Numbered from the stretch's first letter, positions 1 to 64,000 are shown. The stretch is DNA of 64,000 bases from Cyanobacteria bacterium SZAS-4 (GCA_018266255.1 JAFEAT010000005.1:1-64000), one strand, 5' to 3'. Numbers and translations: made by a program. The notes: a model not told the origin generated them from the letters alone.

Positions 1-1
1 A

Positions 2-544
2 CCAGTCGTCGCCGCCGACAGAACCGTAGCCGCAGTCGAACCAGTTATCGCCGCTGACAGAACCGTCGCAGCAGTTGAACCAGCACTAGCCGCAACAGCT
101 GGAATCGTTAGACCAGTCATCGCAGCAGTAGACAGAGCAGTCGCTGCAATCGAGCCAACTGTCCTCGCAGCAGCTGCCGTCACCGCTGCAGCCGTAACCG
201 AAGTTGTTACCAAGCCTGCAACTGAAAAGCAAGACGCAGCACCACCAACAGTACCAACCGACAAGCTCGTAGCAATGGCAACTGTTCGCCGCGGCGAAGG
301 TCCTTTCCAATCAGCAGAGCGCATTCTCAAGTCTGACGGCAAGAAGCATAGCATCGACGAAGTAATGGCTCTCACCCGCGCTCTTCAACGCAACTTCGCA
401 CCTGAGCGCAACAACAATAAAGACATGAAGGGTCTGAAAGTGAACTATCAGTTCATCACCAAAGACAACTTCGCCGCCATTATTGCCGACGTTAAGAATC
501 CACAAGTACAAGCTCAACTCAGAGCGCTTGCGATGGCTTCCTAA
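2..544 (+). CDS. Ala/Val/Pro-rich repeat protein with C-terminal LysM-like domain (5' end outside window)
   Basis: The frame is open from the window edge to a TAA at 542-544, so the start is missing. The visible N-terminal part is low-complexity and built from roughly 13-residue units beginning with Pro (pattern P-V-[VI]-A-A-D-R-T-V-A-A-V-E); two nearly identical 39-bp DNA units occupy 2-40 and 41-79, followed by decayed copies to about 160. A Lys/Pro/Thr linker then leads to a compact C-terminal domain of about 85 residues starting TVRRGEGPFQSAERIL. That start resembles a LysM opening (V-x-x-G-E/D...), and a later KVNYQFITKDN segment could be its second half, but this is an impression from pattern only. 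The product may be an exported or scaffold protein. The stop overlaps the last codon of the convergent HEAT-repeat gene by 4 bp. Confidence 0.75.
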   Translation, partial: PVVAADRTVAAVEPVIAADRTVAAVEPALAATAGIVRPVIAAVDRAVAAIEPTVLAAAAVTAAAVTEVVTKPATEKQDAAPPTVPTDKLVAMATVRRGEGPFQSAERILKSDGKKHSIDEVMALTRALQRNFAPERNNNKDMKGLKVNYQFITKDNFAAIIADVKNPQVQAQLRALAMAS

Positions 545-2109
545 CTCCGTTCCGCGAGATAGATACAGAAAGCAGCTTGAAAATCAAAATCATCAATTGT
601 CTTTAGAAAAGAGATGTTTGGAGCGTCAAACTTAAATTCGGCGCACATCTCGATCAACTCTGTATGAAACATCCATGACGGACTTGGCTCCTCCTTCAGC
701 AGTTTCACCAAAGGCTTGAGATAAGGTTCTGCACCTAAACAGACCAATTTGCGGAGAGCTGAAGTTCTTAACGATTCACCTCTATCCATTTCGATATAAG
801 CTAACAACTTCTCAGCAAGCGTTGATTGCCTTTCGTGTTTCTCTAGAGAATCTAACATTTCACGAGCATAACTCACTTCAACACCAGGCTTTAAGAGTTG
901 CTGCCACAATATCTCAGCGATTTTCTCATCTGTTCCGAGGTCCTTCAGATTGTAGGCAGCCGATCGTCGAAGACTAAACGAGGTAGCATTCAAAAACTGA
1001 AGCAACAGGTCTGCTTCATTCCAGACTGCCAATGCCGGACACCCTATCTCACGAATCGTCGGATCTAAGTGATTGGCGAAGAAATCAGTCAGTCTTTTCC
1101 GGTCCAGTCTGCCGTACGATGCCCAATCCACCCTATGCCACACGACTCCTCCGTATCGAATCTTCCTCCAATTACCATTGGGGTTATCTAGTTCAGATAT
1201 CAAACTTTTCACCGAGGGACGAACATTTTTCGATTTCGGAATTTTCTTTTTCGACGAGCGTGAATCAACCTCGCATTGTTCCGCACGACGGGAATCTATT
1301 TCTTTCTCGACTTCAACTTGCTCCAAAATTGATAGAACAGGTTTCAGCCATTCTTGAAAATAGTGTTCCGCAGCTGCGCTATGCTCCTTGCAGTTTTGAA
1401 GACTTTCAAAGCATTTTCCAGTTACTCCGCCAATGATTGAGCCCAGGTCTGACTTACGGTCGGTTGCGCAGTGCTGCAAATTCTGATGCAATCCCAGAAT
1501 AACTTTTTGACTGCTGAACCACGAAAGAGTAAACATAACTCCATCGAAAACATCAGCATCAGGATCATTTATAAGAGAAATCAAACCGTCTTCAGCGATC
1601 ACAGGTTCTGCAAAAACCACTCCCCTTGAAGCGTCCTCGCGAACTTCCGCATCAGTGTGTGAGAAGGCCTCAACAAGAAATTTTTGAAATTTGAGTTGTT
1701 CGTATCCACCCATGGATATTTTGGAAATGGCATCTGAATACAGTGGGTGACTGCAATCTGTCAGTATCTCCAAAATTAGATCATCTTCAGTACGTTCGAA
1801 CAAATTGGCAGCCAACTTTCGAAGAATCTCGTCGCCAGAATGCCACCATGTGCGACGTTGCTCTTCAGTATCCGTGGTTGGAACGACGCAGAGTCCGTGT
1901 ATCGCAGAGCGCCTTACAAAATCATCGTTTGCTTGATTGAGAACAACTTCAAACAGCGGCTTCTCCAATCGATAGTCTTCCAGTGCTTCAATCGTTTTAC
2001 AAATTTCGGTGACCACGTCTTCATCTCTGGTTGCCACCAACTCCTCAAATAAACGCATAGACCAAGAACGGTCGCCGCGCTCGCGAATTTCTTCGTGCGG
2101 TATGTTCAT
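541..2109 (-). CDS. HEAT-repeat protein
   Basis: A 522-residue soluble protein with no signal peptide or membrane segment. The sequence is a run of about 30-residue helical pairs typical of HEAT/armadillo-like repeats: units such as VRRSAIHGLC, VREDASRGVV, LRRSAAYNLKDLG and LRTSALRKLVCLG show the D/R-x-x-x-R-x-x-A-x-x-x-L signature. A basic break (RRAEQCEVDSRSSKKKIPK) in the middle separates two repeat blocks. Such proteins are generally protein-binding scaffolds; no enzymatic motif is visible, so the partner is unknown. The ATG at 2109 is preceded by GGAAG about 8 bases upstream. It converges on the preceding gene with a 4-bp overlap. Confidence 0.8.
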   Translation of the reverse strand: MNIPHEEIRERGDRSWSMRLFEELVATRDEDVVTEICKTIEALEDYRLEKPLFEVVLNQANDDFVRRSAIHGLCVVPTTDTEEQRRTWWHSGDEILRKLAANLFERTEDDLILEILTDCSHPLYSDAISKISMGGYEQLKFQKFLVEAFSHTDAEVREDASRGVVFAEPVIAEDGLISLINDPDADVFDGVMFTLSWFSSQKVILGLHQNLQHCATDRKSDLGSIIGGVTGKCFESLQNCKEHSAAAEHYFQEWLKPVLSILEQVEVEKEIDSRRAEQCEVDSRSSKKKIPKSKNVRPSVKSLISELDNPNGNWRKIRYGGVVWHRVDWASYGRLDRKRLTDFFANHLDPTIREIGCPALAVWNEADLLLQFLNATSFSLRRSAAYNLKDLGTDEKIAEILWQQLLKPGVEVSYAREMLDSLEKHERQSTLAEKLLAYIEMDRGESLRTSALRKLVCLGAEPYLKPLVKLLKEEPSPSWMFHTELIEMCAEFKFDAPNISFLKTIDDFDFQAAFCIYLAERS

Positions 2110-2378
2110 AATTTCTACTTCCGATGATCGTGCTGATGAAGCTCACAGCAGAGCCTCGCTCAGGCTAGAGCGTAAGAATAAATTGCAGCGAACTCGTGCG
2201 AATGCCCCGAGTTGCAACGATTGCAAGATATTCTTCTCTAAGTCATTTGCTAGCACCGAAATATTTTTGTTGGACGACAGTAGACCCATCATATATCAAC
2301 ACGGCTGATTCTGAACACGCGTTTTGAATGGCTGTTCGGAATTACACCCGAACATGAAATCCATAGTACATTTGTCCT

Positions 2379-2768
2379 ATGAGAACACTACGTCTGATCT
2401 ATAACGTACTCACCGCACTGTTACTGATGATTGGTGTCGCCACTTTCCTGTCACCTCTTACACTGATCAACAAAATTTGGATCGCTTCCGGTTTATTCGG
2501 AATCGTACTCACTTACATCGCAGTGGCAGAAATTACCATCCGAGCTAAAACCGGTACGCTGACAGAATTCTGGCGTCCCTACAGCACCAAACTTTTCTGG
2601 ATTAAAGCAATCGGTGTCACGGTCGGTTCTGCGCTCTTGTTATTTCTCAGCGACCAAAAAATTGGGTGGTGGATGCCCTGTGCATTTGGTATTGGAATCG
2701 GAATTATTGCACCAATGCATGGAAGCTTATCCGGCTCTTTCTTCTCTCGACTTTCCAATATTAAGTGA
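2379..2768 (+). CDS. Small four-helix membrane protein, unknown function
   Basis: A 129-residue protein with about four hydrophobic segments (residues ~5-25, 30-50, 72-92 and 96-115) and little else, ending in a short polar tail. No family recognised. There is no clear Shine-Dalgarno before the ATG, and an inverted repeat (TGTTCGG at 2333-2339, CCGAACA at 2348-2354) lies just upstream. It sits between the divergent HEAT gene and a dispersed GC-rich repeat. The frame is open over its full length and the hydrophobic pattern is regular, which supports a real gene. Confidence 0.6.
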   Translation: MRTLRLIYNVLTALLLMIGVATFLSPLTLINKIWIASGLFGIVLTYIAVAEITIRAKTGTLTEFWRPYSTKLFWIKAIGVTVGSALLLFLSDQKIGWWMPCAFGIGIGIIAPMHGSLSGSFFSRLSNIK

Positions 2769-2797
2769 CTGGTTCGACTTGCTCAGACACCGTTGTT

Positions 2798-2850
2798 GAG
2801 CCGCCCTGGAGACCGGCGGCCCAGCCGCTTGGAAGCCGGCGCTGCGTTCG
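2798..2850 (+). repeat. Dispersed GC-rich palindromic repeat, copy 1
   Basis: GAGC...GACCGGCGGCCCAGCC...AAGCCGGCGCTGCGT. Nested CCGGC/GCCGG arms can form hairpins. Two further copies in the same orientation occur near 10040 and 21120, with the same end (CCGGCGCTCCGT). It lies between genes and is not part of a recognised insertion sequence. Confidence 0.7.
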
Positions 2851-2982
2851 GTGCTGGTGTTTATCTGTTTCATCTGACTCCGTGGTCGATTGTTTCGAAA
2901 GTTTATCTTGCTGTAAAAGCTTGCATAGCTAGTCTCTTGGGCGTTTATGAGCTTTCAGCACTCTCAACCGGTGGCATAATGA

Positions 2983-3633
2983 ATGGATGAGGTCCCTGCA
3001 ATGAAACTCGAAGAAGACCATTACCGTGGCTTAAAAGGTCACATGAGCGGCATGCGCATGCACGATCATGTCTGCATGGCTTACACCGACAGAGAGCAGC
3101 AAGTCACGGCTATCGCTTATTACATCAAGGCTGGGCTGGCACTGGGCGAAAAATGCTTGTATGTGTCTGACAATGACACATCTGATTTCGTCTTGAAGAT
3201 TCTCAACGACACCGGCATCGACGTTGAAGAACTCATCGAACAAGGCGCCATTGAAATCGCGAGCCCAGAGCAGGTTTACATGCGTAAGGGATACTTCGAT
3301 CCCGATGACGTTATCGCAATTGGGCGGTCAATCATTTCCAATGCCTTGAACAAAGGGTTCAAAGGTCTGCGCTGCGCATGCGACATGACTTGGGCCAAAA
3401 CCTATAAAATCACGCCGAAAGCCCTATTGGACTACGAGGCAAAAGTAAGTTGCCTCTTTGAAGATAGGCTAGTCAGCATTTGCCAATACAACACACACAT
3501 TTTTGATGAGCAGACACTTGATACGTTACTGCGTGCACACCCAGTTTCTGTGTATGGCGGGAATGTAGTCGTTAATCCACAATTCGCACCTGCAACACGC
3601 CAGATACCAATGCCTCACGAGCAATCGGCCTAA
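2983..3633 (+). CDS. Stand-alone MEDS-domain sensor protein
   Basis: A 216-residue protein made almost wholly of a MEDS (methanogen/methylotroph DcmR sensory) domain. The sequence shows the typical opening HDHVCMAYTDREQQ, the EKCLYVSDN strand, a DPDDVIAIGRSI helix and the final LLRAHPVSV segment. MEDS domains are usually fused to histidine kinases or HTH regulators and are thought to bind small molecules; here there is no output domain, so it probably acts through a partner. A GAGG at 2989-2992 is well spaced for ATG 3001, so translation may begin there (210 residues) rather than at ATG 2983. The stop codon lies inside the first unit of a tandem repeat. Confidence 0.85.
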   Translation: MDEVPAMKLEEDHYRGLKGHMSGMRMHDHVCMAYTDREQQVTAIAYYIKAGLALGEKCLYVSDNDTSDFVLKILNDTGIDVEELIEQGAIEIASPEQVYMRKGYFDPDDVIAIGRSIISNALNKGFKGLRCACDMTWAKTYKITPKALLDYEAKVSCLFEDRLVSICQYNTHIFDEQTLDTLLRAHPVSVYGGNVVVNPQFAPATRQIPMPHEQSA

Positions 3634-3673
3634 TCGATCGGTTTAATCAATCGGTTTAATCAATCGGTCTATT
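3622..3673 (+). repeat. 13-bp tandem repeat x4 across the MEDS stop codon
   Basis: Units at 3622-3634, 3635-3647, 3648-3660 and 3661-3673 follow the pattern CAATCGGTTTAAT with 1-3 substitutions each. The TAA stop of the MEDS gene (3631-3633) is part of unit 1. Confidence 0.9.
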
Positions 3674-3684
3674 CAACGACCTAA

Positions 3685-3918
3685 CTACTGTTGCTTGAAC
3701 CACTCTTCCAGTTCGACCGCATCACAGTCGACCGAATAAATTGTCATTCCGTCAGTTTGAACACTGCACGCCGGAGAGAATCGCTCAAGAAACGCGCGGA
3801 TAGTCTCTCTGTTTCGAATCAAATGCCATGGCAGCTCGTACGTAGTCGGCTCGTGCAGCACAAATTTTGCTGATGTATCTTTTTGGCTCACGACGAGTGA
3901 ACCTATGATTCGCGGCAT
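3685..3918 (-). CDS. Small hypothetical protein
   Basis: A 77-residue protein with alternating hydrophobic and charged stretches (IIGSLVVSQKDTSAKFVLHE; AVELEEWFKQQ at the C-terminus), suggesting a small alpha/beta fold. No signal peptide, no membrane helix, one Cys pair (CSVQTDGMTIYSVDC). ATG at 3918 has AAGGGA upstream. It converges on the MEDS gene, separated by the tandem repeat. Family not recognised. Confidence 0.55.
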   Translation of the reverse strand: MPRIIGSLVVSQKDTSAKFVLHEPTTYELPWHLIRNRETIRAFLERFSPACSVQTDGMTIYSVDCDAVELEEWFKQQ

Positions 3919-4157
3919 CAGGCTTCCCTTAGTAATACAACAGCTGATTGCTTTAGTTTCCTATGTCCCGTGAGTTTCCGCTATGTTGGTACATAACCAA
4001 AAGTGAAACTCATTGGCGACATCGCATCACATGCGGTGCAATCGGAAGTCCAAGCAAGGCGCTAGATCGGCTTTGGCAAGATTATGAATTCTCGCATGGA
4101 ACCCCGAGCAAAACAGATAAAATTTGCTCGCACAGCTGTCATACAGAAACTACAAAG

Positions 4158-4187
4158 TACGGTACCCGCGAATAAGCAGGTACCGTA
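4158..4187 (-). terminator. Hairpin, possible terminator of the small gene to the right
   Basis: Perfect 9-bp arms TACGGTACC (4158-4166) and GGTACCGTA (4179-4187) with a 12-base loop, 28 bases past the stop of the minus-strand gene ending at 4216. There is no strong T tract, so the terminator reading is tentative. Confidence 0.4.
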
Positions 4188-4215
4188 TCATGTAGATTGG
4201 ATTCGTAAACGCTGT

Positions 4216-4563
4216 TTAGTGAGAGCGAGTACTTACTTCCAAGCGAGCAAAAAGTCCCTTCTCGTCAACAAAAAGACGAGCAGAGCTTGTTGGATCGACA
4301 AGACTTAAATCTTGATTCTCTGGACACAAGCACACATACTCACCACTGTTATAGAGTTCGCCTTGGGACACTTGCTTTTCATCACAGAAAAATGTCATTG
4401 GAATTTTCTCTTCAACTTGATTCGTATCAGTCTTGAATTTGAGCAATTCAAATTTCTCGTCGTTTGGGCAGAACGCTAGGCTTGCACCATTCGGGAGTAA
4501 TTCACCTGAACCGATTTCAGCGTCGCCTCTGAAAACTTGTACAGGCATCTTAATCTCATTCAT
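4216..4563 (-). CDS. Hypothetical protein with internally duplicated beta-rich domain
   Basis: A 115-residue protein. ATG 4563 was chosen because AAGGAG (4570-4575 on the complement) is 6 bases upstream; the open frame continues 7 codons further without a better site. The two halves look related: GSGELLPNGASLAFCPND and SQGELYNSGEYVCLCPEN share G-E-L-x-x-x-G-x-x-x-x-[FL]-CP-[NE]-[DN], each followed by a hydrophobic strand, so this is probably a duplicated beta-hairpin unit of about 45 residues. No signal peptide. Function unknown. A hairpin lies downstream. Confidence 0.6.
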   Translation of the reverse strand: MNEIKMPVQVFRGDAEIGSGELLPNGASLAFCPNDEKFELLKFKTDTNQVEEKIPMTFFCDEKQVSQGELYNSGEYVCLCPENQDLSLVDPTSSARLFVDEKGLFARLEVSTRSH

Positions 4564-4751
4564 TTTCGACTCCTTGTTTGGCACGCGATAATCTCATCGC
4601 TGGTGCCGATTGCTAAAATCAGCTTGTAATTGATGCGGTCAAAAAAAACCGCCGCTTGCCGCACAGACGGACGTCTGCCCCCTGTGGTTCCCCTACACTT
4701 ATCGCCGGGCAGGACTGGCGCTTCAGCAGTTCACGAATACACATCCATTTA

Positions 4752-4781
4752 TTGACATTGCATTCCAAATACGACTATTAT
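4752..4781 (+). promoter_or_regulatory. Sigma-70-type promoter for the ABC exporter
   Basis: TTGACA at 4752-4757 and TATTAT at 4776-4781 with an 18-base spacer. The predicted transcript start is near 4788, giving a leader of about 105 bases before the ATG at 4894. The rest of 4564-4893 holds no convincing gene: the reading frame across it overlaps the exporter out of frame. Confidence 0.65.
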
Positions 4782-4893
4782 CAACAACTCCCTACCCAGC
4801 CCGAGAGACCAAAAATGATTGACTTTATTACCTCAAAACCAAAACTGAACCAGTTTTCCGTTTCTTCTTTGAGTAATAAGGCGAGTTTTAATT

Positions 4894-6723
4894 ATGTTCA
4901 AGCGCAACCCAATCGTTTATCTCACCCTCACGGGCTGGCAATATGCACGCACGCTGCGACCGCTCATGGTCTTCTATACGGTGCTTTTCGCACTGTCGCA
5001 GGCGATTGCGCTCGCTGAGCCTTACGTAATCGGTCAACTTCTTAATTCGGTCCAGACTAATCTTTCTGCTGGTCAAAGCGGAACGGGCAAATTAGTTCAC
5101 GACATATATTTGTACTTATCACTTTTCTTTGCGATTCAGTTCTTCACCTGGGTTTTTCATGGACCTGGGCGACTGGTCGAACGCATCGTAGCATTCAACA
5201 TCAAGGTAAATTACAAATCGACTTTGTTCAAAATGCTCACGGATTTGCCGCTACAGTGGCACAGAGAGCATCATTCCGGCGATAGCATCGATAAAATAAA
5301 TCGAGCCACAAATTCTCTCGCGACGTATTTCGACATGACGTTCGAAGTTTTGTACATGCTATTTCGATTGTTGGGAACGCAAGTAATTCTCTTTGTGTTC
5401 ATGCCAATCGCTGGATGGGCGGCAATTCTGACGACCTTGGTCACATTCACGATGATCTATTTGTTCGATAAAGTTTTGTCGAGTCAATATTCAGAACTGA
5501 ATAAGATGGATAATCGAGTCGCTTCAGCAATTCACGATTATGTCACTAACATCATCAGCGTCATAACGCTGCGACTAGAAACGCCTGTCATTCAGGAAGT
5601 TTCCAATCGCATGGGACGCCCGTTTTCGCTTTACAAACGAAACTCAAACCTGATTGAACTAAAGTGGTTTTTAACCACGATGTTGATTGCCACGATGGTG
5701 GTATCAGTGATGGTGTGGTACACGCACAACACAATTGGTGCAGGCAAAGTGATAATGGCTGGAACGTTCTTTACGCTGTTTGAATATCTCAGACGCATTG
5801 GAGATTCGTTCTACAACTTCGCCTACATCTACGGCTCCGTGATGCGGCAAGCAACCGACGTCCAGAGCGCTGAAACGCTCATAGAGGCGCACGCAATGGT
5901 AAATCCAGATGCAGAAAAATACAACATGCCTGCAAATTGGAAAGAACTGAACATCAACAATCTGCATTTCACATACGAGGACGAAAAGCATAGAACTCAT
6001 CACCTCGAAGATGTATCAGTCAAGTTGACTCGCGGCACCACAGTTGCATTTGTTGGACAGAGCGGCAGCGGCAAAAGCACCTGTTTAAGCTTGCTGCGAG
6101 GCGTTCAAACTGCAGACCAAGTCGAACTTGTTTGCGATGGAAATGTCTTGCCTGGAAAGCTGGCGCACTTGAGCCACAGCACAACTCTGATGCCGCAAGA
6201 CCCGGAAATATTCGCCGACACGATCAAATTCAACATAACGTTTGGATTCGAAGCCTCTGACGAAGACATAGCAAAAGCAATTCAAATCGCCAGATTTGAA
6301 AACGTTCTCACACGCTTGCCCAGTGGTTTGGAGACCAGCATCGCCGAAAAGGGCGTCAACTTGAGTGGTGGCGAGAAGCAGAGACTGGCGTTAGCGCGCG
6401 GAGTCTATTTCGCACGCAGCAGCGATGTAGTGCTTTTGGACGAACCAACGAGCAGCGTCGACACTTATAACGAACGTCAAATCTACGAAGCGGTGCTGGA
6501 GACCTTTGCAGACAAGTGCATCGTTTCATCGATACACAAGCTGCACCTGCTTGAGATGTTTGACCTGATTTATGTTTTCGAAGATGGAAAGATCGTCGAA
6601 AGCGGAACATTCGCTCAGCTCACCACTAATGGTGGCAAGCTTGCCGAGATGTGGAAAAACTATCAGGTCTCAGACAATGTCGTTATCACCGATAGTTTTG
6701 AAATCGTCGAATCGCAGTTGTAG
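4894..6723 (+). CDS. ABC exporter, fused transmembrane and ATPase domains
   Basis: A 609-residue half-transporter of the exporter type, acting as a homodimer or with a partner. Residues ~1-320 form the six-helix transmembrane domain, with the amphipathic WHREHHSGDSIDKIN segment typical of the first coupling region. The nucleotide-binding domain follows with Walker A GQSGSGKST (~388), the Q-loop region LMPQDPEIFADTI, signature LSGGEKQRLALAR (~490), Walker B VVLLDEPTSSVD (~512) and the switch His in SSIHKLHLLE. All catalytic elements are intact. Substrate cannot be told. It is a single-gene unit with its own promoter, and ends 83 bases before the convergent aldo/keto reductase. AAGGCGAG is upstream of the ATG. 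Confidence 0.92.
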   Translation: MFKRNPIVYLTLTGWQYARTLRPLMVFYTVLFALSQAIALAEPYVIGQLLNSVQTNLSAGQSGTGKLVHDIYLYLSLFFAIQFFTWVFHGPGRLVERIVAFNIKVNYKSTLFKMLTDLPLQWHREHHSGDSIDKINRATNSLATYFDMTFEVLYMLFRLLGTQVILFVFMPIAGWAAILTTLVTFTMIYLFDKVLSSQYSELNKMDNRVASAIHDYVTNIISVITLRLETPVIQEVSNRMGRPFSLYKRNSNLIELKWFLTTMLIATMVVSVMVWYTHNTIGAGKVIMAGTFFTLFEYLRRIGDSFYNFAYIYGSVMRQATDVQSAETLIEAHAMVNPDAEKYNMPANWKELNINNLHFTYEDEKHRTHHLEDVSVKLTRGTTVAFVGQSGSGKSTCLSLLRGVQTADQVELVCDGNVLPGKLAHLSHSTTLMPQDPEIFADTIKFNITFGFEASDEDIAKAIQIARFENVLTRLPSGLETSIAEKGVNLSGGEKQRLALARGVYFARSSDVVLLDEPTSSVDTYNERQIYEAVLETFADKCIVSSIHKLHLLEMFDLIYVFEDGKIVESGTFAQLTTNGGKLAEMWKNYQVSDNVVITDSFEIVESQL

Positions 6724-6806
6724 GATTTTGACAAGAGAATCGCAGCTGCAAGATAGCTGAGTAAAATTGCAACCAGATAAACTAGGTTTGGCGCAGAGCA
6801 CAAAGC

Positions 6807-7736
6807 TCAGCGGAAGAATCCAGGTACACCAGTTTCCACAACTGGATTAAGACGTTTGCGCGTCTTGATGCTTTCGTTCATTTCCCGCATTGCCCATTCA
6901 GGAAGAGTGGACAGTTCAAAATTCTCTTGAATGTGATTTCTCGTTGTAGATGTTGTGAGGAACGCAACTCCACGTTGAATCGACCACGCCAATGCAACCT
7001 GCGCGGGCGTTTTTTCCAAGCGTTGTGCGACTTCAACAATCACTGGATCCTCCAAAACTTTTGGCTCCAATCCGTGTCCGAGTGCAGCAAACGCAAGAAG
7101 AACGATTCCGTTTTGCTGGCAGTATTCAAACAATTCCCACTCTGGCAAATATGGATGACACTCAACTTCCACTACTGCAGGCTTAATACGAGCCGAATCG
7201 ACAACTTCTTTCACATCCTTCAGCGTGACGTCAGACAAACCAATCGACTTGCAATTGCCCTCGTCCACCAGACGCTCAAGCGCTCCCCAAGTCTCCATCA
7301 AGGTAACGCCTGAATCGTAAATAACTTTGCCTTGTTCGTCGCGCGGATCTTGATCATCACCTGCCTTGAATGCAAAAGGAGTGTGCATCAGGTAACAATC
7401 GATGTGGTCTACTTGAAGACGCTGACGACTCGCGTCGAACGCTGGTGCAACGCGCTCTGGTCGATGGTTGTTGTTCCACAACTTCGTGGTGATGAATATG
7501 TCTTCTCGTCGAATCTTGCCTGCCTTGAAAACATTTTGAAGCCCAACACCGACTTGATCTTCGTTGCGATATCGCTCCGCACAATCCACGTGGCGAAACC
7601 CTACTTCCAGTGCATCTTGCACGGCCTTCGTTGCAACATTGGGTACCATAAAAGAAGTACCGAAACCTGCCGCCGGAATTTGACCAGCACCATTTGGAAG
7701 AGGAAATCTTGTTTCGCGAAGTGCATCGACTGTCAT
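6807..7736 (-). CDS. Aldo/keto reductase
   Basis: A 309-residue NADPH-dependent oxidoreductase of the aldo/keto reductase superfamily (TIM barrel). The catalytic tetrad is visible: Asp and Tyr in VDCAERYRNE, Lys in TTKLWN and His in YLMHTPF. The C-terminal TSTTRNHIQENF segment matches the cofactor-binding end of the family. ATG 7736 was chosen because GGAG lies 7 bases upstream (GGAGAAAATTT); the frame is open 22 codons further but those codons do not look like family sequence. The physiological substrate is unknown; this type reduces carbonyls such as sugars or methylglyoxal. Confidence 0.9.
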   Translation of the reverse strand: MTVDALRETRFPLPNGAGQIPAAGFGTSFMVPNVATKAVQDALEVGFRHVDCAERYRNEDQVGVGLQNVFKAGKIRREDIFITTKLWNNNHRPERVAPAFDASRQRLQVDHIDCYLMHTPFAFKAGDDQDPRDEQGKVIYDSGVTLMETWGALERLVDEGNCKSIGLSDVTLKDVKEVVDSARIKPAVVEVECHPYLPEWELFEYCQQNGIVLLAFAALGHGLEPKVLEDPVIVEVAQRLEKTPAQVALAWSIQRGVAFLTTSTTRNHIQENFELSTLPEWAMREMNESIKTRKRLNPVVETGVPGFFR

Positions 7737-7814
7737 AAATTTTCTCCAGTGCAGCTGTACAGCTGAGTGTAGGACATAGTCATCAAAACGGATGACGGGC
7801 ACAGACGATCAGCG

Positions 7815-7843
7815 AGTATACAACTAATTTGTTGTAGGCAACT
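7815..7843 (-). promoter_or_regulatory. Candidate promoter with inverted repeat for the aldo/keto reductase
   Basis: On the minus strand TATACT (7820-7815) can serve as a -10 box. The region just upstream contains the inverted repeat ACAAC-AAATTA-GTTGT, an operator-like arrangement lying in the spacer. No good -35 is seen at 17 bases (AGTTGC). Confidence 0.3.
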
Positions 7844-7892
7844 GTCTACTTCGACAAGCTCTAAAATTGCAGCAAGCTCAGCCGCAAGCGCG

Positions 7893-8123
7893 TCACAGAG
7901 AGCTGGAGTTAACTAGTTCAATCATTCGCCATTCGGATGAACCTGTTATCGGTTCTATCCAAACCTCGTCCCCGAGTTTGACCTTCATATACTTTTTCCG
8001 CATCTCAGTGGACGGATGCGCGGTAAGTGGCAACTGTCGCCCTTCCACCCGAAACGAAAATTTGGCATCCGGAAGCAGTGCGATCACAACTCCAATTGTC
8101 CGTCTAACTTCAAGAGCTGACAT
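7893..8123 (-). CDS. IF-1-like OB-fold (S1-type) protein
   Basis: A 76-residue protein matching translation initiation factor IF-1 in length and order of elements: MSALEVRRTIGVVIALLPDA aligns with the IF-1 opening (G-x-V-x-x-x-L-P-N-x-x-F), LTAHPSTEMRKKYMKVK with the A-H-I-S-G-K-M-R-x-x-Y-I-R-I block, and GDEVWIEPIT with the G-D-x-V-x-V-E-x-x-P strand. The usual C-terminal K-G-R-I-x-x-R is replaced by SEWRMIELV. IF-1 binds the ribosomal A site. ATG 8123 was chosen because GGAAGGA precedes it and it gives IF-1 length; ATG 8153 is also in frame. It is last in an operon with two secreted proteins, not in a ribosomal cluster, so I read it as a divergent paralogue. Confidence 0.7.
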   Translation of the reverse strand: MSALEVRRTIGVVIALLPDAKFSFRVEGRQLPLTAHPSTEMRKKYMKVKLGDEVWIEPITGSSEWRMIELVNSSSL

Positions 8124-8142
8124 ATTTCCTTCCGCAATAATA

Positions 8143-9345
8143 TCAATGTTCATTGTAAGCAGTGGGCGACAACTTCACCCTTAGAGCACGGGGATAATAC
8201 AAATCCGGACGGCTCAAATAATGCTTCATTTCGCCTGGGTTCGAGCAGTAGGTCACGACGACCTCATCTTTTTTGCTCGATAATTCCGGGTGAGCTTTTG
8301 CGCTGTAAACAGCAGTGCGACGACCGAAGACTTTCTCTTGATGCTCGGGACACTGATAGATTTTGACTGGATTCGTCCACGGACCTTCCGGTTTTTTTGA
8401 GAAGCGCATACAAATATCTGCAGACATTGGCGCCATATATGTTGCCACCAAATATGGTTCACCATTCAACTTGGTCACGGTCATCTCCGATGCACCATCT
8501 TCGATGATCACGCTCGATTCACCGATGTTTGACACCCACGTCTTTCCATTCCAAAACTCGAACTTAGACATGTCCATCGAGAGAAGGGCACGATTGGAAA
8601 TTCGCGCAACACCGGTAGGATGAACATTAGTACCTACTGCAAACTTCTGCAGGCTCATATAGAAGAAAGCATAGTCATCTTTTAGCAGAAGAGCCGTTCC
8701 CATCAGCGCAGTTTTCGCATGCTCAGGCAAAGCCGAAGTTTTCCACTGCCATTTCGTTGGCGGTGAACCCGCATTGGTGACCATCGAAAGGTCGTCGGAT
8801 TTCCATTCGAATCCAAAATCGCCTTCCTGTTTGAGTGGTTTTGGAACAATTACTTTGTTGACGATGAACAGCTTTTCGTCCAAGACAAATCCGTCGCCCG
8901 GCCAATAGTAAGACCTGGTCATGCTCTTCGGCGCCATGACCGCACACGGCGAACGGTGCAAGTCCCTCCAATAGAATTTCATTCCGCCAGTAGACAATTT
9001 TTGCACTGCGACTGTGTTGTTGATAAATTCAAAATTGCTTGCACTTTCGTGCTTCTGAGATTTAGATGCGGCTAGGGGTTTTTCAGCTCCTTCCTTTCTT
9101 ATGAAAGTGTCACCGAAAAGCCAGACCGACGTGTCTTCATCGAGAGGCACGCTACATGCACCATCCGCACCACTCCAGCGAGGATTTGTGTGAAAAGATT
9201 TTGTGAGCGCTACGTCTTGCGTGACAGATTTTACTGTAAACGGCTTCGGCAGATCGTCGGCCTGGGCTGGCACCAAATGTGGTGAGTTATTGAGCGCAGC
9301 AATGGACATCACTACACCTAGCAGAACTCGAATCCTATTCTTCAT
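8143..9345 (-). CDS. Secreted beta-propeller, glycoside-hydrolase-like protein (DUF4185/DUF5005 type)
   Basis: A 400-residue exported protein. Residues 1-~30 form a Sec signal peptide (MKNRIRVLLGVVMSIAAL... ending near AQA). The mature part has the motif RWSGADGACSVPLD followed by TSVWLFGDTFI, which is characteristic of the five-bladed propeller families DUF4185/DUF5005 that are distantly related to GH32/43/68 enzymes; the Asp of GADGA would sit at the first blade. Later blades show SPWT/GPWTNPVKIY and VVVTYCSNPGE patterns. ATG 9345 gives the cleanest signal peptide; a TTG two codons earlier is possible. It overlaps the genes on both sides, so the three are probably co-transcribed. Substrate unknown. 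Confidence 0.7.
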   Translation of the reverse strand: MKNRIRVLLGVVMSIAALNNSPHLVPAQADDLPKPFTVKSVTQDVALTKSFHTNPRWSGADGACSVPLDEDTSVWLFGDTFIRKEGAEKPLAASKSQKHESASNFEFINNTVAVQKLSTGGMKFYWRDLHRSPCAVMAPKSMTRSYYWPGDGFVLDEKLFIVNKVIVPKPLKQEGDFGFEWKSDDLSMVTNAGSPPTKWQWKTSALPEHAKTALMGTALLLKDDYAFFYMSLQKFAVGTNVHPTGVARISNRALLSMDMSKFEFWNGKTWVSNIGESSVIIEDGASEMTVTKLNGEPYLVATYMAPMSADICMRFSKKPEGPWTNPVKIYQCPEHQEKVFGRRTAVYSAKAHPELSSKKDEVVVTYCSNPGEMKHYLSRPDLYYPRALRVKLSPTAYNEH

Positions 9346-9952
9346 GGTCAAACAACAAACCGTAATGCCCGACTATGATTCTAACGTTGCCAGTGTCAGG
9401 ATCTCTGATAGGTAGTCCATCACGTCCCGCGCCCCAAACAATGTATGTCGTTGTTTGATTACTGATAGCGGTGATGGTGCCTGGCGCTGCAACCCATTCT
9501 TCGGGAGGCTGAGTTTTGTATTGCTGAATATCGTTGTTCGTCAAACTCAAGTCATTTGAGTGAATCTGAATTCTATCCATGCTGGCCGCGACCGGAGTAG
9601 GTTGCGGCGATTCAACCGGTGTATTTTCAGGGTTGGCGTAGTCGGACTCGGCGTCCAGACCCTGAGCCAATTGAAGCGAACCTGAGTCATAAGGAATATT
9701 CGGAACGAGTTGATTCAACTGCTGCTTTGCGAAGGTGACTTGATCCGGACCTTCAGGGAATCTGTGATTCCAGGTGCAATACTGCGCGAACCAATCCGAG
9801 ACCTTCGTCATCTGGTTGAACAAACGATTGTCTTCCTGGGCTCGGGCCATCTGTCGAGCCGACATCTGCGCGTCCGCATTCGACGGTTGCGCGACAAGCA
9901 CCGCAATCGACAAGAACACTGGGAGCGCAGAATGTAGCTTTGGCAAACGCAT
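9335..9952 (-). CDS. Secreted protein of unknown function
   Basis: A 205-residue protein starting with a signal peptide (MRLPKLHSALPVFLSIAVLVA, cleavage near ADA). The mature part begins with a polar helix (QMSARQMARAQEDNRLFNQM), has a Pro-rich linker near residue 110-130, and ends in a beta-rich block TTTYIVWGAGRDGLPIRDPD. That block recalls the end of type II pseudopilins (Y-x-V-W-S-x-G-x-D-G), but the N-terminal pilin helix is absent, so I do not assign it. First gene of a three-gene minus-strand operon with the secreted propeller and the IF-1-like protein; the next gene overlaps its last codons. Confidence 0.65.
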   Translation of the reverse strand: MRLPKLHSALPVFLSIAVLVAQPSNADAQMSARQMARAQEDNRLFNQMTKVSDWFAQYCTWNHRFPEGPDQVTFAKQQLNQLVPNIPYDSGSLQLAQGLDAESDYANPENTPVESPQPTPVAASMDRIQIHSNDLSLTNNDIQQYKTQPPEEWVAAPGTITAISNQTTTYIVWGAGRDGLPIRDPDTGNVRIIVGHYGLLFDHEE

Positions 9953-10034
9953 GAATCAATTTAAGCACATTCTTGTAAGGCCACATCTAAGACAGACTGA
10001 GACCTATGGAGTTATTAGCACTCGGTTGGACGCT

Positions 10035-10091
10035 GTGTTGAGCTGGCTTGGAAGCCGGCGGCCCCAGCCGGTCTAGAAACCGGCGCTCCGT
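10035..10091 (+). repeat. Dispersed GC-rich palindromic repeat, copy 2
   Basis: GAGCTGGCTTGGAAGCCGGC...GGTCTAGAAACCGGCGCTCCGT, same orientation and ends as the copies near 2800 and 21120. It lies between the promoter side of the secreted-protein operon and the groEL terminator. Confidence 0.75.
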
Positions 10092-10099
10092 CAATCCAT

Positions 10100-10130
10100 A
10101 AAAAAACGGAGGACCCGAAAGTCCCCCGTT
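10100..10130 (-). terminator. Rho-independent terminator of groES-groEL
   Basis: On the minus strand, arms AACGGGGGAC and GTCCTCCGTT with loop TTTCGG are followed at once by TTTTTT. It begins 26 bases after the groEL stop. Confidence 0.88.
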
Positions 10131-10156
10131 CTCAAGTTTCTTTATCGCGGTGCGAT

Positions 10157-11803
<1,647 letters not shown>

Positions 11804-11847
11804 TTAAGACGAAACAGCAACGCGATTGCGCTGCTGTAAGTGTAGAT

Positions 11848-12159
11848 TTAGCCGACGATGGCGAGAATGTCGCGTTCAGCGAGAATCAGATAATCGACGC
11901 CTTCAATTTTTACTTCGGTTCCGGAGTACTTAGCGAAAAGCACTTTGTCGCCTACTTTGACTTCCATAGGCTCACGGGTTCCTTTGTCGTTCAGTTTGCC
12001 AGGACCAGCAGCTAGAACTTCGCCTTGTTGTGGTTTTTCTTTGGCGGTGTCAGGAAGAACAATTCCGCCAGCAGTTTTTTCTTCAGCTTCGAGCTTCTTG
12101 ACCACGACACGGTCAGCCAATGGTTTCAACTGGAGTTTCATCGCAGATGCAGTAGCCAA
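11848..12159 (-). CDS. groES: Co-chaperonin GroES (10 kDa)
   Basis: A 103-residue co-chaperonin that caps the GroEL ring. It shows the [27 protein letters not shown] opening in pieces (mobile loop around [16 protein letters not shown]), [17 protein letters not shown] and [13 protein letters not shown] at the end. The start was set at a TTG (12159) because AGGAGG is 8 bases upstream, whereas the internal ATG at 12141 has no ribosome-binding site; the family's own conserved sequence starts near the ATG, so the first six residues are an extension. No CIRCE inverted repeat is visible upstream, so HrcA control is not indicated. Confidence 0.96.
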
Positions 12160-12361
12160 TGGTTCATCCTCCTACAGAATAAACAGAGAATTGGGACATA
12201 GAGGGGTGTCTCGGTCACCTGGTCGCCGTTCACACAGCAGCTCAGGGACGCACAGGACATCTCTCACAATTGAAAGTGTATATACGGAATCTTGGTGTCA
12301 GCCCGTTTTGCGCTTTTTCTTAATTATCTTGAGTAACCGCAAATCGCTTTGCAGCGAGATT

Positions 12362-14047
12362 CTAGGACGAACTGCGGTCGTCACCCTTTTTCTTCACCAA
12401 GCCCGGTGTCTTGGTCATCCACGAGGCATACTCAGGCGCGACAGTGAGACGGCTATTTAGCGTCGACTGTCTTTCGTTTATAACAGCGAGCTTGGCTTGT
12501 TTAGCCAGGTCTTGCCATGAAATCGGACCACTCATGGCCTGAGTTCCAGATTGTGCCTGCACGACCCGATCGCGTCCTTCATATTTCGCTATATCGAGTG
12601 CTTGCTCAGCCGCTCTCAGAAGACCTTCGGCGTCCTCGGCATTGCCCGGGTAGTTTGCTACACCAATGGATACCGTGACTGTGCCGACCCCAGGTGATGC
12701 CTCGGCGCGAATTTTCTGGCGCAGACGCTCAGCCACTTCAGCAGCGCTGTGTGGAGAAGTCTCAGGCAAGATAATGGCAAACTCTTCGCCGCCAAAACGG
12801 CATGGAATGTCAATATCGCGCAAGGCACTCTTCAGGAGTCGAGCGGAATATTTGATGGCTTCGTCGCCTTTATCCTGCCCGAGGTGCTCGTTGATCTGAC
12901 CGAGGTGGTCAAGGTCGATGAGCAAGAGCGACAACTCGTGCTTGTGTCGTCCGGAACGCTCGATTTCTTTGAGCAGGGAGTCTTCGAAGTGAAGGCGATT
13001 GTAGAGCCCTGTGTGGGCATCTTGGATGCTCTGCGAAGCAGCGGTTTCGTGCGTGAACGCAACGTTCAATGCAGTTGTCACCTGACTGGACAACGATTCC
13101 AGCAATTCGATTTGCTCGCGATGGAAAGCGCGGCTTTCAGTTGAGAACACTTCAATGACGCCCAGAGGCTGCCCATTGTGGATCATCGGCAGGGCTACGA
13201 CCGACGCGAACGGTGCGCCGCCTGTAGCTCGTGGCAATCCATAAGGTTCGCGGTTGCCGTCTCCGATGTATTCGGTGCGTCCAGAACGCATACAACTGCC
13301 CGCGATGGTCTCGCGCACACTCATGTCGAAATCTCTCAAACTAGAGCCTTCTAGACCCTTAAACGCAGCCAAAATGAAGATGCCGCTGCCCTGGTCGAAA
13401 AGCAAGATGGCGCAGTTTGGAGTGTTACCCAAAATGAGAGCCGTGTCTGCGGCAATCTGCAAGACTTCCGTCGCCTGCAGAACGCTAGAACTGAGAGCAC
13501 ATGAGGTTTTGTACAAGGTGCTCAATCTTTCCCGCTCGTATTCGCTGCGTCCGAAGAGAATCGAATTGGCGATGGTAAGGGCGGTTACGTCGGCGACTTC
13601 TTTGAGGAAGTCTGCATAGTTCAAATAAGCGACGTTGTTTACTTCCAACAAAACGGCGCCGACAAGAAGATTTGACGATATCAAAGGCAGGGCGATCTGA
13701 CCGCTACTCTGCTCACGCTTCATGATCATAGCGCTCACATCAGGAGCTGTCTGCGGATTGTTCGCGCTGACTGGGGTGCGCTTCTGCACGACGTACTTAA
13801 GCAAGCTTTCGGCAGAAAACGGTAATACTTTTATTTGGTCCAAAGTGGCATCAGAGTAGCCTTTCGCGGCCATCAACTTGAGTGCCAGACTCTCGTTATC
13901 AGATAGGAAGATCGCGACCTTGGCTCCGCCAGCCAAATCTGCGAATTGAAGAACAGCAGCATCCAAAACATCCTTCAGCCGCAAAGACGAAAGGAGCGCC
14001 TTTTGCATCATGATGTAGCGTGGCAAGAGGTTGCCATCATTTGTCAT
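12362..14047 (-). CDS. GAF-GAF-GGDEF diguanylate cyclase
   Basis: A 561-residue soluble signalling protein. Two GAF-type sensor domains (about residues 10-160 and 175-330) are followed by a GGDEF domain. The active-site motif is GGEEF (residues ~418-422, RFGGEEFAIILPE), with DLDHLGQINEHLGQDKGDEA as the substrate-binding helix region, so it should make cyclic di-GMP. RDID lies five residues before GGEEF and fits the RxxD inhibitory site, implying product feedback. A Ser/Lys-rich tail of about 60 residues follows. The start has a good Shine-Dalgarno (AAAGGAG). No transmembrane segment, so the signal is intracellular. Divergent from the HIT gene. Confidence 0.92.
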   Translation of the reverse strand: MTNDGNLLPRYIMMQKALLSSLRLKDVLDAAVLQFADLAGGAKVAIFLSDNESLALKLMAAKGYSDATLDQIKVLPFSAESLLKYVVQKRTPVSANNPQTAPDVSAMIMKREQSSGQIALPLISSNLLVGAVLLEVNNVAYLNYADFLKEVADVTALTIANSILFGRSEYERERLSTLYKTSCALSSSVLQATEVLQIAADTALILGNTPNCAILLFDQGSGIFILAAFKGLEGSSLRDFDMSVRETIAGSCMRSGRTEYIGDGNREPYGLPRATGGAPFASVVALPMIHNGQPLGVIEVFSTESRAFHREQIELLESLSSQVTTALNVAFTHETAASQSIQDAHTGLYNRLHFEDSLLKEIERSGRHKHELSLLLIDLDHLGQINEHLGQDKGDEAIKYSARLLKSALRDIDIPCRFGGEEFAIILPETSPHSAAEVAERLRQKIRAEASPGVGTVTVSIGVANYPGNAEDAEGLLRAAEQALDIAKYEGRDRVVQAQSGTQAMSGPISWQDLAKQAKLAVINERQSTLNSRLTVAPEYASWMTKTPGLVKKKGDDRSSS

Positions 14048-14114
14048 CGATTGTCTCCTTTAAAATCATCATCAATTTGGTTTGGATATCCGACAGAGGT
14101 ACTCTTCATACCAT

Positions 14115-14139
14115 AAACTTCTTAGGATAGAAGTTTTTT
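14115..14139 (+). promoter_or_regulatory. Inverted repeat with T run between divergent genes
   Basis: AAACTTCT (14115-14122), spacer TAGGAT, AGAAGTTT (14129-14136), then TTT. It lies 18 bases before the HIT start in the divergent promoter region; it could be an operator or a leader hairpin. Weak, AT-rich stem. Confidence 0.3.
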
Positions 14140-14156
14140 GCTCACAAAGGTGAAAT

Positions 14157-14519
14157 ATGGATCCATCAAAAACTGCGGCGCGCGATGCCAATTGCATTTT
14201 CTGCAAAATCATCGATCGTCAAATCCCATCAAACATTGTCACTGAAGATGAGACGTGCATCGCAATCCGAGATGTCAATCCACAAGGCCCTATACATATA
14301 CTGATTCTGCCCAAAAATCATGTTGCCAATATAACTGAAGTAAAAGATGCCCAACTTCTTGGAAGCCTTTTTATGAAGGTCGGCGAAATCGCGAAATCTG
14401 AGAAACTGGACCACGGATTTCGCACGGTGGTCAACACCGGCGAGCATGGCGGTCAAACCGTCGACCACCTGCACATCCATGTCATCGGCGGTCGACACCT
14501 GGAGTGGCCTCCGGGCTAA
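14157..14519 (+). CDS. HIT-family nucleotide hydrolase (HinT type)
   Basis: A 120-residue protein of the histidine-triad family, which hydrolyses nucleoside phosphoramidates and related AMP conjugates. It has the family opening DANCIFCKIIDRQIPSNIV, the NPQGPIHILILPKNH block, and the active-site triad DHLHIHVIGGRH (H-x-H-x-H). AGGTG lies 5 bases before the ATG. The final W-P-P-G is typical of HinT proteins. Single gene; downstream DNA to 14880 is non-coding. Confidence 0.95.
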   Translation: MDPSKTAARDANCIFCKIIDRQIPSNIVTEDETCIAIRDVNPQGPIHILILPKNHVANITEVKDAQLLGSLFMKVGEIAKSEKLDHGFRTVVNTGEHGGQTVDHLHIHVIGGRHLEWPPG

Positions 14520-14880
14520 ATTTTGACTGGAATTCGAGAAAAATTAGGAATGGAGCAAAGTTTTCAACTTGGCTCACAATTTCTGCACAGCCAAAAATCA
14601 CGCAATCTAGCTAACACTAGTAGTTTTGTGCACTCAAAGCATTGCGCTTGCGCCCTGTTGCGCATATGCCAATCAGGCGAAAACGAGTTTTGAACAGGTC
14701 TTTAACAATTTTTTTGTATTGTTTCAACCAAATCAATTCCGTTTCGATCCTCTTTGAATTGGGTAAGACAGTAGTACAGGAATCTGCCGGAACGATAAAT
14801 CATTTCCTGCGTCTTCCGAATTATGAATTCGTTGTATTACGAATTCTGGCACCGTCAAACGGTTCTAAGGGGATACTGCA
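14520..14880. other. Intergenic region without a recognised gene
   Basis: 361 bases. AT-rich in the middle (TTTAACAATTTTTTTGTATTG around 14701). The inverted repeat GAATTCG (14825-14831) / CGAATTC (14840-14846) lies 35 bases before the next start and could be an operator. No tRNA-like or coding sequence seen. Confidence 0.5.
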
Positions 14881-15084
14881 ATGGGTACTCAGCAAACAAC
14901 CGAACAAGTTCTCTGGATGGCGGATTGCTACAGCCTGGCAAAGCGCTTTCCAAATCCCCACAAATGGCTGTCTCTTCTCGAGCCAGTCGAGCCTGAAAAC
15001 GCCGCTGATATCAACCCGTTTCACTACTGGCTGTGGATGGAAATTTGGAAGGCAGCGCAGGAAGAACCAGTAGCCGCTAAATAG
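14881..15084 (+). CDS. Small hypothetical protein
   Basis: A 67-residue acidic protein rich in Trp (WMADCYSLAKRF; HYWLWMEIWKAAQEE). AGGGG lies 8 bases before the ATG and a hairpin follows the stop, which together suggest a real, independently transcribed gene. No signal peptide or known domain. Function unknown. Confidence 0.6.
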   Translation: MGTQQTTEQVLWMADCYSLAKRFPNPHKWLSLLEPVEPENAADINPFHYWLWMEIWKAAQEEPVAAK

Positions 15085-15127
15085 AGTTTAAAAGCACTGT
15101 AGACTAAGACACTACATTAGCTTTGAG

Positions 15128-15155
15128 CGAGCCCGCAGCATTGCGGGCTCGTTTG
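15128..15155 (+). terminator. Hairpin terminator between convergent genes
   Basis: Perfect 9-bp arms CGAGCCCGC (15128-15136) and GCGGGCTCG (15143-15151), loop AGCATT, followed by TTT. It sits 43 bases past the small gene and touches the end of the minus-strand nucleotidyltransferase, so it may serve both. Confidence 0.65.
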
Positions 15156-16217
15156 CTATCGGGCTACTGCCGTTTCAGATTGCGAATCGACCGTAGCCAC
15201 TTCGTTGTAGTTTGTGCCACCAGCCACGGTGCAATCGTATCCAATGACGCTATTTTTAATTTCAGCATTGGCGCCAATCTTGCTGCCTGACCAGACAACC
15301 GAATCTACGATGTGAACGCCAGATTCGACGACAACATCATCTCCAAGAACGACTGTGCCACCGAATGTAGCACCAGTATGAACTTTGCAGTTACGGCCCA
15401 ACATGAGCAATCCACTTAATTTAGCGCCTTCGTCGATGCGGCTGTTTTCACCAAGCCACACAGTTGCATCGCCGCGTTTTTCTTTTTTGCCGAGCAAATC
15501 GACTTTAACCTTGCCGCTGAGAGCATCAAAATTAGCTTCGCGCAATTTCTCGACGCAACCAACGTCAGACCAGTACCCCTCTATCTCGACGCCCAGCACA
15601 GGCAGCCTTTTCGCCACCAGCGTAGGAAATAATTGACGGCCAAATCCATAGTCACCGGTAGCTGGAATGTGATCGAAAACTTCCGGCTCAAGAACATAAA
15701 TGCCAGTTGAAATGAATTTCGACAACGCTTCTTCGTTGCTAGGCTTCTCCTGAAACCCGGTAATAAAGCCATTATCGTCCGTTACTACGACGCCGAACTG
15801 AGAGACATCGTCCACTTCTTTGATGCCGATGCTGACCAGCGCTTTCTTTTTTTTGTGTTCCTGAATTACCTTAGTCAAATCTGCGTCGGTAATCAAATCA
15901 CCCATGATGACAATGAAAGTGCCGTCTTGCAAAAACTCGCGACAGGCGCGAACTCCACCTGCATCACCGCTCAATTTTTCCTCAAAACGGAAATTGAGCT
16001 TGACGCCAAATTGCGATCCGTCGCCGAAATATTCCGTCAGTTTTTCAGGCATGTAGTGCAAATTTGCACAGATATCAGTGAAGCCGTGTTTCGCCAACAA
16101 CTTGAGCAAGTGTTCCATCACTGGAACGTTTGCTACAGGCACAATTGGCTTAGGCACCTGCGTTGTCAGCGGCTCAAGCCGAGAACCAACCCCTGCAGCC
16201 AGCACCATTGCCTTCAT
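15156..16217 (-). CDS. Sugar-phosphate nucleotidyltransferase (mannose-1-phosphate guanylyltransferase-like)
   Basis: A 353-residue enzyme joining NTP and a sugar 1-phosphate into an NDP-sugar for glycan synthesis. The N-terminal Rossmann-like domain has the pyrophosphorylase signature MVLAAGVGSRLEPLTTQVPKP (first 21 residues, G-x-G-x-R...PKP), the metal-binding GDLITDAD and the EKPS loop. From about residue 255 hexapeptide units (VWLGENSRIDEGAKL; VVLGDDVVVESGVHI; SVIGYDCTV) form a left-handed beta-helix. Nucleotide and sugar cannot be fixed by eye; GDP-mannose or glucose-type are likely. AAGGGA precedes the ATG by 7 bases. It could feed the GT-C enzymes elsewhere in the window. Confidence 0.88.
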   Translation of the reverse strand: MKAMVLAAGVGSRLEPLTTQVPKPIVPVANVPVMEHLLKLLAKHGFTDICANLHYMPEKLTEYFGDGSQFGVKLNFRFEEKLSGDAGGVRACREFLQDGTFIVIMGDLITDADLTKVIQEHKKKKALVSIGIKEVDDVSQFGVVVTDDNGFITGFQEKPSNEEALSKFISTGIYVLEPEVFDHIPATGDYGFGRQLFPTLVAKRLPVLGVEIEGYWSDVGCVEKLREANFDALSGKVKVDLLGKKEKRGDATVWLGENSRIDEGAKLSGLLMLGRNCKVHTGATFGGTVVLGDDVVVESGVHIVDSVVWSGSKIGANAEIKNSVIGYDCTVAGGTNYNEVATVDSQSETAVAR

Positions 16218-16385
16218 TCTAAAATCCCTTTTGTTGACGAGTTCAGCTCGACCTCAGAGGTGCCGAACTGCTGACTTCAGACCAGATTCTAGACAGTTTA
16301 ACCTTTCACTCGCCATTCTGTTTATAAAAAGGCGCTTCTATTGAGGAATCCAAAGCTCGGTCTATATTCTTGATTCTGGCTCGGG

Positions 16386-17519
16386 CTACTTTTCTTGGCT
16401 CGGCTCTTGTTTCGGGGTAGGCTCTTGTTTCTGGGTCGGCTCTTGTTTCTTGCTCAGCTCTTGTTTCTTGCTCAGCTCTTGTGTCTTGCTCAGCTCTTGT
16501 TTCTTGCTCAACCGCAGGTAATTTCGCAGAAAAGCGAGGTTGTCATCCGCATCTGTCGTGCCGATTTGAAAATGCGGCATACCGTCGTCGGCAGGCACGA
16601 TGACTAGGGCTGGAACCCTTTTAATGTCCAGGATTTTGAGCAAATTTTTTGCCTTTTCTAACTTAACAGCGTTGGTGGGGATAGGCACTTGAATCTCTGC
16701 CGGCAAAAAATTCTTATTGACGGTCGTTACCAGGTCTCGCCTGGAAAGATACTGAGAACGACTGACATAACTACTTTCATTCCAGCACAACAAAAGCAGC
16801 GGCTTGCCAGATTCGGGCCAACTAGCCATTTGATCGTCTAGGCTTTTCCACGAAATGATTCCGTAGTTCTTGCTCCTTTGCGGCATTATGGACTCGGTCA
16901 AAAACTTGATAGTTTCATCTTTGCCGCCGTAGCCTCTCGTGTCTTCGGTTTCAGTGGAACCGACTCGCACGACAACGAGTGTCGGAAATCCAGATACGTG
17001 ATACTTCTTCTGTAGCTTTTCGACTTCGAGGGAGTTGTTTCCGTCCTCGTGCTGCCTGTCCATCACTTGGACTGGAACAAAGTAATCATTGATAAATTTG
17101 GCACTCTTTTTATCTGAGAAAACTTCTTTTCGCAGTAAGTTACAAGGACCGCACCACTCTGCGGAGAAGTCATAGAGAATGGGCTTTTTCGATGTCTTTG
17201 CTTTCTCAATCGCGGCGTTAACATCGACCCACCGAATGAGATCACGCGGCGGGGGCGGAAGAAAATGTTCTACCGCAAGGCAGGCAACAAGCCAAATTAC
17301 GGAGATGCCTGCGCAAATTGATATGGCGAGAGGTAACGAACGAGTGGAGTTCACTCTGGCCTGCGTGGAACTTGTACCGGTAGCGGCGCTATTGACAGCA
17401 CTGTTGGCAGTACTGGTGTCGGTAGCGGCACTGCTGGCAGTACCGGTACCGATCTTTGAACCGTCGGCAATATTGGTGCCTGCATCGTTAGTATCGCTGT
17501 GGGAATCAGTGGGATCCAT
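16386..17519 (-). CDS. Membrane-anchored thioredoxin-fold protein with repeat tail
   Basis: A 377-residue protein. A Thr/Ser/Ala-rich polar stretch (residues 1-60) precedes one membrane helix (SLPLAISICAGISVIWLVAC, ~61-83). Then a thioredoxin domain with the redox site SAEWCGPCNLL and cis-Pro FPTLVVV, and a second thioredoxin-like fold that lacks a CxxC but keeps RVPALVIV. The last ~40 residues are a hexad repeat (SKKQEL / TPKQEP) encoded by six 18-bp units. It probably reduces or holds thiol proteins at the membrane outer face. Last gene of the argH-ABC operon, overlapping the permease by 14 bp; AAGGA is 8 bases before the ATG. Confidence 0.82.
   Translation of the reverse strand: MDPTDSHSDTNDAGTNIADGSKIGTGTASSAATDTSTANSAVNSAATGTSSTQARVNSTRSLPLAISICAGISVIWLVACLAVEHFLPPPPRDLIRWVDVNAAIEKAKTSKKPILYDFSAEWCGPCNLLRKEVFSDKKSAKFINDYFVPVQVMDRQHEDGNNSLEVEKLQKKYHVSGFPTLVVVRVGSTETEDTRGYGGKDETIKFLTESIMPQRSKNYGIISWKSLDDQMASWPESGKPLLLLCWNESSYVSRSQYLSRRDLVTTVNKNFLPAEIQVPIPTNAVKLEKAKNLLKILDIKRVPALVIVPADDGMPHFQIGTTDADDNLAFLRNYLRLSKKQELSKTQELSKKQELSKKQEPTQKQEPTPKQEPSQEK
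16402..16509 (-). repeat. 18-bp coding tandem repeat x6
   Basis: Units of plus-strand pattern AGCTCTTGTTTCTTGCTC at 16402, 16420, 16438, 16456, 16474 and 16492. They are in frame and encode the Lys/Gln/Glu-rich hexads at the C-terminus of the thioredoxin-fold protein. Confidence 0.92.
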
Positions 17520-18234
17520 AAGAAAGTTCCTTTTGATTCAAAACGATAACTGAACCGAGTAAAGACACGAAGACAACGGCAACGTAACGTCCTACATCTA
17601 TCGATAGGAGGCTTCGCGGTGCGGTTATTTCGGTGAGATCGAAGGAAGGAAAGGCGATTGAGAGTAACTGGGTTCCAATATCTTCCATGCCTGGAACATG
17701 CGCGCCATGCTGAAGCATCATCATGACGAAATAGACGGCAAATGTTAGCAACAAGATGCCGACATCAGCGGCGCCAGGCAGCAAACAAGACAACAACATC
17801 ATCACGGCTGTGCATCCGGCAGCACTAATAAAAGTCTGCGGTATCCAAAGCAGTTGAAAGTTTTGTAGTGCTTGTGCAGCGAATCCGTAAGAGAGCAAAA
17901 GATGGAAGGAAGTATCAGCTAAACCCATAGATAGAGCCAGTGTAGCCACAGCCATCCATTTGGATATCAGGTATTGATAGCGCTTGATCGGGCGAGAAAG
18001 AATGAGCGGCAAGACGCCGTCAGTAATGTCTTGACCTACAATGCCGGCGCCGATAACCATTACAAACGCTGGCACCATGTGGCTGGCAGTCTCTGCGGAG
18101 ATGTTCTGGTTCATGACTCGTTTCATCATGAACTCCATAAATAGTGGAAATGCAAGAAAACAGCCCAGCAAGAACACGCGCGCAGGGCGATTCCAGAACT
18201 GTTTGAGTGTCATGATGAAAATTGGTATGCTCAT
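17506..18234 (-). CDS. ABC-2-type transporter permease
   Basis: A 242-residue membrane protein with six hydrophobic segments and the ABC-2 permease layout (IFIMTLKQFWNRPARVFLLG start, GQDITDGVLPLILSRPIKRYQY in the cytoplasmic loop). The loop with I-x-x-x-R-P-I-x-R-x-x-Y is typical of ABC-2 transporters. It starts 20 bases after the ATPase stop and overlaps the thioredoxin-fold gene, so the complex and the thiol protein are likely made together. Cargo unknown. Confidence 0.85.
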   Translation of the reverse strand: MSIPIFIMTLKQFWNRPARVFLLGCFLAFPLFMEFMMKRVMNQNISAETASHMVPAFVMVIGAGIVGQDITDGVLPLILSRPIKRYQYLISKWMAVATLALSMGLADTSFHLLLSYGFAAQALQNFQLLWIPQTFISAAGCTAVMMLLSCLLPGAADVGILLLTFAVYFVMMMLQHGAHVPGMEDIGTQLLSIAFPSFDLTEITAPRSLLSIDVGRYVAVVFVSLLGSVIVLNQKELSYGSH

Positions 18235-18254
18235 TTCGCGCTACAATTTCCTTA

Positions 18255-19178
18255 TCAATTCTGACTGAAAAAACTTTCGAGACGTCCTTCCATCGGTGCG
18301 GCTTCTGAGACAGCAAGCCCATCTCGACAGAGGGATTCGATCAAAGTAGTAGACATCGCATCGCTTTCAACCTTTACTTTCGCAGTTGGAAAAGTGAGTT
18401 CCTCCAGTATTGCGCCCACCGAAACGACGATACTTTCAAATTTCTCTTTTGGAAAATCGCTTTCCTTCTCTGGGCTCCATCGCAACACCAGTGTGGCGCC
18501 TTTCAGAGTGAGCGTCTTCATGCTTTCGATGAACTGTACCTTACCACCTTTTATAAAGGCTACGCGATCACAGACCTTCTCCAGTTGATCTAGCTGGTGC
18601 GAATTGATTACGATCGTGACACCATTCTCTTTTTGAGATTTGAGGATGTTTCGGAAGAGTTTTACGCCAACTGGATCTAGCCCTGACGAAGGTTCATCCA
18701 ATAAAAGAAATGATGGTTGTCCCAAGAGTGCCTGCGCCATTCCGATGCGCTGCAGCATTCCGCGCGAATAGCTTTTGATTTTGCGCTTTCGCGCGTCTGC
18801 ATCAAGTTCAACTAATTGCAGAAGTTTATCGATCTCCGCTTGCATACCGGTTTTATTAATACCCAAGAGTTGCGCGTGGAAAGTCATCAGCTCATTGGCA
18901 CTCATCCATTTCACGAACTCTAATCGTTCGGGAAGGTATCCAACACTTTTGTGAACGTCAACTGAGTCAGGAGCTTGTCCGTTGAGAAGAAGGCTGCCGG
19001 AAGTTGGATAGAGCAGACCGAGCAAACAGGACATGAATGTGGTCTTGCCTGCGCCGTTCGGACCGATAACTCCGAAAACCTCACCTTTTTCGATGGTCAA
19101 ATCGAGGCGGTCGAGAGCTTTAACTCGCCCGTCATGAAAGTGCTTGGTGAGTTCCTTTGCTTCTACTGCTGCTGTCAC
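18255..19178 (-). CDS. ABC transporter ATP-binding protein
   Basis: A 307-residue ATPase subunit. Walker A GPNGAGKTT, Q-loop region GYLPERLEF, signature SYSRGMLQRIGMAQAL (SRGM instead of SGGQ, common in ABC-2 systems), Walker B FLLLDEPSSGLDP and the switch His in VINSHQLDQLE are all present. A ~90-residue C-terminal extension follows, as in drug- and polysaccharide-type ABC-2 ATPases. The GTG start at 19178 is preceded by GGGG 9 bases upstream, inside the end of argH. Partner of the permease downstream. Confidence 0.93.
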   Translation of the reverse strand: MTAAVEAKELTKHFHDGRVKALDRLDLTIEKGEVFGVIGPNGAGKTTFMSCLLGLLYPTSGSLLLNGQAPDSVDVHKSVGYLPERLEFVKWMSANELMTFHAQLLGINKTGMQAEIDKLLQLVELDADARKRKIKSYSRGMLQRIGMAQALLGQPSFLLLDEPSSGLDPVGVKLFRNILKSQKENGVTIVINSHQLDQLEKVCDRVAFIKGGKVQFIESMKTLTLKGATLVLRWSPEKESDFPKEKFESIVVSVGAILEELTFPTAKVKVESDAMSTTLIESLCRDGLAVSEAAPMEGRLESFFSQN

Positions 19179-19184
19179 AACTGC

Positions 19185-20645
19185 TTACCCCTGGCACTGC
19201 AGTCGTTTCACCGTCAGACCATCCATATAAGCTTTGTCGTTGTTTAAGCGCTCAACTGCGCGCATCAACGATTCTTGCACCTGAACACCACCGGTTCCGC
19301 CATATGAGATGCGCGAATCCACAGCGTTTTCAACCGACACATAATTGTAGATGTCGTCGTTGAAGGCGGGAGTAAATTGAATCCATTCGTTCAAGGTCAA
19401 GTCTGGCAGAGCTTTGTTACGCTCGCGACAATAATCGAGAATTTGGTCGACAAACTTCATCGCCTTATCAGGCGGCACATCTCGCTCGATCAAATAATCG
19501 ATGGCATGACCGGCGTTTGTCATATCGGCGTTGGCCAGCTTTTGCATGCGAACTGTGTCGAACTTGAACGCTGGCAGAAGAACGTCAGTCAGTTCGAGGA
19601 TAAATTTGACGTTGTCGACAACATCGAGCAATCCTGGCAAACACTCTTGCAGGTCTTGCGAATATGAAACAGACAATCCTTTCAGTTCATTCAAAAACTG
19701 AGCCAGCCTCCCGTTCAGTACGCTCGGACGTGAGCGCAAAATTTCGAGAAGTTCTGGGTTGCGCTTCTGCGGCATGCTCTGGCTGCGAAATACAAACGAC
19801 CGGGGAAGCCGAACAAAAGCGAACTCTTGAGTGGACCACAAAAGAAGTTCGGAACTCATCTGTGAGAGATGCACACCAATAATAGAAGCATCGGAAGCGA
19901 ACTCGATTAAGTAATCGCGGTCTGAGACGGCATCTAACGAATTTTCCATGACTGCGTCGAAGTGCAGATAATTCGCCACCAGTTGCCGATCGATCGGTTG
20001 AGTGGTGCCGGCTAGCTGACAGGCTCCTAACGGCAAAACGTTCATGCGTTTGTAGAAGTCGGTCAGGCGAGAAAAGTCGCGAGCCATTCTGGTTTCGTTG
20101 GCGAGCCACCAGTGCGCCAGCAAGATCGGCACAGCTGGTTGCATGTGAGTGTAGCCCGGCATGATTACGTCCATATCGCGCTCAGCGAGCTGGAGCAACT
20201 TGAAGCGCACTTGCAGCAGCAGTCCATAAATATCGATAGTCACATCGCGCAGCCAGAGCCGGATATCGGTGGCAATTTGATCGTTGTGCGACTTGGCGAT
20301 GCGCACAACGTCAGCCATGTCTCCGACGATATCGCCTAACTTACGATGAATAGCCGAGTGGATGTCGACGTCGCCCGCCTGCAAAATTTCCTGTCCGGCT
20401 GCGATTTCTTTGCGAATTTGTTCGAGCCCGGCGACAACATCTGCCGAGATTTGCTTTTCAACAATGCCAGTTTCACCGAGCATTCTCACGTGAGCAATGC
20501 TCGATTCAATGTCTGCACACAAAAGAGTTCGTTCGACTTCTGGACTCTGCCAGAAACGGCGAAATTGATCGAAACTCGGTTTCAGCGTGCCCGCTGGATC
20601 GACTGATGATGCTTCTGAAGGAAGTTGTTTGCCTTTCGTGCTCAT
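19185..20645 (-). CDS. argH: Argininosuccinate lyase-family protein
   Basis: A 486-residue member of the fumarase/aspartase superfamily, closest by motif to argininosuccinate lyase (argininosuccinate to arginine plus fumarate). It has CADIESSIAHVRMLGETGIV, SHNDQIATDIRLWLR, GYTHMQPAVP (Thr-His pair) and the signature loop. That loop reads RSQSMPQKRNP instead of G-S-S-x-M-P-Q-K-K-N-P: the first Ser, the catalytic Lys and the Asn are kept, the Gly and second Ser are not. The N-terminal W-G-G-R-F motif of ArgH is replaced by DQFRRFWQSPEVE. Specificity may therefore differ. First large gene of an operon with ABC-2 and thioredoxin-fold genes, an unusual setting for arginine synthesis. Confidence 0.78.
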   Translation of the reverse strand: MSTKGKQLPSEASSVDPAGTLKPSFDQFRRFWQSPEVERTLLCADIESSIAHVRMLGETGIVEKQISADVVAGLEQIRKEIAAGQEILQAGDVDIHSAIHRKLGDIVGDMADVVRIAKSHNDQIATDIRLWLRDVTIDIYGLLLQVRFKLLQLAERDMDVIMPGYTHMQPAVPILLAHWWLANETRMARDFSRLTDFYKRMNVLPLGACQLAGTTQPIDRQLVANYLHFDAVMENSLDAVSDRDYLIEFASDASIIGVHLSQMSSELLLWSTQEFAFVRLPRSFVFRSQSMPQKRNPELLEILRSRPSVLNGRLAQFLNELKGLSVSYSQDLQECLPGLLDVVDNVKFILELTDVLLPAFKFDTVRMQKLANADMTNAGHAIDYLIERDVPPDKAMKFVDQILDYCRERNKALPDLTLNEWIQFTPAFNDDIYNYVSVENAVDSRISYGGTGGVQVQESLMRAVERLNNDKAYMDGLTVKRLQCQG

Positions 20646-20667
20646 CAGCCTCGTTCTTTACTCTGCC

Positions 20668-20784
20668 TTAACGCGTCTTGAGAACTTTGTTTCGCTTTTC
20701 GATTTGTTTTTGGTATCTGGTCAATTCTAATTGATATCGCTTCTGCACTTGCTTCTGGGCGGTTTCTTTTTGATGTTCTGTCAT
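20668..20784 (-). CDS. Possible 38-residue charged helical peptide
   Basis: A 39-codon frame ending 22 bases before the argH start. The product is almost all Lys/Gln/Glu/Arg with regularly spaced hydrophobics (YQLELTRYQKQIEKRNKVL), predicted to be one amphipathic or coiled-coil helix. The upstream DNA is purine-rich (AGGAAAAGAAAAGAAG), a weak ribosome-binding site. Its position suggests a leader gene of the operon. Could be chance. Confidence 0.35.
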   Translation of the reverse strand: MTEHQKETAQKQVQKRYQLELTRYQKQIEKRNKVLKTR

Positions 20785-21145
20785 CTTCTTTTCTTTTCCT
20801 AAATAATCACTGAGGTTTAGTTACCTACCTCCACAGTTCCGCGCGCGCATGGCTCAAGACTGGCTCATGTAGCAAGAAATCCCTATTCTGTGATCGCAAT
20901 TCAGAAGGCTTGGCTTCAACCTGAAGGTGACGTTGAAAGCGGCGGGATATTCTTCGGATGTCATGGCTGTCGTTGCGTTGCTCTCAACAACCGCCAAGAC
21001 CAATATACCACCTTTTAATACGGATTAATATATCGAATTTATATTTGCGGATTGGTTGGGTGGGTCGTAAAAGACTGGTGTAGAGCTGGTTTTCGAGCGG
21101 TTTTTAGTTGACTGAGCGGCTCAGCCGATCATAAGACCGGCACCC
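20785..21145. other. Intergenic region without a recognised gene
   Basis: 361 bases between the argH operon and the MFS gene. An AT-rich block near 21005-21050 (TTAATACGGATTAATATATCG) contains the inverted repeat TTAAT-ACGG-ATTAA, a possible promoter or operator. A dispersed repeat covers the end from 21082. No gene seen. Confidence 0.45.
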
Positions 21146-21175
21146 CTAGCCGGCTGAAGCCGGCGCTCCGTTCTT
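21082..21175 (+). repeat. Dispersed GC-rich repeat, copy 3, running into the MFS gene
   Basis: GAGC...AAGACCGGC...AGCCGGCTGAAGCCGGCGCTCCGT matches the copies near 2800 and 10040. Positions 21146-21175 are also the last codons and stop of the minus-strand MFS gene. Confidence 0.75.
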
Positions 21176-22396
21176 TGCTCCGCCTACATCAGGCAATTTG
21201 AAGCTTAGAGCGAGTGCCACCACCATTGCCACCGTTCCGATCCAATATGGTGCGTGGTATCCCAGAAATTGATAAGAAGTTGCACCTACGATGGGGCCTA
21301 TGATTCGCCCAAGAGTGGCCAGGGATTGACCTACGCCTAATACTCCGCCAGTGCGGTCAGGTGGGGCTAGTTTCGACAACATGCTCTGGTTGGAGGGGTT
21401 GTTGATACCAGATCCGATCGCAAGAAGAGCCAGTGCCAGACCTAGCACCACCAGGTTGATCGTAGCTGGAGTGAGTAGCAATCCCAGCGCGGCAAGAAAG
21501 GTACCTACACCGATCAGCTTCTTCTCACCATATTTCTTCGAAAGGCGATGAATCAATCCGCCTTGCACCATGACGATCAACACTCCAATGTAGGTGAACA
21601 TCCAGCTGTTCATGTTAGTTGTGAATTTGAACTGATCGTGGGTGAGCAGCACCAGCGTTGTTTCCATATTGGCGAAGGCAAAAGTAGAAATGAAGAAAAT
21701 GGCAAGTGAGACCTTCAAACTCGGATCTCGCACGGTATCTAGATAGAACCTGGGTCCGTTGCCGTAGCGCTCCGAACCAGCCTTCGATCGGTTCGGCGGC
21801 TCGGGCAGGAAAAAGAATGTCAGAACAAAGTCGACAAGGCTGAATGCGGCTGCGACAAAGCCAACCATCGCCAATCCAAAACTTGCACAGATTCCGCCAA
21901 TCGCTGGTCCCAGGACGAAGCCCATGCCAAACGCTGCACCAACCAGGCCCATGCCTTTTGCTCGATTCTCGATGCTCGTCACGTCGCTGACGTAAGCCTG
22001 AGCAACTGCGATGTTGGCGTTTCCCGCCCCCGCGATCATTCTGGCCGCGAAAAGCATTAACAACGAGTTGGAAAAACCCCAAACCATATATCCGACGCTT
22101 GAGGCGAAGAGACTGGCCAACAATATCGGACGGCGGCCGACACGGTCTGATAAGCGTCCCCAAAACGGTGTGAACGAGAACTGCATCACCGAGTACGAAG
22201 CCATTAAAAGCCCCACCATGGCGTCACTAGCGTGAAGTTCACGAGCGTAGGTGGGCAAAACCGGAATGATTAATCCAAATCCGACGAGGTCGATAAAAAC
22301 TGTCAGGAAGACAAGAAGAAGCGGCTTCGTTCCAAATTTTTTCGAGTCTTTTTCACTCAATTTTTCGTGCTTAGAATCGGTCTCAGGCGATGTCAA
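21146..22396 (-). CDS. Major facilitator superfamily transporter (DHA1/TetA-like)
   Basis: A 416-residue transporter with 12 hydrophobic helices. The N-terminal half shows the MFS motif A in GRLSDRVGRRPILLASL and the VFIDLVGFGLIIPVLP helix 1 typical of TetA-like drug/H+ antiporters; helix 5 carries motif C-like GLVGAAFGMGFVLGPAIGG. Likely a multidrug or metabolite exporter. A polar Lys/Ser-rich cytoplasmic N-terminus of 22 residues precedes helix 1. The start is a TTG (22396) without a good ribosome-binding site; no better start exists before helix 1. The last ten residues (AKNGAPASAG) and the stop come from a dispersed repeat. Confidence 0.88.
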   Translation of the reverse strand: MTSPETDSKHEKLSEKDSKKFGTKPLLLVFLTVFIDLVGFGLIIPVLPTYARELHASDAMVGLLMASYSVMQFSFTPFWGRLSDRVGRRPILLASLFASSVGYMVWGFSNSLLMLFAARMIAGAGNANIAVAQAYVSDVTSIENRAKGMGLVGAAFGMGFVLGPAIGGICASFGLAMVGFVAAAFSLVDFVLTFFFLPEPPNRSKAGSERYGNGPRFYLDTVRDPSLKVSLAIFFISTFAFANMETTLVLLTHDQFKFTTNMNSWMFTYIGVLIVMVQGGLIHRLSKKYGEKKLIGVGTFLAALGLLLTPATINLVVLGLALALLAIGSGINNPSNQSMLSKLAPPDRTGGVLGVGQSLATLGRIIGPIVGATSYQFLGYHAPYWIGTVAMVVALALSFKLPDVGGAKNGAPASAG

Positions 22397-22656
22397 ATTG
22401 TGTCACCCGACGATTGAATGAATGCTGTCAGCGCCCGCAGGATCAGCGATACACGCAAGCCAAGGGTTAGCCGGAGGTATTCATCTTACAGCCGCAAAGG
22501 CGGATTTTGACGAACGATTGACATTAAGGCGTAAACTTCTTTTCGGTTTGTTAGTGCCCGACTGTGGTAATTAAAAGTAATATAAGGGCAGGTATTCTCG
22601 ACCTGCACTTCTGGCGTTACCCCTCTCACTTACCAGTTCAATTCACCCTTTTTCGT

Positions 22657-24357
22657 ATGAAGCTATGTCTGATCTGCAATTTTCAGACCACTGGAGAGCA
22701 AGATATATGCCCCAGAGACGGTTCCTCTATGGTTACTGTCGGGGACGATCCACTACTCGGCGTTGTTGTAGAAGGCCGATATAAGATCGAATCTGTGATC
22801 GGACAGGGGTCAGCAGGTACCGTGTATAAAGCGGTGCAAGAGTTGATTGGCCGCGAAGTCGCCATCAAAGTTCTGCACGACTACCTGGTTTCAGACCAAG
22901 AGTTCATCAAACGATTCACGCAGGAAGCGAAGGCATCCAGCCGCCTCAGCCATCCCAACATCATCACCATCTATGACTTTGGAACGATTCCGCAAGGCAA
23001 TCGCCCGTACATTGCGATGGACTTGCTCAAGGGAACGCCACTTTCAGACTTGCTTAACGACCGCAATCACCTCAGTGTGGAAGAGACGATTCCGCTGTTC
23101 AAGCAGGTCTGCGGTGCCCTTGCAGAAGCTCACCGGCAAGGAGTCGTACACAGAGACGTCAAACCGGAAAACATCTGTCTGGTCGAACGCAGCGGGCAAA
23201 AGCTTTTCCCAATCGTAGTGGACTTCGGTATCGCCCGATTGGTTCAGGAAGAGTCGGACGTGGCGCGCATCACCCGCACAGGAACCGTGTGCGGTAGCCC
23301 TACATACATGAGCCCTGAGCAGTGCACATCCAGCAAAGTCGACCATCGCAGCGACATCTATTCACTCGGCGTCGTCATTTATGAGACGCTCACAGGCGAA
23401 GTGCCCTTCCTTTCTGACGAGTTGGTCAAAGTAATGGCGATGCATTTGTCTGATCCACCGAAGCCATTGAATTCGGTGCGGGAAGATTTGCATTTCTCGC
23501 AAGCTCTTGAAGAAGTCGTATATAAGTCACTTCAGAAAAATCCCGATCAGCGTTATCAGACGATGGAAGAATTCTCTGAAGCGTTGGAAGCTGCAGGCAA
23601 GTCTCCAGTCATGGCACCAGAAATGGTGGCACCTGCTCCGAAGCGACCAGATATCATTCCTGGACCACTGGCAAGCGACGACAGCTTGCAGACACGTTCT
23701 TCTGCCAGCAAAGAAATGGCTGTGCCTCGCTCGAAACCGATGGATCTCGCCTCGCGCGCGTTGGATGAATTGCGCACTTCAGGGGCCTACGATGAGATTG
23801 ACGGCGGCGGTGCCATGGCGCGTGTGCAGGCAGCACGTGCGGCGGCAGCTGCAGCTGTGAACGAGTATCAAAATGCCTCGACACAGTCGAGCACTAGCTT
23901 GAGTCACACGAGCTTCCAGAGAGGGCGCGTCAAGCGCACCTGGGTTGATGCCATCAAAGATTATGGTGGCAAAGTCGTGCTCGGACTGATTGCTGTCGGT
24001 GTTGCCGGCGGTCTAGTGTTAGCGGCAACAGATCAGCGCTTCCAGGCGATGATTCCTGGATTCAAAGCCGCTTCGATTGAAGAAGCTGAGCCTTTGTACA
24101 AGAAGGGCAAGTATCTCGAAGTAATCAAAGTGGTCAAAGCTTATCGGGCACAGAATCAGAACAAGATGCCCAAAGACAAAATCGAAGTCTACAGCAAAGC
24201 TCTTGTACAGGAAGCAAAGCTTCTGGCGGCCGATCAAGAGTACAAGCAAGCTTGCAGCTATTTGGATCAAGTGCCACCAAAATCGAGTCAGTACGATCCT
24301 TCGCGCACGCTCTTGAAACGCTATCAACAGCTCTTGAAAGATTCTGCCAATAAGTAG
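22657..24357 (+). CDS. Transmembrane Ser/Thr protein kinase with N-terminal zinc ribbon (kinase 1)
   Basis: A 566-residue kinase. The start was put at ATG 22657 because the zinc ribbon MKLCLICNFQTTGEQDICPR begins there, matching the start of kinase 2; a GTG 31 codons upstream is open but adds unlike sequence. No Shine-Dalgarno at either. Kinase domain: GQGSAGTVYKA loop, VAIKVL Lys, catalytic HRDVKPEN, VVDFGIARL, and GSPTYMSPEQ, all active-type. A Pro/Ala-rich linker leads to one membrane helix (VVLGLIAVGVAGGLVLAA, ~442-460) and an extracytoplasmic helical TPR-like domain of ~100 residues. PASTA repeats are absent. Probably senses an envelope signal. The stop lies in a tandem repeat. Confidence 0.9.
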   Translation: MKLCLICNFQTTGEQDICPRDGSSMVTVGDDPLLGVVVEGRYKIESVIGQGSAGTVYKAVQELIGREVAIKVLHDYLVSDQEFIKRFTQEAKASSRLSHPNIITIYDFGTIPQGNRPYIAMDLLKGTPLSDLLNDRNHLSVEETIPLFKQVCGALAEAHRQGVVHRDVKPENICLVERSGQKLFPIVVDFGIARLVQEESDVARITRTGTVCGSPTYMSPEQCTSSKVDHRSDIYSLGVVIYETLTGEVPFLSDELVKVMAMHLSDPPKPLNSVREDLHFSQALEEVVYKSLQKNPDQRYQTMEEFSEALEAAGKSPVMAPEMVAPAPKRPDIIPGPLASDDSLQTRSSASKEMAVPRSKPMDLASRALDELRTSGAYDEIDGGGAMARVQAARAAAAAAVNEYQNASTQSSTSLSHTSFQRGRVKRTWVDAIKDYGGKVVLGLIAVGVAGGLVLAATDQRFQAMIPGFKAASIEEAEPLYKKGKYLEVIKVVKAYRAQNQNKMPKDKIEVYSKALVQEAKLLAADQEYKQACSYLDQVPPKSSQYDPSRTLLKRYQQLLKDSANK

Positions 24358-24452
24358 ATCCGTCTAGAAAGCAGATCGTCTAGAAAGCAGATCCGTCTAA
24401 AAAGCAGATCGTCAAAAAAGCAGATCCGTCTAAATCGCAGACCCGTCTAAAT
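24353..24452 (+). repeat. 16/17-bp tandem repeat x6 across the kinase stop codon
   Basis: Units of pattern AGCAGATCCGTCTARAA begin at 24353, 24370, 24386, 24403, 24419 and 24436, alternating 17, 16, 17, 16, 17, 17 bp (GATCCGTCT versus GATCGTC). The TAG stop (24355-24357) is in unit 1. Confidence 0.92.
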
Positions 24453-24457
24453 CGCCT

Positions 24458-24827
24458 TCAAGGGTCACTGGCGTACTCAAGAGCGTAGCCCACATCCACG
24501 TTCAACCATTCCAAAAAACTGGACGCTAGCTGCTGAACTTCATCGGCACCATCTTGCATGAGCATGACTGGGGGTTCAGGACCGGCAGCTGTGTCAAACC
24601 AAAGGAAGGTGACAGAGTAGCGTCGTTAAGAGAAGCTCGCCATTGAACGCTCCAGCTTCTCGCCCCATTGTGAGCAAAAATGATTTGTAGCTTTCAGGCA
24701 AAACAACTTGAAATTGCTGTTCAATGTTGAGAACTTCAGAAGTGGTTAAGCCAACCAAAGTTTCATTTGTTGCAATCCCCGCTGATACAAGAACTGTTGC
24801 TAACTCTGGTGGCGTTTTCAGCTTCAT
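24458..24827 (-). pseudogene. SMI1/KNR4 (SUKH) protein remnant, frameshifted
   Basis: The first 77 codons (ATG 24827 to stop 24594) give the SUKH N-terminal motif EQQFQVVLPESYKSFLLTMG. The frame then ends, but another frame continues with the family's C-terminal motif (FLWFDTAAGPEPPVMLM, then SSFLEWLNVDVGYALEYA) to a TGA at 24458-24460. The middle part of a normal ~140-residue SUKH domain is missing, so this looks like an internal deletion plus frame change rather than a sequencing slip. SUKH proteins are often toxin-immunity factors. It lies downstream of accA on the same strand. Confidence 0.7.
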
Positions 24828-24855
24828 GTTGGCAAAGAGCTACAGCAGGCTATCT

Positions 24856-25812
24856 CTATGCTTCTACGAAAGCGCCGATGTTGCGGAACTTCTGTTGCCG
24901 ATCGCGTCGAATCTCTTCGCGACTCAACTTGGTCAATTGATCCAGATGCTTGCAGATCGTTTCTTTCGCCTTCTTCGCGACTAAATCAAAGTCGTGATGA
25001 GCACCGCCTAACGGCTCCTCTATCACGTCATCGACAACGCCAAGCTCCAGAATCTCGCGCGCAGTCATCTTCATAGCTTCGCAAGCTTCTGAGACCTTAT
25101 CAGCGGATCTCCAGAGAATTGATGCGCAGCCCTCCGGTGAAATTACTGAGTAGACTGAATGCTCAAGCATCAAAATACGATTAGCCAAACCAATTGCCAG
25201 GGCACCACCTGAGCCACCTTCACCGGTAACAACTGCCACCACCGGTACTGTCAGTCCGGACAACTCAAATAAATTCACGGCTATCGCTTCAGCCTGATTA
25301 TGCTCTTCAGCGTGCATGCCAGGATAGGCTCCTGGTGTGTCGATCAGAGTGACGACAGGCATGTTGAATTTTTCTGCGTGATGAAAAAGTCGAAGCGCTT
25401 TTCTATATCCTTCCGGTTGAGGCATTCCAAAATTACACTGCTGTTTTTCGCGCAGTGAGCGTCCTTTTTGAGTACCTATGCCGAGAACGTGATAGTCACC
25501 AAGGTTGACCATGCCGCAAACCATGGCAGGATCGTCGGCACCCTTGCGGTCGCCATGCATTTCGATCCACTCACTGTCCCACCGCTCGAAGTAATCACGA
25601 GCATAAGGACGCTGCTGATGGCGGGCTATTTCGCGATGATCGATCGGGCGCAAGTTCGCGTACAAAGATTTTTCGAGATTGTTGTACTGCTCTTGCAGAC
25701 GCTGCACATCCTTGTCTAACTCAGGGTTGCTGGCCAGCTGCTTCTTAATCGCTTCGATTTGTTGAGCCAGTACTGCCAACGGTTGTTCGAATTCGAGAGG
25801 AACTTGTTTCAT
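24856..25812 (-). CDS. accA: Acetyl-CoA carboxylase carboxyltransferase subunit alpha
   Basis: A 318-residue subunit that, with AccD, transfers the carboxyl group from carboxybiotin to acetyl-CoA, the first step of fatty-acid synthesis. Landmarks: LEFEQPLAVLAQQIEAIK N-terminal helix, MHGDRKGADDPAMVCG, GMPQPEGYRKALRLFHHAEKF (split here: GMPQPEGYRKALRL and FHHAEKF), LIDTPGAYPGMHAEE, GEGGSGGALAIG and SVISPEGCASILW. Full length. It starts 3 bases after the accD stop, so the two are co-translated. Confidence 0.97.
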   Translation of the reverse strand: MKQVPLEFEQPLAVLAQQIEAIKKQLASNPELDKDVQRLQEQYNNLEKSLYANLRPIDHREIARHQQRPYARDYFERWDSEWIEMHGDRKGADDPAMVCGMVNLGDYHVLGIGTQKGRSLREKQQCNFGMPQPEGYRKALRLFHHAEKFNMPVVTLIDTPGAYPGMHAEEHNQAEAIAVNLFELSGLTVPVVAVVTGEGGSGGALAIGLANRILMLEHSVYSVISPEGCASILWRSADKVSEACEAMKMTAREILELGVVDDVIEEPLGGAHHDFDLVAKKAKETICKHLDQLTKLSREEIRRDRQQKFRNIGAFVEA

Positions 25813-25815
25813 TGT

Positions 25816-26760
25816 TTAGCTCACCTTCGTAGGCTGTTTCGGACGCGCAGGAACCGCATCAGGCGTTGTTACTGCTGTTTTTTTTTCGGGTAGCTTATGG
25901 AATGCAATCAACTTAGCCAGTTGATCCGCGAGTTTGGCGCGCTCCACGACCATGTCTACTTGACCATGCTTGAGCAGATATTCAGCCGTTTGGAAATCTG
26001 CAGGCAATTTCTGCCTGATCGTCTGCTCGATCACACGACGACCAGCAAAGCCGATTCGAGCGCCTGGCTCAGCAATAATAATGTCGCCCAGCATGGCAAA
26101 ACTGGCTGTAACACCTCCGAAGGTCGGCTCTGCCAGAATCGAGATATAGAGTCCACCAGCGTCTTGAAACGACTTGAGAGCCGAACTGGTCTTTGCCAGC
26201 TGCATCAAACTAAAAATCCCTTCTTGCATTCTGGCTCCGCCAGAGCTCGAAACGATGATTAGCGGCAGCTTGTCGCGCTGAGCGCGTTCGGTGATGCGAG
26301 TTACTTTTTCGCCAACCACGGAGCCCATCGAGCCGCCAAAGTGTCCGAAGTCCATGATTCCAAGCGCTGCATCGTAGGTCTTAATCTTGCACGTGCCGGT
26401 GACGATAGCCTCAGTCAATCCAGATTTACGGCTCGCTTCGCGCTGCCTGTTCGGATAATTGTCGGTGTCGCTGAACTTGAGCGGATCTGATGAGGTTAGA
26501 TTCGCATCAGATTCCTCGAATGTGTCCTCGTCAGCAAGCTGGTCGATGCGCTCGATTGCGCCAATTCTAAAGTGGTACTGGCATTTCGGGCATACATGCA
26601 GATTGACACGCAAATCTCTTGTATACAAGAGTTCGCGACACTGAAAGCAGTTCGTCCACAAAGCGCAGATGTCATCAGACGGTTCTATCGGCTGAGGCGC
26701 TTTGCCCTTCTCGTCGTCGCGGCGCTTTTTGCGCTTGTCAAACCAGTCTTTCAGATCCAT
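25816..26760 (-). CDS. accD: Acetyl-CoA carboxylase carboxyltransferase subunit beta
   Basis: A 314-residue subunit of the carboxyltransferase. Four Cys form the N-terminal zinc ribbon (CFQCRELLYTRDLRVNLHVC then CPKC-type spacing, i.e. CxxC...CxxC), followed by the crotonase-fold domain with SSSGGARMQEGIFSLMQ, EPTFGGVTASFAMLGD and GFAGRRVIEQTI. ATG 26760 is preferred (AAAGG 8 bases upstream); a TTG seven codons earlier is in frame. The head is basic (DWFDKRKKRRDDEKG). Forms an accDA operon; divergent from rsmE. Confidence 0.96.
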   Translation of the reverse strand: MDLKDWFDKRKKRRDDEKGKAPQPIEPSDDICALWTNCFQCRELLYTRDLRVNLHVCPKCQYHFRIGAIERIDQLADEDTFEESDANLTSSDPLKFSDTDNYPNRQREASRKSGLTEAIVTGTCKIKTYDAALGIMDFGHFGGSMGSVVGEKVTRITERAQRDKLPLIIVSSSGGARMQEGIFSLMQLAKTSSALKSFQDAGGLYISILAEPTFGGVTASFAMLGDIIIAEPGARIGFAGRRVIEQTIRQKLPADFQTAEYLLKHGQVDMVVERAKLADQLAKLIAFHKLPEKKTAVTTPDAVPARPKQPTKVS

Positions 26761-26863
26761 TGGCAATGCCTTTTCCCCCAATCGGGAGTGCGAGAACGTC
26801 CTATATTCATGTTTTACGGGGTGATCGCGATTACCGCAACCTGTATCGCCCGTATGTATAGAT

Positions 26864-26893
26864 TTGCATGAATAAGTAGTGCAAGATTATATC
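26864..26893 (+). promoter_or_regulatory. Candidate promoter for rsmE
   Basis: TTGCAT (26864-26869), 18-base spacer, TATATC (26888-26893). A GC-rich hairpin follows in the leader: GGGGGGCAG (26897-26905) and CTGCCGCCC (26910-26918) pair with one mismatch. Confidence 0.45.
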
Positions 26894-26937
26894 ACCGGGG
26901 GGCAGCCGCCTGCCGCCCATACTGCGGAAGATTTACC

Positions 26938-27720
26938 ATGCGTCGCTCTCGCTTTTTCGTCGACCCGAACAGTGTCGACCTGACCAACAAAACTATTTCC
27001 ATCGACGACCCCAATCAAATTCGACAAATACTCACGGTATTGCGGCTGCGGGTGGGCGATGAGTTAGACATACTCGACGGAAAAGGAAGCATCTTTCCCT
27101 GCAAAATCGAATCGAGCACAGCCGCAAAAGGAAAAATTCGCAGCAACGACCGCATCATTTGCAAGTTCGAGGAAGCCTCAGCGGCCGGCGGAGAATGCAC
27201 AGTTCGTGTGACGATCGCCTTGCCAGTTTTGCGTGGCACTCGCTTCGAATGGGCCTTGGAAAAGCTTACCGAATTAGGCGTAGCTGAGATCGTTCCGATT
27301 CTCCTCGATCGTAGTGTCATAACTTACGACGCTGAAGACAACTTATCTGCCACCAAATTTCAACGGTGGCAATCGATCGTTCGCGAAGCATCCGAACAAA
27401 GCGAACGAGCTTTGATACCAAATGTGGTTTCTCCCGAAAAATTCGCCACTTTTGTCAAGAGGCAAGAGCTTGTTGCAGCGACCAAATTTATCGGCGCTGA
27501 GAGGGCTGATGCACAGCCGATAAATGATGCAGTCGATAGCACAAGTGGTGCCAGAAATATATGCATCGCCATTGGTGCCGAAGGTGGTTTCACAGACGAA
27601 GAATTTGCATTATCTTTCACTCATGGTTTTGCCCCGATTTCTCTAGGCAAGCGAATACTCAGGGCTGAGACAGCCGCACTGTATGCGGCTTCAGTCCTGA
27701 TTTCCCGACTCGACAAGTAG
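26938..27720 (+). CDS. rsmE: 16S rRNA (uracil-1498-N3)-methyltransferase
   Basis: A 260-residue SPOUT-class methyltransferase that methylates U1498 of 16S rRNA. It has the N-terminal PUA-like domain (MRRSRFFVD, ILTVLRLRVGDELDILDG) and the trefoil-knot catalytic domain with ALEKLTELGVAEIVPILLDR, EASEQSERALIP, IGAEGGFTDEE (S-adenosylmethionine loop) and SLGKRILRAETAALYA. GGAAGA is 7 bases before the ATG. Followed by yggS and sepF on the same strand after a gap with a separate promoter. Confidence 0.95.
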   Translation: MRRSRFFVDPNSVDLTNKTISIDDPNQIRQILTVLRLRVGDELDILDGKGSIFPCKIESSTAAKGKIRSNDRIICKFEEASAAGGECTVRVTIALPVLRGTRFEWALEKLTELGVAEIVPILLDRSVITYDAEDNLSATKFQRWQSIVREASEQSERALIPNVVSPEKFATFVKRQELVAATKFIGAERADAQPINDAVDSTSGARNICIAIGAEGGFTDEEFALSFTHGFAPISLGKRILRAETAALYAASVLISRLDK

Positions 27721-27891
27721 TAGAGATCCGATAGCACCACTAGAGATATCACTTAGACAACACACTATCAGACTGATTGCTATGAAACCGAGTCAGCATC
27801 ACATCTTTAAGCTGATAATAATAGCTAGTACAATGACACTGAAGAGGTCGAAGAACTGACCTTTTTGCGAGCCGAAAAAAGTGGTTTCGAC

Positions 27892-27923
27892 TTGACAAAT
27901 TCGCCTTTTCCAGGTCTTATAGT
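27892..27923 (+). promoter_or_regulatory. Candidate promoter for yggS-sepF
   Basis: TTGACA at 27892-27897; the -10 is CTTATA (18-base spacer) or TATAGT at 27918-27923 (20-base spacer). Transcription would start near 27930, which supports translation from 27976 rather than from the TTG at 27865. Confidence 0.55.
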
Positions 27924-27936
27924 AGGTGTTGCTGGA

Positions 27937-27954
27937 GGCATCATATGTGATGCC
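27937..27954 (+). promoter_or_regulatory. Operator-like palindrome just downstream of the yggS promoter
   Basis: GGCATCA-TATG-TGATGCC, perfect 7-bp arms with a 4-base centre, close to the predicted transcription start. Confidence 0.45.
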
Positions 27955-27975
27955 AAATTTGCCCGAACGGAAGGC

Positions 27976-28635
27976 ATGAGTGTGGCTGACAACTTAGCTC
28001 GCATCAGAGAGACAATCGGCACTAGCCCGGTAAAGCTCATTGCTGTGACTAAATCCGCAAAGCCCGCTCAAATAGAGGAGGCGTACTCCTCTGGTGTCAC
28101 CGAATTTGGTGAAAGCCGAGTTCAAGATGTACTAGCCAAAATGCAATTGTTGCCACCACCAGTGGTCAACAATTCAAAATGGCATTTTATCGGTCACCTT
28201 CAGACCAATAAAGTGAAGCAAGCGATCGGTAAGTTCGCATTGATTCATTCGGTCGACTCACTCAATCTTGCAAAAGAGATCTCCAAAGTTGCCACCAGTC
28301 GCGAGCTGATTCAACCGGTGCTCTTACAAGTGAAAGTGATGGAAGATGCTGATAAAACAGGCTTCTCTCCTGATGAGTTGCGCTCTCAGTTCGCTCAGAT
28401 CAAAAGTCTGCCGGGCTTGAAAATTGAAGGTCTCATGACCATCACGCCGCTCACCGAAGATAAAGAAGTTTGGCAAAAATGTTTTGACGGTCTGCGTGAC
28501 TTGAGAGACGAACTAGAAAAAACGTTCGATGTAAATCTGCGTGAATTATCTATGGGTATGAGCACTGACTGGCAAGAAGCAATCAAATGTGGTGCCACAA
28601 TGGTGCGAATAGGGTCGGCGATTTTTAAAGAGTGA
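27976..28635 (+). CDS. yggS: YggS-family pyridoxal-phosphate homeostasis protein
   Basis: A 219-residue PLP-binding TIM-barrel protein (COG0325), which keeps free pyridoxal phosphate in balance. The PLP Lys is in LIAVTKSAKP; other family blocks are FGESRVQDV, WHFIGHLQTNKVKQ, IHSVDSLNLA, GFSPDEL, GLMTITP and LSMGMSTDWQEAI with GATMVRIGSAIF at the end. ATG 27976 gives normal family length; GGAAGG lies only one base before it but seven before the GTG at 27982, so GTG 27982 may be the real start. The longer frame from TTG 27865 would overlap the promoter. sepF follows by 81 bases, the classical cell-division neighbourhood. Confidence 0.92.
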   Translation: MSVADNLARIRETIGTSPVKLIAVTKSAKPAQIEEAYSSGVTEFGESRVQDVLAKMQLLPPPVVNNSKWHFIGHLQTNKVKQAIGKFALIHSVDSLNLAKEISKVATSRELIQPVLLQVKVMEDADKTGFSPDELRSQFAQIKSLPGLKIEGLMTITPLTEDKEVWQKCFDGLRDLRDELEKTFDVNLRELSMGMSTDWQEAIKCGATMVRIGSAIFKE

Positions 28636-28682
28636 TGTGGTTTTTTCCTTTGGTAAGGAACGGTGGGAAATCTGGTAAGGCG

Positions 28683-28709
28683 TAACTTGGTATTACCGAG
28701 TTAAGGAGG
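28683..28709 (+). promoter_or_regulatory. Hairpin abutting the sepF ribosome-binding site
   Basis: TAACTTGG (28683-28690) pairs with CCGAGTTA (one G-U) around the loop TATTA; the last stem base is the first base of AAGGAGG (28703-28709), which lies 7 bases before the GTG start. Could modulate translation. Confidence 0.45.
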
Positions 28710-28716
28710 AAATGTA

Positions 28717-29229
28717 GTGAGCAGCATCGTGACAAAGTTTAAAAGCTTCTGGTTTGGTCCTTCGGACAACTATGAGCGAGAAGATTTCGAAGATTTATTT
28801 GAGACATCTGACGACGTTTATGCGACTAACGGTCAGTTGGCTCTAGAGCCCCAGCCTGTAGATCCGGTAAGAACTACACGGCAGTCAATCGGACCAACCT
28901 TCAGCAGCAAAGTTGTTGACCATCCAAGCGCTCAAGCATCGAGCGAAGTTCTGGTTATCGAACCTAGACAATTTGAAGAGTCAATCGAAATTGTCGAGCA
29001 CCTCCGCGCTCGCAAATCAGTTCTCCTCAACTTGCACATGTTGGACAACGAACAATCACAACGCGTAGTCGACTTCTTGTCGGGTGCTTGCCATGCGATT
29101 GACGGACACCAACAACGCATCGGCGACGGCGTCTTCTTGTTCGCACCAGCCAGCGTTGTAATCAGCTCTGAAACAGGTTCTTCGAAGGCTATCAAAGACG
29201 CTTTCTGGAACAAGACTCAGACTTTATAA
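28717..29229 (+). CDS. sepF: Cell division protein SepF
   Basis: A 170-residue cytoplasmic protein that binds FtsZ and the membrane and aligns the division ring, replacing FtsA in Gram-positives and Cyanobacteria. An N-terminal amphipathic helix (SSIVTKFKSFWFG) is the likely membrane anchor, followed by an acidic linker and the SepF core: VLVIEPRQFEESIEIVEHL, KSVLLNLHMLDNEQSQRVVDF (in two runs), GACHAIDGHQQRIGDGVFLF and ASVVIS. The GTG start has a perfect AAGGAGG. A strong terminator follows 38 bases after the stop. Confidence 0.96.
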   Translation: MSSIVTKFKSFWFGPSDNYEREDFEDLFETSDDVYATNGQLALEPQPVDPVRTTRQSIGPTFSSKVVDHPSAQASSEVLVIEPRQFEESIEIVEHLRARKSVLLNLHMLDNEQSQRVVDFLSGACHAIDGHQQRIGDGVFLFAPASVVISSETGSSKAIKDAFWNKTQTL

Positions 29230-29266
29230 GCTGATCCAAGATCAAGCGTTGTGTGGGGTTATATCG

Positions 29267-29296
29267 ATGCGCTGGAGCAATCCAGCGCATTTTGAT
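29267..29296 (+). terminator. Rho-independent terminator of sepF
   Basis: Perfect 10-bp arms ATGCGCTGGA (29267-29276) and TCCAGCGCAT (29281-29290) with a GCAA loop, followed by TTTGATT. Confidence 0.8.
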
Positions 29297-29307
29297 TAGA
29301 GGTGATA

Positions 29308-29655
29308 ATGCCATCGTTTAGAGAGCAAGATGATGCGATTGCCGAAGTGAAGGTAATCTTCGAAGGGTCGAATGGAGAGATGGCACCAGGGCGGATATTC
29401 CTGGGGCGCCCTTACCAGAAGGGGCCGGGTCAGTGGGCCTGTCCAGTAGGTATAGAAGGATTGCACGATAAGCTGCCTGATATCGCAGGCGGTGATTCAT
29501 TCCATGCCCTCTGCTTGGCTCACTGGTTGATCAAAAATCGGCTGGAGACATTCCTCGCCAATGGCGGCAAAATATTTCGCCTGAACGACAGCGGGTTGTC
29601 GGCATTTAAATTGCTGTTTCCGTTCCAGGCTTACTTCAACCCCGACCAGGCGTAA
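29308..29655 (+). CDS. Hypothetical protein, possibly DUF6968-like
   Basis: A 115-residue protein. ATG 29308 has GAGG 6 bases upstream, directly behind the sepF terminator. Conserved-looking blocks: FLGRPYQKGPGQWACPVGIE, DSFHALCLAHWLIKNRLETF and GGKIFRLND. The mix of Gly-Pro turns and a Trp/His helix resembles small immunity-like domains (DUF6968), but I am not certain of the family. No signal peptide. Confidence 0.6.
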   Translation: MPSFREQDDAIAEVKVIFEGSNGEMAPGRIFLGRPYQKGPGQWACPVGIEGLHDKLPDIAGGDSFHALCLAHWLIKNRLETFLANGGKIFRLNDSGLSAFKLLFPFQAYFNPDQA

Positions 29656-29988
29656 TGTACGAACCTGTCGGGCTCTTCCAACGTTTGCTGACTGTTCCTA
29701 GAAGCTAATCGTTATTTGCGATATTTTAAAATTTCGTGTCCGCAAACCCTTGCCAGGACTGCGTCTATATCATGAGCACATTCCTCCATTGCGCAGCACA
29801 GCGATATCGCTTCAACTCGCTTCTTAGCGATATCGCTTTACTAAAGAATGGTATCAGTTTCGTTTTTTAGAAACCGCTGCTCGAGCCGCACCAGTGGCTC
29901 ATCTACAAATACTTTTCAAACCGATTGAACTTTTTCTGCAATTTAGACGTTTAAACAATCAGGAGTAATAACTTGAGGAACGTTGAAT
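29656..29988. other. Intergenic region carrying paired palindromes
   Basis: 333 bases with no gene. Two copies of the 12-bp perfect palindrome AGCGATATCGCT lie at 29800-29811 and 29826-29837. The rest is AT-rich and probably holds the promoter of the next gene. Confidence 0.6.
29800..29837 (+). promoter_or_regulatory. Two identical 12-bp palindromes, candidate operator pair
   Basis: AGCGATATCGCT twice, centre-to-centre 26 bp (about 2.5 helix turns), about 150 bp before the start of a DNA-binding protein gene. Confidence 0.5.
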
Positions 29989-30927
29989 ATGGAAGAAATT
30001 CATCTCTCGGAGGAAGCCTTCGCCTATCAGTCATTGCAAAACTTTTTGTCAAAATTTCCAAACGAAGAAGCATGTCTAAAGTTGTTCCCAACTACATGCA
30101 AAGCCTGTGGGCATAAGAAAAAAGCTGTTGCTTCAAGCGCCCGCGTCATCAATTGTTCAAGGTGCAAGACGAAAACTTGGCGCACAGCTGACACATATTT
30201 TCAGGGACTGCGAAGACTGATGCCAACGCTTGCGTGGATATGGCTTCACGAAGATCGTGCAGTTTTAAGCATAAACAAATTCGCAGAACTGTTTGATATT
30301 GCCTATGCAACCGCGTGGAAAATTGAAGCTAGACTACAAGCTGTTCTTGAGAACGAAATGGATAAGCACGATGTAATTGAGTTGATCACATCAGTTTTCG
30401 ATCCAGTCATACAGAAGCGAAGCATCGACAGTACTGCTAACGAACATCCTGTTTATGAAGATGACGACAATCAGGCACAAGTTCAAGAACAAGAAAATCT
30501 TGACGAAGATCAACAAGCGATTCGTGCCTTCTTAATGCCGCAGCCAGTTGAGTTCGATAACTTGTTTCAAGTTTCAGGATTGCCAATTGGAAAGTTTTCT
30601 GCCGCGCTTGCGTGTCTAGAACTTGAGGGCATTGCAACTCGGCATGCTGGCAACAAATTCTCGCTAACGAAGACGAATCCGGCACTACTAATTGGCACTC
30701 AAGAGCAAGAAGTGTTGAGACGCTTCTTTGCGTACATCAAGAATTTACACGGCATCAGTCGGAAGTATCTGCAGCGTTATCTTGCTGCTTTTTGGGCGAG
30801 AGTCGGAGTAAACCGTTGGTCCAAAGGAACATTTTTGAAATCGTGCATGAAGCTTCGTCGATTGAGTTACGGCGAAATATTAGACTACAACTCTCCCAAG
30901 AAGTTGCGTGTGCCATACACTGACTAG
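29989..30927 (+). CDS. Putative DNA-binding regulator derived from an IS1595-type transposase
   Basis: A 312-residue protein. Residues ~35-70 are an IS1595-style zinc ribbon (CKACGHKKK... CSRCKTKTWRTADTYFQGLR), followed by the transposase helical region (WIWLHEDRAVLSINKFAELF, DIAYATAWKIEARLQAVL) with an HTH. The acidic DDE catalytic core expected next is missing. In its place are an acidic Gln/Glu-rich linker and a DprA-like winged helix (FLMPQPVEFDNLFQVSGLPI...). The end (HGISRKYLQRYLAAFWARVG) matches the closing helix of IS1595 transposases. It should bind DNA but not cut it. ATG 29989 has GAGGA upstream; a TTG two codons earlier is possible. No terminal inverted repeats seen. Confidence 0.6.
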   Translation: MEEIHLSEEAFAYQSLQNFLSKFPNEEACLKLFPTTCKACGHKKKAVASSARVINCSRCKTKTWRTADTYFQGLRRLMPTLAWIWLHEDRAVLSINKFAELFDIAYATAWKIEARLQAVLENEMDKHDVIELITSVFDPVIQKRSIDSTANEHPVYEDDDNQAQVQEQENLDEDQQAIRAFLMPQPVEFDNLFQVSGLPIGKFSAALACLELEGIATRHAGNKFSLTKTNPALLIGTQEQEVLRRFFAYIKNLHGISRKYLQRYLAAFWARVGVNRWSKGTFLKSCMKLRRLSYGEILDYNSPKKLRVPYTD

Positions 30928-31108
30928 CTTCATGCTTCACCACCAAGGTTTGGAAAATCGTCCAATAATTTCGGAGTTTTGCTCTACTGGCAACGGTCCG
31001 TAGGAGCGTATCATTGTCAGTAAGAAAAGGAGATCGTAGTTTTGTTCAAATGACTCGTCACACAGCGTATTCGCTTGTGATGAACAGTTTCGATTGGGAG
31101 AACGTCTA

Positions 31109-31843
31109 ATGGAAATCACACAAAGTACGCGCCTGGTAAATGATGATCGAGCAGAAAATCTCACCAGTAATATGCAAACAGTTTCGCCAGCACTGGAAAA
31201 ATATGAACGGGAGGTCTTGCTTAAACAGTGGAGTCGCCCTGACCTAGATACACGAGACCGCAGCGTCATCACAGTGTCAGCGTTGATAGCGCGAAATCAA
31301 AGCGCAGAATTGCCAATTGAATTTAGATTCGCACTAGATAATGGTGTGCAACCGCGCGAATTATCCGAAATCATCACGCATCTCGCTTTTTATTCAGGCT
31401 GGCCGAATGCCATGGTTGCTGCACAGATTGCCAGTGTGATTTTTGCAAGCAGAAAAGTAACTTTAGAAGAACTGCCGTTAGCCTCGCCTGAACTGCTGCC
31501 ATTAAACAAAGAAGCTGAAGATATGCGCGCAGCACACGTTCAGCAACAGTTTGGCGCAGTAGCACCAGGAGTGGTGCAGAATACAACAGATGTGCTTTTC
31601 CGTGACCTCTGGCTTCGTCCTGATTTGAAACCGCGAGACAGAAGTCTTGTCACTGTCACAGCCCTAATCGCGACCGGCCAAGTGGCTCAGATTCCATATC
31701 ACCTAAATCGTGCGATGGATAACGGATTGACGCAGCCGCAAGCAGCAGAAGTCCTAACGCATCTAGCGTTTTACGTCGGCTGGCCAAACATTTTCTCGGC
31801 GATGCCAGTAGCGAAAGAAGTGTTCGAAAAGCGTTCTACTTAG
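31109..31843 (+). CDS. Carboxymuconolactone decarboxylase/AhpD-like protein, two tandem domains
   Basis: A 244-residue protein with two copies of the CMD fold: WSRPDLDTRDRSVITVSALI...HLAFYSGWPNAM and LWLRPDLKPRDRSLVTVTAL...HLAFYVGWPNIF. This is the COG0599 pattern (R-x-R-S-L-x-T-V-x-x-L, H-x-A-F-Y-x-G-W-P). The CxxC of true AhpD peroxidases is absent in both copies, so a lactone decarboxylase or unknown role is more likely. ATG 31109 is chosen with GGGAG 9 bases upstream. It overlaps the convergent thioesterase by 4 bp. Confidence 0.88.
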   Translation: MEITQSTRLVNDDRAENLTSNMQTVSPALEKYEREVLLKQWSRPDLDTRDRSVITVSALIARNQSAELPIEFRFALDNGVQPRELSEIITHLAFYSGWPNAMVAAQIASVIFASRKVTLEELPLASPELLPLNKEAEDMRAAHVQQQFGAVAPGVVQNTTDVLFRDLWLRPDLKPRDRSLVTVTALIATGQVAQIPYHLNRAMDNGLTQPQAAEVLTHLAFYVGWPNIFSAMPVAKEVFEKRST

Positions 31844-32274
31844 CTTTGGTGGGCGACTCGAGCCTCGATTCGTGCTCGTGTGGCTGCCGAAATCGGAACA
31901 GGTTTTCTGGTAGTGAGATCGATTGATACCATGACCTCTTCAGAGACGGCACAGCATTTGTCATTCAAAAAGATTGCCTGACCAACTTTGACCGAGGTTC
32001 GGCCGAACGAATTGATCCTGGTCGCTACCTGTGCAGTGCCGGGGAAATTCATCTCAGCAAGAAAATCCAACTTGACACTCGCTATGACGAATGTCGTTCC
32101 AGGTTCACTCAACGCATCCATGCCGTCAAAAAGCACACTGACACGACCCTGTTCCAGCAACGTCGAAAAGACAGCGTTGTTTACGTGCCCAAGCGCATCG
32201 GTATCACCGTATCGCAATGACACCGGCGTCCAACAGTGGTATAAGCTTGCGTCAGTGAAAGATTCGGTTTGCAT
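31840..32274 (-). CDS. Acyl-CoA thioesterase, 4HBT/YbgC-FadM type
   Basis: A 144-residue hot-dog-fold enzyme expected to hydrolyse acyl-CoA or aryl-CoA thioesters. The active-site motif is RYGDTDALGHVNNAVF (Asp and the H-V-N-N helix), and the central strands TTFVIASVKLDFL and VKVGQAIF fit the family. ATG 32274 has GGAG 5 bases upstream; the TTG eight codons earlier is not needed. Divergent from the RibD-like gene, sharing a 76-base promoter region. Confidence 0.88.
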   Translation of the reverse strand: MQTESFTDASLYHCWTPVSLRYGDTDALGHVNNAVFSTLLEQGRVSVLFDGMDALSEPGTTFVIASVKLDFLAEMNFPGTAQVATRINSFGRTSVKVGQAIFLNDKCCAVSEEVMVSIDLTTRKPVPISAATRARIEARVAHQS

Positions 32275-32350
32275 CGGGGCTCCGTTTTGACAAAACAATT
32301 GGAAGAGTAATTACAGCACACATAATAGAATTTCGGAGCATCAGAAATAT

Positions 32351-33070
32351 ATGTCGAAACGTCCCTACGTAATTTGTCATATGGTCGCAACCATCGATGG
32401 AAAGATTCTTAGCAGACGCTGGAAACACTTCAAAGTAGCCAAAGCGATTGGCGGACAATATGAAGAAACAGGTGCAGAATTCGAAGTCGGCTCCTGGCTG
32501 GTTGGCACTAAAACATTGCGCGAATTCTTTCCCGGCACAAAATCGCTGAAGCAGTCCGTTGCACCTGTACCCAAAGGGAATTTCGTAGCCAATCCTGACG
32601 CCGAGACTTTTGCGGTTGGGTTGGATACAAACGGTTCCGTTCGATTTGATGAGAACGAAATCGGTGGAGATCACCTCATCGTCATGATTACAGCAAAAGT
32701 TGGCGATGCCTACAAAGCGCATTTGCGAGAGTTGGGAATCTCCTACCTAATCTGCGGAGAGGACGAAATAGATTTCGTTGAGCTTCTGGAGTCGTTAAAG
32801 AAAGAATTCAAAATTAAGAAGATACTTCTAGAAGGTGGCGGACTAATCAATGGTGCGATGTTGCAAGCCGGTTTGATTGACGAGATTAGTCAGCTCATTG
32901 TGCCTATCGTCGATGGCGGTGGCGCGGAAATTAGCGGACTCTATGACCTCAGAACAGAAGCACCTGAAACGGCCGCCTTCGACCTGACATTGATCGAGCA
33001 ACAAACACTCAAGCATGGAACGCAGTGGTTGCGTTATCGCGTGAAACATCCCGCAAGCACTAAAAAATGA
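32351..33070 (+). CDS. RibD C-terminal-domain (dihydrofolate-reductase-like) reductase
   Basis: A 239-residue NADPH-dependent reductase with the RibD_C fold: YVICHMVATIDGKILS at the N-terminus, WLVGTKTLREF, IVMITAKVGDAYKAHL, and ILLEGGGLINGAMLQAGLID with EISQLIVPIVDGGG. Such stand-alone proteins are either riboflavin-pathway reductases or unspecific pteridine/xenobiotic reductases; no deaminase domain or rib gene is nearby, so the second is likelier. The stop overlaps the nitronate monooxygenase start (ATGA), showing translational coupling. Confidence 0.88.
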   Translation: MSKRPYVICHMVATIDGKILSRRWKHFKVAKAIGGQYEETGAEFEVGSWLVGTKTLREFFPGTKSLKQSVAPVPKGNFVANPDAETFAVGLDTNGSVRFDENEIGGDHLIVMITAKVGDAYKAHLRELGISYLICGEDEIDFVELLESLKKEFKIKKILLEGGGLINGAMLQAGLIDEISQLIVPIVDGGGAEISGLYDLRTEAPETAAFDLTLIEQQTLKHGTQWLRYRVKHPASTKK

Positions 33071-34155
33071 GCGACTGGACCAAAAATAGACTGACAAATT
33101 TACTTGGAATCGAGTATCCGATTTTTCAAGGACCTTTCGGGCGAGGAGGTTCAACGCCTCTGCTGGCAGCCACAGTATCGAATGGCGGAGGGCTTGGCGC
33201 CTTTGGTGCAAACGATTTAGATGCAGCAGACATTCTCAAAGTGGGCAAAGAAATCAAATCACGCACCAACAAACCTTTTGCCATGAACTTATGGGTCTCC
33301 ACTTTCGATCGAGGTGGCGACTCACTCGAAAAAGAAACTTACGATCTGGTAGTTGAAACACTTCGCCCGTTTTATAAAGAGCTGGGTATAGAGCCGCCCG
33401 CGATGCCCTCAGGTAAAGCAAAAGATTTTGAATCTCAAGTGGAAGCTGTGCTCAACATCAGGCCCGCAGTTTTCTCATTTGTATTTGGAATTCCAAGCAA
33501 AGAGATTCTCAACGAATGCAAAAGGCTCGGAATAATCACCGCAGGCGCAGCCGCAACTGTCGATGAAGCAGTCGCAATAGAAGAAGCCGGTGTCGATGTC
33601 GTTGTGGCATCAGGGTTTGAAGCAGGAGGGCATCGTCCATTCTTTCTACGCCCGGCCGAAGAATCACTAGTTGGCACCATTGCACTGATACCACAAGTAG
33701 TGGACAAAGTTAAAATCCCAGTCATCGCCGCTGGTGGCATCGCAGACGGTCGTGGCGTTGCAGCTGCCCTCATTTTAGGTGCTTCGGCAGTGCAAATTGG
33801 AACAGCATTTTTGGCTTGTGACGAGTCTGGCGCAAGCGATGAGCACAGAAAACTGCTCTTTCAAGAAGAAGCAAAATATACAGGGCTTTCCCGCGCCTAC
33901 ACGGGTCGGTTAGCTCGCGGATTGTACAATCGCTTCGCCAAGGAACTAGAACCATTCGAATCGAAATTTGCAAAATATCCAGCCCACAGTTGGATCGTTG
34001 CACCTTTAAAAGCAGCGGCAATAGCGCAAGGGCGGAACGACCTGGTCGCACTCTGGGCTGGGCAAGCAGCACCGCTCGTGAAGTATCACAAAGCAGCAGA
34101 TTTGCTAGAAGCGCTGGTTAAAGAGACTTCAGTTCAGCTTTCCGCGTCTGATTAG
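33067..34155 (+). CDS. Nitronate monooxygenase (2-nitropropane dioxygenase family)
   Basis: A 362-residue FMN-dependent TIM-barrel enzyme that oxidises nitronates such as propionate 3-nitronate. Motifs: YPIFQGPFGRGGSTPLLAA, NGGGLGAFGA, KPFAMNLWV, GFEAGGHRPFF (family G-x-E-A-G-G-H-x), PVIAAGGIADGRGVAAALIL and GASAVQIGTAFLACDESGA. A 4-bp overlap with the RibD-like gene makes a two-gene operon of redox detoxification type. The TAG stop is within the first unit of a tandem repeat. Confidence 0.92.
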   Translation: MSDWTKNRLTNLLGIEYPIFQGPFGRGGSTPLLAATVSNGGGLGAFGANDLDAADILKVGKEIKSRTNKPFAMNLWVSTFDRGGDSLEKETYDLVVETLRPFYKELGIEPPAMPSGKAKDFESQVEAVLNIRPAVFSFVFGIPSKEILNECKRLGIITAGAAATVDEAVAIEEAGVDVVVASGFEAGGHRPFFLRPAEESLVGTIALIPQVVDKVKIPVIAAGGIADGRGVAAALILGASAVQIGTAFLACDESGASDEHRKLLFQEEAKYTGLSRAYTGRLARGLYNRFAKELEPFESKFAKYPAHSWIVAPLKAAAIAQGRNDLVALWAGQAAPLVKYHKAADLLEALVKETSVQLSASD

Positions 34156-34209
34156 CCGTAGCCCAGCATGATTAGCCGTAGCCCAATATGATTAGCCGTA
34201 GCCCACTAT
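34150..34209 (+). repeat. 20-bp tandem repeat x3 across the stop codon
   Basis: GATTAGCCGTAGCCCAGCAT at 34150, then 34170 and 34190 with changes only in positions 17-19. The stop TAG (34153-34155) is in unit 1; the next units also carry TAG in the same place. Confidence 0.92.
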
Positions 34210-34267
34210 GGCAAGATATGCGGGGCGTGCGATTACTGCTTTTCGCAGCCAACTGCTTGCGTGCCGT

Positions 34268-34273
34268 TATAAT
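34268..34273 (+). promoter_or_regulatory. -10 box of the secreted-protein gene
   Basis: TATAAT, consensus. No good -35 at the usual distance. A transcript from here would start near 34280 and exclude the earlier in-frame ATG at 34208, supporting the start at 34304. Confidence 0.4.
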
Positions 34274-34303
34274 TACCGAAACGTCTCCACACACACAGTA
34301 TGC

Positions 34304-35200
34304 ATGAAAATCTTGAAGTCAAAGCACCTAATTAGATTGACTCGCCTTCTGCTAGTTACGAATTTTCTCTGGCTTGCGCTCACCATTCAAACGCCCGCCG
34401 CTGAATCCCAAGACTGGACGCAGCTTAAGCCTGCAGGAGCACACTTTACTGTGCAAGTTCCTGAGCAGGTTGATGTCTTAAACCTGCCGAAAGATCGTGA
34501 TATTGAACTTCGAGTATGGTCCATGGCCCGTGGTGATCGACAATACATCGTCACTGCGATGTATTCGGAGAAAGGCGATTTCAGCAGCTATATCAACAAC
34601 TCTCTACCACAGACGTCCGAAATCAACGGATACCAACAGCGAGAAATGACTGTGCCTAGCACGGCGAAAACGCCAGCAGCAAGACGTATGTTTTACACAG
34701 GTGCTCATCATGCCATGATATTTGCGGAGATAGCTCCCGATATGCCTCAAAAAGATGATCAGTTTTTCAAATCAATTGAAATTGAAAAGGAAAATGCACC
34801 TTCCCACTACATACACGTGACTTGTGACAACAGATTTTATGTTTTGCTACCTTCCGATTTTGAGCGATCGGGCAACATGTGGAGAGGTTTTGATCAAAAC
34901 AACAGATACCTTGCTCTCGAATATTGGAAATCCGATCCGACAAACGAAATTAAGAAATTGGAAGAGAAGGCAGAGAAAGCAGGTTCGAGCGCCCTCAACG
35001 TAAAAAAGTCGTTCCAAGGTTTTGAGGCATGGGAATTTACGGTCGGCGAACACCACAAATATCTAGTGGTGAAGTGCCCTCGAATGTATTATGTATTCCA
35101 CTGCGACATCGGGAATTTATCGCCCGAAGCGCAAAAAGCGCAGGAAGACTTTTTCAGAAGCATTATCATCGACAAAGAGGCAAATCACCCAAACTTCTAA
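34304..35200 (+). CDS. Secreted protein with duplicated domain, unknown function
   Basis: A 298-residue exported protein. ATG 34304 begins a clear signal peptide (MKILKSKHLIRL then a hydrophobic core LLLVTNFLWLALTI, cleavage near PAAES). The mature part seems to be two related halves: AGAHFTVQVPEQVDV...DDQFFKSIEIEKE and CDNRFYVLLPSDFER...QEDFFRSIIIDKE, each starting with a strand and ending in an F-F-[KR]-S-I helix-strand, as in small lipoprotein domains that bind ligands. The frame is open 32 codons upstream, but that part has no signal-peptide character and precedes the likely -10 box. Confidence 0.68.
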   Translation: MKILKSKHLIRLTRLLLVTNFLWLALTIQTPAAESQDWTQLKPAGAHFTVQVPEQVDVLNLPKDRDIELRVWSMARGDRQYIVTAMYSEKGDFSSYINNSLPQTSEINGYQQREMTVPSTAKTPAARRMFYTGAHHAMIFAEIAPDMPQKDDQFFKSIEIEKENAPSHYIHVTCDNRFYVLLPSDFERSGNMWRGFDQNNRYLALEYWKSDPTNEIKKLEEKAEKAGSSALNVKKSFQGFEAWEFTVGEHHKYLVVKCPRMYYVFHCDIGNLSPEAQKAQEDFFRSIIIDKEANHPNF

Positions 35201-35252
35201 CTTTTAAAAGCACACCTAACACTATGTCGAGATTACTTACTTCCAGTTTTAC

Positions 35253-36320
35253 TCAGGTAACTTTTCCCCTTCGGGCAAGTCGTAGACAAGTATGGCTCAA
35301 GAGAATGGGTATAACCGCCACATTGCGTGCGAATGCGACAGGCCAGAGATAACCTGGAACTGCTACGTCTATTCCCTCTTTACTGTCAGCCAGAGCTTTT
35401 GCTAACTTGCGCAAATGAGTTGGTCCAAAAGGTCCGTCGTTGATTGGTTGTATCTGTTTCGCTGGCAGTCCACGCTCTCCTAGTAGTGCACCACATAGCG
35501 CGCCAACAATTGCAGCGTTACTGTCCGTATCACCACCAGCAGTGACTGTTGCTTGAATTGCACTCAAACAATTATCACCGAATCGTAAGAACGCAAATGT
35601 TGCGAGCGGCACACTGTGATTAACGAAACCACTGCAACCAAGCTGCGTACCAGCGTCATCAATAGATGCGCCTCGCACAGCCAGTTCTCTAGCTTTCTTC
35701 AATACTTCTTTCAATGACGCTTCCTGCACCACCGCGATGGATTGGTCGAAACATTTGAGGCGCGTGGCTTCGTCTGCCGAATCTGAATTCGCACATGCAG
35801 CGGCCAAATCCGCAACAAACAATGCGCCTTCGACTGCTCTTGCGTCGGTATGCGTTACTTCGGCAAGGGCCGTGCCGAATTGCTGTCGCAAATGTTGATC
35901 ATCATAGAAGAAAACACCCAAGATAGCAGCGCGCATCGCTGCCCCGTTACCGGCTGAGCGGATTCCTGTAGCCTTCGCGCCCATGAGTATCTTCATGCAC
36001 GACGAACTCGTCGCACGCCCAACTCCGAACGGCATTCGACAAAACCAACCAAGCATGGATGAACGAAATGATTTAACTGATCTGGAGAGATTCGGAGAAC
36101 TAGAAATTAAAGCTTGACCCAACAACGCGGACTGTTCAGTGTCGTCGCTAACAAATCCGATGTTACCCACTAAATAGTATCGAGCAATATCTGCTTGAGA
36201 AGGAAATTGTGCACGTATTGATTCTGCGGAAAGCCCTTCCATGTACAAACCAAGCGCATCTCCAACTGCCGTTCCGAGTAACGTTCCGGCCAATCTATCG
36301 TGTAAAAGCTTGTTGTTCAT
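35253..36320 (-). CDS. ADP-ribosylglycohydrolase (DraG-like)
   Basis: A 355-residue all-helical hydrolase that removes ADP-ribose from proteins or small molecules. The di-metal site motifs are present: GTAVGDALGLYMEG near the start, SDDTEQSALLGQAL (usual T-D-D-T), the GNGAAMRAAILG loop, THTDARAVEGALFVAD and GGDTDSNAAIVGALCGA. A C-terminal hydrophobic tail (VAFARNVAVIPILLSHTCLR) is unusual and might touch the membrane. Last of a minus-strand run with M23 and M48 peptidases. Confidence 0.92.
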   Translation of the reverse strand: MNNKLLHDRLAGTLLGTAVGDALGLYMEGLSAESIRAQFPSQADIARYYLVGNIGFVSDDTEQSALLGQALISSSPNLSRSVKSFRSSMLGWFCRMPFGVGRATSSSCMKILMGAKATGIRSAGNGAAMRAAILGVFFYDDQHLRQQFGTALAEVTHTDARAVEGALFVADLAAACANSDSADEATRLKCFDQSIAVVQEASLKEVLKKARELAVRGASIDDAGTQLGCSGFVNHSVPLATFAFLRFGDNCLSAIQATVTAGGDTDSNAAIVGALCGALLGERGLPAKQIQPINDGPFGPTHLRKLAKALADSKEGIDVAVPGYLWPVAFARNVAVIPILLSHTCLRLARRGKVT

Positions 36321-36412
36321 GGTCTTACCAGATAGCGGTGTGAAATCTGTAGTGGTTTGTTCTCAACGTCGAAGTTGGCTCTCCTCATATACCACTTTGG
36401 AGACCGCGCCGT

Positions 36413-37108
36413 TCAAGTCGCTACAGCTATAATTAGCGGCAAGGCCATCTCCCGAAAGGGAAAGCACATCCCGAAAGGGAAAGCACATCCCGAAAGGGAA
36501 AGCACATCCCGAAAGGGAAAGCATATCCCGCAAGGGAAAGACATCAAAGGTTCTGCTAATTGCCAGCAACTCAACTTGAACGAGGTCTGCCGAATCTCTC
36601 CAATTTGCTTACTGAAAAAGAAATCTGCAGGCGTTTCGACGACAGGTTCGAGATTGATGAAATCTTTAGCGACCGCATCAATATTTGACCAATCTCTGGA
36701 AGGTTGAATCGCTTTGAGCCTCGTGCTCAAAGAAGGATGCGTGTCGAACTCTTTGTGCGCTTTCCATGCTCGTAACAAAGTAGTTTGAATTTGCGATTCT
36801 TCGAGTTTGGAAGACACCTCCGCGCGCAGAAAGTGATACAGATCCCTGAAAGGTTCTGGATGGTCGACAACGCTTCGTCGCAATGTGTCGGAAACTTTCT
36901 TCGACAAATAGGTCCCCACAATTTCTGTCCTTATAAGGGCATTGCAAGTTGTTTCACCACCCACGATACTGACAGACAATTGATCGGCAGCGAGTTCATG
37001 CTCTCGACACAAAGCCCGGGATCGTCTAGCGAAAAAAGGCTCATACCAATTGGCAAATATTTGAAGAAGAAAACTCCCGAGCGCATTTTTCGGCTCGCAA
37101 GATTTCAT
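36413..37108 (-). CDS. M48 metallopeptidase, C-terminal fragment (frameshifted)
   Basis: A 231-codon open frame continuing the M48 peptidase after a frame break: ANWYEPFFARRSRALCREHE followed by LAADQLSV provides the third zinc ligand region (E-x-x-A-D) and the helix after it, then ...DTHPSLSTRLKAI is the typical M48 C-terminal H-P-x-x-x-x-R motif. The last ~40 residues (SFPCGICFPFRD...) are encoded by a 19-bp tandem repeat and look unrelated to the family. It overlaps the N-terminal fragment by 68 bp in a different frame. Alone it cannot be an active peptidase. Confidence 0.7.
   Translation of the reverse strand: MKSCEPKNALGSFLLQIFANWYEPFFARRSRALCREHELAADQLSVSIVGGETTCNALIRTEIVGTYLSKKVSDTLRRSVVDHPEPFRDLYHFLRAEVSSKLEESQIQTTLLRAWKAHKEFDTHPSLSTRLKAIQPSRDWSNIDAVAKDFINLEPVVETPADFFFSKQIGEIRQTSFKLSCWQLAEPLMSFPCGICFPFRDVLSLSGCAFPFGMCFPFREMALPLIIAVAT
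36451..36544 (+). repeat. 19-bp tandem repeat x5 within the M48 3' end
   Basis: CCCGAAAGGGAAAGCACAT at 36451, 36470, 36489 and 36508 (one change), and a decayed fifth unit at 36527. The CCC-GAAA-GGG core of each unit is itself a small palindrome. No spacers, so not a CRISPR. Confidence 0.93.
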
Positions 37109-37679
37109 AGAGCTGATCCCAGGATTTTTGAACTTGATAAATCCAACAGGAAATCACACCGTGCTTTCCCGAAATATGTCCCATCTCATGCGCCAGTATC
37201 GCTTTGAATTCGTCTATCGAAACTGCGTCGAGAAGCGGAAGCCCAAGCAAGAGAACGTTTTTATGCCAACCTAGAATTCCAAGCCTGGGTATCTGAGTGA
37301 TACCGCAATTGAATTCGCCGTTCAATAGAATTGAGTGAATCTTTGGACAACCAGTTTTGCTACGCAAATCCGCAATCAACTCTTCCAAACGCGGGGCATA
37401 CTTAGGCTCGATTACCAGTCCTACTGGTTGTGGAAAGCGCACGAAAAGTGCTTTTACCATCAGACCGGCCGTGATGACCAGCAGAAAAGCAAATTTGGCG
37501 AACCAGACATAGTGAAACTTGATCATAAAGAAGACGATCGCCAGTGCCGCCACAAGCAACGCGAGCATAAGCGCGAAGATGTAGACATATCCAAGCAAAG
37601 CAAGCGCAACTAAGCGCGGCACACTTGCCTTCGGTTCTTTGAATTCCGGCGGCACAGTTGTTGAGTCGGAATGAGCCAT
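37041..37679 (-). CDS. M48 metallopeptidase, N-terminal fragment (frameshifted)
   Basis: A 212-codon open frame with two membrane helices (residues ~23-50 and 58-75) and the start of an M48/HtpX-type zinc peptidase domain: VIEPKYAPRLEELIADL, FNCGITQIPRLGILGWHKN and the zinc motif AILAHEMGHISGKHG. It should go on into the E-x-x-x-D helix, but after YEILRAEK the frame leaves family sequence and stops at 37041. Removing one A from the run GAAAAATGC (37082-37090 region) would join it to the C-terminal fragment. Five bases after the M23 gene stop, so co-transcribed with it. Confidence 0.78.
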   Translation of the reverse strand: MAHSDSTTVPPEFKEPKASVPRLVALALLGYVYIFALMLALLVAALAIVFFMIKFHYVWFAKFAFLLVITAGLMVKALFVRFPQPVGLVIEPKYAPRLEELIADLRSKTGCPKIHSILLNGEFNCGITQIPRLGILGWHKNVLLLGLPLLDAVSIDEFKAILAHEMGHISGKHGVISCWIYQVQKSWDQLYEILRAEKCAREFSSSNICQLV

Positions 37680-37684
37680 CAGAC

Positions 37685-38587
37685 TTATTCAGCAGCTGAA
37701 GTTTTAGCCAGCCATGCCTTTGAATTCGGAACAGCGATCCACGGCTGCGGATTTGTGGCCACGTTGTTTACGTACAAACTCCAGTGCAAGTGCGGTCCGG
37801 ATGCGCGACCAGTCGATCCAACCGTGCCGAGTTTTTGCCCCGCTTCGACGTCTTGTCCGACTTTGACACCAACCGAAGTCATGTGAATGTAGATCGAAAT
37901 TACGCCTTGTCCGTGATCCACTGCTACACAATTGCCGTGCAGACGCCATTTCAGTCCGACCAGCACCACTTTGCCAGGCGCGCAAGAAACAATCGGAGTG
38001 CCTGCCGGTGCTCTGAAGTCTAAACCGGAATGAAAGTAATCGTCCAACAATTTTCCATTAACTACCCGCTTCATTCCAAATTTCGAAGACGTTGCATATT
38101 TCGATGGAACAGTAAAAACACCAGTCCACATGCGCTTATCCGAAACGGTCGCTTTCGCTGCGGCAATTCCCTCTTCTTCACCAGGCGACATCAAAAAATT
38201 GTCTTTTGATTTTGGCAAAGTCAGATATTGAATGGGAAATTTACCAGCCTTGACGGTCAAGTCAACTCTATCGCTGCCCGCCAACACCTGATATTTACCG
38301 GGTTTGATATCAGCAGGAATGGCAAGCAGAGCAACATACTTGTTGCTATCTGCGGAGCCCCCTCTGGGAAACAGCTTATATGTCTGTTTATTGAATGTCA
38401 CCGAGGGTGGTGCCCCTGCAGAACCATCAGTCGTAGCCGTCAGCTCAATAGTCTCGCCCTGAGCCGGTGCGGCGTTGGTAACAGACAACTCGGTGGACTG
38501 TGCGGATTGTGCGATCGAGGAAGAAATGGCAACTAAAAAAATAATCGGAGCAACAAAACGCTCCAACAGATTTCGAGCAATGATCAA
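37685..38587 (-). CDS. Secreted M23 (LytM-type) peptidoglycan endopeptidase
   Basis: A 300-residue exported zinc peptidase that cuts peptide crosslinks in cell wall. A signal peptide (FVAPIIFLVAISSSIAQSAQ) is followed by an Ig-like domain (~35-115) and the M23 domain with zinc ligands in FHSGLDFRAPAGTPI (H-x6-D pattern), IYIHMTSVGVKVGQDV and SGPHLHWSLYV. All ligands are present, so activity is likely. Downstream of the PC4 gene and just upstream of the M48 fragments on the same strand. Confidence 0.92.
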   Translation of the reverse strand: MIIARNLLERFVAPIIFLVAISSSIAQSAQSTELSVTNAAPAQGETIELTATTDGSAGAPPSVTFNKQTYKLFPRGGSADSNKYVALLAIPADIKPGKYQVLAGSDRVDLTVKAGKFPIQYLTLPKSKDNFLMSPGEEEGIAAAKATVSDKRMWTGVFTVPSKYATSSKFGMKRVVNGKLLDDYFHSGLDFRAPAGTPIVSCAPGKVVLVGLKWRLHGNCVAVDHGQGVISIYIHMTSVGVKVGQDVEAGQKLGTVGSTGRASGPHLHWSLYVNNVATNPQPWIAVPNSKAWLAKTSAAE

Positions 38588-38618
38588 AATGATTTCCTAT
38601 TCTGTCTGCAAAAATGGA

Positions 38619-38852
38619 TTACGGTTCTTCAGCAGAACCTTCGCCGGCTGGCACCAATCGATCGATAGCTTCACGCAACGCATCGATTTTTTCCAAAGGC
38701 AACGCAATGCCTTTCTTTGTTGGCTTTTCTTCCTGGTCTTTGTCCATATACCATTCGCGAATGTGCAGATACTTGGTGCCGCGATACTCGCCGATATAGA
38801 CGTTAATCGTTTCGCCGCGAGCCTTTTCGTGAACTGTAATTCTCTCTTCCAA
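38619..38852 (-). CDS. PC4/YdbC-type ssDNA-binding protein
   Basis: A 77-residue protein with the transcriptional coactivator p15 (PC4) fold that binds single-stranded DNA and may act in transcription or repair. Core: INVYIGEYRGTKYLHIREWY followed by KKGIALPLEKIDALREAIDR, the four-strand sheet plus helix pattern of the family. The start is a TTG at 38852, set by a perfect AGGAGG 8 bases upstream. Acidic C-terminal tail (GEGSAEEP). Divergent from obgE. Confidence 0.87.
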   Translation of the reverse strand: MEERITVHEKARGETINVYIGEYRGTKYLHIREWYMDKDQEEKPTKKGIALPLEKIDALREAIDRLVPAGEGSAEEP

Positions 38853-38958
38853 GGGATTTTCCTCCTGTGTTAAACACAGTTATCGGTAGTAATGCTCAAA
38901 AAACCTATTGCCAAGAAGAACGGAGTTCCTCACACAAGTATATATAAATACTACACAG

Positions 38959-38992
38959 ATCAAGATCTAAATCTAGATCAGTATAAGATCTA
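38959..38992 (+). promoter_or_regulatory. GATC/AGATCT-rich motif cluster between PC4 and obgE
   Basis: Four GATC tetramers within 34 bases, including AGATCT twice and the palindrome GATCTA-AAT-C-TAGATC. Possible operator for either divergent gene. Confidence 0.35.
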
Positions 38993-39016
38993 CCCTTCAG
39001 AAGCTTTAACTTAAAC

Positions 39017-40342
39017 ATGAGCCAATTCATAGACCATGTATTTATAGAAGTACGTTCCGGCGACGGCGGGAACGGCATCGTCGCCTGGCGTCGTGAGAAA
39101 TATGAGCCGATGGGTGGACCCGCAGGTGGAAACGGCGGTCGCGGCGGACACATATACTTTGAGGCCACTCGAGATATAAACACCCTCATAGATTTTCGCT
39201 TCAAAAAAAGAATTGAAGGGCGCATCGGTGAGCGCGGAAGACACAAAGGACAGCACGGCAAAAACGCCGAAGACACTGTCGTGCGAGTGCCGATTGGAAC
39301 CGTCATCAAAGACGCCGAAACAGGCGACATCATTGCTGATTTGGTGCTCGAACATCAACGAGCGATGGTTGCTCAAGGCGGTCGTGGCGGTCGCGGCAAC
39401 ACGATGCTAGCAACTCCGCAAATGCGCGCGCCCCACTTTTGCGAACCCGGAGAAGCCGGTATCGAGCGCAAGTTGGAGCTGGAGTTGAAAGTGCTCGCCG
39501 ACATCGGAGTGATCGGGTTGCCAAATGCCGGCAAGTCGACGCTACTTTCGGTGGTATCAGCGGCGAAGCCAAAGATTGCAGACTATCCATTCTCTACTTT
39601 AGAACCGCAGCTCGGTGTGATCAAAACCAAAAGCGGAAACGCCTTTGTCATGGCTGATATTCCTGGGTTGGTAGAAGGCGCATCGGAAGGGGTTGGCCTC
39701 GGCCATCAATTCTTGCGCCACGTTGAACGTACAAGGATGCTGATCCATCTTGTCGACATATCGTCTGAGCATCTGGAACAAGACATCGACACAATCCGCG
39801 CCGAATTGCGCTTGCACAGCCAAGATCTGGCAGCATTGCCACAACTTCTCGTCTGCAATAAAGCAGATTTGGTTGATGAGGAAGAGGCTGCCGAAATAAT
39901 CAAGCGCTTGAAAAAGCACTATAAGACCGGCAACAACAAGAAGCAGAATGCTCTGTTCAAGGGCGAAGAAGTGATGCTGATTTCCGGTGCCACCAGGCAA
40001 GGTGTCGACGAATTGATCAATGTGATGGAAGAAGCGTTGACGAAGCTGAAGGCGGAGCAACCCGAGCCTGCAGAAATTATTTTCTTCGATCCAAAGTCTC
40101 AAGAGCGCCCCGACACTGGTTTCCAGATCTACCGAAAGAAAGGCGTCTTCTTCGTGGAAGGCGATCGTGCGGAACGACTAGTATCAGTGACGAATATGCG
40201 CGACGCGGATTCGATTCACCACATGATTCACGTTCTGCGCGCCATGGGCATCATCGACGCGCTCATCGCAGAAGGTGCTAAGCACGGAAGCGAAGTTGTG
40301 GTCGGCGCGACAACCTTCTCGTTTGGCGAAGAGTTCGGCTAA
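39017..40342 (+). CDS. obgE: GTPase Obg/CgtA
   Basis: A 441-residue ribosome-assembly and stress GTPase. The glycine-rich Obg fold is at the N-terminus (RSGDGGNGIVAWRREKYEP, GGPAGGNGGRGGHIYFEA), the G domain carries GLPNAGKST (G1), FSTLEPQLGV (switch I), DIPGLVEGASEG (G3) and NKADL (G4), and a C-terminal OCT domain (FQIYRKKGVFFVEGDRAERL) completes the long form of the family. Full length. A hairpin lies 16 bases after the stop. No strong Shine-Dalgarno. Confidence 0.97.
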   Translation: MSQFIDHVFIEVRSGDGGNGIVAWRREKYEPMGGPAGGNGGRGGHIYFEATRDINTLIDFRFKKRIEGRIGERGRHKGQHGKNAEDTVVRVPIGTVIKDAETGDIIADLVLEHQRAMVAQGGRGGRGNTMLATPQMRAPHFCEPGEAGIERKLELELKVLADIGVIGLPNAGKSTLLSVVSAAKPKIADYPFSTLEPQLGVIKTKSGNAFVMADIPGLVEGASEGVGLGHQFLRHVERTRMLIHLVDISSEHLEQDIDTIRAELRLHSQDLAALPQLLVCNKADLVDEEEAAEIIKRLKKHYKTGNNKKQNALFKGEEVMLISGATRQGVDELINVMEEALTKLKAEQPEPAEIIFFDPKSQERPDTGFQIYRKKGVFFVEGDRAERLVSVTNMRDADSIHHMIHVLRAMGIIDALIAEGAKHGSEVVVGATTFSFGEEFG

Positions 40343-40344
40343 AA

Positions 40345-40386
40345 ATCAACCAAACAAAAATCGCCCGTGCCAGGCGCGGACGATTT
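40345..40386 (-). terminator. Terminator of the small basic-protein gene, between convergent genes
   Basis: On the minus strand AAATCGTCCGCG pairs with CGCGGGCGATTT-type partner (40358-40369 / 40375-40386, one mismatch and one wobble) and is followed by TTTTGTTTGG. On the plus strand it may also end obgE. Confidence 0.65.
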
Positions 40387-40408
40387 AAATGATTTCGCTT
40401 GAGAGCGA

Positions 40409-40555
40409 TTACTTCTTAGCTGGTGCGGCTGGAGCTGCAGCAACTTCTTCGGCGCGCTCGATTCGGCGCAAGTCTGCAGTTCTGGCGTTGATTTTCTTCT
40501 TGTGAGCACGTGCCGCGACTTTAACGGCGCGCTTCATACCTCTTTGCTGTGGCAT
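40409..40555 (-). CDS. 48-residue highly basic protein, ribosome-associated candidate
   Basis: A 49-codon frame from ATG 40555 to TAA 40409-40411. The product is strongly basic at the start (MPQQRGMKRAVKVAARAHKK) and ends in an Ala/Pro/Lys tail (EEVAAAPAAPAKK), the composition of small ribosomal or nucleic-acid-binding proteins. GGGGA lies about 10 bases upstream and a terminator follows, so it looks like a real single-gene unit between obgE and a Nudix gene. I do not recognise the family. Confidence 0.6.
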   Translation of the reverse strand: MPQQRGMKRAVKVAARAHKKKINARTADLRRIERAEEVAAAPAAPAKK

Positions 40556-40628
40556 TTTTCGAATCCCCATTTATCCAAGGTTAGTCCATGCAGCAAACTG
40601 CCAGACCGATATACGAACGGAGATCATA

Positions 40629-41174
40629 CTACACCCAGAGATTGCCAAGATACTCGATGCCATTCTGGAAGCCACTTGGCATTGATTCTGCGATCACTTT
40701 GCCAATCGGGGGAAATAGCGTAATTCGCTCCAGTTCAGCCACGGGAATGAAATCGACCGCCGCCAAAACCGGTTCGTTACCCAATTTCATAATTCCGCCA
40801 GTGACTTTGGCTTTGATGTAAATGTTGACAATATGATGCAACCGGTCTGGCGCAATCGCCTCAGAGAGGAAGACAAATCGCTCAACCTCAACGTCAAGCC
40901 CCGTCTCTTCCTTTATTTCACGCACTGCACACTCGAAAAACGTCTCGCCGTATTCCAGTCGTCCACCTGGCAAAACCCAGTACTGGCGGTTGCCTTTGCG
41001 GTGCTTGACCAGCAGAATTTTGTCATCCTGAATGACGATTACTGAGACGCGCGTCGTCGGTATCGTATGTCCCGGTCTCTTTTTGAATTTTGGCTTGGGC
41101 AATTTCCCGACCCGAAAAACATCCTGCATGAATTGTAGTGCAAGGCGCGAACTAGATTTTCCTTTTGATTGCAA
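40629..41174 (-). CDS. Nudix hydrolase
   Basis: A 181-residue enzyme of the Nudix family, hydrolysing a nucleoside diphosphate linked to another group. The Nudix box is complete: GGRLEYGETFFECAVREIKE followed by ETGL (G-x5-E-x7-R-E-[UV]-x-E-E-x-G-[UL]). The core runs TTRVSVIVIQDDKILLVKH to DFIPVAELERITLFP. The N-terminal 35 residues are basic and not part of the fold. The first start is a TTG at 41174; ATG 41129 is an alternative, and neither has a good ribosome-binding site. Divergent from pheS. Confidence 0.88.
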   Translation of the reverse strand: MQSKGKSSSRLALQFMQDVFRVGKLPKPKFKKRPGHTIPTTRVSVIVIQDDKILLVKHRKGNRQYWVLPGGRLEYGETFFECAVREIKEETGLDVEVERFVFLSEAIAPDRLHHIVNIYIKAKVTGGIMKLGNEPVLAAVDFIPVAELERITLFPPIGKVIAESMPSGFQNGIEYLGNLWV

Positions 41175-41267
41175 ATCGCAACGAGGACAACCCGCGAAGC
41201 CCGAAACGCGCTGATTTTCTGCTAATTTTATTAGTCGTTATTAGAAAAACAACTTGGAATCAAAGAC

Positions 41268-42308
41268 ATGACTCCCGAAGAGCTTGAAGGAAAATTGACC
41301 GAAGCCGAGCGAAGTGCGCTCACAGCTTTGGATGCCGTGAATGATTCGGCTCAGCTGGAAGAATTTCGGCTCAAGTTTATGGGTAAAAAAGGCGAAGTTA
41401 CAGCCATTTTGAGCGGCGTCGGGCAACTTGACAAAGCCGATCGCGGTCGCGTCGGCTCACTTGCCAATACCGTTAAAACCAATATTGAACAGGCTTTCGA
41501 GAAACACAAGCGGACGTTTTACGACCGCGAGTTGAACGCCAGACTGAGCACAGAGCGAATTGACGTGACATTGCCCGGCACTGGAATGAAGCCAGGGCAC
41601 ATTCATCCACTCACTCAAATCACAAGCGACATTGTCGAAATCTTTCACGGCATGGGCTTCTCCGTCGCCGATGGTCCTGAAGTGGAAACGGACTATTACA
41701 ATTTCGATGCGCTGAACACGCCAGACAGTCACCCTGCGCGCGATTCACAAGACACCTTTTACACCAACATAAATCCTTCGGTTCTGTTGCGAAGCCAGAC
41801 TTCGACGGTGCAAGTGCGGGTCATGGAAGAAAACAAACCACCGTTGCGCATCATCTCTCCAGGCCGTGTCTACCGCAACGAGGAAGTGAACGCTCGCAAG
41901 TATCCGCTCTTCCACCAGCTAGAAGGGCTTCTGATCGACAAAGACGTGACATTCGGTGAGCTGAAAGGATTGCTGACTGAATTCATTCGCCTGTTCCTGG
42001 GCAAACCCTTGAAGACACGATTTCGTCCAGACTTTTTTCCGTTCACTGAGCCTAGCGCCGAACTCGACAGCCAATGCCCGTTCTGCATGGGCACCGGTTG
42101 CAAGGTTTGTGGACATCGCGGCTGGCTAGAGTTGCTCGGATGCGGCATGGTCGACCCGAACGTCTTGCGCGGAGTTGGGATAGACCCTGAAGAATGGAAC
42201 GGATTTGCCTTCGGAATGGGCATCGAGCGCGTCGCCATGCTGAAGTACGACGTCAACGACATTCGACACTTCTTCACGAACGATCTCAGGTTCCTTGAAC
42301 AATTTTGA
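41268..42308 (+). CDS. pheS: Phenylalanyl-tRNA synthetase alpha subunit
   Basis: A 346-residue subunit of the alpha2-beta2 enzyme that charges tRNA-Phe. The N-terminal coiled-coil region (to ~90) is followed by the class II core: motif 1 HPLTQITSDIVEIFHGMGF, the PDSHPARDSQDTFY segment, motif 2 RIISPGRVYRNEEVNARKYP(LF)HQLEG and motif 3 GFAFGMGIERVAMLKY. Full length (typical 330-350). pheT follows after 76 bases with no terminator, so they form a pheST operon. Confidence 0.97.
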   Translation: MTPEELEGKLTEAERSALTALDAVNDSAQLEEFRLKFMGKKGEVTAILSGVGQLDKADRGRVGSLANTVKTNIEQAFEKHKRTFYDRELNARLSTERIDVTLPGTGMKPGHIHPLTQITSDIVEIFHGMGFSVADGPEVETDYYNFDALNTPDSHPARDSQDTFYTNINPSVLLRSQTSTVQVRVMEENKPPLRIISPGRVYRNEEVNARKYPLFHQLEGLLIDKDVTFGELKGLLTEFIRLFLGKPLKTRFRPDFFPFTEPSAELDSQCPFCMGTGCKVCGHRGWLELLGCGMVDPNVLRGVGIDPEEWNGFAFGMGIERVAMLKYDVNDIRHFFTNDLRFLEQF

Positions 42309-42384
42309 TCGATAAGAGCCGCTTGCTGCTTAGAGTACACAGGGTGAAACCCGCATGCACACTTCATTTAACTGAGGATTCCTA

Positions 42385-44934
42385 ATGAGACTGTCCTTCG
42401 ATTGGCTGTCAGAATACGTCGACCTGACCGGCATCACGCCAGAGATGGTGGCGGAAAAGCTCACCATGGGCGCATTTGAAGTAGAAGAAATTCGTAAAGT
42501 CGGTCCAGATATCGAAGGTCCGGTAGTGCTGGGAGAGATTCTTGAGATTCTTCCTCACCCGAATGCCGACAAGATTCGCCTCACTAAAACACGCATCGCT
42601 CCTGGCGCAGACCCACTCGAGATCGTCTGCGGGGCGCAGAATATTGAAGTCGGTCAACGCATTCCAGTGGCATTGCCGGGCGCGAAAGTGATCAATCGCA
42701 AAGATGGAACTGCGCTCGTCATCAAAGCTTCCGCGATTCGAGGTGTGCAATCGAACGGCATGTTGTGCTCACCACCAGAACTGGGAATCGTTCCAGCGGG
42801 GGTCGAAACGCCCGAGAGTTCTGGCATTTTGATACTCAATAAATCGCACGGCGAGCTTGGAGCAGACATCAAGGAGCTTTTCCATCTCTATCCTGACCAC
42901 GTGCTTATCGTCGAACCTCGCTCGAACAGAGGCGATTCATTGAGCGTGATCGGATTGGCCAGAGAAGTTGCGGCTCTGCTGAATCGCCCACTCAAACGCC
43001 CAGACTGGAAATTAGATGTGTCGGAAGACGCTGCTTTGAATTTCGACGTCGCCGTTGAAAACACTGATGACTGCCCATTTTTCACCATACGCAGATTGAG
43101 TGGGCTCAAAGTCGGTCCATCACCAAATCTGATATCTAGACGACTGGAAGCAGTTGGTGTGCGCTCGATCAACAACATTGTCGACGTGACTAACTACGTT
43201 ATGCATGAATACGGACAGCCGCTCCACGCCTACGATATGAGCAAATTGGATAAGGCTGAAATCACCGTTCGGCGCGCCAGACCAGACGAAAAAATGGTGA
43301 CCCTAGACAGCAAAGAACGCACGATGAACAACGAAGTGTTGGTCATTACCAACGGCGACAAGTCAGTTGGTGTGGCTGGTGTAATGGGTGGTGAGAACAC
43401 CGAAATTAGCGACTCTACAACTGATGTGGCACTCGAATCAGCCACGTTCAATCAGGCAAGAGTGCGCCGTGGTGGAAGATTGCTCGGATTGGCCAGCGAG
43501 AGCAGCTTGAGATTCGAGCGTGGTGTCGATGTCGGATCGACAGCAGAAGCCTCGGACCGAGCCACTTACCTCTTCCTAAAATATTGTTCTGGCGACTCGA
43601 CACCAAAAGTCGGCAAGCTCGAGAAGGCAGGGTCGGACGATACCAAGAAAGTTTCCATCGATTTGCGTTTAGGTCAATTGAAACGCTTTCTGGATGCCGA
43701 ATTCACTGTCGAACAGGTGACTGAATATCTGACCCCACTGGGCTTCCAGGTTAGTAAAAAAGACGACAAGGTCGTCTCTGTATCTGTGCCGAGTTTCAGA
43801 CAATCTGACGTAACCAGAGAGATCGACATAGTCGAAGAAGTCTGCAGAATCTGGGGGTACGACAACCTGCCCGTGAGAATGCCGCGCGGTTCGGTAACTG
43901 CCGATCCAGCAGAAGATACAGTGAGTAAGGCACGTTCCATTCTCGTATCTGCTGGTTTGAGCGAAGCCTGGTTAAGCAGTTTGACAGCGGCTGATGTGAA
44001 TCCAGCAACAGCTTCTTACAGCACACAGAATCCAGACACGATCGTAAAGGTCAATAATCCGCTATCTGAAGACCATCAGGTCTTGAGACAAAGTTTGATG
44101 CCGGGGCTGATCAAATGCGCCGCCTACAACCAGGACCACGGACGAAAAGACGTCTGGATCTTCGAAATCGGTCGCACCTACAGTCGTCTTGCACCGGGCG
44201 AAGAAGATATTTTCAAAACAGGCGTGAAAGAAGAATTGAAAGTCGCCGGTGTTCTCATGGGCGACCGAGATATGACTTCGTGGAAGGGCACAGAGACAGT
44301 CGACGCGGATTTTTATACAGCCAAGGGTGTAGTCGAAAACTTGCTCGGGGGCCTGGGCATTGATTTGAAACGGACGAGATTTTTCAATCCGAAGGAAACA
44401 AACATTTTGCATCCTTCCAGAAGTGCTCAAATCGAATTCGATCGCGGTGCATCGAAAAAAGAAAAAGACAACAACAATAACAACAACAATCATCAGCAAC
44501 AGAATCAAAAATCTCAAACCGAACATATCGGACACATAGGCCAAGTTCACCCTGGATTTTCCGATGCTATGGGGCTCAAACAACCTGCGTTCCTTTTCGA
44601 ACTGTCGCTGGATAACCTGCGTGGCTTGAGAAAAGCAAATTCCTTCAAAGAAATCCCAACTGCGCCCGAAACATCCCGTGATTTGACGATCGACCTCGAC
44701 GAACGCGTCGACCACGCGGCTGTCACTTCCTGTATAACCGCAGCAGCAGGTCAGATTCTCAAGCAGATCGAACTTGTAAGTATTTATCAGCCAGCCGAAG
44801 GAAAACGAAGTCTTAGTTACAGACTGAGTTTCCAAGACATACAACGAACCTTAACCAATGAAGAAGTCGAAACCAGCCTGACGAAAATTCGAGAAAGCCT
44901 GGTCAATCGGCTCGGCGCCTCATTCAGACTCTGA
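42385..44934 (+). CDS. pheT: Phenylalanyl-tRNA synthetase beta subunit
   Basis: An 849-residue subunit. Domains in order: tRNA-binding OB fold (EILPHPNADKIRLTKTRI, CGAQNIEVGQ), B3/B4 editing domain (RSNRGDSLSVIGLAREVAAL; VDVTNYVMHEYGQPLHAYD), B5 (VSIDLRLGQLKRFLDAEFT), the class II-like core (QSDVTREIDIVEEVCRIWGY) and C-terminal FDX-ACB anticodon-binding domain (ETSRDLTIDLDERVDHAAV). An Asn/Gln-rich insertion of about 25 residues (~689-714, with seven Asn in a row) interrupts the strand pair before HPGFSDAMGLKQ. Otherwise complete. Confidence 0.96.
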   Translation: MRLSFDWLSEYVDLTGITPEMVAEKLTMGAFEVEEIRKVGPDIEGPVVLGEILEILPHPNADKIRLTKTRIAPGADPLEIVCGAQNIEVGQRIPVALPGAKVINRKDGTALVIKASAIRGVQSNGMLCSPPELGIVPAGVETPESSGILILNKSHGELGADIKELFHLYPDHVLIVEPRSNRGDSLSVIGLAREVAALLNRPLKRPDWKLDVSEDAALNFDVAVENTDDCPFFTIRRLSGLKVGPSPNLISRRLEAVGVRSINNIVDVTNYVMHEYGQPLHAYDMSKLDKAEITVRRARPDEKMVTLDSKERTMNNEVLVITNGDKSVGVAGVMGGENTEISDSTTDVALESATFNQARVRRGGRLLGLASESSLRFERGVDVGSTAEASDRATYLFLKYCSGDSTPKVGKLEKAGSDDTKKVSIDLRLGQLKRFLDAEFTVEQVTEYLTPLGFQVSKKDDKVVSVSVPSFRQSDVTREIDIVEEVCRIWGYDNLPVRMPRGSVTADPAEDTVSKARSILVSAGLSEAWLSSLTAADVNPATASYSTQNPDTIVKVNNPLSEDHQVLRQSLMPGLIKCAAYNQDHGRKDVWIFEIGRTYSRLAPGEEDIFKTGVKEELKVAGVLMGDRDMTSWKGTETVDADFYTAKGVVENLLGGLGIDLKRTRFFNPKETNILHPSRSAQIEFDRGASKKEKDNNNNNNNHQQQNQKSQTEHIGHIGQVHPGFSDAMGLKQPAFLFELSLDNLRGLRKANSFKEIPTAPETSRDLTIDLDERVDHAAVTSCITAAAGQILKQIELVSIYQPAEGKRSLSYRLSFQDIQRTLTNEEVETSLTKIRESLVNRLGASFRL

Positions 44935-45094
44935 TTTCCTCTGGTTCAGACAGCAAGCTGCACTGAATTGACGGATCACAAGCGATCAACGGCTATTTTG
45001 AAAAAATCTTCGTTGATAACGTATTGATGCTCCGGGCGGGGTATATTGAACATACGGTTTTACGGCTTAGGTAGGATGGGCGCTTGGTAACTTG

Positions 45095-48000
45095 ATGTAT
45101 AGACTGACGTTTCGAATCTGGTTGGCTCTCGTATCTGTATTAGTCTTCTTGGCTGCAAGCTACTTCGCGATGAAGCAGTTCCCTACAGCCATGACGGGAC
45201 TGCATGACGCTGTGATTTTGGCAGCGCTCGTAGTTCCGCCAGTGCTCGTTGCTTTCCTCGCCTTTGCCAAAGGTTCGCCCAAACAGAAAATTACCGTCGC
45301 AGCAATCGGAATTGTTTTCGGTTTGATCTACGGAATCGTCGCCAATGTCACCTTCGGAACCACCAAAGTGCTTCCGAATCTTCAGCTTTTGATCAACGAA
45401 TATCTCGTTGGCATCATGGCTCTGGGGGGTGGTATCACAGCCCTGGCTATCTTCTCGCTCAAACCAGCCGGTGAAGTCGAGTCTGCCGTAAAAAGAGGCG
45501 GACCCACAGAAGTTGTCATTCCAGATCAAGAAACAACTTCGACCAAAACATCCAACACAAAGTTACCTGCGCAGTCAGAACCGCTGACAAAGTCACCTGC
45601 TAGCGTTTCCAACACTAATCTGAAGGGAATTCTCGACACGCTTGCACCAGATGAAGATTCATCGACTGACTTACCCGTTACCCCAGCCAAAGGTTTGGCA
45701 GGAAGTTTGCCCGGTGTGAAGTCAGCTGCTCCGGCTCCAGCCAAGCAACCGGAACCTGTGGTCAACCAGACTCCTGCGACGCCGGTCACTGCCGCAGCGA
45801 CGTCTCCAGCCGCAGAGGCACCGGCAAACACCAATCCATCAGATTCACAGACGAACTTGACTGGTCAGAAGAAAGCCACGACCGGGACAGTGGCGTCATC
45901 TACCGCGACACGCTTGCAAGCTCAGAAAAGAAAAAGCACAAGCACATTCACCAAGCTGCAAGCGCTCTCGGCAAGCGGCACAGGTGGAATTCGTCAAAAG
46001 CCGCAAGAAACAACCAGTGGTGATAACGACGCAGACAGCTTGAAGTCAATTCTCGATCGCCTCGATACCAAACAAGAAGACGCATATTCTGCTCCAGACG
46101 AAGTAGAAATGGATTCTTTGTTCGCCCAAGAAAGTTTGCTGTCACCGCCAGAGGTGTCAGAACCGGAACACATTCCAACTCCAGAACCGCCGAAGCCAGC
46201 ACCGACACCAGTCAAAACACCAGATCCACCAAAGCCAGCAGTTACACCTGAACCAGCAAAGCCAGTCGTCACCCCTGCTCCGAAGCCTGTCACACCACCT
46301 GCAGCTTCTACAGCAGCAGCGAAGCCATCAACCTCCAAGCAATACGATTCACCTCTTGCGAAGAAGCCAGAAGCAGCTCCTAGCCTGTCTTCGATGCTCG
46401 ATGCATTAGATGTACCCAAATCAACGAGTTCTTCCAGTCCAGCAGCGAAGACCTCCACATCGGGCACCACCGGTGGGTCGACCGCGAAACCAGTCACGCC
46501 GACTTCGACTCCGAAACCAGCGGTGACTCCGGCGAAACCTACACCACCAGTAGTGCCTAAGGCTCCAACTCCTACTTCAACTCCGAAGCCCGTTGAAGCT
46601 CCAAAACCTGTTGTAAAACCAGAGCCAAAGCCAGAACCAAAACCTGAGCCGAAGCCAGAGCCAAAACCTGAGCCGAAGCCAGAACCAAAACCTGAGCCGA
46701 AACCAGTCGCGAAAGAACCAATCAAATCCGAGGCAATCAAAGAAGAATCTGGGCTCTTTGAGACAGGCTTAGATAAAGAGATCGACGATATCTTCCTCAA
46801 CTTGGTGCCTGCCGAAGCTCAAAAGACCGTAGAGTCCAAGAGCGAGCGCGAAGAAGAGATCACAACGACAGCAGAAGTAACGCACGAAGCCGCAGTAGAA
46901 GTGGAAGAACCCGTTGCTGAAAAAGCTCCTGAAAAAGAAGGCGGGGTATTCGAATCGACAAAGATCGATCAAGAACTAGACGATATTTTCTCGAACCTCG
47001 TGCCAGCTGAAGCACAAAAAGAAGTGGCAAAAGCGGAGCCAAAACCAGCCGAACAAGCCAAGCAGGTTGAAGCGAAGAAAGTCGAAGAGAAGAAACCAGA
47101 GCCGAAACAAGAAGTTAAACCGGAACCCAAGCCAGAACCAAAACCTGAGCCCAAGCCAGAACCAGTGCGCGAACCAGAGCCAGCGAAGAGCGAAGGCATG
47201 TTCGAAGGATCCGGATTGGATCGCGAACTCGATGATATTTTCTCCAATCTCGCTCCATCAGAAGCCCAGCGCAGCGTGACCAACGAGACATTAGCTCGAG
47301 TGCGCGCTGCTGACGCGACTGGCGATCATCCAGCCATCACGCCAGACAATCAAATGCGAAACAAGACTCAAGAAGAGATGTCGTTCGCACCACCATCTGA
47401 AGAAGCTGATGCCAGACAGGAAGAAACGCTTCAAGAAGAAACATCCGAGGAAACCGTCGAACACGACACCGAAAAGTCTGGGAAATTCTCAGAAACCCTG
47501 CATGCAATGCCGAGCCTTCAAGCAACAGTGGAAGGTCTTCTGAACAGCCTTGCCTCTTCTGAGATCAAGACTGAGACAGAATCATTCGCACCGCCAGCGG
47601 CGAAAGAACCGGCGAACGGAAGCGGTGTAGCGACCAAAGTGATGGACTTGATCGAGAGTCTTGAAGAAGCGAACACTGACGCTACAAGCGGCTACAAATA
47701 TGGAGTTGAAGATTACTCCTCTCATGAGTCGCAAGCAGCACAAGAATCAGCTGAAGCCGCAGCTGAATCGAGCACCGGTGATATCGTAAGCGACCTTTTT
47801 GACACACCAAGTAAGGAAGCTAAGGAAGAACCTAACGATGAGTTAGTTACAGAGACTGCTGTCGAAGAAGCGCCTGAAGAAGTAGAAGAAGCTTCGCAAC
47901 CATCAGAAGAAGTAGAAGAAGCTTCGCAACAATCAGAAGAAGTTGCCGAACCATCAGAAGAAGTTGCCGAACCAGCAGAAGAAGCTGCTGAACCGGCAGA

Positions 48001-48682
48001 AGAAGCTGCTGCAGTGGAAGAAGCTGCTGAAAAGGTCGCGGAAGCCGCTGAAGAAACACAGGCAGAAGTTGTCGCTGAAGAAACCAAAGATGAAGCCGAA
48101 GCACGCACAGAAAGCCGTGAAACTGAAGCAGACCGGAAGACCAAGAAAGAGCTGAAGGAATTCGGACGCTTGTCTAGCAAACAAGGCAGCACAGACTTCG
48201 CTTCAGAGACTGCCGGCACGATGAAGACGATCGGCAAACTGCTGATTGAAGTGCAAGCGGTAGAGAACATTATCAAGGCCGGCGAGAGCGGCACCATTGG
48301 TAGTGGTCTCACTACTGCTCGAGTGATCTCAGCCGCACGTGGCGAGGGCATCAAAGCACTGTTAAGTAAAATCGATTCTTACAGCGGTGTAGACGGCAGT
48401 GTAATCGTTGGACACGACGGTCTAGTGATTGCGTCCACTGCCGGTCCAGGAATGGATAAGGACACGCTGGGCGTGCTCTCAGTAGCTTGTCTGAGCACCA
48501 GCAATCTCGCCACTAAGAAGTTGGAAATTGGCAAACTTCGTCAGATGGTTCTAGTGACTGACGCGAAGACCACCGTACTTACTGATGTGGATGTCGGCAT
48601 TCTAGCTGTGTTCCTCGATAACAACGACGTAGGCAAAATCGATGGCTTGCTGGAAGCAATCCACGACACTATCCACGGATAA
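45095..48682 (+). CDS. Giant membrane-anchored Roadblock/LC7 protein with multivalent repeats
   Basis: A 1195-residue protein. Residues 1-~125 hold four membrane helices. A disordered Pro/Lys/Glu/Thr-rich region follows, with P-E-P-K repeats near 507-540 and 664-697. Three ~27-residue repeats occur at about 550-577, 615-642 and 700-727 (pattern G-x-F-E-x-x-x-[LI]-D-x-E-[LI]-D-D-I-F-x-N-L-x-P-x-E-A-Q). Simpler copies such as LKGILDTLAPDE (~176), LKSILDRLDTKQ (~316), LSSMLDALD (~431), VEGLLNSLASSE (~812) and VMDLIESLEEAN (~849) are scattered. An Ala/Glu-rich coil precedes the C-terminal Roadblock/LC7 domain (~1038-1195), seen in SGVDGSVIVGHDGLVIASTA. Roadblock proteins regulate small GTPases. 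ATG 45095 preferred over TTG 45092. Confidence 0.85.
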   Translation: MYRLTFRIWLALVSVLVFLAASYFAMKQFPTAMTGLHDAVILAALVVPPVLVAFLAFAKGSPKQKITVAAIGIVFGLIYGIVANVTFGTTKVLPNLQLLINEYLVGIMALGGGITALAIFSLKPAGEVESAVKRGGPTEVVIPDQETTSTKTSNTKLPAQSEPLTKSPASVSNTNLKGILDTLAPDEDSSTDLPVTPAKGLAGSLPGVKSAAPAPAKQPEPVVNQTPATPVTAAATSPAAEAPANTNPSDSQTNLTGQKKATTGTVASSTATRLQAQKRKSTSTFTKLQALSASGTGGIRQKPQETTSGDNDADSLKSILDRLDTKQEDAYSAPDEVEMDSLFAQESLLSPPEVSEPEHIPTPEPPKPAPTPVKTPDPPKPAVTPEPAKPVVTPAPKPVTPPAASTAAAKPSTSKQYDSPLAKKPEAAPSLSSMLDALDVPKSTSSSSPAAKTSTSGTTGGSTAKPVTPTSTPKPAVTPAKPTPPVVPKAPTPTSTPKPVEAPKPVVKPEPKPEPKPEPKPEPKPEPKPEPKPEPKPVAKEPIKSEAIKEESGLFETGLDKEIDDIFLNLVPAEAQKTVESKSEREEEITTTAEVTHEAAVEVEEPVAEKAPEKEGGVFESTKIDQELDDIFSNLVPAEAQKEVAKAEPKPAEQAKQVEAKKVEEKKPEPKQEVKPEPKPEPKPEPKPEPVREPEPAKSEGMFEGSGLDRELDDIFSNLAPSEAQRSVTNETLARVRAADATGDHPAITPDNQMRNKTQEEMSFAPPSEEADARQEETLQEETSEETVEHDTEKSGKFSETLHAMPSLQATVEGLLNSLASSEIKTETESFAPPAAKEPANGSGVATKVMDLIESLEEANTDATSGYKYGVEDYSSHESQAAQESAEAAAESSTGDIVSDLFDTPSKEAKEEPNDELVTETAVEEAPEEVEEASQPSEEVEEASQQSEEVAEPSEEVAEPAEEAAEPAEEAAAVEEAAEKVAEAAEETQAEVVAEETKDEAEARTESRETEADRKTKKELKEFGRLSSKQGSTDFASETAGTMKTIGKLLIEVQAVENIIKAGESGTIGSGLTTARVISAARGEGIKALLSKIDSYSGVDGSVIVGHDGLVIASTAGPGMDKDTLGVLSVACLSTSNLATKKLEIGKLRQMVLVTDAKTTVLTDVDVGILAVFLDNNDVGKIDGLLEAIHDTIHG
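46611..46715 (+). repeat. 12-bp coding repeat encoding Pro-Glu-Pro-Lys
   Basis: Repeated CCAGAGCCAAAG / CCAGAACCAAAACCTGAGCCG units in frame in the Roadblock gene; a shorter related block lies at about 47095-47165. Confidence 0.85.
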
Positions 48683-48757
48683 AGTCGGACACTTTTTCGA
48701 TCGAGCGCTTACAAGCCGGTGCTTAAATTGATGCATTTCCTTGCATCCAAGTGCCTC

Positions 48758-48791
48758 AATCAATCAATTTCAGCTTTAATCAATCAATTTC
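48758..48791 (+). repeat. Direct repeat, 14 bp x2
   Basis: AATCAATCAATTTC at 48758-48771 and 48778-48791 (20-bp period) between the Roadblock gene and the peroxiredoxin; upstream of TAGAAT (48802-48807), a possible -10 box. Confidence 0.6.
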
Positions 48792-48842
48792 CGGTTCGCG
48801 ATAGAATAACGAACCTCCACATCCACACAAGGATAAATACTC

Positions 48843-49310
48843 ATGACTTCACCAACTGAAGCCTCAACCATGCCGGTTGCGGGCGATAAGGCACCTAAGT
48901 TCAAAGTCGCAGCTCATCCGGAGGGCGAAGTATCACTGGAAGATTTCCACGGCAAAAAGAACGTAATTCTAGCCTTCTATCCTAAAGACAACACACCAGG
49001 TTGCACGAAAGAGATGTGCGCATTTTCTGAAGACTATTCAAAATTTGAGTCTGCTGACACTGTTGTATTCGGCGTCTCAAGCGACAATTTGGAAAGCCAC
49101 GACAAGTTCTCCAAACAGTTCGGTCTCAAGCAAAAATTGCTCGCTGATACTAAAGGCGAAGTGGGGAAATTGTATGGCACCATCGGCGAAGGCAAAACCA
49201 ACTCGAGCCGCGTGCTTTTTATCATCGATAAGCAAGGTGTGATTCAGGACGTCATTCAAGGAATGCCTGAGAATTCCAAACTTCTCGAAACTCTGGCGAA
49301 GCTGAAATAA
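48843..49310 (+). CDS. bcp: Thioredoxin-dependent peroxiredoxin (BCP/PrxQ)
   Basis: A 155-residue thiol peroxidase that reduces hydrogen peroxide and organic hydroperoxides. It has AGDKAPKFKVAAHPEGEVSL, the active-site block FYPKDNTPGCTKEMCAFSE with peroxidatic Cys and, five residues on, the resolving Cys of the PrxQ type, and FIIDKQGVIQDVIQG. Cytoplasmic. Electron donors would be thioredoxin-like proteins. AAGGA is about 11 bases upstream; ATG 48870 (MPVAG) is an alternative start. Convergent with the DsbD gene. Confidence 0.95.
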   Translation: MTSPTEASTMPVAGDKAPKFKVAAHPEGEVSLEDFHGKKNVILAFYPKDNTPGCTKEMCAFSEDYSKFESADTVVFGVSSDNLESHDKFSKQFGLKQKLLADTKGEVGKLYGTIGEGKTNSSRVLFIIDKQGVIQDVIQGMPENSKLLETLAKLK

Positions 49311-49328
49311 GCGCTACGCCGGTCGAAA

Positions 49329-49397
49329 CTGGCGATCCCAAAAGCAACGTAAGCGAAGCGATGTCACCTCTCTGTGGATGGCATCGCTTTTCGCCAG
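49329..49397. terminator. Nested hairpin between convergent bcp and DsbD genes
   Basis: Outer arms CTGGCGA (49329-49335) / TCGCCAG (49391-49397) and inner arms AAGCGATG (49356-49363) / CATCGCTT (49382-49389). Possibly a bidirectional terminator. Confidence 0.45.
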
Positions 49398-49451
49398 ACA
49401 TACTCAAGTGCGTGAGGCAAGTTGGTGCGCTGAAAGAAATTTTCATCGCCC

Positions 49452-51494
49452 TCATAGCGACGATTTTCCAGCTTGATCTAGTTTGTCTAGAACCATCTGC
49501 TGGTTGATTACTTCTGGCAATACGATTGGATTATTCGGTTTGTCTGCTGGAAAAATCACGTACAGAGGCACGCCCGAGCGGTTGAATTTGTTTAGCAACT
49601 CGGTGATTTTTGGATCTTGCACTGTCCAGTCAGCTTGCATCGGCACCACATTCAGTGCTTTGATTTTCTCTACAACCGGTGCACTGTTTAGAACTGTCTT
49701 TTCATTAAACTTGCACGTCAGGCACCAGTCAGCCGTAAAATCCAACAGCACTGTCTTGTGTGCTGAAAGCTCCTTGTCGAGCGCCTCGACGCTAAATGGT
49801 TGCCATTTGATCGGTGCATCGACATTTGCTTTTTCTAGCGGCTGCGCTTTTAAGCTTATGCCTGGAAGAGGATAGACGAAGAAGTAGAATGCGGTTGCCA
49901 CAATCGCGATTGAAATTGCGTAGATGGTGATCTTTCTACCTTGTTCTGTGGTTAGGTCTGTGAACCTTCCTACAATCCACGCGGCGAAGGCTAGAGCGAT
50001 GAGGAAATACGTTGTACCAATAATTCCTTCAATTCCTAATTCGCTACCCAGCACACCAAGCAACCAGGCAACAGTTGCGAGCAAAACGAATCCAAGTGAT
50101 TCTTTGAACTTCTCCATCCATACGCCGGGTTTTGGCATGAATTTCATCCACTCGGGCTTGGCTGTGAGGAGAAGGTAGGGCAATGACATTCCCAGACCGA
50201 TAGTGAAAAAGATCAGCGCCACGGTCCACCAGGGCTGCGCAAATGCGAATCCTAATGCAGTGCCCAGAAAAGGCGCGGTGCATGGAGTCGACAAAATTGT
50301 TGCTAAGACGCCCTTGAAAAAGGTGCCGGAGTATCCTTCTTTGTTTGCCAATTCGTCGACTTTCGATCCACCTGGCACTGAGACGTAGAAAAGTCCGAAC
50401 AAGCTCATCGCAAACAACAACACGAGTGCTGACATTGCAATTAAGAAACCTGGGTATTGGAACTGGAATCCCCAACCAACACTTCGTCCAGTCGCTTGCA
50501 ATGCGATCACCACACCGGCAAGGACCATGAAGGATGAAATAATTCCTGCTGTGAAAGTCAGCCCCATCAGCCGAACACGCGCCGGTTCGTCTCTTGCTTG
50601 CTCAAAGAAACTCAAAACTTTGATGGCGATTACGGGCAATACGCACGGCATCACGTTCAGAATCATGCCGCCGACAAACGCAAGTGCCAGATAAGCAAGA
50701 AGGCTCTGCGGCTTTTCTGCAGAACCTTCAACATTGAACTTTTGATTTAGAACAGAGACGCCGCTGGTGGATCGGGAAGTGGTTACGACGTTTGTGGATT
50801 GCGGATTAGCAGCGCCGTCGGTGGGTTGGTCAGGAGCGCGAGGATTAGTCGCACCATCTTTTGCAGGCACCGCCGATGATACCTTGCTGTTGTCGTCCAG
50901 TGTTAGATCTTTTACAGATCCTTCAAATCCGAGTTTGGAGAATTCTTCGGCATTAGCAGCCGCTGCGGTCGAGCCTGTCTTGTCGACGGGTAGAGAAAGC
51001 GAAACACTCGTGCCGCCTGGCACGCAAATTTCTGCGCACGATAACCACTTCACGTCGGCCTTGAAATCCACGTTATCGCCGCTGAAATTTGCCGGTGGCG
51101 TTATGGTGGCACCGATCAAGGTTTTGTCTTTGTAGCCATAAGTGACGATGCCGCTATCGTTGAACTTCGACGGCTTCTGCCACAAAATTGGACCAGCAGT
51201 GAACCCTGAAGGCAACTTCCAGGTGATTTTGGTAGGCAAACCGGCGTCACCACTCTCTTTGTAGTAGGTGTGCCAGCCACTCTTCATCGTCAACTCGACA
51301 CCAACCTTGAATGGCTTCCCAGCTTGAATCGCGGTGGTATCGGCCAGCATTTTAGCGGTCACATACGGTTGCTCATTGGATACCTTTGCGTGCGCCTCTT
51401 GAGCTGTCACTTCTTGACTGCGATAAACGCCCACGCACACTAGCGTTATTAGCAGGCTGCAGATGGCAACCAAGGTTTTGTTTGAATACTTCAT
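49452..51494 (-). CDS. DsbD-type thiol:disulfide interchange protein
   Basis: A 680-residue membrane reductase carrying electrons from the cytoplasm to exported thiol proteins. After a signal anchor the N-terminal domain (to ~190) has the DsbD-alpha-like WLSCAEICVPGG with a Cys pair. Eight membrane helices follow from ~270, including VMPCVLPVIAIKVLSFF and LSTPCTAPFLGTALGFA with the two redox Cys of the CcdA-like core. The C-terminal thioredoxin domain has DFTADWCLTCKFNEKTVL and cis-Pro SGVPLYVIFP. All expected Cys are present. GGGG is close before the ATG. Likely partner of the membrane thioredoxin-fold protein in this window. Confidence 0.93.
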   Translation of the reverse strand: MKYSNKTLVAICSLLITLVCVGVYRSQEVTAQEAHAKVSNEQPYVTAKMLADTTAIQAGKPFKVGVELTMKSGWHTYYKESGDAGLPTKITWKLPSGFTAGPILWQKPSKFNDSGIVTYGYKDKTLIGATITPPANFSGDNVDFKADVKWLSCAEICVPGGTSVSLSLPVDKTGSTAAAANAEEFSKLGFEGSVKDLTLDDNSKVSSAVPAKDGATNPRAPDQPTDGAANPQSTNVVTTSRSTSGVSVLNQKFNVEGSAEKPQSLLAYLALAFVGGMILNVMPCVLPVIAIKVLSFFEQARDEPARVRLMGLTFTAGIISSFMVLAGVVIALQATGRSVGWGFQFQYPGFLIAMSALVLLFAMSLFGLFYVSVPGGSKVDELANKEGYSGTFFKGVLATILSTPCTAPFLGTALGFAFAQPWWTVALIFFTIGLGMSLPYLLLTAKPEWMKFMPKPGVWMEKFKESLGFVLLATVAWLLGVLGSELGIEGIIGTTYFLIALAFAAWIVGRFTDLTTEQGRKITIYAISIAIVATAFYFFVYPLPGISLKAQPLEKANVDAPIKWQPFSVEALDKELSAHKTVLLDFTADWCLTCKFNEKTVLNSAPVVEKIKALNVVPMQADWTVQDPKITELLNKFNRSGVPLYVIFPADKPNNPIVLPEVINQQMVLDKLDQAGKSSL

Positions 51495-51590
51495 GCCGAC
51501 CCCAACTGAATATTCAAAAATTCTATCCTAAACTTGTGAAATTTTTGTTCGTGTGGCCCACACGCCTGGCGATGCAGCCACTGCTCGGGT

Positions 51591-52991
51591 CTATTCGTGC
51601 AGCCCGTTGTGTTTGGCGATGTCAGCATAAACCTCCGCACTATGCCTCAACGTGCGCACTTGCGTCGGATACGCTACGCGAATCAATCCGAAACGCGGTC
51701 TCAAACCTTCCGCCCATTCAAAATTATCCATCAATGACCAATACATATATCCCAGTACGTTAGCGCCATCTTCGATGGCGTGATGCAACGCCATCAGATG
51801 CGACGTCAAATAATTGATGCGCTTATCGTCAGCCAACGACCAATCACCTTCATCGAGATCGTGAGGAAACGCTGTAGCAAAGCCATTCTCAGTAATGATG
51901 ATTGGACGCTTTGTGCCGTCGGTGTTGTATCGAAATGGGCTCAAGTCATAACAAAGTGTTTTGTACAATCCGTCTGGATAGTGCTCCCAGCCCATACAAT
52001 TGACTTCAAGCTCATATTCTGTTGACGCCGTACCAAAGATATCGATCGGCCACTTGTAACTGAATTCAGACAGCTCGCGGGTGTAATAGTTGATGGCCAG
52101 ATAGTCCATGGCGCCCTTGAGACCAGGAATTACACCGCTGATTTTCTTCACTTCCTCGTTATTGCTGAGTGGATAAGGAAATTGCAGCTCGCCAGTTTGC
52201 ACCGCCATCGGAAACATCAAATTGAAAACATAGTTGCGGTAATAGCTAACCATGTGATCGAGCGGATTCCATCGGTGTTTCGCTATAAAAGGTCGCCAGT
52301 GCATCGTAAAACTCACAGGCTTCGCTGGCGTCACTTCATGCAGAGCTGCATAAGCTTTGCCATGCGCTTCCAGCATGTTACGAATTACTTGAAATGCTTT
52401 CAGATAATCGTTACGCAGACCCGGCGGCCAGGCTCCATTCACATAACTCTGATAGGCATACGCGAGAGGCTCGTTGATCGTGATCCAGTAGTCGACAAGA
52501 TCCCCAAAAGCCTCCGCTGCAAGCCGCGCAAAGCGCTCAAATTCGCTGATTGCCGAAGGGGAACTCCAGCCACCCGATGCTGCCAACCAGCGCGGCAGAG
52601 TGAAGTGAAACAACGTCACCAACGTCTTTATACCTTCCTTCTGTAACCCAGAAAGAAGCCCTCGATAATAGGCGACTGTGTCGGCGTTGAAAACGTAGGG
52701 CTCGCCATCCTTTGGTGGATCAGGGCAGAGCGCTGGCCAATTGAGGCTGATTCGAAAAGCATTTAGATTAAGCTTGCGACATATTTCGATGTCATCAGCG
52801 TAACGATTATAGAAATCACAGGCGCGATCGGCGGTCGTCGAATCAGAAATCTTGCCATCCAAAGTCGTCCATTCAGACCAGTCAGATGTGCGCCCGGACA
52901 TCTCATGAGGATGCCCCTCGACCTGAAAATGCGAGGTCGCTGCTCCCCAGAGAAATCCAGCTGGAAATTTTAGAAAACGCCGGTCCGTCAA
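51591..52991 (-). CDS. Glycoside hydrolase family 1 (beta-glucosidase-like)
   Basis: A 466-residue TIM-barrel retaining glycosidase. Acid/base Glu is in YWITINEPLAY (~174), nucleophile Glu in IIITENGF (~368); the opening FPAGFLWGAATSHFQVEG and the closing YMYWSLMDNFEWAEGLRPRF are family landmarks. The start was put at TTG 52991, where GGGG is 4 bases upstream and the family sequence begins; the frame is open 59 codons further but would overlap the divergent GT-C gene and is not GH1-like. No signal peptide, so cytoplasmic. Substrate likely a beta-glucoside or beta-galactoside. Confidence 0.9.
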   Translation of the reverse strand: MTDRRFLKFPAGFLWGAATSHFQVEGHPHEMSGRTSDWSEWTTLDGKISDSTTADRACDFYNRYADDIEICRKLNLNAFRISLNWPALCPDPPKDGEPYVFNADTVAYYRGLLSGLQKEGIKTLVTLFHFTLPRWLAASGGWSSPSAISEFERFARLAAEAFGDLVDYWITINEPLAYAYQSYVNGAWPPGLRNDYLKAFQVIRNMLEAHGKAYAALHEVTPAKPVSFTMHWRPFIAKHRWNPLDHMVSYYRNYVFNLMFPMAVQTGELQFPYPLSNNEEVKKISGVIPGLKGAMDYLAINYYTRELSEFSYKWPIDIFGTASTEYELEVNCMGWEHYPDGLYKTLCYDLSPFRYNTDGTKRPIIITENGFATAFPHDLDEGDWSLADDKRINYLTSHLMALHHAIEDGANVLGYMYWSLMDNFEWAEGLRPRFGLIRVAYPTQVRTLRHSAEVYADIAKHNGLHE

Positions 52992-53123
52992 GTTACCCCT
53001 TCGAGCTACGCAGCTCGCCCAAGCGAATGCTTTACGTAGTTCAGTCTTAACAAGGATATGACGGCTTTGCAAGCCTATAATAGGTGGCTGTTCACATCCT
53101 ATCTCTAACTTAGCAGAATACGT

Positions 53124-55556
53124 TTGACTACAGCCACTGACGCTCCGATTGCGTCTGACAATCAGCAAAATCCTTCCATTCCTTGCTCATTACTTGGACC
53201 CTTTAAGTGCCCATTGGTGAGGGATTTCGCGCTTTTTACGGCGTTGCTGATAATCAACCTTTATTGTTTCCATCGCACAATGAATGGTTACTTTTTAGCC
53301 GACGACTTTGTTCACGTTCCTTACCTTGTCAAAGTGTTCAATGGTCATGCCGATCTGCTCATACAGAATTTCTATACGAATTGGGTGCAGGCACAGGGCA
53401 CACAGTTTTACCGACCTTTCATCTCACTGACGCTCGCTCTGGATTATCTGTTCTGGAAAGCAAATCCAGTTGGATATCACATCACGAATTTTTTCTATCA
53501 AGTGGCATCCAGCATTTTGCTGTTCCTCTGCACGCGTCGTCTGTTTAACTATAAAACTACGACAGAAGCCCAGACTATAGGTTTTCTAGCTGGTGCATTT
53601 TTCGCGGCATGTCCTTTGCACGCAGAAGTTGTGAGCTGGATCATAGCCAGAGTCGACAGCGTGCAAACCACATTCCTATTAGCTAGCTTATGGATGTATC
53701 TGCGCGCTCGCGATCAAGTAAATCCGACTGTGAGCAGGGCTTTGAGCTTTGCCTGTTTCGTAATTGCGCTGATGTCGAAAGAGATGGCGATCACTCTTCC
53801 CCCCACTCTTGTTTTACTCGAGATGATCAAGTCGGATAAGTCCAGCTTGCTCGCCAGAATCACAGACGCCATCAAAGAGACATGGCAATACTGGCTAATC
53901 TTGGCAATTTATATGGGCGTCCGAACCGCAGCATTAGGAACCATATCTGGTGGCTACGCTGGCTCTATCGGAGAGGGATTAAGTTCATCGCTGTACAAAC
54001 GATTCTTCCAAGACGGTTCGTTCTTTCGTGTGCTTCTGCCTTTGAACGCGGAACTGCCTGGAGGCGCAGCGCGAAGGCTCGTCAGCTCGCTGAAAATCTT
54101 TTACGAATTGGCCGGCGTGCTTACTGTGGCGCGATTGCTCTATCTTTTCAAGGAAGGCACCATTTCAGCATACATGCGTCAATTAGCATTCGCTGCCGGT
54201 TGGTTTGTCATTGCGATGCTTCCAACTTATCAAGTTTGGAATCTCACTGAAACACTGCAAGGAAGCCGTTTCATATACTTGGGCACGGCGCCTCTGAGTT
54301 TACTTTTGGCACTGTTGGTAACACCAGTGCACTGCGACAATAAGGGACAAGTCAAAAAATTTCTCAATGCTGCATCTGCAATTACAGCTCTTCTTATGAT
54401 TTGGACATTCATGCAGATCACCTATCAGAACAACAGCGCCTGGGCACAAGCGAGCAAGGGCGTTCGAGCGTTTAGAGCGGCGGTCGAAGATTGGTTCACC
54501 AATCATGCAGTCGACGATCGCAAACTCGTCGTCCTGAACATCCCGCAACGATTTGCAGGGGCGCACATGATTTACAACGCGGCGACGTTGAGCGTCTTGC
54601 TGCGCCCACCGCTGAGCTCAAGCGATTATGCAGACAAAGTGGTGACATTCGAGCCAATCACCTTCGGTGCCGCAGATCTGATCAACATATCCCGATTGAG
54701 ACGACTGATTTCTCAACCAGCTCAATACCAGTTCGCAAAATGGGATGGTGTCAAACAAAAACTAGTGCCACTAAAATTGGTATCAGGGCAGATCGACAAG
54801 GAGCTGCCGGGCTCCGAGGCAACCGACTCCAGAAGCGCTGGCAATGAGTCTTTCCTCGTCTCCCCCACCATCGATATTCCAGCTGCGTCAGTTGACTTCG
54901 TCGACATCGAGGTCAAGAATGACAAGAAAAGCGACCCAGCCGATGTGGTGACGATGAGCTGGAACACAATATCAAATCCGATTTTCAACAAAGACAGAAC
55001 ATTAGCAAAGGCAGTCGAGAATTCCGACCAGATTCAGTTCGCTGTATCAGAGCACAAAAACTGGGTTTCGAGCGAAACGATCCATCAGTTGAAATTCGAA
55101 CTACCAAGTGGAATGAATATTGAAAAAATCACTTTGCACAGCGGCGAAAATCTAATTCCAACTATTTCGCCGAACACGAACGCACCATCAGCCAACGGAC
55201 GCACAGTTGCCGAAGACGTCGGTGGCGTCTCGAGACCAGGCAGCAACATCGGACCTTTCACTTACGATGTTTCAAAAATTCCCGGCACCGATCACGCCGT
55301 TGTCGAAATTTCCAAGGCAGATTCGTGGTTCGAACACTACTCAGGCACATTCCGCGATCGAAAACTTTCACCTCAGGCACTTGTTACGAAAGCACTGAGT
55401 GCAAAGACGGGACAGTTTGACCTACCAGCGAAAGAGCTTGATCGGCCAGGGTTTTACGAAATCAGAATCTGCGCAGTAGATAAAAACGGAAGGTTGATTG
55501 GCTTCCCATCCGACCCGATCGACTTGCAGTTTTCAGCTGCAGATGTAAGGAAGTAA
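53124..55556 (+). CDS. TMTC-like GT-C membrane glycosyltransferase, copy 1
   Basis: An 810-residue protein with about 10-11 membrane helices in its first 450 residues and an exported C-terminal half. The first extracytoplasmic loop has the acidic pair YFLADDFVHVPYLVK expected of GT-C enzymes, then FYRPFISLTLALDYLFW and PLHAEVVSWIIARVDSVQTT, resembling the H-P-x-H-x-E...G-R-A-[DE] motif of TMTC O-mannosyltransferases. The end (FYEIRICAVDKNGRLIGFPS) is Ig-like. Probably transfers a sugar from a lipid carrier. The start TTG 53124 lacks a ribosome-binding site, but the first helix needs sequence from before the next ATG. Four bases before its paralogue. Confidence 0.8.
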   Translation: MTTATDAPIASDNQQNPSIPCSLLGPFKCPLVRDFALFTALLIINLYCFHRTMNGYFLADDFVHVPYLVKVFNGHADLLIQNFYTNWVQAQGTQFYRPFISLTLALDYLFWKANPVGYHITNFFYQVASSILLFLCTRRLFNYKTTTEAQTIGFLAGAFFAACPLHAEVVSWIIARVDSVQTTFLLASLWMYLRARDQVNPTVSRALSFACFVIALMSKEMAITLPPTLVLLEMIKSDKSSLLARITDAIKETWQYWLILAIYMGVRTAALGTISGGYAGSIGEGLSSSLYKRFFQDGSFFRVLLPLNAELPGGAARRLVSSLKIFYELAGVLTVARLLYLFKEGTISAYMRQLAFAAGWFVIAMLPTYQVWNLTETLQGSRFIYLGTAPLSLLLALLVTPVHCDNKGQVKKFLNAASAITALLMIWTFMQITYQNNSAWAQASKGVRAFRAAVEDWFTNHAVDDRKLVVLNIPQRFAGAHMIYNAATLSVLLRPPLSSSDYADKVVTFEPITFGAADLINISRLRRLISQPAQYQFAKWDGVKQKLVPLKLVSGQIDKELPGSEATDSRSAGNESFLVSPTIDIPAASVDFVDIEVKNDKKSDPADVVTMSWNTISNPIFNKDRTLAKAVENSDQIQFAVSEHKNWVSSETIHQLKFELPSGMNIEKITLHSGENLIPTISPNTNAPSANGRTVAEDVGGVSRPGSNIGPFTYDVSKIPGTDHAVVEISKADSWFEHYSGTFRDRKLSPQALVTKALSAKTGQFDLPAKELDRPGFYEIRICAVDKNGRLIGFPSDPIDLQFSAADVRK

Positions 55557-55560
55557 GCTG

Positions 55561-58059
55561 GTGACGATGCAAGCGACGACATCTGTAGATTCAGATCAGG
55601 GCTACATCTTGCCCCCGAACAAAACGGAATTCGAGCGCGTGAAAGTGCAGATGACAATCGGCGTTTTGCTAATCGTTATCGTTTGTTTCTTGAACTACTA
55701 TCCAACCTTGCGACTCGGCTTGTTGCTCGACGACTTCAACAATGTAGACTACGCTTTTCGCGCCTGGCACGGTGACTCAGCGGATTTTCTCGCCAACTTC
55801 TACAGCAACTGGGCAAAGCTCGATGTGATGAAGGCGTATCGCCCTTTCATCTCACTCAGCTTCTTCACTGACTACGGATTGTTCGGGTTGAACTACGTTG
55901 GCTACCACATAACAAACGTAGTCATGTTCGCCATTTGCGCAATTTTCGTCAGTCTCATTACACTCGAATTGACCGGCATGTACGGAAATCGCTCCAAAGC
56001 ATCAGCCGCAATTTGGGCTGGGCTATTGTTCGCGGCAGATCCCCTGCATGTAGAATCAGTCACATGGATAATTGGTCGAGTGGACTTGCTCTGCAGCGTA
56101 TTTTATTTTGCATCGATATTTTGCTTCATGCGATTCAGACTACTGCGCGAACGATTTTATTTAATTGCATCGCTGATCTGCATGTTCATCGCACTCGGCA
56201 GTAAAGAAATGGCTGTGACAGTGCCTCTCATACAAACACTAGTATGTTTTCTACCAATCGGTGTGCAAAAAAATGCAAATCGAAGCTGGTCTAGAAAATT
56301 AATCGAAAGCGACTTCAAGTTCGCAATTTTATTCTGGATCGAACTTGTCGGCTTCAGCATCATGCGCAACGCGTTCCTCGGACAAGCGATTGGCGGTTAC
56401 GGAAACACTGACCTGAAGACCGTCTTGAACAGTTGGCGCAACTTTGCTGACCGCGCCAGCATTGCCAAAATATTTCTGCCTATAAACGAAGAACTACAAT
56501 TCTCAACGGCGTTAATCAAAACATGCTGGGCCGGTTTTGCCATGATTTTAGCTGCAGCCGTACTCAGATTTTTCAGCTCACGCAGAATCATCGTTCCATT
56601 CATCTTTCTTTTTCTATGGGCTGTACTGGCGGTCTTACCTACTTTTCAGATCTGGCACATATATCCAAATCTTGTTGGCAGTCGATTATTTTTCACGTCG
56701 TCAGCACCATTGTGCATTGCCCTAGCATTGTGTGCTCTGCCAGCGACAGACGCACTGGGTCGCCTGGCCACCAAGCTGTGGACCTACGTTGGTGTAACCG
56801 CACTGCTAGTCGTTTTTGTCTGTTGGTCGTTCGTATTGCAAGAAAATTTGCGACCATGGCAAATTGCTTCATCACAAATGAAAAATTTCACGCGGCAGCT
56901 CGAGACGATTGCAGCCTGTCTGAAACCCGGAGAACGTGCTCTGCTGCTCAATCTTCCACCAGATTATCAGGGTGCGGGAATGGTCACTCGCTCATGGTAT
57001 GTCGAACAAATCTGCCGCCCACCATTTGCAAAAACCGATACATCAGATCGATTTATCAGCATCGAACCCGTAGTTTCTGGTAGCCACGATTACCTCTGGC
57101 CAACGGCGTTGATTAACTTGCTTGAAGATCCCAAAGTGGCAAGGAAAGTAATTTGGAACACTGTCAAAGGTGAATTCGAAGAGTTTCAAAAACATTCAGC
57201 AAGCGCTCAAAAAATTACTGCTGACAATTTTCTCGGTGCAACTATCGAACCTGCCACAGCCTGGACTGGCATAGACAAAGAGTGGCGAGTGCAATCAGAC
57301 AGACAGCCCGGCATGGAAATCCATCCCGACTTCAGACGCCTCTATCCGGCTGTCAGACCTTTGAAAAAGGGTGCACCACAAGTGATGACCCTTTGGCTGC
57401 CAATCAAGGACATCAATCCACTTGCACAAAACTATGCTCGACTCAATCTCAGTGTACGCGGCAATGCTTCTGATCTGGATCGATGCCGATTCATGTGGAA
57501 ATCAAAAGGATTGAACTGGCCTGGTCAAATCGATCACGAAGCTATGATCGAACGTGATGGCGATGGCAATTATTTTGTCTGGCTTGGGCGCTATCGTGGA
57601 TGGAGCCTAAACGATCCACCCACAGCAGTTGGCATTAGAATGCCTTCTGGAGACTATTGCATCGATCTGAAAAGCATCGAATTGGTTAGCGACATTCCAT
57701 ACAAACCCACCATTACGGTTGACAACGATCGCACCACATATGGTACTCCCGGAACGGCTGTTATACCGAAATCACCAGAGGCAAAGATTCACTGGCACGC
57801 AAACATGCCCGGCGTAACATCCACAGCTTTGCGGGTGAGCAAGCCCAACTTAGTCTTCGACGCTAATTCAGAATTGGATGTGGTATCAAATTCATCAGGC
57901 AATCTTGCCCGAGAGATTCCGCACAACGGTCGCGATGGTTCGATGCCAATTTCCGAATTGAAATTGCAAGAAGGCACAACTCAAATTGAAGTTATCGGGA
58001 AGGACAAGAACGGAGATCAAGTCGGTCTACCGTCCGAGCCAATTAGCATCAAGCACTAA
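55561..58059 (+). CDS. TMTC-like GT-C membrane glycosyltransferase, copy 2
   Basis: An 832-residue paralogue of the preceding gene. Shared blocks: LLLDDFNNVDYAFRAWHGD (acidic pair), AYRPFISLSFFTDYGLFGL, DPLHVESVTWIIGRVDLLC, ALGSKEMAVTVPL, and the Ig-like C-terminus (QIEVIGKDKNGDQVGLPSEP). The order membrane half then exported half is the same, so tandem duplication is clear. AAGGA upstream suits GTG 55561; ATG 55567 is an alternative. The 4-base gap implies translational coupling and perhaps a heterodimer. The stop lies in a short tandem duplication. Confidence 0.82.
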   Translation: MTMQATTSVDSDQGYILPPNKTEFERVKVQMTIGVLLIVIVCFLNYYPTLRLGLLLDDFNNVDYAFRAWHGDSADFLANFYSNWAKLDVMKAYRPFISLSFFTDYGLFGLNYVGYHITNVVMFAICAIFVSLITLELTGMYGNRSKASAAIWAGLLFAADPLHVESVTWIIGRVDLLCSVFYFASIFCFMRFRLLRERFYLIASLICMFIALGSKEMAVTVPLIQTLVCFLPIGVQKNANRSWSRKLIESDFKFAILFWIELVGFSIMRNAFLGQAIGGYGNTDLKTVLNSWRNFADRASIAKIFLPINEELQFSTALIKTCWAGFAMILAAAVLRFFSSRRIIVPFIFLFLWAVLAVLPTFQIWHIYPNLVGSRLFFTSSAPLCIALALCALPATDALGRLATKLWTYVGVTALLVVFVCWSFVLQENLRPWQIASSQMKNFTRQLETIAACLKPGERALLLNLPPDYQGAGMVTRSWYVEQICRPPFAKTDTSDRFISIEPVVSGSHDYLWPTALINLLEDPKVARKVIWNTVKGEFEEFQKHSASAQKITADNFLGATIEPATAWTGIDKEWRVQSDRQPGMEIHPDFRRLYPAVRPLKKGAPQVMTLWLPIKDINPLAQNYARLNLSVRGNASDLDRCRFMWKSKGLNWPGQIDHEAMIERDGDGNYFVWLGRYRGWSLNDPPTAVGIRMPSGDYCIDLKSIELVSDIPYKPTITVDNDRTTYGTPGTAVIPKSPEAKIHWHANMPGVTSTALRVSKPNLVFDANSELDVVSNSSGNLAREIPHNGRDGSMPISELKLQEGTTQIEVIGKDKNGDQVGLPSEPISIKH

Positions 58060-58074
58060 TTAGCATCACCGCTA
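58041..58074 (+). repeat. 17-bp direct duplication across the stop codon
   Basis: AATTAGCATCA at 58041-58051 and 58058-58068; the TAA stop (58057-58059) is at the junction. Confidence 0.75.
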
Positions 58075-58108
58075 ATCGAAGTGCCGTTGTACAGCGGCAC
58101 CTCGATTA
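58073..58108. terminator. Hairpin between convergent genes
   Basis: TAATCGA...GTGCCG (58073-58086) pairs with CGGCAC...TCGATTA (to 58108) with one internal mismatch. No strong T tract; likely a shared terminator. Confidence 0.55.
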
Positions 58109-58127
58109 AAATTGGTTGTCGTGCTTT

Positions 58128-58493
58128 TTAGAACCGCACCATGAATGGGCTCGTCGTCGGCGCGACTGCTGGGGTTCGCGCTGGAGCAACCGCGTTCACA
58201 GCTGGGCGCATCATTGCCGACAGCATTGGCGGTCCATAGACAGCCGCCACTCCCAGTGCCAACATTGCTGACAGAGCCATGATAGTCACAGACAAACCGT
58301 GCTTGATCTTGGTCTTGGTAGTCTTCGGCAATTGCATGTATCCGAGCAACACTAGTGCGCCAACTGAAGTGGCTCCGAAAAGAAACGTCGACATGTCTTG
58401 AACGCTGAAGGTCGGAACATCCGAAACGCAGGCGTGAGCTGGAAGAGCGCTCGCCAGGAGAGGCATCAGAGCAAGGAGATTTGTTTTACGCAT
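58128..58493 (-). CDS. Small exported or membrane protein, unknown function
   Basis: A 121-residue protein starting with a signal peptide ([20 protein letters not shown]) and two further hydrophobic helices ([37 protein letters not shown]), with a Pro/Ala-rich end. ATG 58493 is chosen because the signal peptide starts there; the frame is open 17 codons further. The layout resembles small DUF-type envelope proteins. Converges on the GT-C operon. Confidence 0.6.
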
Positions 58494-58601
58494 GAGCTCA
58501 TGACCAATGTTGAAGGGATTAATCCTGGGCAGCAAGCTGCACATTTACCGATCATGAGGGCAGGAGTCAAAGTTGTAAAGAGGGATTTGTGATAAATAAC
58601 A

Positions 58602-59567
58602 TTAGGGTTTTCCACCTAGCGGCAGCACCTTCAGCTTTTTTTCGCCGCTAGATGCTTTCTTTGGCCAGCGCAATCCAGCATAGAGGGACGCCCAAGCGAC
58701 ACAGTTAATCAAAACTGCCGAGAACAACGCACGCCATCCTAACTCCGCGCCTATTTTAAACGGCTCAATCGCCAATGAGAGTAGATTGAGAGCGACGTTC
58801 AAGGCATTGCACACAAAGATCGGAGAAAGGACCAAAAGAGCGTTCTCGAAATCGGGTCGTCTGGAGCGCAGCGGAGAACGAGACAAATAGCTGATCAGAG
58901 CGATAGCTGCAGCGTATGCGATCAGCTCGAATGCATGAAGATTTTCCGATGCGGCATAGGCAACAACCGCTGAAGATGCAATCAGCGTGCTTAACACCGG
59001 CAGATTCCACAAGTCAGGCAGTGTCAAATTGGAGACACGCAAACGGGCACGATTCCATCTTGTCAAAAGATATGCCACCACACCCGAAGCGCCAGCCAAT
59101 AAGACTTCGAGAGCACGTAGAAACAAATCAGAATCAACCAACGAATCCCACACAGTCGCCACGATCATGCTGACAGAGAGAATCCACTTGAGCTTAGTCG
59201 CATGATTGCCTCTGGTTCGACCTGCGATCAAAATTCCGAAACACACAGGAAGAACAACGTGGGCGAGGGAGAAATTGGCGACGATTCCCTGACTCACGCC
59301 GTGGTCCTGTTTCACTAACAGGTCAACAAACGCGTAACCCCAGTCGTACCCGCCTTGCACCAGAAAAACTGAAGACACAGTCATGATAGCGAGCGCGGTC
59401 ACATTTCTAAAACTGGAAATTTTTTTTGCTTCCTGCAAAACCGAAGTTCTAGCGTCTATTCGCACGACTTGCGGCAAAGATAAAGCCGCTGCCATCCACT
59501 CTTCTTCAGGTGCGAATGGGTCAGACACGATTCGATATGCAGACTTGGACTTCTCTTTATGGCGCAT
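58602..59567 (-). CDS. Multi-pass membrane protein, unknown function
   Basis: A 321-residue protein with a charged 60-residue cytoplasmic head and about eight hydrophobic helices (for instance NVTALAIMTVSSVFLVQGGY, HVVLPVCFGILIAG, LISYLSRSPLRS as loop, and FSAVLINCVAWASLYAGLRW). Lys-rich C-terminus. ATG 59567 has AGAGG 5 bases upstream and is better than the TTG at 59582. No family recognised. It follows pyrD on the same strand after 74 bases. Confidence 0.65.
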   Translation of the reverse strand: MRHKEKSKSAYRIVSDPFAPEEEWMAAALSLPQVVRIDARTSVLQEAKKISSFRNVTALAIMTVSSVFLVQGGYDWGYAFVDLLVKQDHGVSQGIVANFSLAHVVLPVCFGILIAGRTRGNHATKLKWILSVSMIVATVWDSLVDSDLFLRALEVLLAGASGVVAYLLTRWNRARLRVSNLTLPDLWNLPVLSTLIASSAVVAYAASENLHAFELIAYAAAIALISYLSRSPLRSRRPDFENALLVLSPIFVCNALNVALNLLSLAIEPFKIGAELGWRALFSAVLINCVAWASLYAGLRWPKKASSGEKKLKVLPLGGKP

Positions 59568-59641
59568 AGCTCCCTCTTTCAACCTAGACAGATACGTGGG
59601 CGCGCAAGAAATTAGGAGGAATCAGAAAAAATATTCTGCGT

Positions 59642-60688
59642 TCAGTTCGAGACAGTAGTTTTGCTGCGGTCTGCTTGAGCGAGAAGCGTTGACAGCTGAC
59701 GGTTCACATCGGCGACCAGCGTAGGACCGTGATACACGAGACCTGTGTAAAGTTGCAGCGCAGTGGCGCCAGACTGCAGAAAATCGAAGGCGTCTTTGCC
59801 GCTTGAGATTCCGCCGCAGGCGATAATTTGCTGACTTGCAGATTTGATTTTGGCCACTTTCTGAACCAGCGCTAGAGCCCTTGGTTTGAGCGGTGTTCCG
59901 CTCAGTCCGCCATTGCCGATCTCGGCAATTCGAGCAGCATCAGTGCGCAAACCTTCTCGACTTAGTGACGTGTTACCGCAGATAAATCCTGCCAGGTTGT
60001 GCTCTCGGGCGATTTCGACGATATCTGAGATAAGTTCCTCTGAGCTGTCAGGCGACATTTTGATCAACACAGGCAGTCGTCCAACATTCTGCTTCTGCAC
60101 TTCGCTCATGATGTCGTTGAGCTGCTGGCGCTCGTTCAGGATGCCCTCGTGCGTGTTCGGGCAGCTGGCGTTGAAAGCGACATAGGCTAGAGGCAGTTTT
60201 TTGATCTGCTCGAACGTCGTTAAAACATCCGCAATCGCTTTATCACCTTGAATTTCAGGAAGATTGGTTTTGGCGATATTGAGCCCCGTCGGTAGGGCAA
60301 ACTTCGCCGCAGCCAGTCGAGCAGCCACCGCTTCAGCACCGTCTCCATTCAGCCCGAGCCGGTTGATGACAGCGTTGTCCTCAGGCAGCCTGAACAATCG
60401 AGGCTTTGCATTTCCTTTGGTCGCCTGAGCGCAAACTGAGCCAATCTCGACGAAACCGAAGCCAAGTCGATCTGCAAATTCAACAAAACGTCCGTTTTTG
60501 TCGAAACCTGCAGCCAATCCAATCGGATTCTTCAACTCAACGCCCGATAAATTTGTCGCCAGATTAGGAGCCGAGAACTCGAAGTGAAAGGGGCTAAAAG
60601 CCAAGAGGGGCGCCACTTTATGCGCCAGATCGTGGGCCCGTTCGGGGTCCATCTTAAACAAAAGCGGGCGAATCAAACTCTCGTACAT
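59642..60688 (-). CDS. pyrD: Dihydroorotate dehydrogenase, class 2-like
   Basis: A 348-residue FMN enzyme oxidising dihydroorotate to orotate in pyrimidine synthesis. The N-terminal membrane-association helices (MYESLIRPLLFKMDPERAHD) and PIGLAAGFDKNGRFVEF, FGFVEIGSVC, RLFRLPEDNAVINRLGLN, GNTSLSREGL, GGLSGTPLKPRAL and LQLYTGLVYHGP are class 2 (quinone-linked) landmarks. The active-site loop, however, reads NASCPNTHEG: Cys (residue 176) where class 2 enzymes carry the catalytic Ser and class 1 enzymes a Cys. The ATG is well placed at 60688. Confidence 0.93.
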   Translation of the reverse strand: MYESLIRPLLFKMDPERAHDLAHKVAPLLAFSPFHFEFSAPNLATNLSGVELKNPIGLAAGFDKNGRFVEFADRLGFGFVEIGSVCAQATKGNAKPRLFRLPEDNAVINRLGLNGDGAEAVAARLAAAKFALPTGLNIAKTNLPEIQGDKAIADVLTTFEQIKKLPLAYVAFNASCPNTHEGILNERQQLNDIMSEVQKQNVGRLPVLIKMSPDSSEELISDIVEIAREHNLAGFICGNTSLSREGLRTDAARIAEIGNGGLSGTPLKPRALALVQKVAKIKSASQQIIACGGISSGKDAFDFLQSGATALQLYTGLVYHGPTLVADVNRQLSTLLAQADRSKTTVSN

Positions 60689-60848
60689 ATTTCGATCATA
60701 GCGGGCATTGCAGCCAAAAACAGCTAAAGTTACAGAACTCTCGCACGGCAGGAACTGGCGCTGATGGGATATGGTGTATCCGGGGCATATGTCTTATGGG
60801 TCTCCGCTCTGCCACGGAAGCGGTGCGTCCTGAAAAGAGGCGTGTGAG

Positions 60849-63332
60849 TTGGAAAAAAACGTCGGCAAATCATGCAGCTCTTGCGGTCAAGTATTTGACC
60901 CAAGCATCTCGTTTTGCCCCACCGATGGCACCAAGCTTTCTTCCGAATTAGTGACAGCAAGCTCGCACGAACTGATCCAGGTGACCAGCCGCAATTTACA
61001 GAAGCAGCAGGACTCCACCCGTGTTTCGTCACCACAGATTGTTCTAGACAAACCGACAACACCTAAAAACGATGAGACACCAAACGAGAGGTTTGGAAAC
61101 GGCTCCCGGAAAAGTGTCGAAAGCAGCGCGAATAAGCATGTCGATGTCAACCTGAACGACAAGTTCGACTCAGGCTCTTTAGAAGACACCGGTGACGAAC
61201 TGCGTGACACTAGACAACATCTGGTGCCCACATTGATTGGAGCCACCCTAGACAATCAATACGAAATCATCTCGGTGGTCGGCAAAGGCGGAATGAGCTT
61301 CGTCTACAAAGCGACACATCTGCTCATGAAAAAGACGGTTGCCATCAAAACTTTGCTACCGCATCTTACGCTACAAGCGACCAGCTTGCAGCGCTTCCAG
61401 CAAGAAGCCCAGGCGGCGAGCAATTTGAAGCATCCAAACATCATCGCCGTGCACAACTTCGGCACCACCCCTGATGGCGAACCGTATCTGGTGATGGATT
61501 ATGTCGAGGGCTCATCGATTTCTGACGATTTAGAGAAATACGGTTTTGTGCCAGTAGACCGGGCTGTCGATATTTTTATCCAAGTAGCAGACGCTCTGGC
61601 CCATGCGCATCAACGAGGAATTATCCACCGAGATTTAAAGCCAAGCAATATTTTGTTATTGGAAAAAGATGGTCGGAAAGATCACGTCAACATCGTTGAT
61701 TTCGGCATCGCAAAAATGTTGCCACAAGATGGCGTCGAAGCTGTCAATTTGACACAGACAGGAGAAGTCTTCGGAAGTCCGCTCTACATGAGCCCCGAAC
61801 AGTGTAAAGGAGAGAAACTCGACGCCCGTTCCGACATTTACTCGATGGGCTGTCTGATGTACGAGACTTTGACTGGGCGTCCAGCGACTCCTGGTGACAA
61901 CACGATGGAGGTGTTGTACAACCACATTCACGAAATTCCCGCGCCAATGAAAGCGCCTCTCACACACGTTCCGCCGCAACTGGAAAAAATCGTCTTCAAA
62001 ACGCTTGCCAAAGATCCAACTCAAAGATATCAATCGATGGGTGAACTTCGCGATGAACTGGAGGCTTTCAGTAAACATCGTAAGACAAGCATTCTGAATC
62101 GGGTAACCGACTATTGGCAGCTATTCTTCTTGCGACGCAAGCCGCGAACTAAAAGAGACAAAATCATCGTTGCCATCGCAGTTAGTGGCTTCCTCTTCGC
62201 ATCATTTTTTGCCTTCCAACTCGCCTCTCTTTACTGGGCCGCAGCCGACTCTCCGGCTTCTAAAACAGCGATTGTCTGGGACGAAGATCGAGAAATGCAG
62301 AAGGTCAACAAAGAACCTGTAGAAACAGACAAAGCGCGACTTGATGTAATGATGCACACCCGCGTGGCCGCGTCGGAAGATGAGAGCCACAAGGATCCAG
62401 TAGACATTATCAACTATTTGTCTGGTCCTGCAGACTTTTTGATGAGTCGACATTTGTGGAAGTCGGCCTTGGAAATGTATGAACTGGCTTACAAATACAG
62501 TTTGAAATACAACGACTATCTCGTGCTTCGCACCATGACCTTAAGACTGGCTATGGCTGAGTGTTACGTCAACCTGCATCAATATGAAGAAGCGGCTCGA
62601 ATTATCGACGAAATGAAACGACGATTGCACAAAGGATACGAGCGCGATTACGTCGACCACTCGATTCTTGCAGCGAAGCTTGGCTACATTTACTATCTGC
62701 AAGAAAAGTGGCAACCCGCCTTGCGCGAGATGGACCTTGCCTACAAAATCTGGACTGAAAAACATTCACAAGTGCTGCCGTTCACGTTCTACAACTTACC
62801 TGCTAATCCTGAAACCAGCTACGATTTCACACTGCTGATCAGCAGAATGGCAACATCGTATCAGCGCCTCTATCAAGAGTCAGTCGCCAACGGAGCGCCC
62901 GACATGCGAGCCCTGGAGAATGCGGTGCGTCTCTATAAAATGGCTGGGAATCAATGGAATCACATAGTCGGTGGGCGCGATTCAAATCGCAACGTCTCAG
63001 TGGCGATGGCAAATTATGTTTACCTCGAGCACATTCTCGATAAGAACGCTGACTTAGACTCCGAGTATGCCGAAGTTGCTAAACGCGGCAAAGAATTCGG
63101 CGCAGACAGCGCCTACGAAGGCGTCATGCTTTTCAATTACTCAGGCTATTTGATGGACAAAGGTCGCTACTTCGACGCAGCCGCAACGCGCATTCGCGCC
63201 TGGACGATCTTTGCACAACTGGCGAAAACAGCCGGTTCAAACACTACGAGCGATCGTCAGAATCTGCCGCCGGCGAGTCCGCCACCGTCGTCGGAAAACA
63301 AAATCTCGCCTTCGTCTGAAACTGGTTTGTAG
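60849..63332 (+). CDS. Transmembrane Ser/Thr protein kinase with zinc ribbon and TPR-like domain (kinase 2)
   Basis: An 827-residue kinase. N-terminal zinc ribbon CSSCGQVFDPSISFCPTDG, then a ~100-residue polar linker, kinase domain (GKGGMSFVYKA, VAIKTL, HRDLKPSN, IVDFGIAKM, GSPLYMSPEQ) and one membrane helix (IIVAIAVSGFLFASFFAF, ~440). The extracytoplasmic part of ~370 residues is helical with TPR-like units (LEMYELAYKYSLKYNDYLV; LAMAECYVNLHQYEEAARII). Same plan as kinase 1 with a longer sensor. Start is TTG 60849 with AGAGGCG upstream. The last 76 bp overlap the convergent gene. Confidence 0.9.
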   Translation: MEKNVGKSCSSCGQVFDPSISFCPTDGTKLSSELVTASSHELIQVTSRNLQKQQDSTRVSSPQIVLDKPTTPKNDETPNERFGNGSRKSVESSANKHVDVNLNDKFDSGSLEDTGDELRDTRQHLVPTLIGATLDNQYEIISVVGKGGMSFVYKATHLLMKKTVAIKTLLPHLTLQATSLQRFQQEAQAASNLKHPNIIAVHNFGTTPDGEPYLVMDYVEGSSISDDLEKYGFVPVDRAVDIFIQVADALAHAHQRGIIHRDLKPSNILLLEKDGRKDHVNIVDFGIAKMLPQDGVEAVNLTQTGEVFGSPLYMSPEQCKGEKLDARSDIYSMGCLMYETLTGRPATPGDNTMEVLYNHIHEIPAPMKAPLTHVPPQLEKIVFKTLAKDPTQRYQSMGELRDELEAFSKHRKTSILNRVTDYWQLFFLRRKPRTKRDKIIVAIAVSGFLFASFFAFQLASLYWAAADSPASKTAIVWDEDREMQKVNKEPVETDKARLDVMMHTRVAASEDESHKDPVDIINYLSGPADFLMSRHLWKSALEMYELAYKYSLKYNDYLVLRTMTLRLAMAECYVNLHQYEEAARIIDEMKRRLHKGYERDYVDHSILAAKLGYIYYLQEKWQPALREMDLAYKIWTEKHSQVLPFTFYNLPANPETSYDFTLLISRMATSYQRLYQESVANGAPDMRALENAVRLYKMAGNQWNHIVGGRDSNRNVSVAMANYVYLEHILDKNADLDSEYAEVAKRGKEFGADSAYEGVMLFNYSGYLMDKGRYFDAAATRIRAWTIFAQLAKTAGSNTTSDRQNLPPASPPPSSENKISPSSETGL

Positions 63333-64000
63333 TTCGATCCCATGTCAAAAACCTTTGGATCGATGAGCATCTTTTTGCATTCTAACGTCTGCAAATACGT
63401 CAACTTATCGTCCACATCAGGCTTTGCCACGCCTCGTCGATAGACCTGCCATGTTGCGATGCGCTTCATGCCAAAGCCCTTCATCATCTTGAAATCGCGG
63501 CTGGTGAGACGAGTCAATGGAGCCATCAGCTCTTCGATGTGCGGCATATCAAACTGTGGCGATACCCAGTACTCTTCCACGTACTTGGCGTAACGTTGAG
63601 CGTCCTGCTGAGGGTTGAGCATTTCGCGCGTGAACTTGGTGCACTTTCGTCCAGCGATGACCTCGTCCCCGACCTTCTTCCATGGGCTGTACTTATATCT
63701 GGTGCGTCCGGCCATGCCGCCTTCCATCATCGCGCCCAGACGGTCGAAACCAGTCTGTTTATCGAACACTTTTACCTTCTTGGTTTCAGTGTTGTAGAGG
63801 TGGGTCTCGAAAAGAGGCGGTTTACATGTAATAGCCAGAATAGGAGAGCTCAGACGAGCCCCGTCGGGGCTGACAGACCACTCGATGCGCCCAAAGTAGT
63901 TGACCTTCATGACAAGCTTGTAGCCCATCTTTGGTACTGGCTTTGTCTCGCCGGCGCTACCGACCGGTTTACACCAGACCGCAGAGAGCGCCGTTACAAG
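63257..64000 (-). CDS. Exported protein, unknown function (5' end outside window)
   Basis: The frame is open to the window edge; 24 codons before the first ATG (63928) read LVTALSAVWCKPVGSAGE, which looks like the end of a signal peptide with a possible lipobox-like Cys. The 248 visible residues include KMGYKLVMKVNYFGRIEWSV, KVGDEVIAGRKCTKFTREML, and a beta-rich core typical of periplasmic lipoprotein-like (LolA/DUF4412-like) folds; assignment is by impression only. The C-terminus (DDGGGLAGGRF) overlaps the kinase 2 gene on the other strand by 76 bp. Confidence 0.65.
   Translation of the reverse strand, partial: LVTALSAVWCKPVGSAGETKPVPKMGYKLVMKVNYFGRIEWSVSPDGARLSSPILAITCKPPLFETHLYNTETKKVKVFDKQTGFDRLGAMMEGGMAGRTRYKYSPWKKVGDEVIAGRKCTKFTREMLNPQQDAQRYAKYVEEYWVSPQFDMPHIEELMAPLTRLTSRDFKMMKGFGMKRIATWQVYRRGVAKPDVDDKLTYLQTLECKKMLIDPKVFDMGSNYKPVSDEGEILFSDDGGGLAGGRF

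Follow-up and report, generated by a model that had tools for sequence, protein, structure and literature searches.

A membrane-tethered Roadblock protein of the Obscuribacterales as a candidate multivalent MglA-docking scaffold

A 1195-residue membrane Roadblock protein encoded by Cyanobacteria bacterium SZAS-4, an uncultured relative of cyanobacteria that does not photosynthesise, carries, in a very long disordered tail, three copies of a short acidic helix that matches the helix with which the motility protein MglB of Myxococcus xanthus grips the switch GTPase MglA, and on that match it probably serves as a scaffold with several arms, bringing MglA together near type IV pili. The gene lies in a 64,000 nucleotide stretch of DNA (GCA_018266255.1 JAFEAT010000005.1:1-64000; "the window" here), which named matches such as Candidatus Obscuribacter phosphatis place in the Obscuribacterales. 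Our literature search found no published description of Obscuribacter Roadblock proteins.

Anatomy of the protein and conservation of its repeats

The open reading frame begins with an ATG at position 45,095 and ends at 48,679 (stop codon to 48,682) on the plus strand, where the features described below within its neighbourhood also lie; an alternative TTG start is at 45,092. Its translation was analyzed with Pfam and AF2. Hydropathy and AF2 predict four transmembrane (TM) helices at residues 2–26, 38–56, 62–87 and 102–119 (45,098–45,451), and the charges of the N-terminus, loop 2 and the segment after TM4 suggest that the long tail is cytosolic. About 900 disordered residues separate the TM helices from the Roadblock domain; the AF2 full-length model, made from an alignment of 22 sequences, gives them pLDDT values of about 35–45 and limits tail helices to residues 125–133 (directly after TM4), 286–292, 315–321, 559–568, 625–631, 708–717 and 730–737. 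The linkers consist of low-complexity repeats of PEPK type and vary freely.

The Roadblock/LC7 domain (48,353–48,610) is the only domain that a Pfam scan of the protein finds: Robl_LC7 (PF03259) covers residues 1087–1172 with an E value of 3e-8 and 33.7 bits against a gathering cutoff of 23. A separate AF2 model of the C-terminal 174 residues (1022–1195) and a Foldseek search with it confirmed the alpha-beta-beta-alpha-beta-beta-beta-alpha Roadblock fold, and the Foldseek matches include M. xanthus MglB (6izw_C, TM score 0.79, target-normalised) as well as archaeal Roadblock structures. Comparison and AF2 define a conserved extension just ahead of the domain (EFGRLS...MKTIGKLLIEVQAVENIIKAGE; 48,158–48,352) that is common to the anti-sigma-type paralogues (below). 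The C-terminus of the protein is a Roadblock helix, and all motif copies are N-terminal to the domain. The layout of membrane helices, disordered middle of some 900 residues and Roadblock domain is the one that an earlier note had read from the sequence.

The motif has the form (h)D-x-x-h-D-x-h-F, where h is hydrophobic, and makes a short acidic helix. Its three strong copies, identified by a motif HMM and by orthologue comparison, are R1 (GLFETGLDKEIDDIFLNLVPAEAQKTV; 46,751–46,831; 24.5 bits), R2 (GVFESTKIDQELDDIFSNLVPAEAQKEV; 46,943–47,026; 27.9 bits) and R3 (GMFEGSGLDRELDDIFSNLAPSEAQRSV; 47,195–47,278; 27.3 bits), and their cores are the AF2 helices 559–568, 625–631 and 708–717, respectively. 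None of 500 shuffles of the disordered stretch gave any window of at least 15 bits, so these three long repeats are real, and across the whole genome the motif HMM finds at E < 1e-7 only these three and three more in one paralogue. The earlier note's count of about nine copies was too high: besides the three, motif scoring gives two weak candidates, a possible fourth copy EVEMDSLFAQ (46,100–46,129; 7.6 bits) and GDIVSDLFDT (47,777–47,806; 5.6 bits), and the short forms that it had included (ILDxL, LLNSL, LIESL) score −4.5 to 0.8 bits and are mostly not kept beyond the genus. Two other conserved elements of the tail are motifs separate from the repeat motif, namely a basic block, SSTATRLQAQKRKSTSTFTKLQALSASGTGG (also written TRLQAQKRKSTSTFTKLQALSASG; 45,896–45,988; AF2 helix 286–292), which is the most highly conserved part of the disordered stretch among orthologues, and a conserved short helix in the AF2 model, DSLKSILDRLD (46,034–46,066), which scores 0.8 bits against the motif.

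As the earlier note had anticipated, it is the motif and not the linkers that orthologues conserve. Compared with an orthologue from its own genus, the window protein shows 88% identity in the repeats (pN 0.08) and 45% in the linkers (pN 0.29), and over 21 orthologues mean residue conservation is 0.456 in repeats and 0.118 in linkers. Random triples of windows from the disordered stretch matched the conservation of the repeats in 33 of 20,000 draws, the sampled windows including the stretch's other conserved elements. One to six motif copies are present in 24 of the 26 full-length TM-type orthologues, and the other two have no strong copy. These data refute the idea that the repeats have no specific function and arose by recent duplication in a tail that evolves fast, to which we give practically no credence; it would account for the character of the linkers, but individual copies keep 82–93% identity between species with nearly saturated synonymous sites, the linkers do not, and the motif persists in different classes and protein families.

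Resemblance of the motif to the C-terminal helix of MglB

M. xanthus MglB ends in GSPFAEISDDDIDNLFSE in its PDB chains (M replaces I in one of them). We built a 10-residue matrix from 106 Obscuribacterales motif copies, leaving MglB out, and on it MglB residues 150–159 (DDDIDNLFSE) score 26.8 bits, more than the median of the training copies (24.2 bits). Only 2 of 372,547 background windows reach that value, and the top one shown comes from a fragment of the window protein; the best clearly unrelated background score is 19.4 bits, from a DsbD, and the DsbD matches look like chance. MglB residues 147–157 are the Ct-helix that is bound to MglA in structure 6IZW, where it seats in an allosteric pocket formed by alpha5, beta2 and the beta2-3 loop and gives exchange activity, and an MglB Asp150-152 mutant is without GTPase stimulation (PMC6785124).

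On the full 26-position motif HMM, MglB reaches no more than 4.1 bits, its best place being again the Ct-helix, so the likeness resides in the 10-residue core, which is the chief weak point of the case for MglA docking. When PDB sequences were searched with this HMM at E ≤ 10, MglB was not among the matches because the short core sits at the end of its chain. The best matches were RIAM peptides, and since this talin-binding peptide outscores MglB on the HMM, the shape of the motif can arise by convergence. The FliM peptide LSQxEIDALL and the CheZ peptide QVDDLLDSLGF also have a superficial likeness to the motif, which could on this basis be a docking peptide for a CheY-type response regulator; however, the E. 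coli FliM and CheZ peptides reach just 2.7 and 5.6 bits where the MglB Ct-helix scores 26.8, and there are no chemotaxis genes in the window protein or its conserved neighbours. We rejected this very improbable explanation on the scores.

Distribution, MglA and the type IV pilus locus

Each of the 35 sampled family relatives has Roadblock proteins, as do three more relatives within the order; among the other 21 members of the class only genome G058 does. Two long architectures recur, the TM type of the window and an anti-sigma type, in which the protein has an N-terminal anti-sigma-like zinc-finger region, the gene adjoins an ECF-like sigma gene, and all full-length proteins (23/23) have one to three motif copies; the window's genome has four Roadblock genes. 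Roadblock proteins of Sericytochromatia and Tanganyikabacteria type have one to eight copies of (L/V)D(S/N)xLDxLF, and short Roadblock proteins from other sampled Cyanobacteriota are without the motif in every ORF that was read, with no score as high as 13 bits. The motif is rare outside Roadblock proteins, being found there in zinc-ribbon proteins, near the very C-terminus, and as an insertion in one DUF4139 protein, and its partner can therefore act in trans.

Could the partner be a Roadblock domain? The motif might bind such a domain in its own protein, in cis or between molecules, or the stand-alone 121-residue Roadblock protein, giving a self-assembling membrane cluster in which MglA contacts only the Roadblock dimer. 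Nearly all motif copies are indeed in Roadblock-bearing ORFs, and eukaryotes have LC7/LAMTOR Roadblock dimers to which helices of disordered partners bind. In M. xanthus the C-terminal helix of RomR binds the Roadblock protein MglC with nM affinity (PMC12719032). However, some proteins that carry the motif have no Roadblock domain, the motif's best match of known structure, the MglB Ct-helix, is bound in 6IZW to MglA and not to a Roadblock domain, and G058 has at the same pheT locus, between pheT and pilT, a Roadblock protein without the motif in a genome without MglA. We think this arrangement unlikely.

The earlier note had proposed that the genome be searched for MglA-like GTPases, and three are present (192, 196 and 193 residues). 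Their genes are at C1:202684, C2:276435 and C11:156831, the window gene is on C37, and neither an mglA nor pilBTC lies close to any of the four Roadblock genes. The main MglA is 86–100% identical across the order and is found in 36 of its 38 Roadblock-positive relatives, the two without it being genomes only 65–66% complete. No orthologue is found in the 21 remaining class genomes, 20 of which have neither Roadblock protein nor MglA, and MglA is present in 10 of 10 further genomes tested; this co-occurrence follows clades and so represents few independent events. The pocket residues of MglA are conserved among 30 sequences (L64 is L in 30, I67 is V or I in 30, K181 is K or R in 30 and K185 is K in 29), but the T. 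thermophilus MglA pocket is similar (I/V/K/R), and pocket conservation is thus weak evidence that supports MglA docking without discriminating.

Tanganyikabacteria-type MglB proteins encoded next to mglA end in KIDDLF, AIDNLF, KLSDLF or KIQDLF, and the motif-Roadblock protein there has one copy, whereas Sericytochromatia whose MglB is without that ending have three to eight copies in theirs. This is a single lineage contrast and not many independent events; it would be the expected trace of an MglA-docking helix that had been relocated. As a separate observation, a search of plasmids for MglB returned one Deinococcus record, in which an MglB ending in MLDDLLG is beside an ADP-ribosylation-factor-like gene.

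ORFs, Pfam and synteny identify pheS and pheT (41,268–44,934) as the conserved upstream neighbours of the window gene. The rule in Obscuribacterales is pheS-pheT-[TM-Roadblock]-bcp-dsbD, the window-type gene is not linked to pil genes in that order, and the window's genome has pilB-pilT-pilC elsewhere, in the same order as in the sister groups. In these, three loci read pheS-pheT-[motif-Roadblock]-pilB-pilT-pilC and a further one is the same as far as its contig reaches; four others have the motif-Roadblock gene before pilBTC, one of them with a short Roadblock gene in between, and yet another has it before pilB. The pil gene families at these loci were verified. This gene order argues that the ancestral context of the motif-Roadblock gene was most likely a type IV pilus locus. 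In M. xanthus, MglA-GTP stimulates type IV pili via SgmX/PilB (PMC7519303).

The same neighbours could instead mean that the motif docks another pilus or signalling protein, such as the MshEN domain of PilB or a PATAN/DUF4388 protein, and that the Roadblock domain deals with MglA separately: pilB-pilT-pilC are the ancestral neighbours, and PATAN genes adjoin mglBA in Sericytochromatia and are also near the anti-sigma-type paralogue. We know of no PilB or PATAN ligand that matches the motif sequence, and such docking leaves unexplained both the match with the MglB C-terminus and the complementarity of copy number with MglB; we consider it quite improbable.

A proposed scaffold and its closest known relatives

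The explanation that we favour, and hold to be rather likely, is that the protein belongs to a control system of type IV pili, in which it would act as a multivalent Roadblock scaffold that is tethered to the membrane and docks MglA. Each motif helix would be a docking site equivalent to the MglB Ct-helix and would seat in the alpha5/beta2/beta2-3-loop pocket of MglA; several such tethered helices would gather MglA at the membrane, close to a single Roadblock domain, would raise local affinity and would promote nucleotide exchange and/or GAP contact. Ancestrally the protein would have acted at the type IV pilus machine (PilB/PilT/PilC), in which case it likely sets where or when MglA licenses pili. 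The anti-sigma-type Roadblock proteins and the zinc-ribbon proteins bear the same arms and would tap one common pool of MglA. MglA binding, its local concentration and the action on pili are what we infer here from sequence comparisons. The earlier note's proposal of a multivalent scaffold for a small GTPase module is well upheld in outline by the three MglA-like GTPases and the MglB-helix match, with a copy number that it had overstated, and the cytoskeletal partner that it had also offered finds no support here.

By the usual definition the protein is not an MglB: it is not coupled to mglA, it has no C-terminal helix and it is anchored by TM helices. Judged from its sequence, it probably works together with MglA by way of a multivalent version of the MglB helix. 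It shares with M. xanthus MglB, the Roadblock GAP/GEF of MglA, the Roadblock fold, a D-x-x-I-D-x-(L/I)-F acidic helix on a flexible tether, and an MglA in the genome, but MglB has a single acidic Ct-helix after its Roadblock domain, whereas the window protein has several copies ahead of the domain, in a tail of 900 residues that four TM helices anchor, and its gene is not next to mglA. The disordered region and C-terminal acidic helix of M. xanthus RomR bind MglC and are able to stand in for the MglB Ct-helix (PMC6785124, PMC12719032), so that by description RomR is similar in combining a long stretch of disorder with an acidic helix for engaging the MglA/Roadblock module; it differs in its receiver domain, its one helix and its lack of TM helices and Roadblock domain, and the Pfam scan finds no RomR-type N-terminal receiver domain in the window protein. 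SgmX, the M. xanthus MglA-GTP effector that places PilB (PMC7519303), joins MglA to type IV pili, as we propose for the window protein, but it is a TPR protein and its fold and motif are different. The actinobacterial conservon protein CvnB was rejected as a parallel, as the neighbours here are pheS, pheT, bcp and dsbD and there is no operon with a histidine kinase, CvnC and a CvnD GTPase. The paxillin-type LD-motif scaffolds of eukaryotes are disordered adaptors with several LD-type amphipathic helices; they are alike in this manner of working, and RIAM peptides are the best PDB matches noted above, but their partners are different and we claim no homology. The earlier note had known of no described system of this design. 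A Roadblock protein with a tethered acidic docking helix has in fact been described (the MglB Ct-helix; PMC6785124), but the multi-copy, N-terminal, membrane-tethered layout is apparently undescribed for MglA systems, as far as the literature was searched.

More tentatively, and with somewhat less than even confidence in the whole, we suggest that non-photosynthetic Cyanobacteriota may have made the MglB helix a portable multi-copy motif, by which one MglA pool would serve several scaffolds and put motility and transcription on one switch. These scaffolds would jointly be the membrane Roadblock protein (from the pilus locus), the soluble anti-sigma-type Roadblock protein with its ECF-like sigma, and small zinc-ribbon adaptors. 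If this is true, multivalency would couple both surface motility and transcription to a single Ras-like switch, much as LD-motif scaffolds operate in eukaryotes. The window-type gene, otherwise unannotated and conserved across uncultured Obscuribacterales, now has a candidate function. If our favoured explanation is correct, the MglA-docking motif, being portable, could be searched for elsewhere and would link MglA to an anti-sigma factor by a testable peptide, and a bacterial Ras-like GTPase would be organised by a membrane-tethered multivalent disordered scaffold of a kind known from eukaryotic adhesion and trafficking.

Disordered tail and neighbouring genes

Within the disordered tail, conservation peaks in a basic, serine/threonine-rich block, TRLQAQKRKSTSTFTKLQALSASG, which lies at positions 45896–45988 (+ strand) in the 1195-aa Roadblock protein of the window, is retained in most orthologues of its transmembrane (TM) type, and may be a phosphorylation site or a membrane or partner contact. 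Some TM-type orthologues (loci L042, L044, L061 and L077) have two Roadblock domains per chain, one of which sits within the disordered tail. PheT contains a low-complexity insertion rich in Asn and Gln (window 44458–44526; KEKDNNNNNNNHQQQNQKSQTEH). Elsewhere in the source genome, pilB is adjoined by a second, shorter pilB-like ORF (L216:5117–6202, + strand) whose ATPase part is broken by a TAA and which is possibly a decayed copy.

Motif-bearing proteins of other architectures

The acidic helical motif forms the C-terminal end of small zinc-ribbon proteins encoded on contig C41 of the source genome (L106:1246–1560, + strand) and at L220 in genome G001 (sequences LDDEAIDKIFERL; LDDAAIDKIFEKIG), and at L096 (G021) a Roadblock domain is fused to such a zinc-ribbon-motif stretch. 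The DUF4139-like protein of L219 (G001, contig C66) has no Roadblock domain and carries one motif copy inside a disordered-looking insertion.

Comparison genomes

G058, from another family of the class, is a natural negative control: the Roadblock protein at its pheT-pilT locus (L094) lacks the motif, and its genome lacks MglA. In the coupled mglB-mglA operons of L207, L201, L202 and L199, MglB ends in (I/L)xDLF or IDNLF; in contrast, some Sericytochromatia MglB proteins lack such an ending.

Anti-sigma-type paralogue

A 1532-aa Roadblock paralogue on contig C10 (L005:5436–10034, − strand) contains the motif three times in addition to its Roadblock domain, and its N-terminus resembles an anti-sigma zinc finger, matching zf-HC2/antisigmaE only weakly. 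It is adjoined by an ECF-like sigma gene (L005:10056–10628, − strand) and pepA, with a PATAN/DUF4388 gene nearby. This arrangement is kept across the family, and the sigma factor is possibly controlled via MglA.
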